Assembly (NCBI RefSeq): GCF_032854445.1
Contig: NC_088305.1
Span: forward strand, 26,748,628 to 26,812,627
Direction of reading: 5' to 3'
Origin: Liolophura sinensis
Lineage: Eukaryota > Mollusca > Polyplacophora > Chitonida > Chitonidae
DNA: 64,000 nucleotides
The notes beneath the pieces were generated by a model that ran no database searches, was not told the origin of the DNA, and saw only the letters and a program-made list of their open reading frames with translations. The position numbers and the translations under genes were made by a program. Shown here in pieces: positions 1 through 64,000 of the stretch (positions are counted from its first letter, which is position 1; each line of letters opens with the position of its first letter).

Positions 1-1114
1 GGAGAAATATCGTTTTCACGATCCTGAGGAAGATGTTGTAATTAATTGATGACCGCACTGCAACATTCACCTACCGCTATTGGAAAGAGGCCCAGTAGTC
101 CAGCACGACACTCCGCTAAAAGGCAATGTTGGGTCGTCCGCCGACAGCTCGGGGAAGTGCTTGTACCGTGCCACGATGTGTTATCGACTGACAACACGCT
201 GCTCTCTGGCGCAGTGGCCGTGTGGCTGGGCTCGTGACGTCACAGAGGTCAGAGGTCGATCAATAGCCCCGCGGCGTGATGGCTTATGGATTAACTCTGG
301 TGTACGCGGCTGCCCGGATCCCGCAAATGTGCCTAACGTTTATCAAATTTAACGCAAATGTGATTACACGCGCTGAATTATTTGCCAAGGTGATCCATAC
401 TGGCTTCTCTAGATCAAATCAAACAGAGACAGAGAGAGAAAGAGAGATTCATCCTTCAGCGGACTATACCTTAAAATGTTAAATTGCGGATAAAGTGTCT
501 AGTGGAGCATCGCTCTGTGTACTGAAATAATCTAACCACACCTATATTAAACATCAAGGGGTCGTAGCTACTTTGTGTACATGAGTTGAAATGCATACCG
601 CGGAAGCGCTGGCGCTTCGGTTGTCGTTCCGGCGCATTGTAGTTTAAATGATATATTAGTTATATATCTACATAGTATAAAATACTACATGTCCATACCA
701 TTGAGGTAATTTGAACGATATTACCTTTGTTTGCTTGTTTTCGGTTTAATGCGACATTAGGACTAAGGAAATACATTGCACATGAGTCAGAAGCAAAATC
801 CGTCCTACTGCCATCTTTTCTTATGTACAAAACAACAATTACACATGTATTGGGTATCTGGTGGAGGTAGAGCTTTTGGTTAGGATATCAATAAATTTCC
901 ATAGCACTTTCAAACACACGTTTATAATTGAAGGAATCAATGTGCTTAAGTATTGATTTATAATTGATGCTCAGTCTTCCATTAATCGGGAACAAATAAT
1001 GGAAAGAACTTGAAAGAAACGCAATATATAAAAGACACGCAATAAAACTGAAATAAGAAAACAGTGAAACTAAAAGTAACACGGAGAGCAAAGTAAACAG
1101 TACTTATTTATTTC

Positions 1115-1321
1115 GGGCCTCTGTGGCCGAGGGGATTAGAACGCAAGGGCGGCGCAATGACTTAGGAGACTCTCATAAATGCGTCGCTGTGAGTTCAAGC
1201 CCATCACATGTTGGCTTTCTCTCCGGCCGCACGTGGGAACGTTTCCTCCCACCATAATCGTATAAGTGAAATATTCTTGAGTACGACGTAGAACAATAAT
1301 TAAATAAATAAAAAAATAAAT
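1115..1321 (+). mobile_element. SINE family A, nearly full length
   Basis: A degenerate tRNA-like head (gggcctctgtggccgag) is followed by the family core (cctcccaccataat, then tataagtgaaatattcttga) and an (AAAT)n tail. Part of the middle, around the proline-rich-like gggctctgcccgg block, is deleted. See the copy at 52781 for the family description. Confidence 0.85.
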
Positions 1322-1950
1322 CATAATATTTTTGCTTATGCAGCGGCTATTAGATTTATGGGAAAAGAAAAGAACGAAAAGAAAACAAATCAACAGCAAA
1401 AGACAAATTGACAAAATGGAAAGGTTAGCTATAACTTAGCACTAATACGAATAACATTTAAATGCTTATTAAGTTCATATTTGGCCCAAGCAGAATTAGA
1501 GGCCGTTGATTTTATTTGTATTCTCACACTAAGCTGGATGTCGGAACTGAGAACCTTTGGATTAAACAGGTAGCTTTCGATTAAAACAATAAATCACCCA
1601 ACGACAGTTTCCATTGTTTGAGGCAGGAAATTGAAGAAAGCTCCAAAGGGAACATTGAGCTCGAATACTCACACCAATGTTCCCCATTGTTAAAATCAAA
1701 TCGGCCACAGTACACACGAAAATGTGATACACATGCATGCGTCCACCACACACAGTCAAACTTCTCAAGGTTGTGTTCTCAAAAAGACGTCTGTTGTGAT
1801 AGTGTTAATCCGGTAAAACATTTTAATCACTTAATATAGATCGCTCTACAACACAAATATACTTCCGCCTGGATACTAAAACAGGGCAGAGCAGAGTATA
1901 GTCAAATGTAACTGGTGAAATACGGCCCCCAATCAATTTATCTCAGTCAG

Positions 1951-1952
<2 letters not shown>

Positions 1953-2017
<65 letters not shown>
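1953..2017. repeat. (TA)n microsatellite
   Basis: An uninterrupted alternation of T and A runs for about 65 bp. It creates a meaningless Tyr-Ile open frame. Confidence 0.97.
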
Positions 2018-2020
<3 letters not shown>

Positions 2021-3221
2021 AAGAAATAGAGAAAGATACCCCGGTGAGGAGAATTTACATAGGAAAACAAATAATAAAACGCCTTCCTAACTTTCTACAT
2101 TCTGTTATATTCCTTCATCTAAATGCCTTTATAGTAACAACGAGGCTTCCTAGAGGACCAAGACTGAATCAGAATTAGGCTAAAATATGTTGTTGTTAAT
2201 TACAATATCGTAAGATGTCACTGGTGTACATATATTCAAAGTCCTGTATTAGCATCAAGTTTAGCATGCAGTAACATGAAAATAATGCCATGACATCGTA
2301 ACTCTTAGTCCCTTAACAGAATCAAGGTTTGTGCAGGAAAATTATCGACCGCATATTACATGCTTCCGCCAAAAGGCACCAAACTTTTCTGCTCACATTC
2401 ACCTCGAAATATTTTTTTTCTGGTTAAGTATTTTAAATAAAAAAAAGGTGTTCACTCAAACAAAACAGTTCAATTATGTTCCTTTTGAACTGTAGAATAG
2501 ATCATCATAACTCTCAGTATTGTCAATGTTATAGCACTACGATCTATGCTAGTGTGCTTGTCTTCAAAGTAAAATAGTATAAATTTAATAAGTCACATCA
2601 TAATGCTTAACATTATGGACTAGAAACGACTCTGTGCAGGCTTGCCGACATAGTGGCTTGATTTATTTAACGATATTGTCCAAAGGGAAAACCACGTTTC
2701 TGTAATCATCAGAACCTTTACACTGGATGCTAATCTAAGGCCAAATCTCCGGGAGAAATTCTAATAGATCCGAAAGAATTATTTATAAGTTGGTTGCGAG
2801 CGGATTATTGGGTATGTGCACGACTCGTCAGAACCTCGGCACTATAAGATATATAGACCACAAGCCTGCAGCTTTCCTTGGCTCCGAGTACCGTTGGTTT
2901 CCGATTATACAAAAGTCAGATTTGTAAAGCGGCTCCCAGGCAAATCGGATTGCGAAAATCATACCGCGTATTTATACTGAAAGCTAAGCTCCTGGAAACG
3001 AGGCTTACGATACGGAGATGACAGTCGTGTTTAGATGTAACGGTTTTCCATGAAGTGATCATAGTTGCTTTATTGAAAAAACAACATAAATTCAGATTTT
3101 TTCAGATTTGTTGCGTTGCAATTTTGTCTAAAAATATAATGTTAATATGTCTATAACGTTATGTTAATTATGTCTATATCGGTAAAACAGCGGATGATGG
3201 TGGGTTTTAATATTGTTGTCT

Positions 3222-3280
3222 GTCGTCGAATAAGTGAAATATTCTTGAGTAAAATCAATGAAAAATATAAATAAATGTAT
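3222..3280 (+). mobile_element. SINE family A, 3' fragment
   Basis: Only the terminal core (cgaataagtgaaatattctt) and a short A/T-rich tail remain. Confidence 0.7.
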
Positions 3281-3615
3281 ACAAATATTCTGTTTAATGT
3301 TTTAAGGTTTTCTTTTGTCTGACGACAGATTGTTGGTTCACGGTAATAATCAAAAGAATGGTTTTTAACGCCAACACCTTACCATCAGAGATTCTCTCCT
3401 GAGGAAAGCTTCACGCAACTTTTAGCGCAGATCAATTCGCTGCTATCAACCGACAATCTTCATTTAAACAGACAAGGAATTTATTTGTATGGAATAATTC
3501 TGAAATTTTTTTTTCGAATAATAGGGTGATCAAGGTTACCGTCGAATTGATTAACTAACAAATGACAGAATACTGTTCACGGACAGTATTTTATGAACGA
3601 ACCAGTGTGCTCTGG

Positions 3616-3860
3616 GTTTATTTATTTGAGTAGTGTTTTTCTCCGTACTCAAGAATATTTCACTTATACGAAGGTGACCAGCATTATGGTAGTAGGAAAC
3701 CGTTTAGAACCCGGTGGAACCCACGAACATTGGCACACCTTCCCACGTACGACCAGAGAGTAAGCCAGTATGAACACACAGCGACCGTATTGAAGGTTCC
3801 TTAGTAGTTGCGCCCCGCTGGCAAGGTAACGATGTTCTCAGGTTAAACCACTGACCAATG
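3616..3860 (-). mobile_element. SINE family A, near full length
   Basis: Read on the + strand, the order is a reversed AT-rich tail, then cgtactcaagaatatttcac, then ccagcattatgg, then the reversed head ending near 3860. The copy is diverged, with small changes throughout. Confidence 0.85.
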
Positions 3861-4204
3861 GAAAGATACTTACCAACTTTTACACGTGATGTAATAAGCT
3901 AACGGACGTTTATTGTCATCAAACCCTTAAGGGTTGTGAAAGTAACCGCACACTTTATGAATGACTAGCGGGAAGTGTACATCTTAGCAGTGAAGCCACC
4001 ATTTTTGAGGTTACAACACAGGAATGGACACTGGTCAGTTTACCGTTTTCTTTATTACCTAAGGAGTACTTACTAGTGTCTTTGTTAGTATAGAGAAGTG
4101 CTACGGATATGGGAAAATCTGACAATGTTAAGTTTAGACAAAACTTAAGGTGTATTTAGAACAACCAAAGGAATCATTCCATGCATAACCCACATGAACC
4201 TGCG

Positions 4205-4382
4205 GAACCTGCGTGCTCGCTTTCTCCCCGGCCGTAAGTGAGAAGATCTGCCAGCACCATGCGCATTATCGTGAGTTTTCTCGGGCTCTGCCTGATTTCC
4301 TCTCAACATAACGCTGGCCGCGTCGTACAAGTAAAATATTCTTGAGTACGGCACAAAACACCAATCAAATAAATATATAAAT
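4205..4382 (+). mobile_element. SINE family A, 5'-truncated
   Basis: The copy begins in the core (gctcgctttctccccggccg) and keeps the ggctctgcctgatttcctc block, the tattcttgagtacggc block and the tail. It lacks the tRNA-like head. It shares the unusual gtgagaagatctgccagcac variant with the copy at 7265, which suggests the same subfamily. Confidence 0.85.
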
Positions 4383-5512
4383 TATAACCCACAAGTTTTT
4401 AATCCTCTCTTGAGAAATGCGCCCCTGCGTTCACGAATCAAAATGAAATACACACAAAAACACTAAGGTAAGAACAATAAAGATAGAGGATAGAGCATTG
4501 CCACACGTAAGCTGTGAAATCCAGCCTCTTTTAAATGTAACGTTATGTAGAGCTTTATTCTAACTGATCATTTAAATGCTTATATATTAGCAACTTTTTG
4601 ACTTCCAAGCACCACGGATTAACTAGAGCAGAATTAAGTGAAAAGGTAACTACAGTTAATTGAAAGTTATCGTTCGTCATTGAGGTGTACATGTGAAAAT
4701 CGCAGGGTGACGAATGCTAAGGGAATGGTACACCTTTTGAAATGTCTGATATTCAGGGTTCTAATATTCAGGTATTTGTAACATGTTTCAGGCACCTATT
4801 CAAATAGTAGTTCTATGTAGCCCTCCGAGAAAGCAAAATGAAAATACACAAGAAAACAATCCTAGGGTGTAAGTGATGACAATTTAAATATAAAGCAAAG
4901 ATAAATGAAACACATGCCAAAAATAAACCAAAATGTGACCACGTCAGCGCTTGGGATGTGACCTGACAATTTAAAAATACACTTAAGACTGGGGGCGCGT
5001 TGCAGTCCATTTTGTTGTGACGGTCACAAGTGACATTGCGTGCCTCTTATTGCTTGTTGGCCTTTAAAGCTGTGTTGTTACAGCTTGTTTCCTGCAGGCC
5101 TCATCCAGAACCAAACGCCACTGGCGACAGTCATGACGTGCCTTGAATGATCTCTACCGAACTCATGGCGGAACGCGCCGTGTAGTGGTCCGCACGACTG
5201 CTTTCGCCGGATAGACCGCTTGTTTTTATCGAAATAGCCCTGTATTTTGAAGAGAATCAATTCGACGTTCTATGCCATTGTGTCAGGCCTCTATTCAACA
5301 GCGCACGCTCGTGTACTTAAACAACCGTTATCCACCTCTAACGTTTAACGATTTATAAAAGCCAAAGGACGGGGACTGAATGAAGCTACATGTATAGATA
5401 GTCAGTGCACGGCTTCGGGATGATCAACGAAACCCATGCGCTGAATAGGCGGACGAACGTGTAATGTATGGTAGATTGATGGAACCTTCCTTTCAATCAC
5501 ACAGTAAGGCCA

Positions 5513-5566
5513 CGATGTTGTTGCAATATTGCCAATGTGGCGCTAAGCCATAATCATTCATTCAGG
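5513..5566 (+). mobile_element. 3' tail of another SINE-like family (family E)
   Basis: The segment reads ttgccaatgtggcgctaagc and then ends in cattcattca. Nearly the same ending recurs at 34551-34594, and a weaker relative of the gtggcgttaa block occurs near 63722. Only the ending can be recognised here. Confidence 0.5.
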
Positions 5567-6379
5567 CATCCGGGAGAACTCAAACATTAAAAAAAAAAAA
5601 ACAAAGTAAAACAAAAAATAAACAAACAGAACTACAAAACAGATAATAACCAAAGAAAGAAAAGCAAAGAAAGAATGCTTCAAATCAAATTGCATATATA
5701 AATATATGTCATCAGATCATTAAAAAATTAAGTTTTCTGACGATGAGATAATAAATATTAAGGCCGGAAATTAAGGCCTTCCTCATCTTCGCACTTTTAA
5801 AGTTTGTGCACCAGGTAATTTCAGATACAACCTTTGATTGAAATCCTAATTTGTTACACTGCCTTCAATTCACACTCAAAGGAACGTTAAAGGAGGGATG
5901 TTTATGGCGCTGGGCTGACATTGAGTGCATCCCTAGAGAATTGCTTTTTTGGCGTGTTGAACAGTTACATTTTGCTGATTGTTTTAAATCTGAACAATCC
6001 AACAGGTGCACTGAGAAGGGTATTGGAAAGTCCTTGTTCAGGTAAGGGCGAGTGTGGCGTGTAGCTCAAATCGAAAATATCACATCTTTCGTATGTGGCG
6101 AAACGTACCAGTCGAACCTTTTAATCAGTTTGCCTAACTTCCAGTGCCAGTTCAAGGTGTCGCTAAACTCGAGCTTTCTGGGAGACATTATACCTGAATT
6201 TATCATATGTTATCAGTGGATGGAAATTCCAAGTCAGAAATAATCTGCTGAATCTAAATGAAAATCTGTTACCTGAATGATATTGCAGCAGATCATTCTG
6301 TTAAAATACAATATGCATCATATGACGACCACATGATGGTATTAAAGCAGCAAGAATATTACGTTGACCAGTGCTGATC

Positions 6380-6540
6380 ACTTATGCGACTGCGACGACC
6401 ATTGTGATGGGAGGAAACCAGGCAAATTTAGGGGGAAACCCACGACCATCGGCAAGTCCCACGTACGACAGGCGAGGAAGTCAACATGAACTGGGCTTGA
6501 ACTCACGACGACCGCATTGGTGAGAGGTTCTTGAGTCGTT
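6380..6540 (-). mobile_element. SINE family A, partial
   Basis: The reversed core (gatgggaggaaaccaggca, gggggaaacccacgaccatc) and the reversed middle (gaactcacgacgaccgcatt) are clear. The distal tail is missing or too diverged to recognise. Confidence 0.8.
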
Positions 6541-7264
6541 TGTCATTCTCACTGTCGTCGCTGCTCTGGTTTTACTCTCTACACTGCACGTCTTTAATTA
6601 TATTACGCTGTACTCCTCTAATAATCTGTGAGTAGCAGTGGATAAGAAACGAACTCTTCCTGAGATGAAATACCGATGAAAATAAGTCCACTGCATAGTA
6701 CAAGAATCCCTGATTAACAATGTCTGCTTTCTCCAATTCTATACATCGTCGATCCAAAGCTCCAAAGGTATTGGTTTACCTCGAGGTAAACTATGGTTTA
6801 GTAATTTTGAGAATTTACAGTCAATGCAGTACGATCCAACACAACTATAGAGATATTAAAGCTGCAGAGAGTCAACTGTATACTTGATGGTAATATAGGT
6901 CTTCCATAGATCCGTGTTTTCTCACTGATGACACCAGACAATGGTAGCAATACCGTGGACATATCTGAACTATGCTTTGGTTAATTGCTCGCATTGATTC
7001 CTCTAAAGAGCTCCTGTCAGTGGACTAACGGTAGATGAAGAGTGTTTCCAGGGTTAGGCTGCACAGGCTAATTGACAAGCATTTTCTCACGGCCTTTTCG
7101 ATAAAGGGCTGCCCGTGAGACGGAATGTCACTTGTCAGGACGCTGGCAAATCAAGCCACCAAATATGCAGGCGCGTGTACGTGTATGCTCAGGTCTACTC
7201 TAGATCCTTCATGGCTCAGTCGCTGGAAGAGTTGCCCTCCTTTCAGGCGACAGGAATGTGGTCG

Positions 7265-7449
7265 TTCATATAGCGTGCTCGCTTTCTCCCCGGTCGTAAG
7301 TGAGAAGATCTGGCAGCACCATGCGAATGGTCGTTGGTTTCCCCCCGGGCGCTGCCCGGTTTCCTCCCACCATAATGCAGGCCGCTGCCGTATAAGTGAA
7401 GTATTCTTGTGTACGGCGTAAAACAGCAATCAAATAAATAAATGAATAA
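7265..7449 (+). mobile_element. SINE family A, 5'-truncated
   Basis: The core runs from gctcgctttctccccggtcg through gctgcccggtttcctcccac to an (AAAT)n tail. The open frames that cross this interval on both strands are SINE sequence, not genes. Confidence 0.9.
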
Positions 7450-8529
7450 ATATTCATTTAAGGATTGACTCCATGCCAAAGGAAAACAAAAATGTCATTA
7501 TTTATGTTTTCGATGCTGTCTTTTGAAATTCATTTTGAGTACGGTTACCTTTAATTTGGTTTTAGTTTATCTGTATTCTGCTTTACTAATAAACCATTGC
7601 GATGAAGGTTCATGTGCTCCCTTTGATCTTGGAATCTGTTTTCTCCTGCCGGCTTCTACTCGTATAAGCAATACTGTTTCAAGGTGTTTTGTTTTATTTT
7701 ACTCAGAATGCATTGAAACTGTACATTATATCAGTCGCGGAGGGATTTGATGACGTATCATGTTCCGTGGACGATATCGGTTTTACGGTTGCCAGACTCC
7801 GACGTTTAGCCTCGATAAAGCCTCGTATTTAAATTCCCCGCAGGCTACGAAAGACAACGACAGAAATAGCCTCTTGTCTTTGTCTGGTTATTCTGCACGC
7901 ACACATCATGCACTCGAGTTCGTGGATCGCTTGACTTCCGTTCGTCGTCATAAAAGAGACTGGCGCAGACAAGGAAAGTAGGACGTAACGATTACTTGTA
8001 TACTTCCGCGGCGGAAGGAGGACCGGTGTCTACAATAGTTCCGAGGAAGGCCGTGTGGTGTAATCCGCAGTTCCATGTCCATGGTTTTATTGTCTGTTAT
8101 GTCAACAGCAACGTTAAATGATTTCATCCGTCGTTTCGTCGTTGGCTACATTTTTCCTTTTTGTAGTTTATAAGCCACTCTTTAAAGAGAACATAACATC
8201 GATATTACATCGGACATGGATAATGGCAACGTCAGTGGTCGTTTCTTTTATCATGCCAGATTGCGGATTGAGCACAAAACGCCTTTGTCGCTGAAGGACA
8301 TATGCCTGACTTCAATAAGGTTGTGAGTTCTAATCCAGATATCGGAACCTGGGTGTTATTTTCGGAATAAAACGGCAATATAGGAGCTTAATGCCTTCCC
8401 GCGGTATGAATATGGAGAATGTGATGTGGACTAACATATAAAAATACAGAAAAGTTTATCATCTTTGTTGTCGGGCGTAAACAAGGCATTAAACTCCTGT
8501 TCTCCTAAGACCCTAACGGTTAGTCCGGA

Positions 8530-8572
8530 TTCTTGAGTAAAGCGTAAAACGCCAAACAACCAAATAAATAAA
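8530..8572 (+). mobile_element. SINE family A, 3' fragment
   Basis: Only ttcttgagtaaagcgtaaaa plus the (AAAT)n tail remain. Confidence 0.6.
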
Positions 8573-9417
8573 TTTCACGTCTCCCTGAAGCAGATAGTGG
8601 GAAGGGGCGATAACCTTAGTCTGCAAACTTTACCCTGGCCGTCCGTCACAGTGCAAAAACCTTGATCAGCCAAGAGATTGGATTTGCAATTCCAAGGAAA
8701 TTGTCCCCGGAAATTACGCTCTGCAAAATAAGGGATAGGAAATGGTTTTTATCGCACACTGTCGCACTGTGTCGCATCATGCCTTCCAGGAGTGAGGCAT
8801 TCGATTAGGTTATCACATAAATGAAGAGTCTCTCACCTCTGTTTAACGGACAACAACGTTCAGCAACAACGTCTGGAGTGAATTTTTCGATAAATTACGG
8901 AATGATGAAATGAAAGGTAACGTAATGACAACTGTGATGCCACACTATGAGTTTGGGATCCAGCCCGAAATTATGCTTGAGATGTCTTGTTAATGTATTT
9001 GAAACAATATTGACCATGGTTGGTGAAATGTACACTGTAAAAATGTTAATAAACATTTATCTCATATGCGTATATAAGTTGGACAGTTACCCAGGTAAGT
9101 AAACAACACTCTGGTCATGTAAGCACATTTTAGAGTTGTATGCAATCTTGCAAATAAAAGAAGGAGGGTCTGAAAAGCAGATCTAACGTTAACTGACCAT
9201 GCCGGCCTGTGCACTTATTGTCGTCTTTGTATTGACTATACACATGACAGGCGAGATGCATAAGCCCTTAGATAGTCAAATATATGGCCAAGTTTTACAA
9301 ATAATAAATTAGTCAAAGCTTGGTGTTCTGATATACACTGTACCCACTAAAACTCAGCAAATCTAAATGCCGAAGTCAATACAAAGTTGAACAGATAAGT
9401 AGGCCTACTTCATAAGA

Positions 9418-9568
9418 TAGGGGAAGGTCTACCAGCAACCTGCGAATTGTCCTGGGTTTCCCCCGGGCTCTGCCCGGTTTCCACCCACCATAATGCTGCC
9501 CACTGTCGTATTTGTGAAATATTCTTGAGTACGGTGAAAAACAGCAATCAAATAAATAAATAAATCAT
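9418..9568 (+). mobile_element. SINE family A, 5'-truncated
   Basis: The copy starts at gggaaggtctaccagcaacc and includes the whole gggctctgcccggtttccac block, the attcttgagtacggtgaaaa block and the (AAAT)n tail. Confidence 0.9.
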
Positions 9569-10916
9569 AAGATAGAAAGTTTATTCTTTTAACGTCCGGG
9601 AAACTGCACCCATGATGGCTATGTATGTGTATTGTGAATTTCCTTCTTTGGTCGCGTTCCTACCAATGCGGTTGCTTGTCAATTTCCACTTTGACACCAG
9701 GAGAATACGAATTTAAGCTCTAACTGAAGACGGCGGCTAGCACTTTCAAGGCAAGATTCTTCATCTTTTGTATTCGATCTAATTAAAAAAAATCAAATGG
9801 TGTCAACGTTCAGACAATAAGAGCACAACTTTTGAGTTTGTTCTCTTCTTGAAGACATGAATACAGAAGGATGGCATTTGATATACATGTACATGTAATA
9901 TCAACCGTGAACGCCAATATTTGTTCCCTGCTTTGATGTGTGACTTGTTTAGACCCTATATATCACTGCTAGCCACGTGCTGACTTACAACTTTATGAAC
10001 TGCACGTTTTTGTGCGCGGTTGGCCCAATCATAATTTTCCAACCAATTACGTCATGCACGTAGGAACCTCAACGTGTTTATAATAAGGTGACCCGCCGAG
10101 CATTCTTCAGTATGAGTAACATGCCAAAGATCGGTGTCAGGTTTTCGTCACTCATAAAACTGACCACCAGTACCATAGTATAAGTGAACATTCTGGAGTA
10201 GAACGTTAAATTAAATCTAGTAGCCTCAGCTACACGTAGCCAGGCATGGTTAAGATCGATAATACCTTGATCAGTTAAACCACTTACCTACAACAACAAC
10301 AACAACCAATTCCCTGTTTTCATTCCAGGTACAGTTTGTACTTGACAAGTACGAAAGATGGTAAAAAGTTAAACATGAGTGCTGCAATTCAGCTGTTGCC
10401 TCACACGCTTAAAGAAGATTTTTATTTACATGGAGGTATGTATATTATTTCCGCATGTTTTGCCAGCTATTACACTACTGAAACTTCACAAGAACAGTAG
10501 GCAAAAGCTTGTAATCCTGATTTAGTTTATGAACGGGATCACAGGTACAAATCCAGTATCTAACGCATCAGATGATTTCTCACTGTCGAGATGATATAAA
10601 TCTGGCAATTACAGCAAAAGTTTAGAAGCATGCTTTTGCTTTATCCACCACAACATACCCCACACTTAATATTTAAATCTGAGTTTTTATTTTTCATTAC
10701 ATTCAGGTACATGAAACTGTGTATGATTTGGGAACGTGTTTAATCAGAAATTGTGAATGACCTAATGCAGCGTTGGTGCAGCCTAAAGTTTCCTGAAGAT
10801 CACTTGTAGGAAAATTTGTCAGTAACCTGCCTAAGGTCAGTGCTTTAACCTGGCCTTGCATGAATAATGCATGTATTCATGTAAATGAAGCCAAAACATT
10901 TAGAACCATCCTTTTC

Positions 10917-11286
10917 CTCGAAGACCGCTTCAGTGGCCTAATGGTTAAAGTGTTTGTCCCGAAGTCGGGAGACCCAAGATCAAACCCTGATCGGGTCATA
11001 CCAAAGACTTCAAAAATTGTAATTGTTACTCCCTCGACTGGCGCTCTGCACTGAGAGATTAGAGCAAGCAAACAGCACTTTTTGGCTTGGTGTCACTCAG
11101 TATAATGTGAGAGGGTGGGGTGTCATTTCTGATGTCTTCGGCATAATACTTCACTTTTGGCGGTATGGGCTCGCACTTCCACAAGAAGAATACAGTATAT
11201 GTACACATATCTAATGACTCTTCGTCGTCATGTGACTGATAAGTTATTAAGTATGACGTTAATCCCAAAGCATTCATTCATTCATT
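10917..11286 (+). mobile_element. SINE family B, full-length copy
   Basis: The head looks tRNA-derived: tggcctaatggttaaagtg resembles an A box, and gatcaaaccctgatcgggtc sits where a B box should be. The body is unlike family A. Its block from the actgagagattagagcaagc segment to the cagtatatgtacacatatc segment is shared with a + copy at 62440 and a - copy at 47563. The element ends in a (CATT)n tail. Two overlapping short open frames in it are chance. Confidence 0.75.
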
Positions 11287-12202
11287 CTTCCTTGAAATTC
11301 AATAAATGTTTGTGTTAACCTTTTTGTTACCTGATTTTGTTGAAACTTATTCTTTGTATATTTCTGTCTGCTAACTAGGATGACAGTCTCCTACCAAATA
11401 CAGAAGAGGCACCCCACGTGGCACCTCATATGATCGTGAGAGGGGGGGGGGGGCATTGTCTACAGAAATATATCTGTATTGTGGCAGAAAAAAAACACCT
11501 TCTGGAAGTCCAGGACATAATGCATGCCGCGTTTGTAATGTTTGCATTATACTATAACCTAAACACTCATCATCCCCCAAAGCTAAAAAGTACATTTACA
11601 TTTACCCTGAAGTATTTTTTGGACATTCAAGACAGCAAAAGAATTCCCACAAGAGTAGTGTCTCTGTAAAACTGTCTTCCCCCTTGAAAAGGGAAAACGC
11701 GAATGAATGTTGTACTCCTCCTCAGCCACACGTGTTGCTTGAGTCAAATTTCCTCTCTCCACATGACTGTCAATGCTGTAGCCAATGTTAACAGTACTAA
11801 GATTCCGCATGGTGTTTAGTTATTGAATAAAGATTTAATGTTGTTGTATTTTGATCTACTTTGCCTAGCTGCTTTTTTCAATGTTTCTGTGTTACATACC
11901 CAGCCAAGTGTATGAGGTAAAAGATTTCTGGAGCCTCATATACAGGTTTCAAATCTGACTTTTTGTTTGGCCTCAGTGCGTGGAAAGGTCTGACAACGCT
12001 GAAGGTCAGTGTATTTCTGCCTACCACACCATTACGCATGCACTTTAAACATTGCATACAAATTCAAAACTGTACTTAATTAGTGTACTTAATGCAGCTG
12101 TGCGGCACCAGTTAAGAAAACGTTAATCCAAAATCTTTTTACAGTGTACGTGTTTTTGATTGGGAGTTTGGGAAAGCCTGTAAATATGTTCACAGACATT
12201 GG

Positions 12203-12473
12203 GGCCTCATTGGTCGAATGTTAGTGTGCTTACGCACCACAATAATTACGGAGCCTCTCAGGCATCAAAGCGGTGGTTATGAGTTCAACTCTAGCTCATT
12301 CTGGCGCGTCCACTTCGGTCGTTCGTGGGACAGTATATTGTGTATCCACTGGATTGATGTTTTACGCCGTATTCAAGAATATTTCACCCAGAAGATGAAG
12401 TTTTGGTTCCACCGTGGAATAAGTAAAATGTTCTGAGCATGGCGAAAAACACCAGCCAAATAAATAAATAAAT
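12203..12473 (+). mobile_element. SINE family A, chimeric copy with inverted core inside
   Basis: A + strand head (ggcctcattggtcgaatgtt, tgagttcaactctagctcat) and a + strand tail (aataagtaaaatgttctgag, then the (AAAT)n tail) surround a - strand core piece at about 12353-12391 (gatgttttacgccgtattca). The order + / - / + implies a nested or template-switched copy. Confidence 0.75.
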
Positions 12474-12519
12474 CAACTGTTGTATTACAAACAGGTTAAA
12501 ACCAGTTGATGTTGATATA

Positions 12520-12642
12520 AGTAGACCGTGGGATTCCCCAGGCTATGCCGGTTTCCTTTCACCATATTGCAGATTGCCGTTGAATAAGTGAAACTTCTTG
12601 AGCACGGTTAAGAAAACATTCCAGTTATAAATAAACATACAC
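12520..12642 (+). mobile_element. SINE family A, diverged partial
   Basis: Recognisable blocks are ggctatgccggtttcctttc, accatattgcagattgccg and gaataagtgaaacttcttga. No head is present. Confidence 0.65.
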
Positions 12643-12961
12643 TGGCATGGATGTTAGATGACTGACGTTATGTTGAAACCTACACATGAGTCCCAAGCAA
12701 GGAACAAAAAAGAAGACATCAAGTCCGTTAGTGTGGCGTGCTTTACACCTCAAAGTATTTTCTGGTTTCACGTACATAAAACAAAACCGTCGTTTATCTT
12801 GAGTCGCCCTCTAACACCAATCAGATAAATTCATAGAGCAAATCTAATGACTTTTTTCAATATCAGATTTCCAAGAACGTTCAACGATCTTGCAGAGTAA
12901 AGCTAGCCTGGACTGTATATCTTCAATTTTTACCTTTGTTTATACGTCTGGTTCATGTGGC

Positions 12962-13165
12962 ATTTATTAATTTATTTCATCGATATGTTACGCTTTAAAC
13001 AGTACGTCTGTACGACGGCGGCCAGCATTGTGGCGGGAGGAAACTGTTTCATTGCCGGGAAACGCACGTCCATCCGCACGTTGATGCAAGACTCCACACC
13101 GGGGAGAAAGCCAGCAAGAACTGGACTTGAGTCGGTGGTTTATGCGGGGCGCTCCGGTTTCATGC
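12962..13165 (-). mobile_element. SINE family A, diverged
   Basis: The reversed core is recognisable at 13014-13075 (gacggcggccagcattgtgg, ggaggaaactg) and the reversed middle at about 13100-13130 (agccagcaagaactggactt). The tail end is eroded. Confidence 0.75.
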
Positions 13166-15758
13166 ATCCAATAAAAAAATAGTGAATTTCTTTTTGTAGC
13201 ATAGGCTATAAAGTTTTGTTGTGTGTATTAGTTTAGACGTGTCAAAAAACGTGGAGACAGTTCTCGCCACTGTTGTCAAGCCGACAACCCCAAGATAATG
13301 TGACATGCGTAAGTCTAAATTCCCTTCATTACGACCAGATTGTCACCAATATTACCTCATGGTCAGCAAAAAATATCGGCTACGTGTTGAGGAGTGCAAA
13401 GTCATGAACTTATCAACAGAGCTGACCGTCAACATGCAAGTAAATGGAGAACAAAGTGCTGTTTGATGCCGTTCCGCCGAATGTCGAGTCAGGATAAAAT
13501 CTCCATATTTGTCATTTGAAAATGTCCAAATCATAACCCGTAAATTTTAAAGCTTCATTTTAGTTCAACACCAAGACATAAATTCCCAAAATATCTGTAA
13601 ACGATTGATTTACGATTATGACTCTGCTTATAACTTATACCAAATACAACTTAGTTTCGCCTCAGGTGCATTTTCACAAAAAAATCGTTCACTTAGGAAT
13701 CGTAAGATATGTATCTGTCATTGAAGTAACAAAGCAAAATAAAAAAAAGTCGTCGCTCCTTCGTCTGAATATTTTCCGATGTCCACGTAAAGGGGCCCAC
13801 TTGAAGATCCTTTGTCTTGTTTATTTCCTGGTGTATTTATAGTCAATCGGATGGATTTATCGAAGAATTTAGAACAGTCAGAATTTTGAGGCGAAAGTAC
13901 GCGGTAGACCAGACCCTTACATGAACTTACCTGATCCAGAAGTAATAATGTCTGAAAAGTGCTTATTCCAAGATGACCGACATTTCCATATTCCTCCACT
14001 CATGGCCGTCTTTCGGTTCATTACGATACACTGATCCCGATGAGTAAGGCGTTGTTGGGGGACGGGGAGCGGTAATTATTTATACTTGACCTTTAATGTG
14101 CGAAAACTAATTACAGATCCTTTCTCTCCTTGGAGTAAATAATTCAGCTTCCAATCACCATGGCGCTCGCGTTCAGTTTTAATTGATCGTCCTCGATGTA
14201 CGAGGAATCCGCGAAGGTTGATGTATTACAGCTTGGTTATCTCTCGCCGGGCTAAAAAATAACGGTTTGCCCTTGCAAAAAGAAAAAAAACATGGGTATA
14301 GAGGCTTCCATCACTAATCAATGCCTATGGAGTGTGTTGAAGAGGATCTCTATCCAGCATGAATAGACAAACTGATCCTGGTAAACAAGGGCTCAGTAGG
14401 ACAAAGGGTCCTACTCGCATGTAACGATCCAACCATCACCTGTTTAACTGAGATTTTGGGCCAAAAAATTCCATATTCGCTAATCAAACCAAATTTTGCG
14501 TATTCATTAACTCAATTTATTGGCTTTCAGTAAACATTGGACTCATATCTGTATTATTTATTGCGGTAAAATGATTCTAAAGTTTGAAAAAATTATAGTG
14601 CGACCCGCTGTATGATTGGAACGTTGGACGGTAGCACCTGAAAAGACGATGCTGCATGATATTTTGTAAAAAGAAATCTTTTAAGCTATTGAAGATTTAT
14701 TGGATTTGCGCTGATCGATTTTCTTGCCTTAAATCTCTGGTACAGTTTCTGCAAAATTCTCGTGTGCGTGTTATTGAAGGTTTTTTTGGTTTTAGCCACA
14801 ACTAACTAGATCTACAACCATAGAGGGAAACTGTGATTTCTTTGGAAACACAGGATTAGGTCTCGCACAATACAAAAATAACCTAATTTACTACAGGCGA
14901 CAATACATCCAAAGGATATTTTTAAAAGAATAGAATCAAATATTGGTATTCATTTACTATGAATTTATTAGATATGTACATGTATATCTTACCCCTCTAA
15001 AAGAATACCTCATTTAGACGAATTCGTTGGTTTCACATGTACAGAGGAAACTGCGTGAAAATCAGTGCGTTTCTCTGGATACCTGGCAATCTTCCTGACA
15101 TACTTTCGCAGTCAAGCTAGCAGAAAATGGAGTTGAACACGAATGATTATTAGTTCAGAAGGATAGTATGACCGAAATAGGACAAAATGTCTAATTCTTC
15201 GATATTAGAGGCCTAATGGGAGATTGGGGAGGCATAATTCGTAGTTCGTATAATATCCATGGCATCAAGAATGTCGCATAGCCGCCATTTTGTTATAAAT
15301 AAACAATTAGACCGCTGAGTGAATTGCAAAGAGCACGACAGGTCATGAAGTCGATACACGAAAGATCGTTAAATGGCGCTTATTATACGCAGCACACGGT
15401 TATCTACGATAAATCAGTCCGTTTAGATTACACGACGTAATTTCAATTCTTTGTCATGGGAATTCGACGAAATTACCTCTACCGCTCGATGGAAAGAAGT
15501 TACTAAATTTGCTTAGTGTTGAAAGAAATGTGTAAGAAAAAAATTGGAAAATACTGAGATAAAACTCCTCACGGAGTAACTTTCTCATTCCAAAAGTCAA
15601 TTATTCTTTCAAAATCGGAGTCGTTGTTTACAAATGGAAACTCAGGTGGAAATTTTCAGGAACGGTAACTGCAGCTTGTCATAGCAGAAATTCTATTATT
15701 GGGAGTAGCGTCCCTTTAAAGAAACTTTCTGAAATTACCGTTAGTTTCCGTGTGTGTT

Positions 15759-16212
15759 GGCCTCGGACCCCCATTAATTTTCCATAAGCGACAATGTTAA
15801 CGTCTAGCACTGTAGCTCAGTCCCAAACATTCCGTGGCCAATAAGCTTTGGTGCATACCTGGCCCAGCCTGTGAGAAAGAAGCCATAAAAATCTTGACAT
15901 AGGTTGACCGTCAAAATCTGGACCTTTCCATGCCGGCAGCTGGGAGGCGTGCCTAGCAACGCCAAGGGGACGTCACTCGCAGCCTCATCACTACCTCACA
16001 CCTTGTGTCCTCTCGCCCAGAGTTTCAAACTTTCATCAATAAAGCTCATACCTCCTCAAAGTTTAGACAGTTTCCAGCATTTTAATACCAAGCATGCACC
16101 TGTGCACCAAAAATGGACGCCTGGGAGCAAAAAAAGACTTTATACCCTAAAATTCACAGAACTACAATCGTCCCTACCGAAAAACGGAAGTTGTAATGGG
16201 GGTCTGTGTCCT
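15759..16212 (+). repeat. left terminal direct repeat of the transposon
   Basis: The repeat is identical to 19898-20351 except for one base (C at 15963, G at 20102). It starts GGCCTCGGACCCCCATTA and ends TAATGGGGGTCTGTGTCC(T), so it carries inverted ends of its own, like a small non-autonomous element. It holds AATAAA at 16038-16043, the arrangement seen in LTRs. An open frame from 15904 runs through most of it in both copies. That frame has no recognisable domain and follows from repeat identity, so I do not call it a gene. Confidence 0.92.
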
Positions 16213-17086
16213 ATCACACCAGCCACCTTCTTTCAAAATCAATAATTTTTGCACCACACAATTCCTGACACTTCTGAACCTCACAGGCAAAATTAGGGCT
16301 TGATACATGCAGAAACTTTGGAGTTGAATGAATTCAAGTTGGGGTACCCCCATCTTGGACATGTGTCTTTTTTTCAGGGTGAAAAAACTCTGAAGGGTAA
16401 ACTTTGAAGCTTTGCAGTGCATATACCGTTCAAGATATCTCCATCAGGTCAACTGTTTTGGAAAGACAAGATGTTTATCTGCAAGAAAAGTTAAAAAAAT
16501 CACATTGACAGAGCACTTTAGACTTTTCAAAAGCAACCATTTAGAGAAATATACATTTTTAAGAAGACTTTTCTACTCAGAGCAGCTTTAAATATGAAAG
16601 TTACAAACCAAAAGTGTCAAAGCATACATCAAAATATAGGCAATTTATCTGACAATTAAATGTCAAAATATAAGACATTTACTTCAGCAACTATGTGAAA
16701 AAAATTGACTGACAGTGTGGTAGGGGGTATCAAAGCGGATTGTCACGATTTCGGAACAATCATTTGTGACCAAAATCAAAGCAAGAATAATGCCTCAAGG
16801 TGATGAAGACCTACTCACAGGCACTTTTTTAGTGGACAGGACTTAAGAAAAGACTAGTATCCCAGTTCCCCACTGAATAGCATGATGAAACCCTTTAAAA
16901 GACCACCCAGCCAGGCATCCCCCCCCCCCTGCCCTCCTCCCCCATGACTGCTGATTGGCTGACCACCTCACCATGCAAAAACCTCCCTGCACCATTGCTG
17001 TTGTCTCACAGCAGGTTATTACTCTACACAGTCACATCAAAGGGTGTCACATTGGCATCTACAACATATAAACAGAGAGGAAAAAT
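16213..17086. other. transposon 5' interior, non-coding
   Basis: No open frame of note lies between the left direct repeat and the transposase. The segment includes a C-run near 16920-16931. TATAAA at 17067-17072 probably positions transcription for the transposase. I found no second pair of inverted repeats just inside the direct repeats. Confidence 0.55.
17067..17072 (+). promoter_or_regulatory. TATA-like box before the transposase
   Basis: TATAAA lies 15 bp upstream of the first ATG and 108 bp upstream of the second in-frame ATG at 17180. Normal TATA-to-start spacing of about 30 bp would put the cap site past the first ATG. Confidence 0.35.
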
Positions 17087-19141
17087 ATGAATTTAACATT
17101 TCCAATCAGGCAGCCACCAAGTACACCTATATTGGTCAGCCTGACAGTTAACAAGGCAAACAATCTACCCCAAAACACCATGAAGGGAGACAGAAAGAGG
17201 AAACAGTCTAGATTTCAAGCTGGAAAGGCCCAGGATCGCTCAAATAACCTGTCAGCAGTTACAGACATGCTGAATCCTCTGCCTGGGTGTTCCTTGATGG
17301 ACACAGATTTCCAGCCCAATCAGGAGGCTGTAAGAACACACCAGCCTGACACAAAGAGAATACAGCGGCCAAGACGGTGCAAGGTAGATTCCACGGCTGG
17401 ATCAGACAGAGATACCCATGAGCGGGAATGGGCTGCTGAAGGAATGCGACTCATAGACATACAGAAAATGGTGTGTATATGGAACAAAGTTATGCTTGAG
17501 CACAGTGAGACCAAGGACCACTGTCCACTGCCCAGGTTAGAGATAGCTGCAGAGAAAAAGTGGGGTTTAGCCTGGGCGTTCAGTTTTAAGTGCTGTGACT
17601 GTGACTATGTATCTGGCTTCCACAAATTCTACAAAGAGGTAGAATGCAACAGACCTGGCCAAAAAGCTGCAGCGGTGAACCGAGCTCTTCAAGTAGGCCT
17701 CCAGGACACACCAATGGGGAACACCCGAGCCAGACTCCTATTTGCAGCGATGGACGTGCCGCCTGCCACTCGTAGGAACATGCATCGCACTGCAAACCAT
17801 GTTGCATCTGCAATCGCAAAGCTGAACAGAGAGGATATGGCAAATAAGGTGGAAGAGGTAAAGGCATACAAAAGGCAAAGAGGAGAGGATGACAGCACAA
17901 TAGATCTGGCCACAGACACTCGCTACAACAGCATTACCATAACCAGTCCCAAGAAACCGGGCCAGAATGCTTCACAAGCCATTTCCCTGGCAGTGGAGAC
18001 ATCAACAGACAAGCAATACATTGTCTCCGCAGCACTGAAGAATAAATTGTGTTGGACTGGGTCCTGGCTGAGAGGAAAAGGCTTCCAAGTAAAGTGCCCT
18101 GGAGGACACGAGGAGTGCACAGCGAACACAAACCCACATGCCCCCTGGTCCGAGTATAATATGGGGAACGAGATTGGCGAGGGATTGGCGAGGCAAGGTG
18201 TTTTAGCCAAGCACGTAACCACGGACGGCGACTCCAGGTCAGCCAAGGGAGTGGAGGACGGCATCCGACTGGTCGAGCCACTGTGGGAGGTCGAACGGTT
18301 AGCAGACCCCACGCACCTTGGTAGATCCCAGTTCAAGAAATGTAACCAGGCTAAGTTCAGCGATGCCATGTTTGAAGGACAGGGCCGAACGAGGGAAGCC
18401 AGGAAGAAAGCACAGAAGGTGTTGAGTCAGGATGTTAAGGCCAGGTGTAGCGTGATATTTTCTCAACTTATGTCTGAGCACATTGGTGACATAAGGAAAA
18501 TAAAAGCTTACCTACCCAGGGTTGTGGATGCAACGGTCAGGTGTTACGGTGGGGACTGTTCCAAATGCCGCAGGAACAGTGTGGTTTGCTCCGGAGGGGA
18601 AACCAGCAGCTGGTGGGAGAGATCCCTGTTTTTATCCGCCAGTAAACTCTGCCCTTTCAACATGGATGACAACGACAGGAAACTATTGACCGAAGTACTG
18701 CACATGAGGTTGAGCGAGACAGCCGTCACCAGTCTCCGGATGAACACCAGTACTCAAAAGTGCGAAGCTGTCAACAGATCACTCAGCGTCTCCTTGCCCA
18801 AGAATGTAAACTACAGCAGAAATATGGAGGGAAGGGCGGCGTCCACAATCCACAGACTTAACAATGGCCAGGACAAGTCCACGGCTGCCAAACTCCAAGC
18901 TGTCGGCGCCAGTATTTCACCTAGGAGCGAGAAAACAGTACAACAGATTGAAAGGGTGAACCAGTACCACAAGGTTTATAAGAAGCGACAGACAGTTAAG
19001 GGGAGATCACTCCGCAATACAGCCAGAAAACTCCGAGAGCACATTGAGTACAGGCTTTCAAATCCAGAAGAGAAAACTGACTATGCCAAGGGACAACTGG
19101 ACAACACCCCAACAGATCACACATACGCTAGATATTTGTAA
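17087..19141 (+). CDS. Mutator-like DDE transposase, intact (684 aa)
   Basis: This is the cut-and-paste enzyme of the flanking transposon. The frame is uninterrupted. Candidate zinc-binding residues precede the catalytic region (Cys146, Cys169/170/172). The fold is suggested by Asp277 in ATDTRYN, Asp380/Asp382 in TTDGDS, a C/D(2)H-type DPTH at 407-410 and Glu560 in QKCEAVNR. Two more cysteine clusters, CPGGHEEC (337-344) and CYGGDCSKC to Cys501, lie in the insertion region. Acidic residues in this order and the DxxH signature are known for the hAT/MULE/P/Kolobok group. The overall sequence is what animal genome annotations call Mutator-like transposase domain protein (from memory). TATAAA sits only 15 bp before the first ATG, so the in-frame ATG at 17180 (MKGDRKRKQSRF, basic) may be the true start, giving 653 aa. 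ATTAAA near 19190 could end the mRNA. Assignment of individual catalytic residues is inference. Confidence 0.88.
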   Translation: MNLTFPIRQPPSTPILVSLTVNKANNLPQNTMKGDRKRKQSRFQAGKAQDRSNNLSAVTDMLNPLPGCSLMDTDFQPNQEAVRTHQPDTKRIQRPRRCKVDSTAGSDRDTHEREWAAEGMRLIDIQKMVCIWNKVMLEHSETKDHCPLPRLEIAAEKKWGLAWAFSFKCCDCDYVSGFHKFYKEVECNRPGQKAAAVNRALQVGLQDTPMGNTRARLLFAAMDVPPATRRNMHRTANHVASAIAKLNREDMANKVEEVKAYKRQRGEDDSTIDLATDTRYNSITITSPKKPGQNASQAISLAVETSTDKQYIVSAALKNKLCWTGSWLRGKGFQVKCPGGHEECTANTNPHAPWSEYNMGNEIGEGLARQGVLAKHVTTDGDSRSAKGVEDGIRLVEPLWEVERLADPTHLGRSQFKKCNQAKFSDAMFEGQGRTREARKKAQKVLSQDVKARCSVIFSQLMSEHIGDIRKIKAYLPRVVDATVRCYGGDCSKCRRNSVVCSGGETSSWWERSLFLSASKLCPFNMDDNDRKLLTEVLHMRLSETAVTSLRMNTSTQKCEAVNRSLSVSLPKNVNYSRNMEGRAASTIHRLNNGQDKSTAAKLQAVGASISPRSEKTVQQIERVNQYHKVYKKRQTVKGRSLRNTARKLREHIEYRLSNPEEKTDYAKGQLDNTPTDHTYARYL

Positions 19142-19250
19142 CCGCCAGTTTTGTATAAAATTTGTCACTGCTGTTGTCGCTTGTGAAAGAAATTAAAAAA
19201 TGATGACAGAAATTGAGCAAAATCTGAAACACATCTGTTATTTATTATTT

Positions 19251-19639
19251 TTAATGAGGGGAAACCAACCTGCTCAGTCTTAAATGCAGCATGCACCTTG
19301 CATACTGCCCATGGCCGAGACAGCGCCCTACGTTGCAGCAGCGCTGCCTGTTATTGTTAACACAATGCGGTTCCAAGCTTGTGTGGTCCACATTTACACA
19401 GCGTGTGTTGTGGCACAATCAAGCTTGGGATCTAAATGCGACAGCCCCTGTCTGGCCATATAAACAAGTCTACTGATGTATTTCTTCTTCCATCGATGTG
19501 TGACGGGGTCTTTGTAGGGGGCAAGGCCATATCGACCATCTCTCGTCAATGGTCCAGTCCACACTCGACAGGCTCCGTTTTCGTTATAAACACTGAAACT
19601 TTCAATTTTTGCAGCAATTTCTGCTCTGAACGTCTCCAT
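19251..19639 (-). pseudogene. broken His-Me finger (HNH, I-PpoI-like) endonuclease
   Basis: It is convergent to the transposase, 110 bp beyond its stop. The first frame starts at an ATG at 19639 and runs 75 residues: Cys24 in GACRVWTG, then RDGRYG, then HRWKKKYISRLVYM, ending KLDC before it meets a stop at 19394. A second frame starts at 19415 and runs 54 residues to TAA at 19251-19253. It opens CHNTRCVNVDHTSLEP, continues with VNNNR, and then has a Cys/Cys/His/Cys set (RCC, GRC, GH, ARC). That order matches the double zinc-bound His-Me nucleases (Pfam zinc-binding loop of homing endonucleases; I-PpoI is the reference). In the family a Ser-His-Leu precedes CHN and carries the catalytic His. 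Here it is absent, and the frame is off by what looks like a deletion of about 10 nt. I infer an inactive gene. No GT-AG intron could remove the break. Confidence 0.8.
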
Positions 19640-19897
19640 TTTCAAGCGTAGGAATACTAGAACGTTGCATGTTGTTCATTTCAGGATGCCTATACACATG
19701 TTACCCTACACTGAACAGCATTTTACCGATTTTTCATCAAAATGGATATTTTCAAAAAATAAATAGCCCCAAGAAGCTATAAAACGGCTCAATCAATGCA
19801 AAACACATCACAGACATACCCACCAAAAATTATCAGGCTGCTGCGAAATCTAAGCGCATAGTGACATTTTTCACATTTTGGTGACTTCGTCAGTACA

Positions 19898-20351
19898 GGC
19901 CTCGGACCCCCATTAATTTTCCATAAGCGACAATGTTAACGTCTAGCACTGTAGCTCAGTCCCAAACATTCCGTGGCCAATAAGCTTTGGTGCATACCTG
20001 GCCCAGCCTGTGAGAAAGAAGCCATAAAAATCTTGACATAGGTTGACCGTCAAAATCTGGACCTTTCCATGCCGGCAGCTGGGAGGCGTGCCTAGCAACG
20101 CGAAGGGGACGTCACTCGCAGCCTCATCACTACCTCACACCTTGTGTCCTCTCGCCCAGAGTTTCAAACTTTCATCAATAAAGCTCATACCTCCTCAAAG
20201 TTTAGACAGTTTCCAGCATTTTAATACCAAGCATGCACCTGTGCACCAAAAATGGACGCCTGGGAGCAAAAAAAGACTTTATACCCTAAAATTCACAGAA
20301 CTACAATCGTCCCTACCGAAAAACGGAAGTTGTAATGGGGGTCTGTGTCCT
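19898..20351 (+). repeat. right terminal direct repeat of the transposon
   Basis: Second copy of the 454-bp repeat, with AATAAA at 20177-20182. Its last 17 bases supply an ATG at 20335 that is in frame with the host transporter start at 20437. Confidence 0.92.
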
Positions 20352-20436
20352 GTTTCTCCACAAGCTGGGAATTAGTGTTCGTTACAAGTACAAAACGATA
20401 CAGATATCACTGTGTACAACGAATCCACTCCGTGTA

Positions 20437-20556
20437 ATGGCTGACAAGGAGAATGGGCCGTCCGACCTTCAAAAAGACGCCACGCAGCGTCAACGAAGGA
20501 TATTTCGACCGAAGAACGCTTTCACAGCTTTTGTGTTGATATCTTTCTTTGGATTG
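20437..20556 (+). CDS. MFSD4B/NaGLT1-like sugar transporter, coding exon 1
   Basis: The gene encodes a 504-aa major facilitator of the sodium-dependent glucose transporter 1 family, an integral membrane protein expected at the plasma membrane. This exon gives residues 1-40: a charged N-terminus (MADKENGPSDLQKD, then RQRRIFRPK) and the start of helix 1 (NAFTAFVLISFFGL). It ends in phase 0 at GTAAGA (20557). Joining to the exon at 24242 restores FFGL-GMVRGQEG, the expected helix-1 layout. An upstream in-frame ATG at 20335, inside the transposon repeat, would add 34 residues. I prefer 20437 because the extension is partly transposon sequence and unlike family N-termini. The whole transcript joins 120, 286 and 1109 nt, an exact multiple of three. 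Family membership rests on remembered NaGLT1 motifs. Sugar and sodium specificity is not visible in the sequence, and a polyol, urea or other substrate is possible. Confidence 0.8.
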
Positions 20557-22439
20557 GTAAGAATCAGGTTATTTATGGCTTTTCTTTAATACACGGCACT
20601 ATAATTAGCTGTGCTAATTTCATTAAGGCGGATAACATTCCTTTGTCCCGCCAGTTTGATTTCAAAGGTGTATTTCACTGAGAAGATAAATTAACTCAAC
20701 CGTTGCTGCACATAAACTACTAAGGCGTATTACCTTTAGGTGTTCTCTGTTGTTACAATTTGATTAAAAGTTACATTTCTTTGAGTTTAATTGTGTAACT
20801 CAGTATTTTGAGTAATTTTATACCATGTAATGACGACTAGTAAACCGCATTATCATTACTGTATTTTTGATAATGCCTTGGTGTTCACTGAATTAAGTAG
20901 AGCAGAAACCAGGTTTTCACACTATCACAGTGTCCTCACTGCTGTGGTTTTAGTCGATTCACCTGTTACATTATTAGTATTATTCACTGTTTTAATATAA
21001 ATATGCGTGCTAGCCTTAACCACTGGTAAGTGTTGTAAGATAACAGAGTTAGGCCGTGGGAAAAGCGTCATCAGTTTACTGTGTCGGGAAGAAAATAGAA
21101 AAGTGTTAATTTTTAACGCCTCCTTTTGTTAGCATTGAGGACGTATGACTGCACCTTATTTTAGTTATCAAACCTGTGAATGTATGAGCTTTTTCGACGA
21201 GTTTCGAGTTTGCGCCGAGAGTGAATAAAGCAAGCCAATTAGAATCAATGCATAACTGTGAACATTTAACGCGCACTGCACTCATGGGAGTGCACATGCT
21301 TTCTGGATGTGCCCAGTTTGTTTTGGAAATCTCATTCCTCTGGATATTTTTATTTCTTAGCCCCCAAAAGTCTAAAGTGATACTCCTCACATATTTTCCT
21401 TCTTGTTTTGATATATGCTTACTTAATAGCGCATACGGAAAGTGATTGAACAATTTCGGTGAATACGGATTTTCGGTAAAACATCCGGTATATCTACATA
21501 GCCAACTATAAAATTACTAACATTGTTACGTTTAAAACCACTTCGTTTACTGTCCGCTTCCTCCCGCTACGCCAAAGTATTCTCATCAGAACTAAGAAAC
21601 GTACCGTCTTCGATGCTTACAGGTTCTCTTTCGTAAAGGATTTGTGCAAATCAAGATTTCAAACGAGTAAGTCAAATGCACTATACAGTGAAAGCACTTA
21701 AACCTGAAGATGCAGTTTATCGCTCCAAGAAGTATTTTAACATCACGCTTATCACACCAAACCAGTAGCTGAAGGTTTCTACCATTTTAGATTAAGCACG
21801 CTTTCGGCCAAATTTGTACAGGGTACATTGGAAACTGCTTGTGTGTCAGACTTAACTGCGAACAGCCTGTGCATGTTGTGTCGTGCTTGCAATAAATCAT
21901 TTACAAAACTATTTGATTGAACACTGAATTTTACAAAAACTCATTAGTTTGGTGGATCGGTTATGTGTACCTGCATGTTCGATTAAGACATCAAGCGTAG
22001 GAATAGAGAAGTGAAGTGTCTGGCTTGATAAAATGAAGATGAAAAATTTAGCGATTAATTCATCGCGTGCTAGTGTTCTCCAAATAGTTGACCCTGTGCA
22101 ATACAAATCCGGTATATGTATATAGATGATAGAGGGCGTGCTATGTACAGTATTGCGCGGCTGTTATCACCGCCTTGATGCTATAACACAAATCTATTTA
22201 ACAATCAATTAATAAAAAGCTTTCATTACTCTAAAGAATTGTCAAACTATTCTTTCTTTTAAGGAATTTCAGATTTGAAAAAAAGATACTTTTGATAGCT
22301 TCTAGAACTGGGATATGTGGAAATTTCTCACTGATGTTTTCTAGTACAAATTAGAAAATAAGAAATGTTCCCATAGAATGTAAAGCTATTTCACAAACAT
22401 TCTCTTTTTCAGTGGTGAAATATAAACGCCACATTACCG

Positions 22440-22575
22440 CACAAATGCTCATATCACTGCTGTGGGTTTCCAATGGCCTCTGTCCGGTTTCCTCCCACCA
22501 TAATGCTGGCCGCCGAGATATAAGTGACATATTCTTTAGTACGGCGTAAAACGCCTATAAGGTAAATATATAAAT
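22440..22575 (+). mobile_element. SINE family A, 5'-truncated
   Basis: The copy contains the ctgtccggtttcctcccacc block, the ataatgctggccgccga block and the tagtacggcgtaaaacgcc block, followed by an eroded A/T tail. Confidence 0.85.
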
Positions 22576-22977
22576 TTCACTGCTAAAAGAAATCGTAAAA
22601 GATGGCAGTACAAGGTTCAGTCCTGTGTCAGTTTATGGTCATAAAACTGACAATATTGCTTTATCCCTGTCTTGATCCGCAGAATATGAACAAATAAAAT
22701 GAAATCTCAAACCCTGATTAATGACCGCTCGACCACATAGCTTACTGGAGACTAATATGAGCTATGTGAGAAAATTTGTCAAGCAGTCAGACGAGTGTAC
22801 TGATTTTCCCCTGCCTCGTGTGGTTCAAAAAAAAAAACTTTAATACTCATAAATTGAAATTTAACAAACGTTTTCAGCGAATTTAGTCTGCTAAACACAG
22901 TAAAAATCAGTCCAAGCATATTCCCATCTGGGGAAGGCGACATGAGCCCATACCCGTCCGCTGAAACAGAAGGAGAA

Positions 22978-23661
22978 AAGTTTTAAAACTTATCGACCAC
23001 TCAGAGGGGAGCTATTGACGGTTCAACATCGTCGCCAGATGTTGAAGCGGGCCCTAATAGTACGACGTTGGCTGGGACGTGATTGGCAACAGGTCGTCTT
23101 TACAGATGAAAGCCGCTTCTTTCTGTTCAAAGTTGGTGTGAGAAGGCCTGTATACAGTCGAAGAGGCGAAAGAACGGCCTTAGCTTGCGTTCAGGAGATG
23201 GTACCGTATGGTGGTGGGGGAGTGATGGCATGGGGAGGGATTTGTGGACAGGGTCATCATCGATGGGAACTTAAGGGCTCAGCGTTACGTAGATGACATT
23301 TTACGCCGGGTTGTTCTGCCCTTCCTTCGACAGCATCCAGGTGGTGTCCTTCATTAGCATGACAACGCCAGAGTCCATACAGCTCGAGTCGTGCAGGACT
23401 TCCTTGACGCCAACGACATAAACCTTTTACAATGGCCTGCACGTTCCACAGGCATGTCTCCATAGATCACCTCTGGGACGCCCTGGATAGCCGCACAAGA
23501 CAACGAGCATAACTTCCAGCTTACCAGCAAGAACTGGCACAGGCTCTTGACGAAGAATTTCATCGTATTCCACGTGACCTCATCGGACAACAGACTTTCT
23601 CAATGCGTCGGAGAATTTTTGCATGCCTTGAAGAATGGGGTGGCAACACAAGGTACTGATG
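22978..23661 (+). pseudogene. Tc1/mariner-type transposase, dead
   Basis: The translation shows the catalytic half of a Tc1-like DDE transposase broken across frames. In the first frame are WQQVVFTDESRF (first Asp), PVYSRRGER and GGGGVMAWGGI. After a frameshift near 23255 come a block ending VVLPFLRQHPGG, then HDNARVHTARVVQDFL (second Asp), then WPARS. A further stop follows, then IDHLWDALDSR, where the family normally has Glu but Asp is read. The end is FACLEEWGGNTRY and a stop. The paired DNA-binding domain is not recognisable upstream, and I could not define the terminal inverted repeats. It lies inside intron 1 of the transporter, in the same orientation. With several stops and shifts it cannot make protein. 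Confidence 0.85.
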
Positions 23662-24241
23662 AGGCGACTTTATCAAACTGAACAACTTTTTCCTTACTCA
23701 CCCGATTGGTCATCAAACTGAAATGTCGATTTTTTTACCCCAACCCCAGTTGGGCACATGTCATGACTATGTGGGCTGCTGTACATTTCCTTACTTTGGA
23801 CGTGGATGACCTAAACATATTGTTGATTTCAACATATTACATTTCTGTTCTTTTGTGTTAATACAAATTTGGGCCATTAAATCTATGGTAAAGTTTTTTA
23901 GCCGTCATTTTATATAAACGAATAAAAGAAGCATGTATTATAGACCTCTGCATGTCACTCTAAACAATCACGATATACATGTCGTTGTACTCTGTAAAAG
24001 CCACCGTGTACCAGAGAATACACTGTATGGTGGCAAAAATGAACATCTACCAGCAGTTGACAATGGATGTGTAAAGTATTAAATCATCTGTTCGTTCAAA
24101 TCAAACCCGTCTCATCCATAAAACTGACCGCAATCGTATAATCAAAAAAAGGATCTTGAGAATAGCGTTAAACAACAAAGAGATGTATGTTACAGATTGA
24201 AAAACAGATTAAGGTTAATACCTCTTTCCTCTCTTCCCTAG

Positions 24242-24527
24242 GGTATGGTACGAGGACAAGAAGGTGTCGCTCTCCTCGACCTGCTCATTATTATCCGCGA
24301 GGACCTAGAGACGGGCTCTCTGCTCTTCCTCTTTAGCGCCCCGGGCTTCTTAGTGGGCGCTCTTGTTGGTGGGATTCTCTTCGACCGGCTCGACCCACAC
24401 GCCGTCTACACTTTGTGTCTCCTGTTCATGGGGTTGATATCCTTTGTCATTCCGTTCTGTCCAAGCCTGGTGATCATGGGAATAGCCCTTCTTTGTCGGA
24501 GTCTCTTCGCAGGTGCTATAGACGCAG
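24242..24527 (+). CDS. MFSD4B/NaGLT1-like transporter, coding exon 2
   Basis: Residues 41-135 carry helices 1 to 4. They include the end of helix 1 with GMVRGQEGVALLDL and the helix 2 glycine run GFLVGALVGG. GGILFDRLD (83-91) is the MFS motif-A loop, and the exon closes in AGAIDA. The start follows a clean AG (24240-24241). The exon ends after GACGCAG in phase 1 at GTAGGT. The split codon with the next exon makes Gly136, restoring AIDAGG, a family landmark. An ATG at 24245 is internal and not a start. Confidence 0.85.
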
Positions 24528-26284
24528 GTAGGTCAAACTGCTGTTTGAAACACTGGATTGAGCGGTGTCCTTTTCAGACCATGTGATCTGTTTCGTAACA
24601 TTATGCTTTTGCAACTGAGTATACACAGACTGCTAGATACACATACACATACGACGTATATACATATAGGGCTAAGAATGCATTCAGTGAATGGGACTTT
24701 AAACGATCTATTTGGCCTGAAAATATACGATTGTATACGGCGTTGATACTCACCGAATTTCGACAAACAAACGTGAAATCTGACGTTTATTAGCATTTTT
24801 TTTTTGGTTTTAAAAGTTCTAATGAAAACAAGAAGAAAAACAATTTTCCTGGACAGGGTTTAATGGTATCTGATGAATGTACACGTAGATGCATTTGTTC
24901 TTCATGTTATTATTTTCTGCGGCTACAAACTATAGGCCCTATATTCCGTTAACTGAAATCGCAGGTAGGAATTCAGCCCTTATGGGTTTCGGTGTGGCCT
25001 TAAGTAAAATCAACAATTCATTACACCCTTGAGTTCCCGCAGGGCTGGGCGAGACAAAATTGTTTGCTCTCGCAAACTAAACGTGGATAAAGCCGTGATT
25101 TCACTGCAACTTCTTCACTATATTACTGTTGCAACTATCATAAAATCATGATCATATTTTAGTAATGTCGCTTTGCGAAAATTCCACCTTTGTAAGGCAT
25201 CTGGTAGTACCCGGTTTTCTCTACCATTAACCTGTGAGGGAAAAAGCTCTGAGGGCTGCGTAAAAAGACCGTTAGATAAACATAAATCACAACCCTTTGC
25301 CTGTTGGACGTATTCTGTTCTCTCTTTACTTTAAAAGAACATTCTGATCGCAGTCAAACCGGAGTATACCTTAACGTTACCATACAACAATTAAACACTC
25401 TGATCGCAATTAAACACTAGTAAACCTTAACGTAATTATACAACAATTAAACACTCTGATCGCAGTTAAACCCCAGTATACCTTAACGTTACCATACAAC
25501 AATTAAACACTCTGATCGCAATTAAACACTAGTAAACCTTAACGTAACTATACAACAATTGAACACTCTGATCGCAGTTAAACCTTAACGTAAGTATACA
25601 GCAATTAAACACTCTGATCGCAGTCAAACCCCAGTACACCTTAACGTAACTATACAGCAATTAAACACTCTGATGGCAGTCAAACCCCAGTATACCTCAA
25701 CGTAACTATACAACAATTAAACACTCTGATGGCAGTCAAACCCCAGTATACCTCAACGTAACTATACAACAATTAAACACTCTGATCGCAGTTAAACCTT
25801 AACGTAACTATACAGCAATTAAACACTCTGATGGCAGTCAAACCCCAGTATACCTCAACGTAACTATACAACAATTAAACACTCTGGTCGCAGTTAAACC
25901 CGAATGTACCAAAACATAACTTTTGACCCTAAGGAAAACGTATGGTGGAACTGGTTAATTTTCACAAAATTAACCAGACAGACAAGTAACAATAGTTACA
26001 GCTTATAACCATCTGGATTCAAAATTGATGAAATTCAGTTGCATTTCGCAAAAATTAAATAAAAACAATTCTTGATTTATTAAAGTTTGTCTGCTTGTTA
26101 TGGAAAGTTCTGGTCTGGGAGAACCAGAGCTCTTTAATGCAAAGCACTAGGGTATGTGTAAGTTGATTGTAACACATGCTTAACACAGTTTATTTAAAAT
26201 TTAATTTTGTCATAAAAATTTGGCACTGTTTTGTGCGTGAGAATAGTTAACAACATATAGTATTGGGCCTGTTTGTTATTTTAG
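24528..26284 (+). other. intron 2 of the MFSD4B-like gene
   Basis: The intron is 1.76 kb with a GTAGGT donor and an AG acceptor at 26283-26284. It contains the 56/46-bp minisatellite at 25338-25910. Nothing else is recognised. Confidence 0.75.
25338..25910 (+). repeat. minisatellite, 11 units of 56 or 46 bp
   Basis: The landmark aacactctgatcgca recurs about every 56 bp. Two steps (near 25567-25613 and 25781-25827) are only 46 bp, because the ccccagtata block is missing. Base variants (atcgca/atggca, attaaa/gtcaaa) are shared between neighbouring units. The array lies in an intron of the transporter. Confidence 0.93.
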
Positions 26285-27393
26285 GTGGTACATTTCTTTT
26301 TGCCTTGTTGTGGAGAACTAAAGCCAATCCTTACATCCAGGCCCTTCATTTCCTCTTTGCTCTGGGGGCGTTGACAGTCCCGTTCGTCACCGAACCATTT
26401 ATGGCGCCAGATGTTGTCAGTGGCAAAAATAGCAACAGAAACAACACGGGCAGGAGTAGCAACAACAACAGCGGAAGTCTCGGAATTGGAAACTGGAACC
26501 ACACAGCAGAATATCACTGGAATTTGAATAGCGATTCAGAACAGACAAACGCGTCTTCAAAAGACGACAACGGCGAAAGAACAACGGACGTATACATTTC
26601 CTTTCTGCTTGTGGGCGGTTTTATAATCATATCATCAATACCATTTCTTTACCAACATGCCCAAAAAATCAAAAATCCAAACACGACCGAAAGTCGGCTC
26701 TTTGGAAGACATACTACCAACAGCGTCTCGCTACAACTTCGCGAAGGAGTGCCGAAAAAGCCGATTTTATATCGAATCTGCGCTTACGTTTTGATCGGTC
26801 TGATTTACGGCACTTACGGTTGTGTTGAGAAAGGTTGCGCGACGTTCCTTATGCCTTATGCCGTGGAACACGTTCACTGGGACAAAATCAGTGGCGCCCG
26901 TTTAGTGGCGGTTTTCTGGGGCGCCTTTGCCGCCTTCCGGTTCCTCGCTATTGGGTTTGCCAAAGTTACCAGCGAGTTCCAGATGCTCTTGGCGGACTTT
27001 ATCGTCTTGATCGGTGGATCGTGTCTCTTCCTCCTCGCCTCTCCGGACACGGAGGTCGTTGTCTGGATTGCTAGCGTGGTTGTGGGAAGCGCTCAAGCCG
27101 GGATCTATCCAACGGCCGCCGCATGGATTAACAAACATGTCTCTCGGGTTACCGGCGTCCTGGCGGCGCTCTTGACACTATCCGTGGCAGCCGGATCCAT
27201 GATCAATCTCCCGTTACTAGGTTACCTGTTTGAAGAACATTCCCCGGTATGGTTCACCTATCTGTCCATCGCCTTCTCGCTCCTGTGCTTTTCCAGCTTT
27301 ATAGTTTTGCACTGTTCAGGTAAGATGTTTAAAGAGGTGCCCACGCAGGTAAACATAGAGCTAATGGAACCATCTGAAAACAACACAAAGTGA
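26285..27393 (+). CDS. MFSD4B/NaGLT1-like transporter, last coding exon
   Basis: Residues 136 (split) to 504. Helix 5 has QALHFLFALGA (154 onward), a strong family landmark. A hydrophilic loop of about 60 residues follows (roughly 176-236), rich in Asn and Ser with sequons NNT, NNS, NHT and NAS. If this loop is extracellular, as in the family, it should be heavily glycosylated. The second half begins at VYISFLLVGGF and includes a basic loop ending GVPKKP. It continues YGTYGCVEKG, ARLVAVFWGAFAAFRFLAIG (the VFWG..A.RFLAI block of NaGLT1) and the final helices to WFTYLSIAFSLLCFSSFIVL. The tail is short and acidic, ending ENNTK. AATAAA at 27500-27505 is a plausible polyadenylation signal. The frame is intact and length matches the family (about 480-520 aa). 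Confidence 0.87.
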
Positions 27394-27499
27394 TTTCTGC
27401 CTTAATACCACAGTTAATCTAGGGATCATGGTTGTATATTTACAAAATGTTCCCTTCTTTTGGGTGTCATTGTCATGGTATATTTGTATTAATCGAAAT

Positions 27500-27505
27500 A
27501 ATAAA
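27500..27505 (+). terminator. polyadenylation signal of the MFSD4B-like gene
   Basis: The first AATAAA after the stop codon lies 107 bp downstream. Confidence 0.5.
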
Positions 27506-27832
27506 CTGACGTAAAACGGAGTTATATTTGGATATTTTATTGTGTTTCACAATAAAAGCAACTTTTTGAAATTTCATTGAACTCTCCACATTTAAAATTT
27601 GTATTGCTACAAATAGAATAGACAAAATGTAAAATGTCAAACAAAAAATTAACATTCCACCTGGTGAAGTCAGTCTTACGGGTTACGTGGTCTCGAGTCC
27701 ACGAAAGGCCTGGGCCTGAACTTTGTCTAAGCAACTGCGCACCCATTAATTAATTCGGCATTTTCGCCGATTGGAAAATATTTGCAAAGAACTGTAATTA
27801 ACGAAGAAGACTCGTAAAATTAACAAAAAGTA

Positions 27833-30800
27833 CTGACTGTTGATATGAACTGTCAGGGACTGGCTGATGTGAAAAAAGGGAATCAGACTGTTCATATAGT
27901 ATCTATGAACTGTCGGGGGTAGGCTGATGTGAAAAAGGGATTCAGACTGTTGATATAGTATCTATGAACTGTCAGGTGTGGGCCGATGTGAAAAAGGGAC
28001 TCAGACTGTTGATACAGTATCTATGAACCGTCGGGGGTAGGCTGATGTGAAAAAGGGACGCAGACTGTTGATACAGTATCTATGAACTGTAGGGGGCTGG
28101 CTGATGTGAACAAAGGGATTCAGACTGTTGATATAGTATCTATGAACTGTCAGGTGTGGGCCGATGTGAAAAAGGGACTCAGACTGTTGATACAGTATCT
28201 ATGAACCGTCGGGGGTAGGCTGATCTGAAAAAGGGACTCAGACTGTTGATACAGTATCTATGAACCGTCGGGGGTAGGCTGATGTGAACAAAGGGACTCA
28301 GACTGTTGATATAGTATCTATGAACTGTGGGGGGATGGTTGATGTGAAAAAAGGGACTCAGACTGTTGATATAGTATCTATGAACTGTCAGGGGCTGGCT
28401 GATGTGAAAAAAAGAAACTCAGACTGTTGATATAGTATCTATGAACTGTCGGGGGCAGCCTGATTTGAAAAAAGAGACTCAGACTGTTGGTATAGTATCT
28501 ATGAACTGTGGGGGGCTGGCTGATGTGAAAAAAAGGGACTCAGACTGTTGGTATAGTATCTATGAACTGTGGGGGGCTGGCTGATGTGAAAAAGGGACTC
28601 AGACTGTTGATATAGTATCTATGAACTGTCGGGGGCTGGCTGATGTGAAAAAAAGAGACTCAGACTGTCGATACAGTATCTGTGAACTGTTGGAGACTGG
28701 TTGATGTGAAAAAAGGGACTCAGACTGTCGATACAGTATCTATGAACTGTCGGGGACTGGCTGATGTGAAAAAAGGGACTCAGACTGTTGATATAGTATC
28801 TATGAACTGTGGGGGGATGGCTGATGTGAAAAAGGGACTCAGACTGTTGATATAGTATCTATGAACTGTCAAGGACTGGCTGATGTGAAAACATGGACTC
28901 AGACTGTTGATATAGTATCTATGAACTGTCCGGTGCAGGCCGATGTGAAAAAAGGGACTCAGACTGTTGATATAGTATCTATGAACTGTCGGGGGCTGGC
29001 TGATTTGAAAAAAGAGACTCAGACTGTTGATATAGTATCTATGAACTGTCGGGGGCTGGCTGATGTGAAAAAAAGGGACTCAGACTGTTGATATAGTATC
29101 TATGAACTGTCGGGGCAGCCTGATTTGAAAAAAGAGACTCAGACTGTTGGTATAGTATCTATGAACTGTGGGGGGCTGGCTGATGTGAAAAAAAGGGACT
29201 CAGACTGTTGGTATAGTATCTATGAACTGTGGGGGGCTGGCTGATGTGAAAAAGGGACTCAGACTGTTGATATAGTATCTATGAACTGTCGGGGGCAGCC
29301 TGATTTGAAAAAAGAGACTCAGACTGTTGGTATAGTATCTATGAACTGTGGGGGGCTGGCTGATGTGAAAAAAAGGGACTCAGACTGTTGGTATAGTATC
29401 TATGAACTGTGGGGGGCTGGCTGATGTGAAAAAGGGACTCAGACTGTTGATATAGTATCTATGAACTGTGGGGGGCTGGCTGATGTGAAAAAAAGGGACT
29501 CAGACTGTTGATATAGTATCTATGAACTGTCAAGGACTGGCTGATGTGAAAAAGGGACTCAGACTGTTGATATAGTATCTATGAACTGTCGGGGGCTGGC
29601 TGATGTGAAAAAGGGACTCAGACTGTTGATATAGTATCTATGAACTGTCGGGGGCTGGCTGATGTGAAAAAAAGAAACTCAGACTGTTGATATAGTATCT
29701 ATGAACTGTCGGGGGCTGGCTGATTTGAAAAAAGAGACTCAGACTGTTGATATAGTATCTATGAACTGTCGGGGGCTGGCTGATGTGAAAAAAAGGGACT
29801 CAGACTGTTGATATAGTATCTATGAACTGTCGGGGGCAGCCTGATTTGAAAAAAGAGACTCAGACTGTTGGTATAGTATCTATGAACTGTGGGGGGCTGG
29901 CTGATGTGAAAAAAAGGGACTCAGACTGTTGGTATAGTATCTATGAACTGTGGGGGGCTGGCTGATGTGAAAAAGGGACTCAGACTGTTGATATAGTATC
30001 TATGAACTGTCGGGGGCAGCCTGATTTGAAAAAAGAGACTCAGACTGTTGGTATAGTATCTATGAACTGTGGGGGGCTGGCTGATGTGAAAAAAAGGGAC
30101 TCAGACTGTTGGTATAGTATCTATGAACTGTGGGGGGCTGGCTGATGTGAAAAAGGGACTCAGACTGTTGATATAGTATCTATGAACTGTGGGGGGCTGG
30201 CTGATGTGAAAAAAAGGGACTCAGACTGTTGATATAGTATCTATGAACTGTCAAGGACTGGCTGATGTGAAAAAGGGACTCAGACTGTTGATATAGTATC
30301 TATGAACTGTCGGGGGCTGGCTGATGTGAAAAAGGGACTCAGACTGTTGATATAGTATCTATGAACTGTCGGGGGCTGGCTGATGTGAAAAAAAGAAACT
30401 CAGACTGTTGATATAGTATCTATGAACTGTCGGGGGCAGCCTGATTTGAAAAAAGAGACTCAGACTGTTGGTATAGTATCTATGAACTGTCAAGGACTGG
30501 CTGATGTGAAAACATGGACTCAGACTGTTGATATAGTATCTATGAACTGTGGGGGGCTGGCTGATGTGAAAAAAAGAAACTCAGACTGTTGATATAGTAT
30601 CTATGAACTGTCGGGGGCAGCCTGATTTGAAAAAAGAGACTCAGACTGTTGGTATAGTATCTATGAACTGTGGGGGGCTGGCTGATGTGAAAAAAAGGGA
30701 CTCAGACTGTTGGTATAGTATCTATGAACTGTGGGGGGCTGGCTGATGTGAAAAAGGGACTCAGACTGTTGATATAGTATCTATGAACTGTCGGGGGCTG

Positions 30801-32348
30801 GCTGATGTGAAAAAAAGAGACTCAGACTGTCGATACAGTATCTGTGAACTGTTGAAGACTGGTTGATGTGAAAAAAGGGACTCAGACTGTCGATACAGTA
30901 TCTATGAACTGTCGGGGACTGGCTGATGTGAAAAAAGAGACTCAGACTGTTGATATAGTATCTATGAACTGTCGGGGGCTGGCTGATGTGAAAAAGGAGA
31001 CTCAGACTGTTGATATAGTATCTATGAACTGTCAAGGACTGGCTGATGTGAAAACATGGACTCAGACTGTTGATATAGTATCTATGAACTGTCGGGGGCT
31101 GGCTGATGTGAAAAAGGGACTCAGACTGTTGATATAGTATCTATGAACTGTCGGGGGCTGGCTGATGTGAAAAAGGGACTCAGACTGTTGATATAGTATC
31201 TATGAACTGTCGGGGGCTGGCTGATGTGAAAAAGGGACTCAGACTGTTGATATAGTATCTATGAACTGTCGGGGGCTGGCTGATGTGAAAAAATGGACTC
31301 AGACTGTTGATATAGTATCTATGAACTGTGGGGGGCTGGCTGATGTGAAAAAGGGACTCAGACTGTTGATATAGTATCTATGAACTGTAGGGGGCTGGCT
31401 GATGTGAAAAAGGGACTCAGACTGTTGATATAGTATCTATGAACTGTCGGGGGCTGGCTGATGTGAAAAAGGGACTCAGACTGTTGATATAGTATCTATG
31501 AACCGTCGGGGGTAGGCTGATGTGAAAAAGGGACTCAGACTGTTGATATAGTATCTATGAACTGTCGGGGGCTGGCTGATGTGAAAAAGGGACTCAGACG
31601 GTTGATATAGTATCTATGAACTGTGGGGGGCTGGCTGATGTGAAAAAGGGACTCAGACTGTTGATATAGTATCTATGAACTGTCGGGGGCTGGCTGATGT
31701 GAAAAAGGGACTCAGACTGTTGATATAGTATCTATGAACTGTCGGGGGCAGGTTGATGTGAAAAAAAGGGACTCAGACTGTTGGTATAGTATCTATGAAC
31801 TGTAGGGGGCTGGCTGATGTGAAAAAAAGGGACTCAGACTGTTGATATAGTATCTATGAACTGTGGGGGGATGGCTGATGTGAAAAAGGGACTCAGACTG
31901 TTGATATAGTATCTATGAACTGTCGGGGGCTGGCTGATGTGAAAAAAAGAAACTCAGACTGTTGATATAGTATCTATGAACTGTAGGGGGCTGGCTGATG
32001 TGAAAAAGGGACTCAGACTGTTGATATAGTATCTATGAACTGTGGGGGGATGGCTGATGTGAAAAAGGGACTCAGACTGTTGATATAGTATCTATGAACT
32101 GTCGGGGGCTGGCTGATGTGAAAAAAAGAAACTCAGACTGTTGATATAGTATCTATGAACTGTCGGGGGCTGGCTGATGTGAAAAAAAGAAACTCAGACT
32201 GTTGATATAGTATCTATGAACTGTTGGGGGCTGGCTGATGTGAAAAAAAGGGACTCAGGCTGTTGATATAGTTTCTATGAACTGTCGGGGGCAGGTTGAT
32301 GTGAGAAAAGGGACTCAGACTGTTGGTATAGTATCTATGAACTGCTGT
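27833..32348 (+). repeat. large minisatellite, about 75 units of 59-61 bp
   Basis: The unit runs from tctatgaactgtcgggggct through ggctgatgtgaaaaaggg to actcagactgttgatatag. Length varies through the A-run (5 to 7) and the G-run. Variant units (cagcctgatttg; ctgttggtatag; tcaaggactgg; aacatggactc) are arranged in recurring orders rather than at random, and one 720-bp block is duplicated (see findings). The open frames on both strands, such as those near 28861 and 30781-31137, follow from unit periodicity and are not genes. The first units (27833-28320) and the last two are the most diverged. Confidence 0.97.
28981..30420 (+). repeat. 720-bp tandem duplication inside the minisatellite
   Basis: Twelve successive unit variants at 28981-29700 recur in the same order at 29701-30420. 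Examples are a gatttgaaaaaagagac unit, then a standard unit, then cagcctgatttg, then two ttggtatag units. The only length change I noticed is one G (cggggcagcc at about 29111 against cgggggcagc at about 29831). On either side of the pair the unit order no longer matches. Confidence 0.8.
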
Positions 32349-32359
32349 CAAAAAGTCTG

Positions 32360-34350
32360 ATGTATTTCATAAAGTTAAGAGAGTTAAGAGAAAAAGTTTC
32401 AGATTTCAATTATGAAGTTAAAAGTGTAGAGACAGTTCCCAATGGTAACTATATTATAACCAGTGTAGACATTCAGTGCAGACATTATTCTCCCTCTACG
32501 GTCCTAATGCAGATAAGCCTTCATTTTATACAAAGATTAGTCGGAAAATTGAGCAGCTAGCAAATACATCAGTTATTAAATATGAATGGATTCGAATATG
32601 GTAACTGATGAAAATCAGGACACTCAAAACTATAGGTATATGAAAAATCAAAGAGCCTGCAAATGTGTATTAAATTTAATTAATACACACGAATATATTG
32701 ACGTTTAGAGATCCAGTCATGAAGACGAAAAAGGGTATACTTGGAGACGCAGAAAACCTAAACAGCAAGCTAGACTAGACTTCTCTAGTAAGCAAGAATA
32801 TCAATAACATATGTACTGATTAGATATGAATAAGATATGTACTGATGGACAAATCATTTGGGGATATAGGAGCGATCATTCGGCTATTACATTAAAATGC
32901 AGGTTTGTGAAGTGCGATAGGGGAGAAAAGCTACTGGAAATTGAACGGATCTCTCCTAAAAATGCAGAATGTATTAAACTCGTCAACTATTATTAATAAT
33001 TCAATAGATGAGTACTGTCCGTTGCCATACTGCAGAGAGAACAAACTACACCTAAAGCAGAATTGCAACTGACTATTGAAATATTGATTTGGAGGTCGTG
33101 TTAATGAAAATAGGAGGAGAAACAATATGCAAAATATGATAAAAAAATAGGAGATGAGATTCAAAAGAATTATGATAACATGGGCGAAGGAAAAATATTT
33201 TATTACTTATTGATGTGATTGGTGTTTTACGCCGTACTCAAGAATATTTTACTTATTCGACGGCGGCCAGCATTATGGTGGGCGAAGGCAAATAAATACG
33301 CTAAGTGGAAAGAAAAAACTGGAGGGTATTATAGCTAGAACAAAAGCAAACTGGACTGAAAATGGAGAAAAAAATTTCCAACTTTTTTCTGTCAATAGGA
33401 AAAAGAAATTTCACCAATAAACTTATTATAAAAATAACACTAGACAATGGGAAGGGGATATTTAAACAGCAGATATTTTAGAAGAGCAGAAAATGTATTA
33501 TAGCAACCTGTATACTGCTATATTAACTTTTAGATTAAGGATTAAAGATTAGATTCAAAGTCGATATTAAAGAAGCATTAGGAGATATGAAACTAAACAC
33601 TAAGACTTACTAAGCTTGAGCATTAAACTGTTAGAAGGCGAAATCAGGCTTGAAGAACTAAGTACTATCTTGAAGTCAGTGAAAAACGAGAAAACCCCAG
33701 GGTCGGATAGTATTCTTGTAGACTTTTATAAACTGTTCTTGAAAGATTTTGGACATATTGTTTTAGGCTCATCTAATGAAAGTTTCTGGAAAGGTGAATT
33801 TATCTGTTACACACAAACAAGGCAACTTGCATTCAGTAATGTTTTTAGAGTATCTCTCGGTTTATTAGGTTACCAAAACCAAATAAACTGAGAGGTGCTC
33901 TAAAAAAATCTGAGGCCTATAACTCTAGTGAATGCAAGTTACAAACTTATCAGTGCATGTATTGGAAACAGACTGAAACTAGCATTAGATAAGATTATAC
34001 AGGAGGACCGAAAGGGGTTTATAGCAGGCAGGTGTATCCCCCAAAACAAAAAGGAAATACCAGGATTGCATCTTTCAATAGATAGAGGAAACTTCTCGAA
34101 TCCCTCAGCTTAAGAAGACTTTCGAAAACGGGTTAAAACATTTCACACAAATATCTTTATAAGTGTGCTACAAGATGGACATACATCCTCCTTGTTCAAT
34201 TTCAGCCGAGGATGTAGACAGGGTGACCCTATTTCACCTTACAATTTTCTGTGTGTTAGATTAAATTCAGCCAAATGTTTGGGTTCATTGTAGGAAAGGC
34301 TTCAGATTCAGATCTGGATACCTGTTTTAGGGCAAGATAAACGTGAGTGT
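32360..34350 (+). pseudogene. dead L1/Tx1-type LINE (endonuclease and reverse transcriptase)
   Basis: Fragments in shifting frames follow the order of a LINE ORF2. Endonuclease pieces come first: GPNADKPSFYTK near 32500, ENQDTQNYRYMKNQRA near 32610, YTWRRRKPKQQARLDF near 32735, and YRSDHSAITLK near 32865, where SDH is the conserved endonuclease triad region. Reverse transcriptase pieces follow: LEELSTILKSVKNEKTPGSD near 33650, VDFYKLFLKDFGH, then ASYKLISACIGNRLK and LDKIIQEDRKGFIAGR at 33930-34030, and FSRGCRQGDPISPYNFL near 34200. The YADD region and 3' end are not recognisable. A - strand SINE fragment lies inside at 33213-33283. Many stops and shifts make it inactive. Confidence 0.88.
33213..33283 (-). 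mobile_element. SINE family A fragment inserted in the LINE
   Basis: The fragment includes ggtgttttacgccgtactca, cgacggcggccagcattatg and gtgggcg. It sits between the endonuclease and reverse transcriptase portions. Confidence 0.9.
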
Positions 34351-34471
34351 CACGTCGTTGGTGATGTATTACTCATATATTTCACAAAGTCCATCTTGCA
34401 AGTCAAATATTTAAGGCAAACAAAAAGGAAAAGAGAAAGAAGAAGAAGAAACAAAAAACAATCCAAATGTG

Positions 34472-34690
34472 TATTCATTTATTTGAGAGATGTTTTACGC
34501 CGTACTATTGAATATTTATCGTTTACGACTATCTCCACGATATGGGTACAAAATTGCCGATGTGGCGTTAAGCCATAATCATTCATTCATTCTTATACGA
34601 CTACGACCGCGTCATTATGGTGAGAGGAAACCGGACAGAGCCATCACAGGTTGCTGACAGATCTTCAAAGGCACGTGTACAACCCGACGT
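34472..34690 (-). mobile_element. SINE family A split by another repeat tail
   Basis: The reversed tail and core end lie at 34472-34535 (gttttacgccgtactattga). The rest of the reversed core resumes at 34594 (ttatacgactacgaccgcgt, cattatggtgagaggaaacc). Between them, 34551-34594 is the family E ending (aatcattcattcattc). Confidence 0.7.
34551..34594 (+). mobile_element. family E 3' tail inserted in a SINE
   Basis: The sequence (ttgccgatgtggcgttaagc, then cattcattcatt) matches the segment at 5513-5566 and interrupts the surrounding family A copy. Confidence 0.55.
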
Positions 34691-34799
34691 ATTCCCGGAC
34701 GCATTTTTAGATGGTCTTTCTAGTTGTGCTCACTTGATCTTTACGTTTTCTTTCTCTGTTAATCTACTAACACAGACGTGTACAAGCAACGACATCATC

Positions 34800-35165
34800 C
34801 GTGATTTGGCTGATTAAACGGGTTAAAATGTTGACATACAATTGTCAGAGCTGCAGGCTATGCCCACAAGGGGTATATGAGATTTAAACCCTGCGCAGTT
34901 AAATTACTGCGCAGGTTTACGTCGTTTTTCTTTGTGACGTCTGCTGTCGACGTAGCTAGCATGTTTCTTCTTAGTTCAGTTTTACACATACGCGAATGAG
35001 GCCGGTTTCATGAAGCTTATTTAGTGTTAAGTTGCCCTTAGCTAAGTGCACTTTATATCTCTAAACCATACGTTGCCATGGTAGTTAAGGGCTTACTTAG
35101 CTAAGTGAACATGAAACCGGTGCCTGGCTTCTGATAAATATTATAGGGACAAAATCGTTGTCCGC
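34800..35165 (+). repeat. dispersed repeat F, copy 1 (interrupted by a MITE)
   Basis: Shared with 40610-40925: ggctgattaaacgggttaaa, aatgttgacatac, tcagagctgc, ggtatatgagatttaaaccc, attactgcgcagg and ataaatattatagggacaaa. Copy 1 is interrupted at 34999-35125 by a palindromic element absent from copy 2. I could not assign a family. Confidence 0.8.
34999..35125. mobile_element. MITE, about 127 bp, palindromic
   Basis: The ends are AGGCCGGTTTCATG on the left and, read inward from the right, AGGCACCGGTTTCATG. The inner arms (cccttagctaagtgcac against gtgaac after cttagcta) are also complementary in part, so the element can fold back on itself. Dispersed repeat F at 40610-40925 supplies the empty site. 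Confidence 0.8.
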
Positions 35166-35267
35166 GTATTAAGAAGGGTATATGAGCATTTAAACCCATT
35201 TAAACCACTTTTCTCTAGGTGACAATTCCTGATGTCCCACCCCAAGGCATGCCTTATTTGTATAAAG

Positions 35268-35431
35268 TCCCCGCCGGCCGTACACGAGAAGGTCTACCAG
35301 CAACCTGTGAATGGTCTTCCTCGGGATCTGCCCGGTTTCCTCCCACCATAATGCTGGCCGCCGTCGTATAAGTGAAATATTCTTGAGTACGGCGTAAAAC
35401 ACCGATCAAATAAATGAATAAATATCTGTAT
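35268..35431 (+). mobile_element. SINE family A, 5'-truncated, well preserved
   Basis: The copy contains the ggtctaccagcaacctgtga block, the gatctgcccggtttcctccc block, the complete accataatgctggccgccgt block, and the tail. Confidence 0.92.
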
Positions 35432-36343
35432 AATGTACTATAAAAGTCTATACAGTATACTATGATATTTACTGCTATTCAATTAATCTTTTCTTTAATA
35501 TCAGCTGTTAAATCAATACTCTGTCGAGATAAAAAGTAGACTTTAATCTTAACGTGAAAGTAAGTATGGAGAAACCGACTATATTATTTAGCAGATTGTC
35601 ACGTGGTAAGAAGAATTTTTGCATGAAGAAAAAATGCCAAGCTTGCTCCCGCCAGACGTATGTTGTTTGAACAGCACTTTGCTGATCTCTGTTTTACCGC
35701 TTGTCCTGGGTCAAAAGTTAGAGATGTCCCATGCAGGGAGCTTGCCAAATCTAGGTCATTTCCGTAACCCTGTAAGACGCTGAGAGAAATGAGGCTGCGT
35801 TTTTTTTCACACTGCGGAGACGTACACTCTACGTGTTGCTAGGTGATTCAACATCTAGCATTGAGAAGGATTTATTGTGTTTAAAAATTAAGCAACTCTT
35901 AACGCGAGAGAATTTCAAAAGAATTTGCTTCAAAATCACCCTAAATGTCATTGCATCAGTGAATATCAAGAGTCTGCCATGTAAAAGTTAACAAACCATA
36001 CATTCTGTAAGTACATGTACTTTCTGAAAGGAATTCACCCTGATGAAAACTAATTTGCATATGTTGTCTGAAATAAGGCTGTTAAATTCTTAGATAGTTT
36101 ATATAAAATAGAAAATTGTTTACGTATTTTGTTTTTCGCGTTAAAATGCGCAGACGCTGTGAATCGAAATATAAAATAAATAAAAATAATAACGACAGCG
36201 GCTGTTTTTAAGGCAATGTTTGTAATGTAAATCATATAGGACGTTAATTGCTCAAGAAGATTAAGTGCTCTTAATCCACGTATCACTACATGGTAGTATT
36301 ACACGTATTGCAGAGATTAGAATGATATATCTGATAATCCTCC

Positions 36344-36383
36344 TGACGTCAGGCCGCAGCCGACCCAAACGCAGCTGACGTCA
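36344..36383. promoter_or_regulatory. two TGACGTCA (CRE-type) palindromes
   Basis: Perfect TGACGTCA octamers lie at 36344-36351 and 36376-36383, 32 bp apart (about three helical turns). This is the consensus for CREB/ATF bZIP proteins. They precede a TATA-like box at 36474 by about 90-130 bp, which fits a promoter. A role for the downstream Lsi2-like gene is inference. Confidence 0.45.
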
Positions 36384-36473
36384 CTGACTGGAGTTTCGAG
36401 CTGAAGGCAGAGTACATGACACTATCTGCCAGGTGGCCCCGTTTTTTTTAGAGTGTAACCAGGCTGGTCAATT

Positions 36474-36558
36474 TATAAAATGTATGAAGCGTAATCTGGA
36501 GTGTCAAAAGCATATGTCCCGTTATCTGAGGTGTGATATCGAGCTGCGCTGACATCAG
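36474..36558 (+). promoter_or_regulatory. TATA-like box and candidate non-coding first exon
   Basis: TATAAAA at 36474-36480 is followed, at about 36505-36558, by a segment that ends CTGACATCAG before GTAAGTACAG, a near-perfect splice donor. Joined to the acceptor at 39493-39494 it would give a 5' untranslated leader for the Lsi2-like coding exon. There is no in-frame start in it. Confidence 0.35.
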
Positions 36559-37249
36559 GTAAGTACAGGTGTTCTCTTATATGTCACAACCGCCTGTGGT
36601 ATGGAGTATTGGGACAATCACAGGCTCGTGTATGCACTTGTTGTCATTTGTTTGCATAATATTAACACTGCTATCATATTCCAGTCTTATAGATTGTTAA
36701 ATATTAAGAGCTTTCATTAACGCTTGCTTAGTTAGGCAAATAACGTTTCAAATGAAAGTACTTAATTGTATAAAATTGAACAGTTACAGCTGTGCTCCAT
36801 GCAATAAAAAGGTAGGGTTGTATATATGATTTCCGGCTTGCTTGATGGATTGCTTGATTTCTGCTGAAATCTAAGTTCAGTATGGGTTTAATTTAAGGTT
36901 GCAGTAAATAATCAATTGTCAATGTAGGACTTTCTAATAGTTGCATCTATTTTGGAACACCTGATTTTTCACACGAGCGCATAAGAAACTCTCTCTAAAA
37001 ATACTTTATTTTATTATATTTTATTTAACTAAATTGAAGGCAGTTCTTGTGTGGATTGTGACGTGGCTTTATGGAATATATCAATTGTCTCGGCTTATCT
37101 CTGCTTCCAAAACGTGGTATATACTGTCAGATTAGCTTTTTTGTGCACACACATAAGATAAGTAAAGCTTATAAAGATCGTATTGACAAATTTGTTAGCC
37201 ATTAACAAGGCATATTTAACGACGCTAACCTTGCACGGAGATGCATTTT

Positions 37250-37445
37250 TTTTTATTTCATTGGAGGTTTTACGCCGTAGTCAAGAATATTTCTTGGTGG
37301 GTGGAAATCGGACAGAGCCCTGAGAAAACCCATAACCATCCACATGTTCCACGTACGGCCGGAAAGGAAGGCAGCATGAGCTGGACTTGAACTCACAGCG
37401 ACCCCACTGGTGAGAGGCTCCTGGGTCATATCCCCTCGGCCCCGG
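37250..37445 (-). mobile_element. SINE family A, near full length
   Basis: The reversed order is complete: ttttacgccgtagtcaagaa, gggtggaaatcggacag, catgagctggacttgaactc, cactggtgagaggctcctgg. A small internal deletion removes the tatacgacggcggcc block. Confidence 0.9.
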
Positions 37446-37669
37446 TGGATGCATTTTATTATTAATGAATCTTTATTTCCGTCTACACAAATGAGCCTGC
37501 ACAGCGTTCTGTCACTGGAATGTTCGTGTCCATATGGTCAAAACAATGTGGAAAGCTATGCTAGACTAATATCCATCATACAAACAGGATTCGATTTTGT
37601 AAACAAACACTTGTTGTTTACAAACAGACCTGTGGACGTGGTCATCTGTTTACATAAAGTGGAGGCGAC

Positions 37670-37871
37670 CTCCGTGGCATGGTAGCGTGCATATTAACAC
37701 AGACGCCTCTCATCCAATGCGAAAGTCCAATTCATGCTGGCTTCGTACCTTGTCGAACGTGAGAAGACCTGACAACAACCTGCCGGCGGTTTCCCCTTGG
37801 CTCTGTCCATTGCCATTACATAAAGGAAATATTCTTAGGTACGGTGTAAAACATCAAATAAATAAATAAAT
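37670..37871 (+). mobile_element. SINE family A, diverged full-length copy
   Basis: The head (ctccgtggcatggtagcg), the middle (ccaattcatgctggcttcg), a shortened core (ggctctgtcca, gaaatattcttaggtacggt) and the (AAAT)n tail can all be followed. Confidence 0.8.
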
Positions 37872-39021
37872 AGATCGCCTAGTCAGCTGTAGGTGTGCGA
37901 TGATGCTCACAGTCGATAGCCTACCAGATCAAAAACACAGATCTGTTGCGATAAATGCATTCAAGAAATGCTTTCGAAAGACGAATACAGGATGCAGAGC
38001 TGTAAACGGGACACTGGGAAATGAAAACATCATCTCATCCGGACGAGAATCTGCAGGATACAGGAAACATTAGAAAAGAAGGTGGCCATTTTTACATCGA
38101 CTGTCCACAGCCACAGTATTTAGCGAGTTGTTCAATTCTGTGTTACTCATTAATTTCCTGATGGAAGAATAGGTAGTGCATCCCTGTCTGTCAAATGAAC
38201 ATAAAAACCATGAAAAACTAAATTTCCATGGTGGAATTCCCACTCACAGCCATAATGCGGGTAACGAGCAGGAAGAAGGGCTAATGAAGTCGTCTGGACG
38301 AGACAGTATGTCATCCGAAAGAGATAATGTTTTCTTGATATCTAATGTCCTTTCCCGTCTCAGGAACCGACTGATCCTTCCCAACAATTACCTAATATAA
38401 AATGACCTAGTTTTGCTCCAGAGTGAAATCTTTCCTCATTTACATAATTAACCACTCCCACGCCCATGTGGCCCATGCGCACACAGTACGAAAAGCGAAG
38501 GATGAAAGGATGTTATTTCACTTTATTATAACATTTCTGTCAATTTTTAAACTCCAGTGTAAATAGACAAGTTAAGAATGGTCCAGGAAAGATTTCTGAA
38601 CGGCACTCATGTGAGTGAAATGAATATACAACGTTGTTATGCCTTGACAAGATAGATAGGCGTACAGATTATCATCATGGGGTATACCTATGTAGAGATG
38701 GAGTATAGAAAGACAGATGCGAAAACCTGTGGAACTGTGGTCATCAGACATTTTAACTGATATATTTATGGATGTATTTGTTTGAACAGAGTGGATTTAT
38801 TTTGAAAACTGGCATATCGGATTCCAATAGGCATTGCAGCTGGGCCAACCGCCATATCTATTCTGTGAGTAGGCTGCAGTGGTTCGAGCATTAAAATAAA
38901 AATACCAAAATTGTCTTCAGTTAAAAAAGAAAATGGCCAATGCCTTTGCTACAGCCCGATTAGTGATTTCAACTTTTCACAAAAATTCCTGCAGCGTTCG
39001 TTCAAGTTTGTGCCAAAGCTA

Positions 39022-39175
39022 GGACGTACTGAAGAATATTTCACTTATACGACGGCCTCCAGCATTTTGGTGGGACGAAATCGGGCATGCCCGGAGGAAA
39101 CCCACGATCATCCGCGGGTTGCTGTAAGACCTTCCCACGCACGGCCCGAGATGAAAACAACCGCGATTTAATGGT
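39022..39175 (-). mobile_element. SINE family A, partial
   Basis: Reversed core: gtactgaagaatatttcact, tatacgacggcctccagcat, ggaggaaacccacgatcatc and aagaccttcccacgcacggc. The tail is missing. Confidence 0.9.
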
Positions 39176-39532
39176 TTGCAGCCCATGTGGCGTTTGGGTG
39201 TCACCTCAAGTGCGTTGATTAATCTTATGACGTCATTTAAGGCAAAAGACTACCTTTCAAGACGTCTTTACCTTTATCACGTCTTGTACATGTATAATAT
39301 ACGTCTATTTAGAGGAGTTCTGTCTTAACTTCCACAATTATGTGCTTTTATAGCATAATGCAGGTTTGTATGGTGCAGACGTTAAAAAAGTACGCCACAC
39401 TGCGCAGTGTTGTAATATTATCATTTATATACCGGTAATATAATGAACACAGAAGGTATATTTACTTTCATTTTTGTGCTCCCTCTCTTTTCAGAATCTA
39501 GACTGCCATCCCTGAAACATATTTTCTTCACA

Positions 39533-40544
39533 ATGTTTGAGACCGGCATTGCAAAGAAGGAGATAAACTGTACAGAATCTGAGAACTCGTCACATGAGTT
39601 CTCATTGGATTATTCCCTCGCTGACACACAGACTGTAGTATGCGGTGCCCTCGCCTTCTGCCTGGTGCTTCCGTTGGTGCTGTTTACGTTCCCCTGCTTC
39701 CCCATTGGCACCACGGCAGCTGTTTTACTCGGGGCTTTCCTTATGGTTGCCACGGGGGTTCTTTCGCAAACAGAAGTGTATGAGATTCTCGGCGAGGCGC
39801 CGAACATGCGCACAATACTACTGTTAGTAAGCATGATGATGTTGGCGCAGTTTTTCGAGAGGGAAAACACACTGGGGCGTCTTCTTGGAAAATTATTGAC
39901 TTCAGACCAAAGTTTTATTACTTACATCTTTAGAGTAACGCTAGTTACGTTCTTGATAGCGGCCATTTTTACAAACGACGCTGCGTGTGCTATAGTTACG
40001 CCTCTTATTCTTGAAGTGTGGCGCAGGCAAAACCGCCCGAAAATAGAGTTAGAGACGTTGTTGTTGGCAATAGCGACATCGGCGAATCTCGGTAGCGTCA
40101 TTACTATTTTTGGAAATCCACAGAACGCTTTGATAGCGTCCGCCACGGAGTCTACGGAATATAAAAAGAGTCAACTGAACTTGTTGCGCTGTGTGAAATA
40201 TCTCTGGGCGCCAGCTGCTATTGGTTATGGATTCAACATGGCCTTCCTCGTGTTTCATTTCCGCTTCCTGTCTCGAGGTTTCGAAGCTGCGCACTTGGAC
40301 TTACCACCGGAAGAACCCGATAAGAAGGTATTGGAGAGGGCCAACAGCTATGAAGACAAGATATCCGGTCGCGGATCCATGGAACTAAAGCCAATAAATA
40401 CATTGAACTCTTCAGATGTGGAGTTAGAACGTCTGGACAACTCGGGCCACGGGTCATTTCGTTTTCAGATTTTTTTGGTCATGTTACTCGTTGCTGTTGT
40501 TGTGCTTTTGTTCATCCAGACCAGATCCATCGCTTTTGACATAG
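39533..40544 (+). CDS. ArsB/NhaD/Lsi2-like ion transporter, coding exon 1
   Basis: The gene encodes a 515-aa multi-helix membrane transporter of the ion-transporter superfamily; the nearest family I recognise is the silicon-efflux Lsi2-like group. Residues 1-337 are here. A short N-terminus carries sequons NCT and NSS and precedes helices from about residue 33. FTNDAACAIVTPLI (146-159) is the first re-entrant region, and GNPQNALIA (194-202) the first GNPxN motif. A charged loop at about 250-308 precedes another helix. The exon begins at an acceptor (39493-39494), and the first ATG after it is 39533. An earlier in-frame ATG at 39443 lies in the intron. It ends in phase 1 at GTAAGA (40545). Joined length is 1548 nt, in frame. 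Silicate, arsenite, citrate or sodium are all handled by relatives, so the substrate is not established. Lsi2-like genes are reported in several animals, from memory. Confidence 0.82.
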
Positions 40545-40609
40545 GTAAGAAATATGAGAGGAACTCTAAATGAAATTGTACCTACATCATCCGTAATTCT
40601 CGATTGCCA

Positions 40610-40925
40610 TTGGCTGATCAAATGGGTTAAAATGTTGACACACACTTATCAGAGCTGCGCGCCATGTCTGTAAGAGGTATATGAGATTTAAACCCTGTGC
40701 AGTGATTTAGCAGCGCAAGCTGAAGTCATCTTTTTCTTTGACGATAAAAATTATTCCGTGCGCAGCTAAATTACTGCGCAGGCTGACGTCATTATGTCGT
40801 CACGCCACTATACCAGCGCTGTCTGCAGTCGACATAGCTAACATGGTTGTTCTCAGCCCAGCTTTACATATATATACGAGATTGGCTTTCCATTGGATAA
40901 ATATTCTAGGGACAAAATCTTTAGC
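40610..40925 (+). repeat. dispersed repeat F, copy 2 (uninterrupted)
   Basis: It is homologous to 34800-35165 without the MITE. It carries an internal near-duplicate (the cagctaaattactgcgcagg block after the agtgatttagcagcgcaag block). Confidence 0.75.
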
Positions 40926-41554
40926 CCTATTTGTAAAATTTCCCACTTACAGTTTTTTAACTTACAGAAATTATTTTGTGAATCAGGAAATGAATGCATA
41001 CGTTATCAGATGTCTAAAGGCAAAATGGAGAGTGGACCAACAGTTGATATCAGTTCAATTGTGATCAAAACCATGCATAGTTTTACCCGAACGTATCAAA
41101 CACCTGACAGGGATCCAGGTGTATCTATATAGCTCAGGTGGAGAGAGCATTTATGCGCTATTAATCTAATCTTTAATCACAGATTGTAGTGGTAATTATA
41201 TTTCCCTGGGTTTAATCTGCCAAAAGTAGCTCATTTATCCGGGCACTCTGACTTCCTCTACCCATGTGATAACTGATCACCATCATTTTAGTAAAAAAAG
41301 TCATGAACATGACCTTAGACAACAGTCAATAAATCAGCCTTTGCTCATTCCATTTAAATGAAAGGATGTTTAATTTTATTATCATATGGTATACATGAAG
41401 TGGATGCGTTTAATATGTAAATACATAGAATGTGTTCAGCTAGGAGTGTAGCATTCATTGAAAGAAATATAATTTTTAAACATAAATTCAAAATCAATCT
41501 ACAAATTATCAGAAAAAATGTCAACTCAAAAAGTAATATGTTAATTTTAACAGC

Positions 41555-41775
41555 AAGTCTGTTACCCGAGAGATGCGGGAATGTATTCTGTTATTACAAC
41601 ATAGTACTGTGTTACATGCATATCCAACACAATTTGCTGTTAGTGTAATAGAATCGTTATGTTGAATTTCCAGAATATTTGTGCTGTATTTAACAGAGTA
41701 ATCTGCTGCAATGACAATACATCCAATACATTACTGAATGCAATACATTCCAGCATCACTCAGAAAACAGACTTT
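41555..41775 (+). repeat. dispersed repeat G, copy 1
   Basis: AT-rich sequence sharing gaatgtattctgttatt and then ccagcatcactcaga with 44068-44217. The two copies lie on either side of the last exon of the Lsi2-like gene. Confidence 0.55.
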
Positions 41776-42535
41776 GTGTTCAAATGTTTGAGAACAGTAC
41801 ACTGTATGCTGTCAAGTTTGATTATCTTTTGACTTTTACATTTTCACATAGCTCATTTTGTATCAATGGACAAAATACAGAGATATGTATTATGTGAGAG
41901 CTATAATTTGGGCCAGAAAAAGATGCACAGAAGACAAACGGTATCATATTATCAGCATTCCTGGTAAGAAAAAAGGTTGCTGAACCAAAAAATATTTCTC
42001 CGGTCACGGAGATAAGTTCGCCTTGAGGTTTTTGTGTTTTTGAGGTCGGGGGAGACGTTACTTGCACAGAGAAACGTGATGTGCGTCTTTGTTAGCTAGA
42101 CTGGAACTGGCCTAGATTTTTCTTGATATATCATATCTCGCCTAGTTTCTATAGTTACACAATCCCTACAAAAATATGCAGGTATACATAATACCCTAGC
42201 TTGAGATCGCGAGGTGTCGTCTGCTAATCACGTGCGCCGATCGCCTGGCGGAAGATGTCACGGATTTGCAAAATCCGGCCGTCATGCATGTCGTGTTTCA
42301 CAGCTTCAGTTTCACTCTCTGTTTCCACACAGAGAGCGTTAAGGAACAAAGATTAGTGGTTACAACTAACGCCGATCTCGCTATATTGCGTGATTTGTTT
42401 CAGTTTTCAGAGGATTACTTGTAGGGCAAAGCTCACACAATGCCTTTAGTTTTCATGAGGCCATATTTAATGTGTACGACATAAATGAACTGAGTGATAT
42501 TCAGCAAACTCATATGTCGTTTGTTATGCCAGGAA

Positions 42536-42640
42536 CCTGGGGATGGTCGCGGGTTTCCAACGGGTTCAGCCCGATAACTTAGCACCACTGCAAGCCTTAG
42601 TATTAGTGGAATATCCTTGAGTACGGTAAAATAAGCAATA
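42536..42640 (+). mobile_element. SINE family A, weak remnant
   Basis: The blocks cctggggatggtcgcgggtt, agtggaatatccttgagtac and ggtaaaataagcaat are degenerate versions of the core and tail. Confidence 0.5.
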
Positions 42641-42874
42641 TGTCATTGAAAAACATAGATTAGTTATTCATTTGAGTCTAAAGCTAAGCTTTGTGCAGTT
42701 CTCTTTCATTTTACAATTCTTTGGAATTTAAGTGTAGGAAAGAAAGAAAAATGCCTCGGCGATTATGTTTGGCAGCCATGCACGTCCAAATACCTGTTAT
42801 TAAATACGTCCAGTTGTTTTTTTTAACTCAAAGTGAAAATTAAAGGTACCAAGTTACTTATTTTGCAAATCGGA

Positions 42875-42965
42875 GTTTCACGTCGTATTCAAAAGTATTC
42901 GCTTCATGTGAAGGTGATGTGTTTTTTGGGTGGAAGAAACCCCACATCACCCCACCATGTGCATA
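42875..42965 (-). mobile_element. SINE family A, weak remnant
   Basis: The blocks tcacgtcgtattcaaaagta and gggtggaagaaacccc correspond to a decayed reversed core. Confidence 0.5.
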
Positions 42966-43421
42966 CAAGGTATATGTAGTTGTCATTTTTTTTGGTTGTA
43001 TATTTCGAAAGCACCCATGTCTTCTAGATTAGGGACGTCAATTAATTACAATTAACATGACTGCATTTTTTACCATGGTGCTAGAAGGTGGGGAATTTGC
43101 GATTATTTAAGCATTCACTTGAACAGTCAGAATAAAACCTTTACTGAGGTAAATTGACAAGAGGCCGTATTTCACCGGCTACGTATCACCATTTGTTAGA
43201 TATCGCTGTCATCGCTGCTCTGGTTTTACTCTGTGCTGTACGCCTTTAATTATGTGAATAAATGTGTTTTACCATGACTTTTGTGTCATTCAGTTACCCA
43301 GCCACTTGCACAGCTAACATATTGTTTAATTACATCTTTTTTAAATAAAAACTTGATTAAAACAATTTTCAAATTGACAAAAAATTTGGCATATATGTAA
43401 TGTTAAGATTTCCCTTTACAG

Positions 43422-43957
43422 CTTTGGTGCCCCTGGCAGCTAATATCCTCATAATGGTAGTCGACGCGGCGTTCAGGAAGCGCCGGCCTGCGGACGTCTT
43501 TAAAAGGGTCGACTGGGGAATTATCATGATGTTCTTTGGATTCTTCGTTTGGCTTGGAGGCGTTAACAAGACCCGCATAGCTCGATGGGTTTGGCAACAC
43601 ATGGGACTGTCAGGCCGCTCAGCCACCGACGTAGAAAGCATCGTAGTCCTTTGCTGTTTTGTGATATTCGGTTCCAATCTCTTCAGCAACGTGCCGTTGA
43701 CGATCATCGTTTTAGAACAACTGGAACCGTGCAAAGACCAGCTTCCTACCGTTTTGTATTTGGCATGGGGATCCACCATCGCCGGAAATTTGACGCTTTT
43801 CGGCAGTGTCGCAAATTTGATTGTCGCTCAACAGGCGCTAGTCACCGTGAACTTTGACCTCACGTTTTACAAATACATCAAGTTTGGTTTTCTCTCCACG
43901 CTCTGGATTGTGACTTTAGGTATCGTCATTATCTACGGACTCTTGCTTCTCTATTGA
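43422..43957 (+). CDS. ArsB/NhaD/Lsi2-like ion transporter, last coding exon
   Basis: Residues 338 (split Ala) to 515. VDWGIIMMFFGFFVWLGG (367-384) followed by NKT is the standard start of the second half in this superfamily. SNVP (426-429) matches the second re-entrant region. GNLTLFGSVANLIV (459-472) is the counterpart of GNPQN in the first half. The protein ends in one further helix and LLLLY. The two motif pairs show both inverted halves are present, so the transporter looks complete. No AATAAA lies close to the stop; ATTAAA near 44121 is a possible signal. The ATG at 43400 is intronic. Confidence 0.86.
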
Positions 43958-44067
43958 CATTTGAAATACGTTATATCTTATGCAGCTCTGAGTGTACAAA
44001 AGTTGAAACATGTATTTTCAAACAATATTCTGTTACATTTAAACGAAAGTTGTCAGAGTGATGCCAG

Positions 44068-44217
44068 AATGTATTCTGTTATTGCAGCATATTATTCTGC
44101 TAAACATATCACACATATTTTATTAAACCGTTATAAAGACTGTATTCGACTAACAGGATACACTGTTATGTTGTGATGAAAAATATATTTCTAGCATCAC
44201 TCAGACAACAGACATTC
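44068..44217 (+). repeat. dispersed repeat G, copy 2
   Basis: It shares gaatgtattctgttatt and tagcatcactcagacaacag with 41555-41775, and lies just past the stop codon of the Lsi2-like gene, possibly in its 3' untranslated region. Confidence 0.55.
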
Positions 44218-44277
44218 TGCTAAAATTAACGGATTACTTTTTGAATGTACAATTTTTTTGGAATGAATGAATGAATG

Positions 44278-44430
44278 ATTTATTTATTTATTTGATTTGA
44301 TTGGTGTTTTACGCCGTACTCAAGAATATTTCACTTATACAACGGCGGCCAGCATTATCGTTGGAAGAAACCGGGCAGAGCCCGGGGGAAACCCACGACC
44401 ATCCGCAGGTTGCTGGAAGACCTTCCCACT
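44278..44430 (-). mobile_element. SINE family A, 5'-truncated, well preserved
   Basis: Reversed tail and core are almost consensus (ttgattggtgttttacgccg, gcagagcccgggggaaaccc, aggttgctggaagaccttcc). Similar tgaatgaatgaat strings stand on both sides (about 44262 and 44432), as expected for a target duplication. Confidence 0.92.
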
Positions 44431-45394
44431 ATGAATGAATGAATATGACTTTATAATTTACAGCGACAGTGCTAACCAATATATTTGAATGTCATCAGGG
44501 AAGCATCTATGACTGTATGTTTTCGTCAAGGCTTGTCTAACTGGACAGCAGTGTATTGAAGGATTAGAAAAGGATGAGGTGGAACAACCGGAAGTTATAT
44601 TTAAATTAGAACATTCTGGGTGTGGTTAGTTTTTTGATTGCCAAGATGTTTTGTGACCTTTAAAAAAAGTTGACCGTATAAATGTTTTTTTTCTATATCA
44701 TTGATATACAGGTTTAATATTTTATACTAAATATTTATGGCATACATGCATATTCTTTCGGATATTTCCCTGTATAAGTGGAAAATCATAACTTAAGGTT
44801 GTACACAAAAGATAATTTCTTTTCAGACTTGTGGAACATTTCTTTTTGTTGTCTACATTGTTTTACCTTCAGGTCTACCAGTAGTGTGAGCCATTTGTAT
44901 AAACCATAATTTCTCCGGGAAAGTGGCGTTTTTTTCGCAATGCGTTTCAAAGTTTCCTGTCATACTCAGCTATTCCATGAAATTTGTACAGTATTTCACA
45001 AAACATGGACAGATCTATATTTTTTGGTGCGCGAAATTCCTTATTGTGATGTGGGGGATATTATGTTCTAAATCGCCAAGTCAAACGAACATAAATCTTT
45101 TGTCATTTCAACGTACGCTTTATTAGCTTTAGGAACAATCAGGGCTCGCCACGTCTCCATCCTGGCGTGCATACATGTGTAAGACAGGAACAAAATTGTA
45201 CAATCACGAGCAAGAAAGGAAAACTCTGGAACCCGGTTACCGCAGCCAAGCTCCAGCCTGGATGGTCGAATTCACCCAATATAGCAATTGTTTTTCAGAT
45301 TATATGAGACAAGGTTTTCCCAGATCCACTGCTTAACCATAGTACAGACCATCGCTTTGCATCCACGAATGGTACAAAAGAAAAAGAAAACACC

Positions 45395-45790
45395 GTTGGT
45401 GCGCCTGTGTATGCGTGTCGAATGCATGTCTGGTGCGTCGGTGTTTGCATGTCTGGTGCGTCGATGTTTGCATGTCTGGTGTGTCGGTGTTTGCGTGTCT
45501 GATGGGTCGATGCATATACGTGTCTGATGCATGTCTGATGGGTCGATGCTTATACATGTCTGATGCGTGACTGGTGCATTGGTATATATAGTTGTCTGAT
45601 GCATGTTTGGCACGGCGGTATATATATATATACGTGCATGATGCATGTCTCGTGCGTCGGTGCATATACGTGTCTGATATATGTTTGGTGCGTCGGTATA
45701 TATACGTGTCTGATGCATGTCTATTGCGTCGGTATATATACATGTCTGATGCATGTCTGGTGCTTGGGTCTTTGCTTATCTTATGTAGGT
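45395..45790 (+). repeat. minisatellite, about 24 bp then 36 bp units
   Basis: Early units are about 24 bp (gcatgtctggtgcgtcggtg, then ttt). Later ones are about 36 bp, with a cgtgtctgat block added and a TA-rich end (cggtatatata). Reading frames stay open in several registers on both strands because the unit is a multiple of three. Confidence 0.88.
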
Positions 45791-47406
45791 ACACGCATTC
45801 ATCCATAATGCACTGGCACATCAGCTGTATTATTTGGTGTACATGCGAATGCTAGAGCAAGTCTAACTGGAATCTGCTACAAATACATTGATAGTTGCCA
45901 TAGGCTGGTTCATTTTGATTACCAATTTATCTGTTTTTTTTTTCCCATGCTATATTGGTGCTTAAAGGCATAGTATACACCTAAAACAAAAGATAATCTC
46001 AGGGCTTATTAATAAACGAAGATGATTTTGCTATGTAGTGAGTCTCATTGTTTTCTGTTATCTAGTGAATTTCTTCTAATTGATCCGTTATTGTCAATCT
46101 TTTAAATGCATGATCATCTCAGATAGGGCAAAATAATGAACGGATTGATATCCTGATGAACGGATTGATATCCGGATGAACAGATTATCTGATTCTGTTA
46201 TCAGTGCTCTAATTGATTAATTGCTGTATTTTATATGTCGGTGGAGAAATGATTGGTGTACACATTCTTTTTTGAATGAAAAAAATCTGGAATATTTAAC
46301 TTGAGAACAATAGCCGATTAAATCAGGCGGCAAATTTGACCAGTGAAGTCACAGGTTCGAGTCAACCTGTCGTTATTTTGTCCAGTCCTCAGGGATTTCT
46401 TGTCAAGATTGCTTTAGGTCCATACCGAAGGTACTTTTTTCTTCCAAGACCTACTGTTGCTTCCATCAAGAAACTGGTTTTGAGTTGGGTGTTTAACTCC
46501 AATCAAATAAATAAAGAAATAAACAAATTAATAAAGAAATCAAGAAAAAAAAAGCGATAAATCTTAGTGGATAAAAACAGTGGATATTCTTGTAAACAGT
46601 GGCTAGATCACAGTTGCCAGAACAAAGAAAGGCAGCTTCACTGGAATAAGTGATAAGCCATAATAGTTTTATACCTGGGAGATTCTCAACAATACTTAAA
46701 GTATAGAACAATGATGTGCTGACTCAGACAGCCTCCTGAATTGGACTAGCTATCACAACCTTCTGACCCAAATGCCAGGAGAACTCCGTCTGGTAGCTTA
46801 ATCATTAATATGTTCCGTCTCACTCTGTGCCTTATGTACGTATCACGCCTCAGGCACAGGGAATAACAGGGATGTGAAAAATGAGCATGTGCCCCACTGT
46901 ACCTGGAGTACGGAATGTGGTCAAACGGAAAGTCGCGGTTACTGAAAACTGACCGCCCAGGGGTTGAAATGTACATAGCCACAGCCGAGAATCTTTTCCC
47001 CTTTACGTACATATTAACGTTTGACCTCACTGCTCTGTCCTTAAATCTCCAAGCCCAGAACGTTTTTGACCTATATAGTCCTCATTCCCTGAGACAACTA
47101 CAGTCCTGCTAAGGGTTGACCGAAGAAACTTTTTTCACAAACTTGATACATAGCTGACTGGTGTCGAACACACCCAGTCACAGATCGGCCCTATCATTTT
47201 TAACATGATATGCATCCTACCTCAATGTCCTGAAAAACATACGATTTAATGCCTAAAGTAAAACTTTAAGGCCTCTGCTACAAAATGATACTGCCCAAAA
47301 AGCAGAAAAAAAGGCAGCCCAAACGAACAAAGGGGCAAAAATATGTATCTAAAATAGGAAGGGGAGCTTTAATTACGTTGTCAGTGTATGTACATGTAGG
47401 CCTATA

Positions 47407-47466
47407 TTTGGTTCGGGTTTTACGTCGTACTTGACAATTTTTCAGTCATATAACGACGACTAGGCG
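47407..47466 (-). mobile_element. SINE family A, short fragment
   Basis: The reversed core is decayed: gggttttacgtcgtacttga, cagtcatataacgacgacta. Confidence 0.55.
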
Positions 47467-47562
47467 TGCGTAGCCCTAGGCCTAAATATCCTGTGTATTC
47501 TTGTAGCAGGGCGAGTCAATACGGTCAAAGTGCTGAAGTCACTGAAGAACCATGCCTAAGCC

Positions 47563-47795
47563 ACCAGATATGACAAACCCACCCAGTCACATTATACTGA
47601 CACCGCGCCAAACAGTCACGTTCGCTTGCTCTAACCTCTCAGTACTGAGCGCCAAGCGAAGGGAGGCAGCGATAACCGCCATTTTTAGTGCTCGGCATGA
47701 CCCGGTCCGGGTTTGACCCTAGATCTTTCAGCCCGATTTCATGCGGACGCTCAAAGCATTAGTCCACCGAAGCGATCAATTTCGGTGTGCAGACA
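47563..47795 (-). mobile_element. SINE family B copy
   Basis: Reversed relative of 10917-11286: cccagtcacattatactgac, tgctctaacctctcagtact, gacccggtccgggtttgacc (B-box side) and attagtccaccgaagcg (A-box side). Confidence 0.75.
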
Positions 47796-48055
47796 CATGA
47801 TGAACATGGGCTACGATGGCTCCTTTACATTCCACCCGTCAACCAACTAACCCTGGATGTAACCTTATGTCGCAGGTTTGAATATGCCTGAATTGCCTCG
47901 TGCATTATCGAGTCAACAGGTTTATCAGACACCTGTCAAAGGGCTGTGGTTTATTCCGGGCACTCTAATTCATTCGCCAATAAACCTGACCACTGTCGAC
48001 ATTTTGCTAAAATAATGAGCACGGCATAAAAACATCATTCAAGTAAATAAATAAG

Positions 48056-48057
<2 letters not shown>

Positions 48058-48094
<37 letters not shown>
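48058..48094. repeat. (AT)n microsatellite
   Basis: About 37 bp of alternating A and T, directly after an (AAAT)n SINE-type tail at 48038-48057. Confidence 0.95.
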
Positions 48095-48096
<2 letters not shown>

Positions 48097-49014
48097 TGTA
48101 TAATGAGCTACGGCTCCATTCAGATGACTACGGCACGCAGCGTGTAACTAAATAAGCTTTATGATGTAATGTTGTACCTCTTTAATACCTCTTAATAGCT
48201 GTTTGTACGTCAAGTGAGTGGCTTTGTGTTTCACGGGCAATAAGCAGAGTGCAAAGGCACGCTCAATATAAGAGAAATGGGTTACTTCCCTTGAGTTAGA
48301 CACGCACTCTCTACATTGATCGCAGATCACATTCAGAGGCTTGTCCATTCTCTGAATTATTTACAATTCTTAACGACGCCACGTCGAAGTACATATTCAT
48401 ATATGTGATTGAAAAGACCAAGTGGAAATGGAGTAGCTCTTTTATTGCGAAAGCGCAAATATAAATGTATTTATGAAGTAAAGCTCACACACTTCGACAA
48501 CTTTTGTCATCAGGATCGTGTGTTCTGTACAGTGTCGCAGTTGTTGATAGATACTGGAATGAATGAATAAATGAAAATGACTTATCGAAGATTGGCAAAA
48601 ATGCAGCCATGTCTTGTCGAGAGCAGTACTATGTATATCCATTTGATTTGTGCCCATGCAATGAAATACCAAATTTTGGGAGCGCAAGACTCTATATCTG
48701 ACTCGTCACATGACAGAATCCGGGATTTGACGAACTGATTACACAAAGCTAGTTTTAAAACTTGGCATATGCGCTTATTTTTAGAATCTTGGGGTAAAAA
48801 CTAGCAACATACATCACGTGCTCTGCCAACACAACCCTGCCAGAATATGAACTGTTTAGATCGTAAACTGTGCTAGGAATTAACCACACGTTCCATTATT
48901 TTTTTTTTTTACAGAATTTCTAAACTGGTTGTTTTTTTACATGCAGGTTGCTCGCGAATATGGCAGGGTCGTTTGTGCCACATGTAGGTTTTTCTCACAA
49001 GATTAATTCTCAGC

Positions 49015-49115
49015 ATACTAATTGGTGGGCATGGAGAATACTTTCTGACTGGACAAACAGCGAGTATGATAATACTTGAGCTTTCTGGTAAATAAAACTG
49101 ATTAATGACTGACAC
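49015..49115 (+). repeat. dispersed repeat H, copy 1
   Basis: It shares atactttctgactggacaaa, cagcgagtatgataatactt and aaactgattaatgact with 51150-51240. The unit is too short to classify. Confidence 0.6.
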
Positions 49116-50540
49116 CGTTTTATTGCAAAATGGCGACATTACAAAATGAAAAGATTTCAGGTTTGATCTAAAAAACGTTTTGAGTTTGAGACTAAAAAAG
49201 CTTATCTCACTTCTTGATTCGGTTTTATTATAAGAGGACTGTGATACTAATAAGTCCAGTAAGAATCTAAGAGGGTAATTCCATTTGACCTCACGAGAAC
49301 TTAAAATATGAATTTATTTCATTATTGTATACATCCAGCTTACTCTCTCACAAAAAAAAAAACAATATAAAAATTGTAAGGACTCTTGATTGTTACTTCC
49401 GTGTCAAAGGTAATATGTTTTGTCAAATAAGTATGATTTCAGAGAAAAGGGCGATGCTATTTTCAGATTCATTTTACAGCCGTCCCGGTTTTTCACTCAC
49501 CTTAACAGATGCACATTTTGTGCTGCGCCATGCGACCGACAAATTGAACCCTAAAAGCTTCCGGTTTAGCACGTGACTAGGCATTCTAGAAATTGAAATA
49601 AAAATTTGTGCTTAATTTTCTTTCTTTCGCAGTCTTGATTTTCGCCCCGTTTTAACAGCGACAGCGAAGTGCTTTTGGGCTTTTTTCGTATTCAAATCAG
49701 TAATCGATCTTGATGTTTCAAAGATCATTGACTCTTTCACATGGATGAAAAAAGTATTTCGAAGATCTGCTCAGCGCCGGTTTATAACGTAATATCTTGA
49801 TGAATCGCCTTTCACCAGACATGGAAAGTGTTCAGTGACTGATACCCACTGCTAATGTAGACTACATGTCTGCTTAACATGCAAAGTACGCTACACAACA
49901 AGGGAGCGTAGTTATATACTATCACACACTCTGTGAGTTTGAATTTAGTTTGCAGAAAAGGTATGTGACATTAACAGTTGCAATCAAAGCTCAATTGAGG
50001 TACATAATTTGTTATCGACATCTTATCTTCTTGCACGATACACGATTTGAATGCTGACATCATTGTCGCCTAGAACACACCTTCCCAACATCGTTGAAAA
50101 CTATTGTCTGCTTCTCTTTGCATGATTCCGTCCTGTTTTTGTACTTTATATACTTTCTTGGTTCTTTGGTGGTTCATGTTATGCGTCGGTTTCGGGAAGT
50201 GGCCTTGCGGTTATTCACCAGAACATTCCTATGTGTTCACGTCTGGTAGACGAATGAATGTTTCGAGGTATAGGCCATTCAAAAAACTAATGCCCTGGTG
50301 GATTTGGTCTAAGCCAACTTTAAAGTCGATTAATTGTTAGGCGATTATAAATTAATTTTCGAAGGCGGACCATGGTCTAATGGCTATAGGTGTTTGCCTT
50401 TCGAAGTCTAGGACACACCATAATAGCCCGGGAAAAAACACAGATCTTTGACAAGTCCACTAACGAGCTTTTCAACACGTGACTTACCGATCCGTACGCC
50501 ATGTTTGACGGAGATCATGTGCTCTTCAACTTACCTTGGA

Positions 50541-50612
50541 ATTGATGAGTGCGGCGTAATTGCTGAGTGCGACGTAATTGATGAGTGCGACGTAATTGAT
50601 AAATGCGACGTA
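50541..50612 (+). repeat. four tandem 18-bp units
   Basis: attgatgagtgcgacgta is repeated four times with one to three changes each. A fifth, poorer unit may follow. Confidence 0.9.
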
Positions 50613-51149
50613 AATCACAAATCATACGTACATACATACGTAGATACATGCGAACTCAAGACTGTGGGAAGTTAAGAATAGCCTTTTTAACCCCTCATTA
50701 ACAACAAGACCCAAAAGTAGCATAAGAGGGGAATATCCTCAGTCCATATTTCCAGCCCACATTTCACATTCAGATTTGTACTCATTCGGCATTATATCAC
50801 AATGCGATATACTTGGTCCAGAATACACAGTACAACGCGGTAATCTTCCTCTGTTCCTGTACAGGTACTTGTGTATACTTCCCAAAGCTCACTTCATTTC
50901 CCTTGAACTTTGGGAAAATTTGGCGAGCGGACTACCTTGTACTTAACGCTTTGAAGCTTGGTCCACACTTATGGGAGCTGTGTCTATATTGTACAAGAGT
51001 TTGTCAGAAGATCCAGCTTTGTGTATATATGGAAACAGGAATTTATTGACTGCTAACTAACTTACTATTGATCCAACTCTAGACTCTTCAGGAAATATCC
51101 CAAAACATGACACAACCTCAAGACACTCATGTCTAGACTCGGCAGTCCG

Positions 51150-51240
51150 CTGGTTAGCAGAGACAATATTTTCTGACTGGATAAACAGCCATATGATAAT
51201 ACTTCAGGGTTCCCATCAAGACTGATTACTAGTCACTACA
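51150..51240 (+). repeat. dispersed repeat H, copy 2
   Basis: Homologous to 49015-49115: tattttctgactggataaac, agccatatgataatacttc, gactgattac. Confidence 0.6.
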
Positions 51241-52027
51241 GCTCGAGGGTAACGTAATATCCATACAATATACAACAGCACCACATACTTCTGAAGGAAT
51301 TCTTCCACACAGGCGAAATTTTAGCCAAGGTTGGCATACCCAACAGCACTGCAGGGTTTGGATCATTCTTGTGGTCTTTCGTTAATAAAGAGCAAATAAC
51401 CGTCCTTGTTATACCGTGTTTATCTCGATTTGTGTTGTTTACCATTTCGTTATTTGATTTGTTTTGTATAGTAGAGTCTCTCGCAACATAACCCCCATAG
51501 GGGAGTTCCACTGTGGAAGATGGTGCACTGTAACATTGTGCTGAAGCCACTAGAAATCAGCCCAATCAATATACTGAGTTCGGGCCAAGCGTGAAACCAA
51601 ACGCCAGTGACAAAATGCATGCCACCCTATCATCAGCACCCCGCTGGTTTCAACCACCCACTCAATTTAACGCCGTCCATGGATTGAAGAAAATGATAAC
51701 AACAAAACTGATTTTTGTACTGAGCTAGCAATCTCGTACTTTTTTAATAACCAGTCCATAAGCCAAGTCCACATTTCTGGCTTAAGTCAAAACTTTGTCG
51801 CAAAGCTTGGTTTTCTGTAATGGTGAAGCTTGAAATTTTGACACATTTGCCTTAAGACAGGATGGACGAGGTGGCCAAAATTTTAATCTACAGGGCGAAA
51901 AATAAATTCTAAAACTATATTTCAAATTTTAACCTAGGTTAAAACTGGCTTTGTAAAATCGGCTCATGGCAATTAGTTACTATGATGCAGTTTGTAGTAC
52001 TAAAGTTTGTCGCCTACAGCAAAGACG

Positions 52028-52205
52028 GTTGTCGTAACCTAATGGTGAAGGCGCTTCTCTGTGAGTCGCTAGAATCCACACGTGGTGTGGATTCCGGAAC
52101 AAGGAATTTGTGGATTCTACCGTTCTCACGGTTCTTTAGAACTGACCGCCGTATATAAGTGATACTATTTTAAATGTGGCGTCAGTTAAATCAAATCAAA
52201 TACAG
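52028..52205 (+). mobile_element. SINE family C (single copy seen)
   Basis: The tRNA-like head (gtcgtaacctaatggtgaag) is followed by a body containing aactgaccgccgtatataag, then tgtggcgtcagttaaatcaa and an A-rich end. Weak relatives of the gaccgcc...tataagtga block occur near 10155 and 24120. Confidence 0.5.
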
Positions 52206-52780
52206 TAAAAAAAAAAAGGTTCCGGTCTATACGCCACAGTTAGATCCTCCTGTGATCACAAAGATGTTCGTCTTACCCATCATTTACTCCGTTTCTAACT
52301 CTCCCACGTGAACACTTCCGATCTGATAGCGTTACTCAGAAACACAATCTTTGTGGCTTAATGTAACTTCCTGTTTGGTGAAGTTCTTTCCTACAAAGCG
52401 TCATTATCAGGACGCCTTCTTGTAACCCGATACGGATTGGTATTATTTTTGGTTATAACAGAATGGTGTTCTGTGGATCTTTTGAATTATTATTATGGTG
52501 AAATTTTCAACGTTTCCAGAAGTCTTGTTTGGAGTAAAAATGACAATTTCACTCAATTGTAAGAAGGTAACAATGCTTGTCCTGATCGATGAGGAAAATA
52601 AGTTTTGATTTATCACATCCAAAAGACCTGGATTCGAGCCTGGGGCTTTTCGGTTTCCAGATGACTAACACTTTACCTTATAGAATATATAAATTCACCA
52701 CACACTCTAGTATTCCAGTTGATATTCCCTATATACTCATGGAACATATTTAAAAAATCAAGTCAAACATCACCAGGATC

Positions 52781-53041
52781 CTCCCTGGCTCAGTTGGTTA
52801 GCGCGCTAGCGCAGCTTAATGACCCAGAAGCCTCTCACCAATGCGGTCGCTGTGAGTTCAAGTCCAGCTCATGCTGGCTTCCTCTCTGCCCGTAAGTGGG
52901 AAGGTCTGCCAGCAACTTGCGGATGGTCGTGGTTTTCCCCCGGGCTGTGCCCGGTTTCCACCCACCATAATGCTGGCCGCCGTCGTATAAGTGAAATATT
53001 CTTGAGTACGGCGTAAAACACCAGTCAAATAAATAAATAAA
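52781..53041 (+). mobile_element. SINE family A, full-length reference copy
   Basis: This is the best copy in the window. A tRNA-derived head (ctggctcagttggttagcgc, A box; gtgagttcaagtccagc, B box) should drive RNA polymerase III. The body follows: tctgccagcaacttgcggat, ttttcccccgggctgtgccc, ccaccataatgctggccgcc and gtcgtataagtgaaatattc. The tail is (AAAT)n. Flanking tcaaacatcaccag (from about 52764) and tcaaacaccaccaa (from about 53042) look like a 13-14-bp target duplication with one change. The core recurs in all family A copies here, more conserved than the head. I associate it from memory with mollusc and brachiopod genomes. Confidence 0.95.
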
Positions 53042-53149
53042 TCAAACACCACCAAGTTAAGCTAGACATCCAATATCTTTTAATAAAGAGATCGTGTTAC
53101 TGGAAGTCAATTTGATATATTTAATTACTTATGTTTTATTAGCACTTGC

Positions 53150-53745
53150 ATTGCGCTCAGAAATAAATACTACACTTACACAGCGCTCAACAATAAATAC
53201 TACACTTACACAGCGCTCAGCAATAAATATTACACTTACACAGCGCTCAACAATAAATACTACACTTACACAGCGCTCAACAATAAATACTGCACTTACA
53301 CAGCGCTCAACAATAAATACTACACTTATACAGCACTCAGCAAAAAATACTACACTTACACTGCGCTCCGCAATAAATACTACGCTTACACAGCGCTCAG
53401 CAATAAATACTACACTTACACAGCGCTCGAAAATAAATATAACACACAACGCTCGGCAATAAATACTACACTTATACAGCGCTCTGCAATATAAACTACA
53501 CTTACACAACGCTCGAGAATAAATACTACACTTACACAGCGCTCGGCAATAAATACTACACTTACACAACTCTCGGCATTAAATACTACACTTATGCAGC
53601 GCTCCGCAATAAATACTACACTTACACAGCGCTCAGCAATAAATTCTACACTTACACAGCGCTCCGCAATAAATACTACTCTTACACAGCGCTCCGCAAT
53701 AAATACTACACTTTACACACCGCTCCGCAATATATATTACACTTG
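53150..53745 (+). repeat. minisatellite, about 20 units of 30 bp
   Basis: Unit: cagcgctcagcaataaatac followed by tacacttaca. Because 30 is a multiple of three and the unit lacks stops in some registers, long Thr/Ser/Asn-rich and Cys/Val-rich frames appear on the two strands. I treat both as artefacts. Confidence 0.95.
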
Positions 53746-54543
53746 GAACTATCGTGATCTTCGGTTTTCTATATTTCGTTTGATTCGCGGGTGACAAATA
53801 CAAAAACTTTGTCTAGGAAAAAAATCCATGTCAGTAGAAAGAAAGACACGTTAATTTCAGTGGACAAGCTTTTGTAAATTTCTGGAACTAAACGAACGAA
53901 TTCAGGACGACTCAGATATGAATTATGGAGCACTCATCAAGACCATTTACCGCTGTTTGGGGAAACAGCTGACTCTAAAACACTGAAGGCGGCTAGGCCT
54001 GCAAAAGATCGTTTAATATTCTTTGGAACCCAAAAAGTCTTCACCCCAGTTGCTACTCACAAATCAGACATTTAGATTTACTTGGCAAGACATTCCGTTT
54101 TACATAGAATACTATCATTTTTGAGTCAGGAGCGTGATTCCCAAGACTGTGATCTCGTAAAGGCGAAAACAAAGTCACGTGAGATGAACGAGCACACAAG
54201 TGGCGAGAGCAGACGTGAGCAAATGTCAACAGATGCACTTGGTCAGGTAAGCCTGAATCCCACACGTTAATTAAGTCTTCACAGCAAGTCGTCTAATAAG
54301 AAGAGAAACTTTAATATGTCTTCGATTCTCTAAGTATTAAAAGGTTTGATTGACAACCAAATATAGAATATTTCACATGACTTGTTGGAGCAACAGTACC
54401 GTCAGTGTGGTACATGATGATTTATTACTTCGGATATGAAGATCTGTTCGGCTAGACCTGAATCAAGGGCAAACTTTTCTTTTCTCTTTGCCTCATCATC
54501 TATACTAGTGTATGTCTCGTCCACTCTTTCTCACATGACATTC

Positions 54544-54545
<2 letters not shown>

Positions 54546-54620
<75 letters not shown>
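54546..54620. repeat. (TA)n microsatellite
   Basis: About 75 bp of uninterrupted TA. Confidence 0.97.
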
Positions 54621-54623
<3 letters not shown>

Positions 54624-55537
54624 TAAATTGTTTGTTACTATATATTTAAGTAACCTTGAGTAGGTATAAATTGTGTTGGAAGCTATAAATACCGTAGACT
54701 AATTCAATATAAGTGGTCATTTGTCATTTCATGTAATCATAACACGAATATGACATAAGAGACTTGTAAATTGTTTCCTTTTGCTGTTTTTTTTTAAATA
54801 TTGGTTTGCTTATTTCTTGTAACAGATGCTGTTGTTGTTATCTTATGTGCAATGTTCTAACTTATAAGTAAACGACAAAACGTGATAAATCACTGGCATT
54901 TAACATCTACACTTGAACCTTGCATGGTACAGGAAATGTGAACACATCTGACTCGTCTATTAAAGAAACACTTAAATATTAAGCCGTCACATAATTCGCG
55001 ATAACCATTAAGCTGCCTGAGAAGTCGTCGTGTCTCAATGCCAGCTATAAGGAATGGAAAACCAAGCCTGGTTTGTTAGTGTATGGTGGATTTCAGCATA
55101 AGCTGCTATTCGTGAGAGCCTTTCACCCTAGCTGCTTCCGTTATGATATTTCTGTGGAATCAATATGACGAATTTCGAGACAGTCCTATTGACGAGCCGA
55201 TCATATTTGCTGGCTTATTGCGGTGAAATTGCTTTTAGATCTGCGGACAAAGAAGTAAATGGCCAACAATTTGGCGGCTAATGCTGCGTAAACTGTAGAC
55301 TTATCTGCTCCGGATTCGCGTGACCCTCGGCAGGTCGGTCGGCTGTCTCAGCCGCCTGCAAGGCTTGCCAGCCTAGGAAAGGAGGCTAACAGAGCTATGT
55401 CCGTCTCTCGGGATGCATAACCACTAATGAAACTGGGTACCGCGAACAGGCGTCTATGGATGCGCTTAACTTCTGCACAGGTTTGCAAGATGCAACGAAA
55501 ATGATCAGAATATACGCTTATGTGGTTCTCATTACAA

Positions 55538-55586
55538 ATCAGTCAGTCAGTCAGGCAGTCAGTCAGGCAGTCGGTCAGTCAGTGAT
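55538..55586 (+). repeat. (CAGT)n-type microsatellite
   Basis: Repeated cagtcagtcaggcagtcagt pattern with a few G substitutions. Confidence 0.9.
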
Positions 55587-56249
55587 CATTTCAATCAATC
55601 AACCATTCCATTCATCAGCCAGATTAAATGTTACATGTCATTCGCTTTTCCTTCTCAATGCTCTTTGAACACGTTTGATTTTTGTGAACCTAGAAAAAAA
55701 AACTCCCACCAAAGATCAATGCTCATGGAACCGCGTGGGAAATTAAACCAATTCATTACTATCAGTAAAAACTACTGGAGCTTTGAATGGGGCGTTTATA
55801 TCGTGTTACATGTAAACTCTCCCTGGAGCGATTATGCGCGCGCTCGTGGGGGGAACCCTATAACAATCTGAGGCGTGAACAGAAAAGACGCCGATTGAGC
55901 GAGAGCGATATGTAAATATATACATAATCATGAGGACACACATCGCTCCTGAGTCAGTCCCTTGGAAAGGGCTAGTGCAACTTGACAGCGGGGAACAAGA
56001 CAGATAACATAACATGAAAAAAAGACAATAAGTGGCCTTCAGTAGTGGAACACTTATTATCACAATGGCCAAACAAGTACTTGTAGCGGATGTCCCCATG
56101 ATACCGTCATATGCATGCCCCACAGAAGCACCGTGTGGAAGACACCATAACCCCCGGCTAAAGTAATGTGTCGAAGTGCAGTATTGAATTTTTTCGTTCA
56201 GAATACATCAAAACAAAGATATGTTTTAGGCACACTTCAAACTTTTGAA

Positions 56250-56275
56250 GATTCACTCTGCCCAGTTTCCTACCA

Positions 56276-56353
<78 letters not shown>
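56250..56353 (+). repeat. SINE core fragment running into (TA)n
   Basis: ctctgcccagtttcctacca at about 56257 is the family A core up to its ccata, after which the sequence becomes about 75 bp of pure TA. The rest of the SINE is absent. Confidence 0.85.
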
Positions 56354-56355
<2 letters not shown>

Positions 56356-57052
56356 TCGGCTAAGGCACTCCTTCTGTTAAGCAGTTGAATATGTATGTTC
56401 CACACTTCCCTGTCCTAAGACTGCTTCCAAAATACTCTCCCCAAGGGACTACCTAATGCTAACGGCTCGCCAAAGTGTGAATGGACGATCAATACTAACT
56501 GATTTTGCCGTCAAGCAGAATGAAAAGCTCACAATTTTCTCACACGTATTTTTTTTTATAAATCCGGTGAATATACCAGATAGCACTTTAGTAATTAGTG
56601 GGTTGGAAGCAACACGACGCTTAGATTCCCGTCCGATAGTTTGGGAATCGACAATCTGATTATTCAGAGGTAAACCAGGATAAATCACACGTGTTATATG
56701 AACATATTATTTACATATGAACATATCTTATTTACAAAAGATGAGATTATTGAAATAAACTGTTTTCAATTATAATGTAATTTCCAAAATCGTGTAATGT
56801 GCATTAGGCGTCTGCATGAACAGTTAAATTGTAGATTAAGCCAAAGCTGAGGTAAACAGACAAAAGGCCGGTTTACCAGTTATCACATGACGTAGCTGCT
56901 CTGGTTTTAGTTTCTATCCTGTAAGTGCTTTATTTCATTGTATAAAAGGTAGTTTAAAGTATGTCAGATAAAAGACCATTAAACAAACACTCTTTGGGAA
57001 AATTTATTTTAATTTTTGCTCGTAGTTTTCTACATATTTAGAGTACATATAC

Positions 57053-57180
57053 ATGTAGTTATAAAAGCATATCACATATCGACCTTGGAATTATATATAT
57101 AGTTATGAAAGCATATCCTAATGGACCTTGGAATCATACATATAGTTATAAAAAAGTATCCCGAATCGACCGTGGAATGA
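57053..57180 (+). repeat. three tandem units of about 45-48 bp
   Basis: tagttataaaagcatatc...gaccttggaatta occurs three times with increasing divergence. Confidence 0.85.
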
Positions 57181-57462
57181 AATATTTCAAACGAAGGATA
57201 CGAATATGACACCATTGATACACCCTGGGTCTGAACACTGATACCCCCCTGGGTCCCAGCATGGGGTTCGTTGTTTCAAATGCATGTTAATCAGTTTTAA
57301 AATCTAACACTATTTTCTTGGACGTTGTGAAATGTTTTTTTTTCACAGACATACACTTTTATATTAGTGTTTTATTTGCCTGCAATAATATAATTGTTTG
57401 CGAGTTCATTCTCCAGGTAGATAATTCTATCATCCAAAGGTATCTAGCAAAAAGCATTCGTA

Positions 57463-57539
57463 GCCTAAGCTGATTGTAACTATCATGGCAACACATTTTG
57501 AAAAGATATATTGCCATGGTAGGTAAAATCAACTTAGGC
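57463..57539. mobile_element. 77-bp hairpin, MITE-like
   Basis: Arms gcctaagctgatt...tatcatggcaa and, reading inward from the right, gcctaagttgattttaccta then ccatggcaa pair over about 30 bp. The arms recall the inner part of the MITE at 34999-35125 (ccatggcaa, cttaac). Confidence 0.6.
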
Positions 57540-59034
57540 AAGAAGCTTAACTGGATCAGACAGAATGCTAAACTTACTATCGTTGAGCTTGCTGATTTTC
57601 CTATCTATAGTTTCAAAATGTGATGTTGCAGATAACAGCTGCATAGCTTACCAGTCATACAGCTAAAGTTCTATTTTGAGTTACAGCACAAAGATTCAAA
57701 TTCGAAAAATTGATACTTGCAATAATTAGTTCACCCGTGGTTCAATTAGACAAATACATATTTTTCTATATTTGAATACAGCTTCTTGGCTATAGGGAAG
57801 TGCTGGTTTTCGACACCACATTCGTGTAGGTTTTATGTGCAGTGAGGAATTCGTTTTGAAATAATTATTACTGGCCGACAGTGCAAACACAGATCAAAGA
57901 CACTTTTGCAATAATTTCTAAATAATTTGAGGATTACAACAAATTAAATCCCCCAACTTGTATGAAGCCTCTGGTAATATCTGTATTTCATTACCGAAGT
58001 CGCTTGTTAGATATCTAGATTCTCTATAATAGCCAATAATTAACTTGGCTAGCATTCCTGCTGGTTCAGATGTATGGTGTCGTTTATGGATGTGAAAAAG
58101 CATTAAGGTTTTGGTTTATCGGATTAGAATCATAGTTTTGTGATGATTTATTGTTTTAGACTGGAATTAAAAAAAAAATAACATGTCTCTGTCGACAGCT
58201 TTAGGTAGCTGAGACGACATTGTCATTGTTGAAATTGCCAATAGATATATTGCTCCTCAGAGCTGCCAATTTGGCTCTAAAACAGCAGTTTCTTCTCCCA
58301 TAGAGATTCCCGGCATACCGTCTGTCGTCTGGCGATGGCAGTCGGTTGATATGAATGCATCTGTCCGAGACGGGTTTGGGCCATCTCGCTCTAAGACTTT
58401 ATCATCAGTCCTCACATGACAATGGATGTCTAAGAGACAATTTTTGGTTCAAGGGCGAGAGTCGTGCTACAGAAGACAAGTAAGAGAAGAACTACAGGTT
58501 ACAGGTGAGCAATAATGGAATTGGGTGCACAATGTGCCTCCGAATTGAACAGCCAAGAGACACTGATAACATGACACACAGATATCATATGCTGTTGATG
58601 CACTATACGTAGATGTATTCAAATTTGCATCAAAATAAATCAGAATTTTCTCTTTTAAATACACCTCAAATCTTTTTGCCCAGGGTTGCTGCCCAAACTC
58701 CCAAGTGATGTCATGGTGGCAAAATGCTATGATTTGAATTCTGGATACAACAGTTAAAAGTAACGAAGGTCATGATATGTTGAATTTCTAATACATGACT
58801 GTTACAGAGAAAGATGTAAGTTGCACGTGGCGACGTGACGTAATACCATACGCAACCTTGGGGAAAGAATTTTTGTAGTAAATCTTGGCAAATTTAACAC
58901 ACAAATATTAAGAAAAAAGCATTGTCTTGGTGTAACTTTAAGAGAAACAATGGATTAACATGTTGTTCAGTGCGAGGCTTGGGGAATTTTTCACCCACAC
59001 AATGGTGATCAATTTTGTTGCGGATAAAACCTCA

Positions 59035-59155
59035 TGAGCAGTGAGAGCTGGATTCGAACCTGTGACCTCATTAATCAGGTAAAGACTACGACTTTAGTTG
59101 AATGAGTCAGCGAGGTCCCTTCACTTTGAATGACGTCGTTTCCTTCTCTAGCACG
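59035..59155 (-). mobile_element. tRNA-headed repeat D, copy 1
   Basis: ggattcgaacctgtgacctc is the reverse of a B box. The segment through ttctctagcac is shared with 60445-60572. Confidence 0.65.
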
Positions 59156-59297
59156 AGAATTGAATCTCGTAGATACCGTAAGTGGGAAGGTTCTGCAACC
59201 TGCAGATGGTCGTGGGTTTCCTCCCAGCTGGCCCACGTCGTATAAGTGAAATATTATTGAGTGCAACATAAAACACCAATTAGATAAATAAAGAAAA
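59155..59297 (+). mobile_element. SINE family A, partial
   Basis: gtaagtgggaaggttctgca, gatggtcgtgggtttcctcc and cgtcgtataagtgaaatatt, then a tail. The gggctctgcccgg block is deleted. It directly abuts repeat D. Confidence 0.88.
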
Positions 59298-59790
59298 AAA
59301 TCTCGTAGATATCATACGTATATTTTCTTGCGGTGTGTTATGATAATAATGGAACAAAAAAAGCGCCACTTGGACCGTAAATGTTTCGGAGGTAGTTGGA
59401 CGTGTCCTGTGTGTACTATTGACTCATCGAACAGTTAAAAAATTGGAGGTCATGCTATGTTGATACATGTATGATATTCAAGAAATTCAGAATCAAATTT
59501 GATTGACTGGCGTGAGAGATAAGTCCAGGATATGCCTTGCCTTTGCTGAATTTTAGGTATTCATTCAAGCGTGACGAAGAGTAGAAAATTTAACCCAGAA
59601 AGCCCTATCTCCACTGTCAGCCAATCAGCATCGATTCTGTATGGCTTGAAGAAAAATTTCAAGCCGTTCATAGTACAAGGGCATAGTATCACGCCAAAGT
59701 TTGTGGATAAATATGTCGTAAGTCAAAGTTGAAACCTCATAAATATTAAAGCAAATTAATGCACTCTCGTAGCCTGGAAGGGATTTCCAG

Positions 59791-60046
59791 GATTTATTTG
59801 ATTTGTGTTTTTACGCCGTACTCAAGAATATTTCACTTATATTTCAATTATGGTGGGTGGAAACCTGGCAGCGCCCGAGGGAAACTCACGGCCATCCGCA
59901 GGTTGCTAACAGACCTTCCCACATACGGCCCAAGAGGAAGCCAGCATGAACTGGACTTGAACTCACAGCGACCGCATTGGTGAGAGGCTCCTGGGTCATT
60001 ATGCTGCGTTAGCAAGCTAACCAACTGAACCACGGAGGCCCGAAAG
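59791..60046 (-). mobile_element. SINE family A, full length
   Basis: Complete in reverse: tail and core (ttacgccgtactcaagaata), middle (catgaactggacttgaactc) and tRNA-like head (aagctaaccaactgaaccac, ggaggccc). Confidence 0.94.
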
Positions 60047-60444
60047 GGACAGAATGTTGGCAGGCTGTTCAGGCAGAAGACAAGGAGCTTTGCTCTACAT
60101 GTACATCCTCGAAGTGTCAGGTCAATTTAAACCCATGCGTGGAAACAGACATTCGTATACCAGATCTCAACAAAAATGGACTTCCGTCTATTTTTGTTCA
60201 CGTCTTGTCAATAATCGCAGGGTCAAATAAAATTGTTGAAATTTCTAAAAGTACAAAGCTTTTGCAAGGACTTCTTGTTCACTTAGGGAACAATACGCCT
60301 ATGATTTAACGCTGTTAAATATTATTACAGTGAACAGAGAAAAGCCTATGTTCTTGGAATGTATTTTATGTACATCAGTGGTATGTTGCGCTGTGATCTC
60401 AAAATTTTCATGTTACGATGGCGGTAATATTTTTTTTACCGTGA

Positions 60445-60572
60445 CCGACAAGAGCTGGATTTGAACCTGTGACCTCAATTGTCAAGTGCCTATCGATTGC
60501 GTAAAGACAACCGCTTTTAAAGCATGAGCCAACGAACCCTTCAGTTTGAATGACTTCGTTTGCTTCTCTAGC
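60445..60572 (-). mobile_element. tRNA-headed repeat D, copy 2
   Basis: Shares ggatttgaacctgtgacctc and gaatgacttcgtttgcttct with copy 1, with a longer middle (about 20 bp more). Confidence 0.65.
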
Positions 60573-62439
60573 ACTTCACAGTTGAAACCAAAGAGAACAT
60601 GTATGGTCAATAACGTATTCTTTGCCAACAATCGTGCAGACATTATGTTTATATTTGCTCTTGGTGTGTTATATAATAAGAAAGAAGGCCCCTTATTACA
60701 TGTAGAGACGCACGGCTCCGCTTGTCTGTTTGTATTGCAACTTAACCTTCACGCAATGTGGCCTGATGACGTTGGAAGCCCAGGGGTCTGCAGTTTTCCA
60801 TATGTTGTTTATTTAGAGGAGAGAGGGTAGGGATAACTATGGAGGTGCTAAGGTAAAGACGAAGGTTAGTGTGGTAATGAACCCTATCTTTGCGTTATAG
60901 ACGCTAAAAGCTACATTGCCACGACAGCAGGATTTTACGCTTTGTTATCCTTTAAACTTTTTCTGCATGGAAGTCGGACATTTTTTCTGACCTTTAGGTA
61001 GATCCATAATTATGTTCCAAACCAGAAAAGTTCTGAATCTGCTATACTTACCGAAAATCTTCCATTTATATTGTTTTTTGTTACTGTTACTAGCGCAGGA
61101 CCAGTTGAAATATTTACTTTGTACAGTGTTCACCCCACCGCTCAGAACAGTCCCCAAGCTTGAAGATCTGAGGAATATAAGTTTTATGTACAAGCCCAGC
61201 ATTGAAGGCATTGCCCGTTGATAACTTCTGACGCCATGCTGCATAGGCAATATGTCGATACCCTGCACTACACGTCCCTTGGACGTCAGAAATACACCTG
61301 CCAAATATATGGACGATCGTAAGAGCACCCTGAAGGATTCTTTTCCACTTACCAATGGTTTGTCATATTCGTGATTTTAGAGGTGCTGACTTAAACATGA
61401 GAGACGTGTAGTGCAATTTACCACTGCTTTAGGGCCGGAGCACAGGATATTCAGCAGACGGGGATGATCAACTAAGACACCCCGTCATCCTCAGAAAGCT
61501 TTTACCCTATTTTCTTCCGTTAGGCTCAGTTGCCCGTCCGTTGTTTTTTGCTTTCAAAACAACTGCTTTTAATTCAACATTAGCAGAAAAAGAAATGGTA
61601 CCTTTCCCTTTATCACCCTAGGGAAGGTCCACCCTCCCTGGACCAATCCGCTAGAGCGTTATATAGTCGCCGGGGCTGATTTATCCCTGGCCAATGAGAT
61701 CTCTCGGTAGAATTCTTTGAATTATTGAACACATTCTTCCCATCGAGGTTTTTTTTTCGATTTGATAAAAGACAAACAATGCTTGAAGACAATATCGATG
61801 TGAAAAATCTGAAGCAATTTGAAGTGTCCTAATTCTTCCATAACCGTAGTTATGTAATATTTATCTACCCTCACGGAAGACATCGCGGTCCCATCCCGTC
61901 CCAGCCACAAATTCCTTCATAACATGCACGGGTGACAACACGCATTGACGTCACCACACACCGAAGTATTTAGATATTCACAATGGCTGCTACAAGACAT
62001 TGTTAACAAAATCGATCCACACAATAACCCGCAAATTGACTGCACAATTTTCTATTCTAATCAATTAATAACATGCCAGATAGGGATATGATATCAATAA
62101 TTTAGCTACGAAATCTTGTATCTTTTCCCGGAGAGATTTTGGTGTTGCCGAGTTGTCTCGTTTATATCACTTTGAATAAAGCTTTTGATACATTAAAATT
62201 GCCCTCTATGCTCCGGAAGATATATTTGTGTACCAGCCGTAAACCATAATGAAGGTTTAGACAAGTAATCTAAAAAGTCACAACGTAAAGTGGACACCTA
62301 TTTTCTTTTGACTAACTCTTTCTGAAGAAAGATGGCCAGCGATGGGGTTCATTCTAATCTTCCATAAATGATTTTCCCTTTCCCTCTGGAAGATTTCCTG
62401 AGAACAAAAACATGGTAGTAAGGTAAGGTGATTGTTATC

Positions 62440-62748
62440 TTAATCCCAGGTTCGCGTTTTTTTCGCCTATGTAAGTCGGGTCATACCAAACACTTTACAA
62501 ACAGTACTTGTTACGGGCTCGCTTGGCGCTCGGCACTGAGAGGTTAGAGCATGGAAACAGGTTTGGTTGGCCCGGTGTCAGTATAATGTGACTGGGTGGG
62601 GTGTCATGTCTGGTGTCTTCGGCACTCTAATTCAGTGACAGCACTACTTTGGCGGCATGGACTCATAGTTTCACAGGAAGACACAGTATATGTACAGATA
62701 TCTAATGACCTAAAATTGATAAGTATAACGTAGAACTCCAAGCATTAG
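62440..62748 (+). mobile_element. SINE family B, 5'-eroded copy
   Basis: It follows 10917-11286 from gtcgggtcataccaaacact through cggcactgagaggttagagc and gtgactgggtggggtgtcat to cacagtatatgtacagatat. The (CATT)n tail is replaced by accaagcatt-like sequence. Confidence 0.8.
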
Positions 62749-64000
62749 CGATAATATTCTACGATGAGTATTACCAATATAGTCGTGTAGAAAGTAACAA
62801 ATAAACCTGACACAGAAATGAGATAAAGCTCTTCCAGGAACACAGATAATTCGTCTGATTTAAGTACACTTGTGCTGGATGGTTGAGAGTGTTTCCAGTA
62901 CGCTGTTTCTTCTGCGGGCCCCGATAGTTCACGCCATTTAAACGGGAGATGAGTTAAGTATCGTGACGGACTTGACGCCCTGGGGGTAACAGAGATGGAT
63001 CTGAGCAACGGATGGAATCTGACACGCCTACCCGGCACTGGAGACGTCTTAATGGAAACAAGGGGACACGGGAGAGGGGAATTGATCACCGAACACAAGG
63101 TTGTGTCGATACAGATCAGCAGCCAAAGTCTTTGTGAATTTCAGAAAACATTTGTCAGTGGATAGCCTTACTGATGAGGGATCCTAATATTGCGTGGTGT
63201 GTTTCTGTTTGTTAAGGTTCCGCCAAACGACCGAGGAATGACGAACTATCGGTATATATGTATTTACAGTTTTATCTCTTTCGACAATTAGGTAGATTTG
63301 TACGTTCTTAAAGTGGAAGAATTATATAAAATAGAATATATGTTACAGAAATACCTGTGAATGCAATGTCTGAAACTGGATGTTTTTGTCAAATCGCCTT
63401 TACGATGAGAAGAATAATTTCGGTTTTGCAGCATCTGCCAGGTCCCAAGTTATGTGACGCTTTCATTCGTATAATTTTGAGGAAGTAAAAATAGAGTATC
63501 CAGTATCTTTGTTTCACCCTAAAGATGAATTCTGGCAGAGCATTTCTGGGCTAACATTTTTATCTGCTGGTAGAATGTAAATTGCCATAGAGTGGGAATC
63601 ACAGCGATTAGTTCACAAACATGGTTGAAATTGAATCAGTGTGCATGGCGTTATTTTATTCAATTGTTGAGAGAGAAAAATACATCCACATTTTCCCAGG
63701 TCAGTTTGAAGATTAGACCGAAGTGGCGTTAATCGTCAATCTACAATGTATTGGCAGGTATTCAAATGACACTGCACATTGCATTCCGTGTTAAACACTA
63801 GTCAAGCTGGAACAAGCTAACCTCAATGGAAGCAGGCCTTGTTTTTCTTTGCGAGGGACTAAAACTGCAATTACAGCAGGACTAAACACTATGGTCTGAA
63901 GAAATCCTCCTTGAACATACCGATTAATTCTCGTTTAGCAGGTTAAGCTAGGCGGCTGCACACATCAACACATTTTTCAAAACACAGAATCTCCCTAGTG

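Follow-up and report, generated by a model that had tools for sequence, protein, structure and literature searches.

The locus at 15759-20350 of the window (the whole 64,000-nucleotide stretch of Liolophura sinensis DNA analysed here) raises the question of what kind of element holds a DDE-type transposase gene between two long direct repeats, and how such repeats stay matched. The element consisted of a 453-bp repeat, a 3686-bp interior with the 684-aa transposase, and a second 453-bp repeat (Table 1). An earlier sequence-only reading had given the repeats as 454 bp with one mismatch; both repeats and the mismatch (C at 15963 versus G at 20102, their sole difference) were recovered, but base 454 proved to be a coincidental flanking T. 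The same reading had likened the repeats to LTRs, a description that did not hold since each long terminal direct repeat (LTDR) carries short inverted ends of its own, matching at 15 of 18 positions, and LTDRs also occur alone. In the 5' LTDR this terminal inverted repeat (TIR) reads GGCCTCGGACCCCCATTA at the left end and, as the reverse complement, GGACACAGACCCCCATTA at the right, and the termini, GG..CC, fit the form RR..YY. The AATAAA words that had been taken as a further LTR-like sign were present at 16038 and 20177, but because AATAAA occurs 104 times on the + strand of the whole window and five times in the element, we gave it no weight.

Table 1. Features of the window element and its borders (window positions)
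Feature	Position	Strand	Basis or remark
Left 4-bp target site duplication, TGTT	15755..15758	.	border reading
5' LTDR, 453 bp	15759..16211	+	own TIR
Internal region (INT), 3686 bp, first bases TATC, last TACA	16212..19897	.	
684-aa DDE-type transposase	17087..19141	+	uninterrupted frame, PF20700
Broken His-Me finger (I-PpoI-like) nuclease gene, 81-aa frame	19394..19639	-	comparison with subfamily B
3' LTDR, 453 bp, one mismatch versus 5' LTDR	19898..20350	+	
Right 4-bp target site duplication, TGTT	20351..20354	.	border reading

The claim of a DDE-type transposase between the repeats was borne out by Pfam, where the frame matched PF20700, a Mutator-like transposase family, with an E-value of 2e-77. 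Candidate catalytic residues picked by eye were D277, D380 or D382, and E560, and a reading also made by eye, rather than by alignment to the KolobokP proteins discussed below, placed a DxxH motif at 407 and Cys/His clusters at about 322-345 and 486-501. Just two other frames of at least 130 aa were found in the element, both antisense within the transposase gene (167 and 132 aa), and, as had been claimed, no reverse transcriptase was present among the three frames of the element region scanned with Pfam.

Among the 30 best of the 78 transposase matches in the same genome, an LTDR was found on both sides of 29, which agrees with the earlier view of a DNA transposon that owns its terminal direct repeats. 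At one of these loci (L044) the 3' LTDR was interrupted by N after 343 bp, and at L049 an N gap was reached first; INT adjoined the repeat in all 30 fetched loci, at L049 only up to that gap. The 20-base left end of the LTDR occurred at 344 places in the genome with at most one mismatch, the reversed control at none, and the three-part layout, repeated genome-wide, is therefore far above chance. The copies are near-identical and hence recent, and the element has recently been active.

Exact 4-bp duplications lay outside the outer repeats in 25 of 29 scored insertions, whereas 2000 shuffles gave a mean of 1.5 and never more than 7; two of the other four were off by one base and two (L032 and L043) were non-matching. 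This scoring omitted L044 for its N gap, the broken or multimeric pairs L081/82, L083/84, L085/86, and L089/90, and the extra solo LTDRs L093 and L094 (identical flanks, a duplicated segment), L099, and L100, all four of which had matching 4-bp duplications, and it included one array (L049-50) that bridges an N gap. Solo LTDRs had exact 4-bp duplications in 19 of 22 cases (shuffled mean 1.4), these 22 comprising 17 from 20 fetched places and five from another set of 30 loci. The first target base was A in 31 of 44 and the fourth T in 38 of 44, a target preference of ANNT.

Solo LTDRs and arrays were both evident. Of the 344 LTDR-end places, the 100 listed were mismatch-free ones, earliest by contig, so that divergent copies are under-sampled in the numbers of pairs and solos; 56 of these 100 had no same-strand partner inside 15 kb. 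Among the unpaired ends, 17 of 20 fetched were true solos and three (L074, L079, and L080) adjoined INT. The 22 pairs among the listed ends include some that are not full elements; C5:435028/436182, for instance, is a solo that has been duplicated, and C6:45876095/45888847 consists of two solos. On C9, a four-unit array with transposase frames at 31864224-31878671 lay entirely within a single AGGT duplication.

Judged by its described features, the element is almost certainly a KolobokP transposon, a further member of a group whose layout is already known under that name (Kojima & Bao 2022, Mob DNA 13:24; PMC9587614). The earlier suggestion of a poorly described element group was thus right about the group and fair about its description, but the group had already been named. 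Among the listed papers on Mutator elements, titles and abstract openings mentioned no such layout. As characterized in the portion of that paper used here, KolobokP has an INT between LTDRs of about 450 or 660 bp, each with its own TIR of 11-18 bp and RR..YY termini, and target duplications of 3-5 bp outside the outer LTDRs that are not TTAA-specific and show no strong target preference. The direct strand encodes a DDD/E transposase with a CCHC finger after the first D, a C/DxxH motif, and a second finger before the last E, and the complement encodes, downstream, an I-PpoI-like His-Me finger nuclease, which some families lack, possibly through later decay; solo LTDRs and (LTDR-INT)n-LTDR multimers occur with duplications. 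Our element shares with this portrait the LTDR-INT-LTDR layout, the LTDR length, the short TIR, the RR..YY termini, the short non-TTAA duplications, a DDD/E transposase encoded on the direct strand, the opposite-strand nuclease gene, the solo LTDRs, and the multimers. It differs from it in the ANNT preference and in the spread of the window's subfamily despite a broken nuclease frame; neither feature was found in that portion of PMC9587614, nor was any treatment of concerted evolution of LTDR pairs, gene conversion there concerning homing endonucleases.

The opposite-strand nuclease frame had been missed by the sequence-only reading. In the window an 83-aa minus-strand frame had no PDB match at E <= 1, and its single Pfam match, AMPKBI at 0.2, was under that family's cut-off. 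The longer, 127-aa form in subfamily B matched PF05551 at 3.7e-08 and, weakly, the I-PpoI structure 1evw (0.039), and these matches settled the nature of the window's short frame, which relative to subfamily B has a 10-bp gap after 19414 followed by a stop, with loss of the SHVCHN stretch. Of the 16 loci of subfamily B, which represent 13 insertions, 15 had the 127-aa frame, with one residue altered within SHVCHN in L057; the broken 81-aa frame was present in all 12 loci of subfamily A, to which the window copy belongs. Subfamily A has spread with a broken nuclease frame whereas its sister, subfamily B, mostly retains an intact one. In all 12 subfamily A loci the LTDR mates differed by 0 or 1 substitution despite the broken frame; matched pairs therefore also hold in this subfamily, and we infer that an intact nuclease is dispensable in cis, although subfamily A may borrow one in trans from B or might form one from a spliced message. 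Two young subfamilies in one genome, of which B has an intact nuclease frame and A does not, amount to a natural experiment.

The matching of LTDR mates was followed through 32 pairs, made up of 24 single loci, seven older pairs, and one entry for the C9 array, taken by its outermost LTDRs; L083/84 was dropped as truncated, L081/82 and L085/86 had a partly aligned 3' LTDR, and L089/90 are neighbours within a multimer. Distances were 2.12 within pairs, 6.79 between 5' LTDRs, 4.96 between 3' LTDRs, and 5.86 across sides, and none of 5000 shuffles gave a within-pair distance as low. Eleven alleles were present in at least two of the 32 elements, eight of them two-sided in every carrier and a ninth in 12 of 13. 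The informative shared alleles numbered only nine, and one of the eight, at column 316, is probably recurrent because its carriers belong to different groups. The remaining two were one-sided. Of these, the allele at column 180 had two carriers, the older L091/92 and, in subfamily A, L060, and in each it was confined to the 5' LTDR; plain cut-and-paste would predict this, but we took the allele as recurrent because it is absent from the other 11 subfamily A copies. Private changes in six older pairs (L095/96 being grouped with B for this tally) were one-sided in 46 cases versus two-sided in nine, and resident copies are therefore not quickly homogenised. These alignments indicate that paired LTDRs evolve in concert, in a pattern that seems tied to transposition and not to time in the genome; in spreading lineages the two ends were apparently renewed together, as a matched pair.

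Several readings can be set against these data. Solo repeats with their own duplications do occur, as they would if two small elements had by chance come to flank an older transposon, but full copies have both repeats at 29 of 30 loci and the duplication outside the outer repeats, and we rejected this extremely improbable reading. Neither observation that the earlier reading had named as fatal to its own view was made. The long direct repeats, the tandem arrays that share repeats, and the matched repeat pairs would suit an LTR retrotransposon or an element that is partly one; we rejected this as equally improbable, because the repeats bear 18-bp inverted ends and run GG..CC, not TG..CA, and the large frame is a PF20700 DDE transposase with no reverse transcriptase among the three scanned frames. 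The 4-bp duplications and TIRs suit a cut-and-paste enzyme, and a frozen composite unit moved by plain cut-and-paste, its two LTDRs forming separate lineages, would also explain the 5'-only allele at column 180, albeit one carried by elements of different groups. This would require LTDRs of the same side to be closer than mates, whereas mates were the closer and nine of the 11 shared alleles were two-sided with at most one carrier as an exception, so that it was likewise rejected as very unlikely.

A more serious rival, though one that we place below an even chance, is that the LTDRs of resident copies are homogenised by gene conversion or unequal crossover while the whole unit transposes ordinarily; an 'induced unequal crossover' is among the proposals in the portion of PMC9587614 used here. 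The C9 array within one duplication and the frequency of unpaired LTDR ends are in line with it, and it too leads one to expect two-sided alleles, which conversion or crossover in young active copies could produce just as well. The excess of one-sided private changes in older pairs points to slow conversion, however, and the alleles common to related elements are nearly all two-sided. Subfamily A, moreover, has no unbroken nuclease frame of its own in cis.

Based on these data, we consider the element to be, probably, a KolobokP composite-like transposon moved by its own transposase, with the LTDR pair rebuilt with transposition. The DDE transposase would recognise each LTDR by its short inverted ends and act there, and insertion of the LTDR-INT-LTDR unit would give the 4-bp duplications, preferably at ANNT; the pair would be rebuilt through a one-LTDR stage or by copying of an LTDR onto the other end, in a manner resembling an IS26-like translocatable unit or cointegrate, and an LTDR alone would presumably also be mobilised in trans. 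A connection between rebuilding and transposition is somewhat favoured. Passage specifically through a circle or cointegrate is a tentative proposal, and we would put no higher a cycle of the copy type, needing no nuclease in cis, whose intermediate, a circle of INT and one LTDR, regenerates identical LTDRs at each insertion. If true, a circle-based cycle would be a DNA-only counterpart of end renewal in LTR elements. The upkeep of a composite with excisable ends was left open in the portion of PMC9587614 used here, with nuclease-induced crossover or circles proposed, and the allele pattern, with pairs matched in spreading lineages and drifting apart in resident copies, makes such proposals testable.

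Likenesses to other systems are partial. Bacterial composite transposons and IS26 translocatable units, both discussed in that portion of PMC9587614, likewise have directly repeated, TIR-bearing modules around cargo, and an IS26-like one-repeat circle would account for matched repeats; here, however, it is the interior and not the flanking modules that holds the transposase, and the host is eukaryotic. LTR retrotransposons share the solo repeats and the long direct repeats, matched in any one copy, and differ in the points on which that reading was rejected. Ordinary Kolobok elements have a broadly similar DDE transposase, RR..YY ends, and a 4-bp duplication, but, according to the same source, no LTDRs and TTAA targets, whereas the duplications here are ANNT-like. 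Another PF20700 gene of this genome (L101), with no direct repeat of at least 20 bp within 5.6 kb, was enclosed by a 21-bp inverted pair.

In the window copy, the direct repeats (LTDRs) are a pair with a single mismatch, as the sequence-only reading had described, but the unit is 453 bp and not the 454 bp proposed there, base 454 being a T that is present on both sides by chance. The interior (INT) of 3686 bp holds a 684-aa open frame, and its earlier identification as a transposase was borne out by a match to the Mutator-like transposase domain PF20700 in Pfam (2e-77). TGTT is present at both outer borders. The LTDR starts with GGCCTCGGACCCCCATTA and its reverse complement with GGACACAGACCCCCATTA, which match at 15 of 18 positions, so that every LTDR carries inverted ends of its own.

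Features in the window and at other loci of the genome
Feature	Location	Description	Basis
5' direct repeat	window, 15759-16211	453 bp	sequence comparison
3' direct repeat	window, 19898-20350	453 bp	sequence comparison
Minisatellite	window, 27844-32344	59-bp units, ~75 copies, 91% matches	
Open frame	window, 26251-27393	membrane-transporter-like	by eye
Open frame	window, 39416-43957	membrane-transporter-like	by eye
L101, PF20700 transposase gene	C4:9938000-9943600	623-aa open frame, enclosed by a 21-bp inverted repeat	
Broken transposase copy	C21:59032-60576		
Broken transposase copy	C21:214181-215725		
Broken transposase copy	C21:374151-375695		

A search of the 609 Mb genome assembly found both the repeat and the transposase to be widespread. 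The best 30 of 78 transposase matches were fetched with their flanks, and seven older pairs were added separately; many of the other 48 matches are fragments containing stops. Among the best 30, all had an LTDR on the 5' side and 29 on both, including one (L044) whose 3' LTDR is interrupted by N after 343 bp; in the exception, L049, N is reached before the 3' side. An exact 4-bp duplication lay outside the outer LTDRs in 25 of 29 scored insertions (shuffled partners: mean 1.5, maximum 7), and matches at 3, 5 or 6 bases were found in 0 of the 29, so the repeat-transposase-repeat layout with target duplications raised by the sequence-only reading is indeed regular among these best loci. A four-unit array on contig C9 is enclosed by a single AGGT duplication. 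Of the four insertions lacking an exact duplication, L038 and L040 are one base off and L032 and L043 show no match. Letters of an INT end precede the 5' outer LTDR of L032 (GTACA) and follow the 3' outer LTDR of L043 (TATC), as if these borders were multimer-derived. The three broken copies on contig C21 are very alike, suggesting a larger duplicated segment.

The 44 exactly duplicated target sites have A at position 1 in 31 cases (A/T in 42) and T at position 4 in 38 (A/T in 42), without such a bias at neighbouring positions (raw counts, uncorrected for background base composition). Like the matching of LTDR mates and the spread of subfamily A with a broken nuclease frame, both described below, this preference is a new point relative to the portion of PMC9587614 consulted here, where no strong target preference is reported for its families.

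If a fixed composite moved as a whole unit by cut-and-paste, its left and right LTDRs would drift as two lineages and one-sided alleles would be inherited. Across 32 LTDR pairs, 11 alleles were found in at least two elements, and eight of these sit in both LTDRs of every carrier. The allele at alignment column 52 occupies both LTDRs in 12 carriers and a single LTDR in one older element, and the remaining two are one-sided with carriers from different groups. Both carriers of the column 180 allele (L060, in subfamily A with the window copy, and the pair L091/92) have it 5' only, which alone would fit side-wise inheritance, counter to renewal of the pair, but we read it as recurrent because the other 11 A copies are without it; the column 316 allele, which is two-sided, also joins different groups (L058 and L097/98). 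The two LTDRs of one element differed at a mean of 2.12 sites, compared with 6.79 and 4.96 for same-side and 5.86 for opposite-side LTDRs of different elements. Partner shuffles gave values as low as the observed mate distance in 0 of 5000 cases overall, 26 of 5000 within A, 0 within sister subfamily B and 7 in six older pairs. Those six pairs carry 46 one-sided versus 9 two-sided private changes, so the two LTDRs of a copy that simply stays in place diverge. Private changes per kb in 25 young insertions were 1.77 for INT and, for LTDRs, 0.84 one-sided and 0.62 two-sided; the INT value would roughly equal the LTDR sum if two-sided changes predate insertion and one-sided changes postdate it. 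From these patterns we read the LTDR pair as renewed in connection with transposition, either through a circle or cointegrate step or through crossover in active copies, routes that the data would fit alike. L045 has 25 private INT sites (seven in one adjacent run) and none in either LTDR, hinting that INT and LTDRs can differ in history.

LTDRs also occur without INT. Among 100 listed of 344 LTDR left-end places there were 22 same-strand pairs within 15 kb and 56 unpaired places, and 17 of 20 fetched unpaired places from this list were true solos. Exact 4-bp duplications flank 19 of 22 solos, while L073 has a 7-base match and L027 and L070 have none. At columns 52, 85, 91, 263 and 270, eight of the 22 carry G,A,T,G,A, a set unlike those of A and B; two of these eight, L027 and L028, lie on different chromosomes with 0 substitutions between them. 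Every one of the 32 full pairs carries at least one of the five minor alleles, apart from L086/L085, which is much diverged. The solo allele set fits independent movement of the LTDR, as proposed in the part of PMC9587614 consulted, although the same picture would come from solos left behind by a full lineage outside the sample.

The element is very probably a KolobokP transposon, the group described by Kojima & Bao 2022 (PMC9587614), and the nuclease that they include in that description, in the portion consulted, is also present here. In the literature searched, no other paper uses the name KolobokP, and listings for Kolobok elements with a homing endonuclease and direct repeats, or for transposons with LTDRs, contained no second paper on the group. 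In subfamily B, a 127-aa minus-strand frame occurs in 15 of 16 loci, representing 13 insertions (the C9 array accounts for four loci), and matches PF05551 in Pfam (3.7e-08) and, weakly, I-PpoI in a PDB search (0.039). The longest nuclease-strand frame in the window copy and 12 of 12 A loci is 81 aa; compared with B, they share a fixed gap of 10 bp that takes out the SHVCHN stretch. Because the B form resembles I-PpoI, we infer that the nuclease was lost by A rather than gained by B. INT divergence is 0.27% within A (11 copies) versus 0.72% within B (13 insertions), by which A looks younger, and the transposase frame is uninterrupted in 11 of 12 A copies, L060 having stops. A, whose own nuclease frame is not intact, has spread with matched LTDRs; the B nuclease may help in trans, or A may encode a spliced form.

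The one control locus, L101, has no direct repeat of at least 20 bp in 5.6 kb. Judged from this single locus, PF20700 genes in this genome do not all come with the layout; L101 is likely a different Kolobok-type family. Elsewhere in the window, the minisatellite region has a strong G-over-C skew (0.40 in 28001-32000). The two transporter-like frames, which we take to be of major facilitator and arsenite-permease/OCA2 type, are probably host genes near the element.
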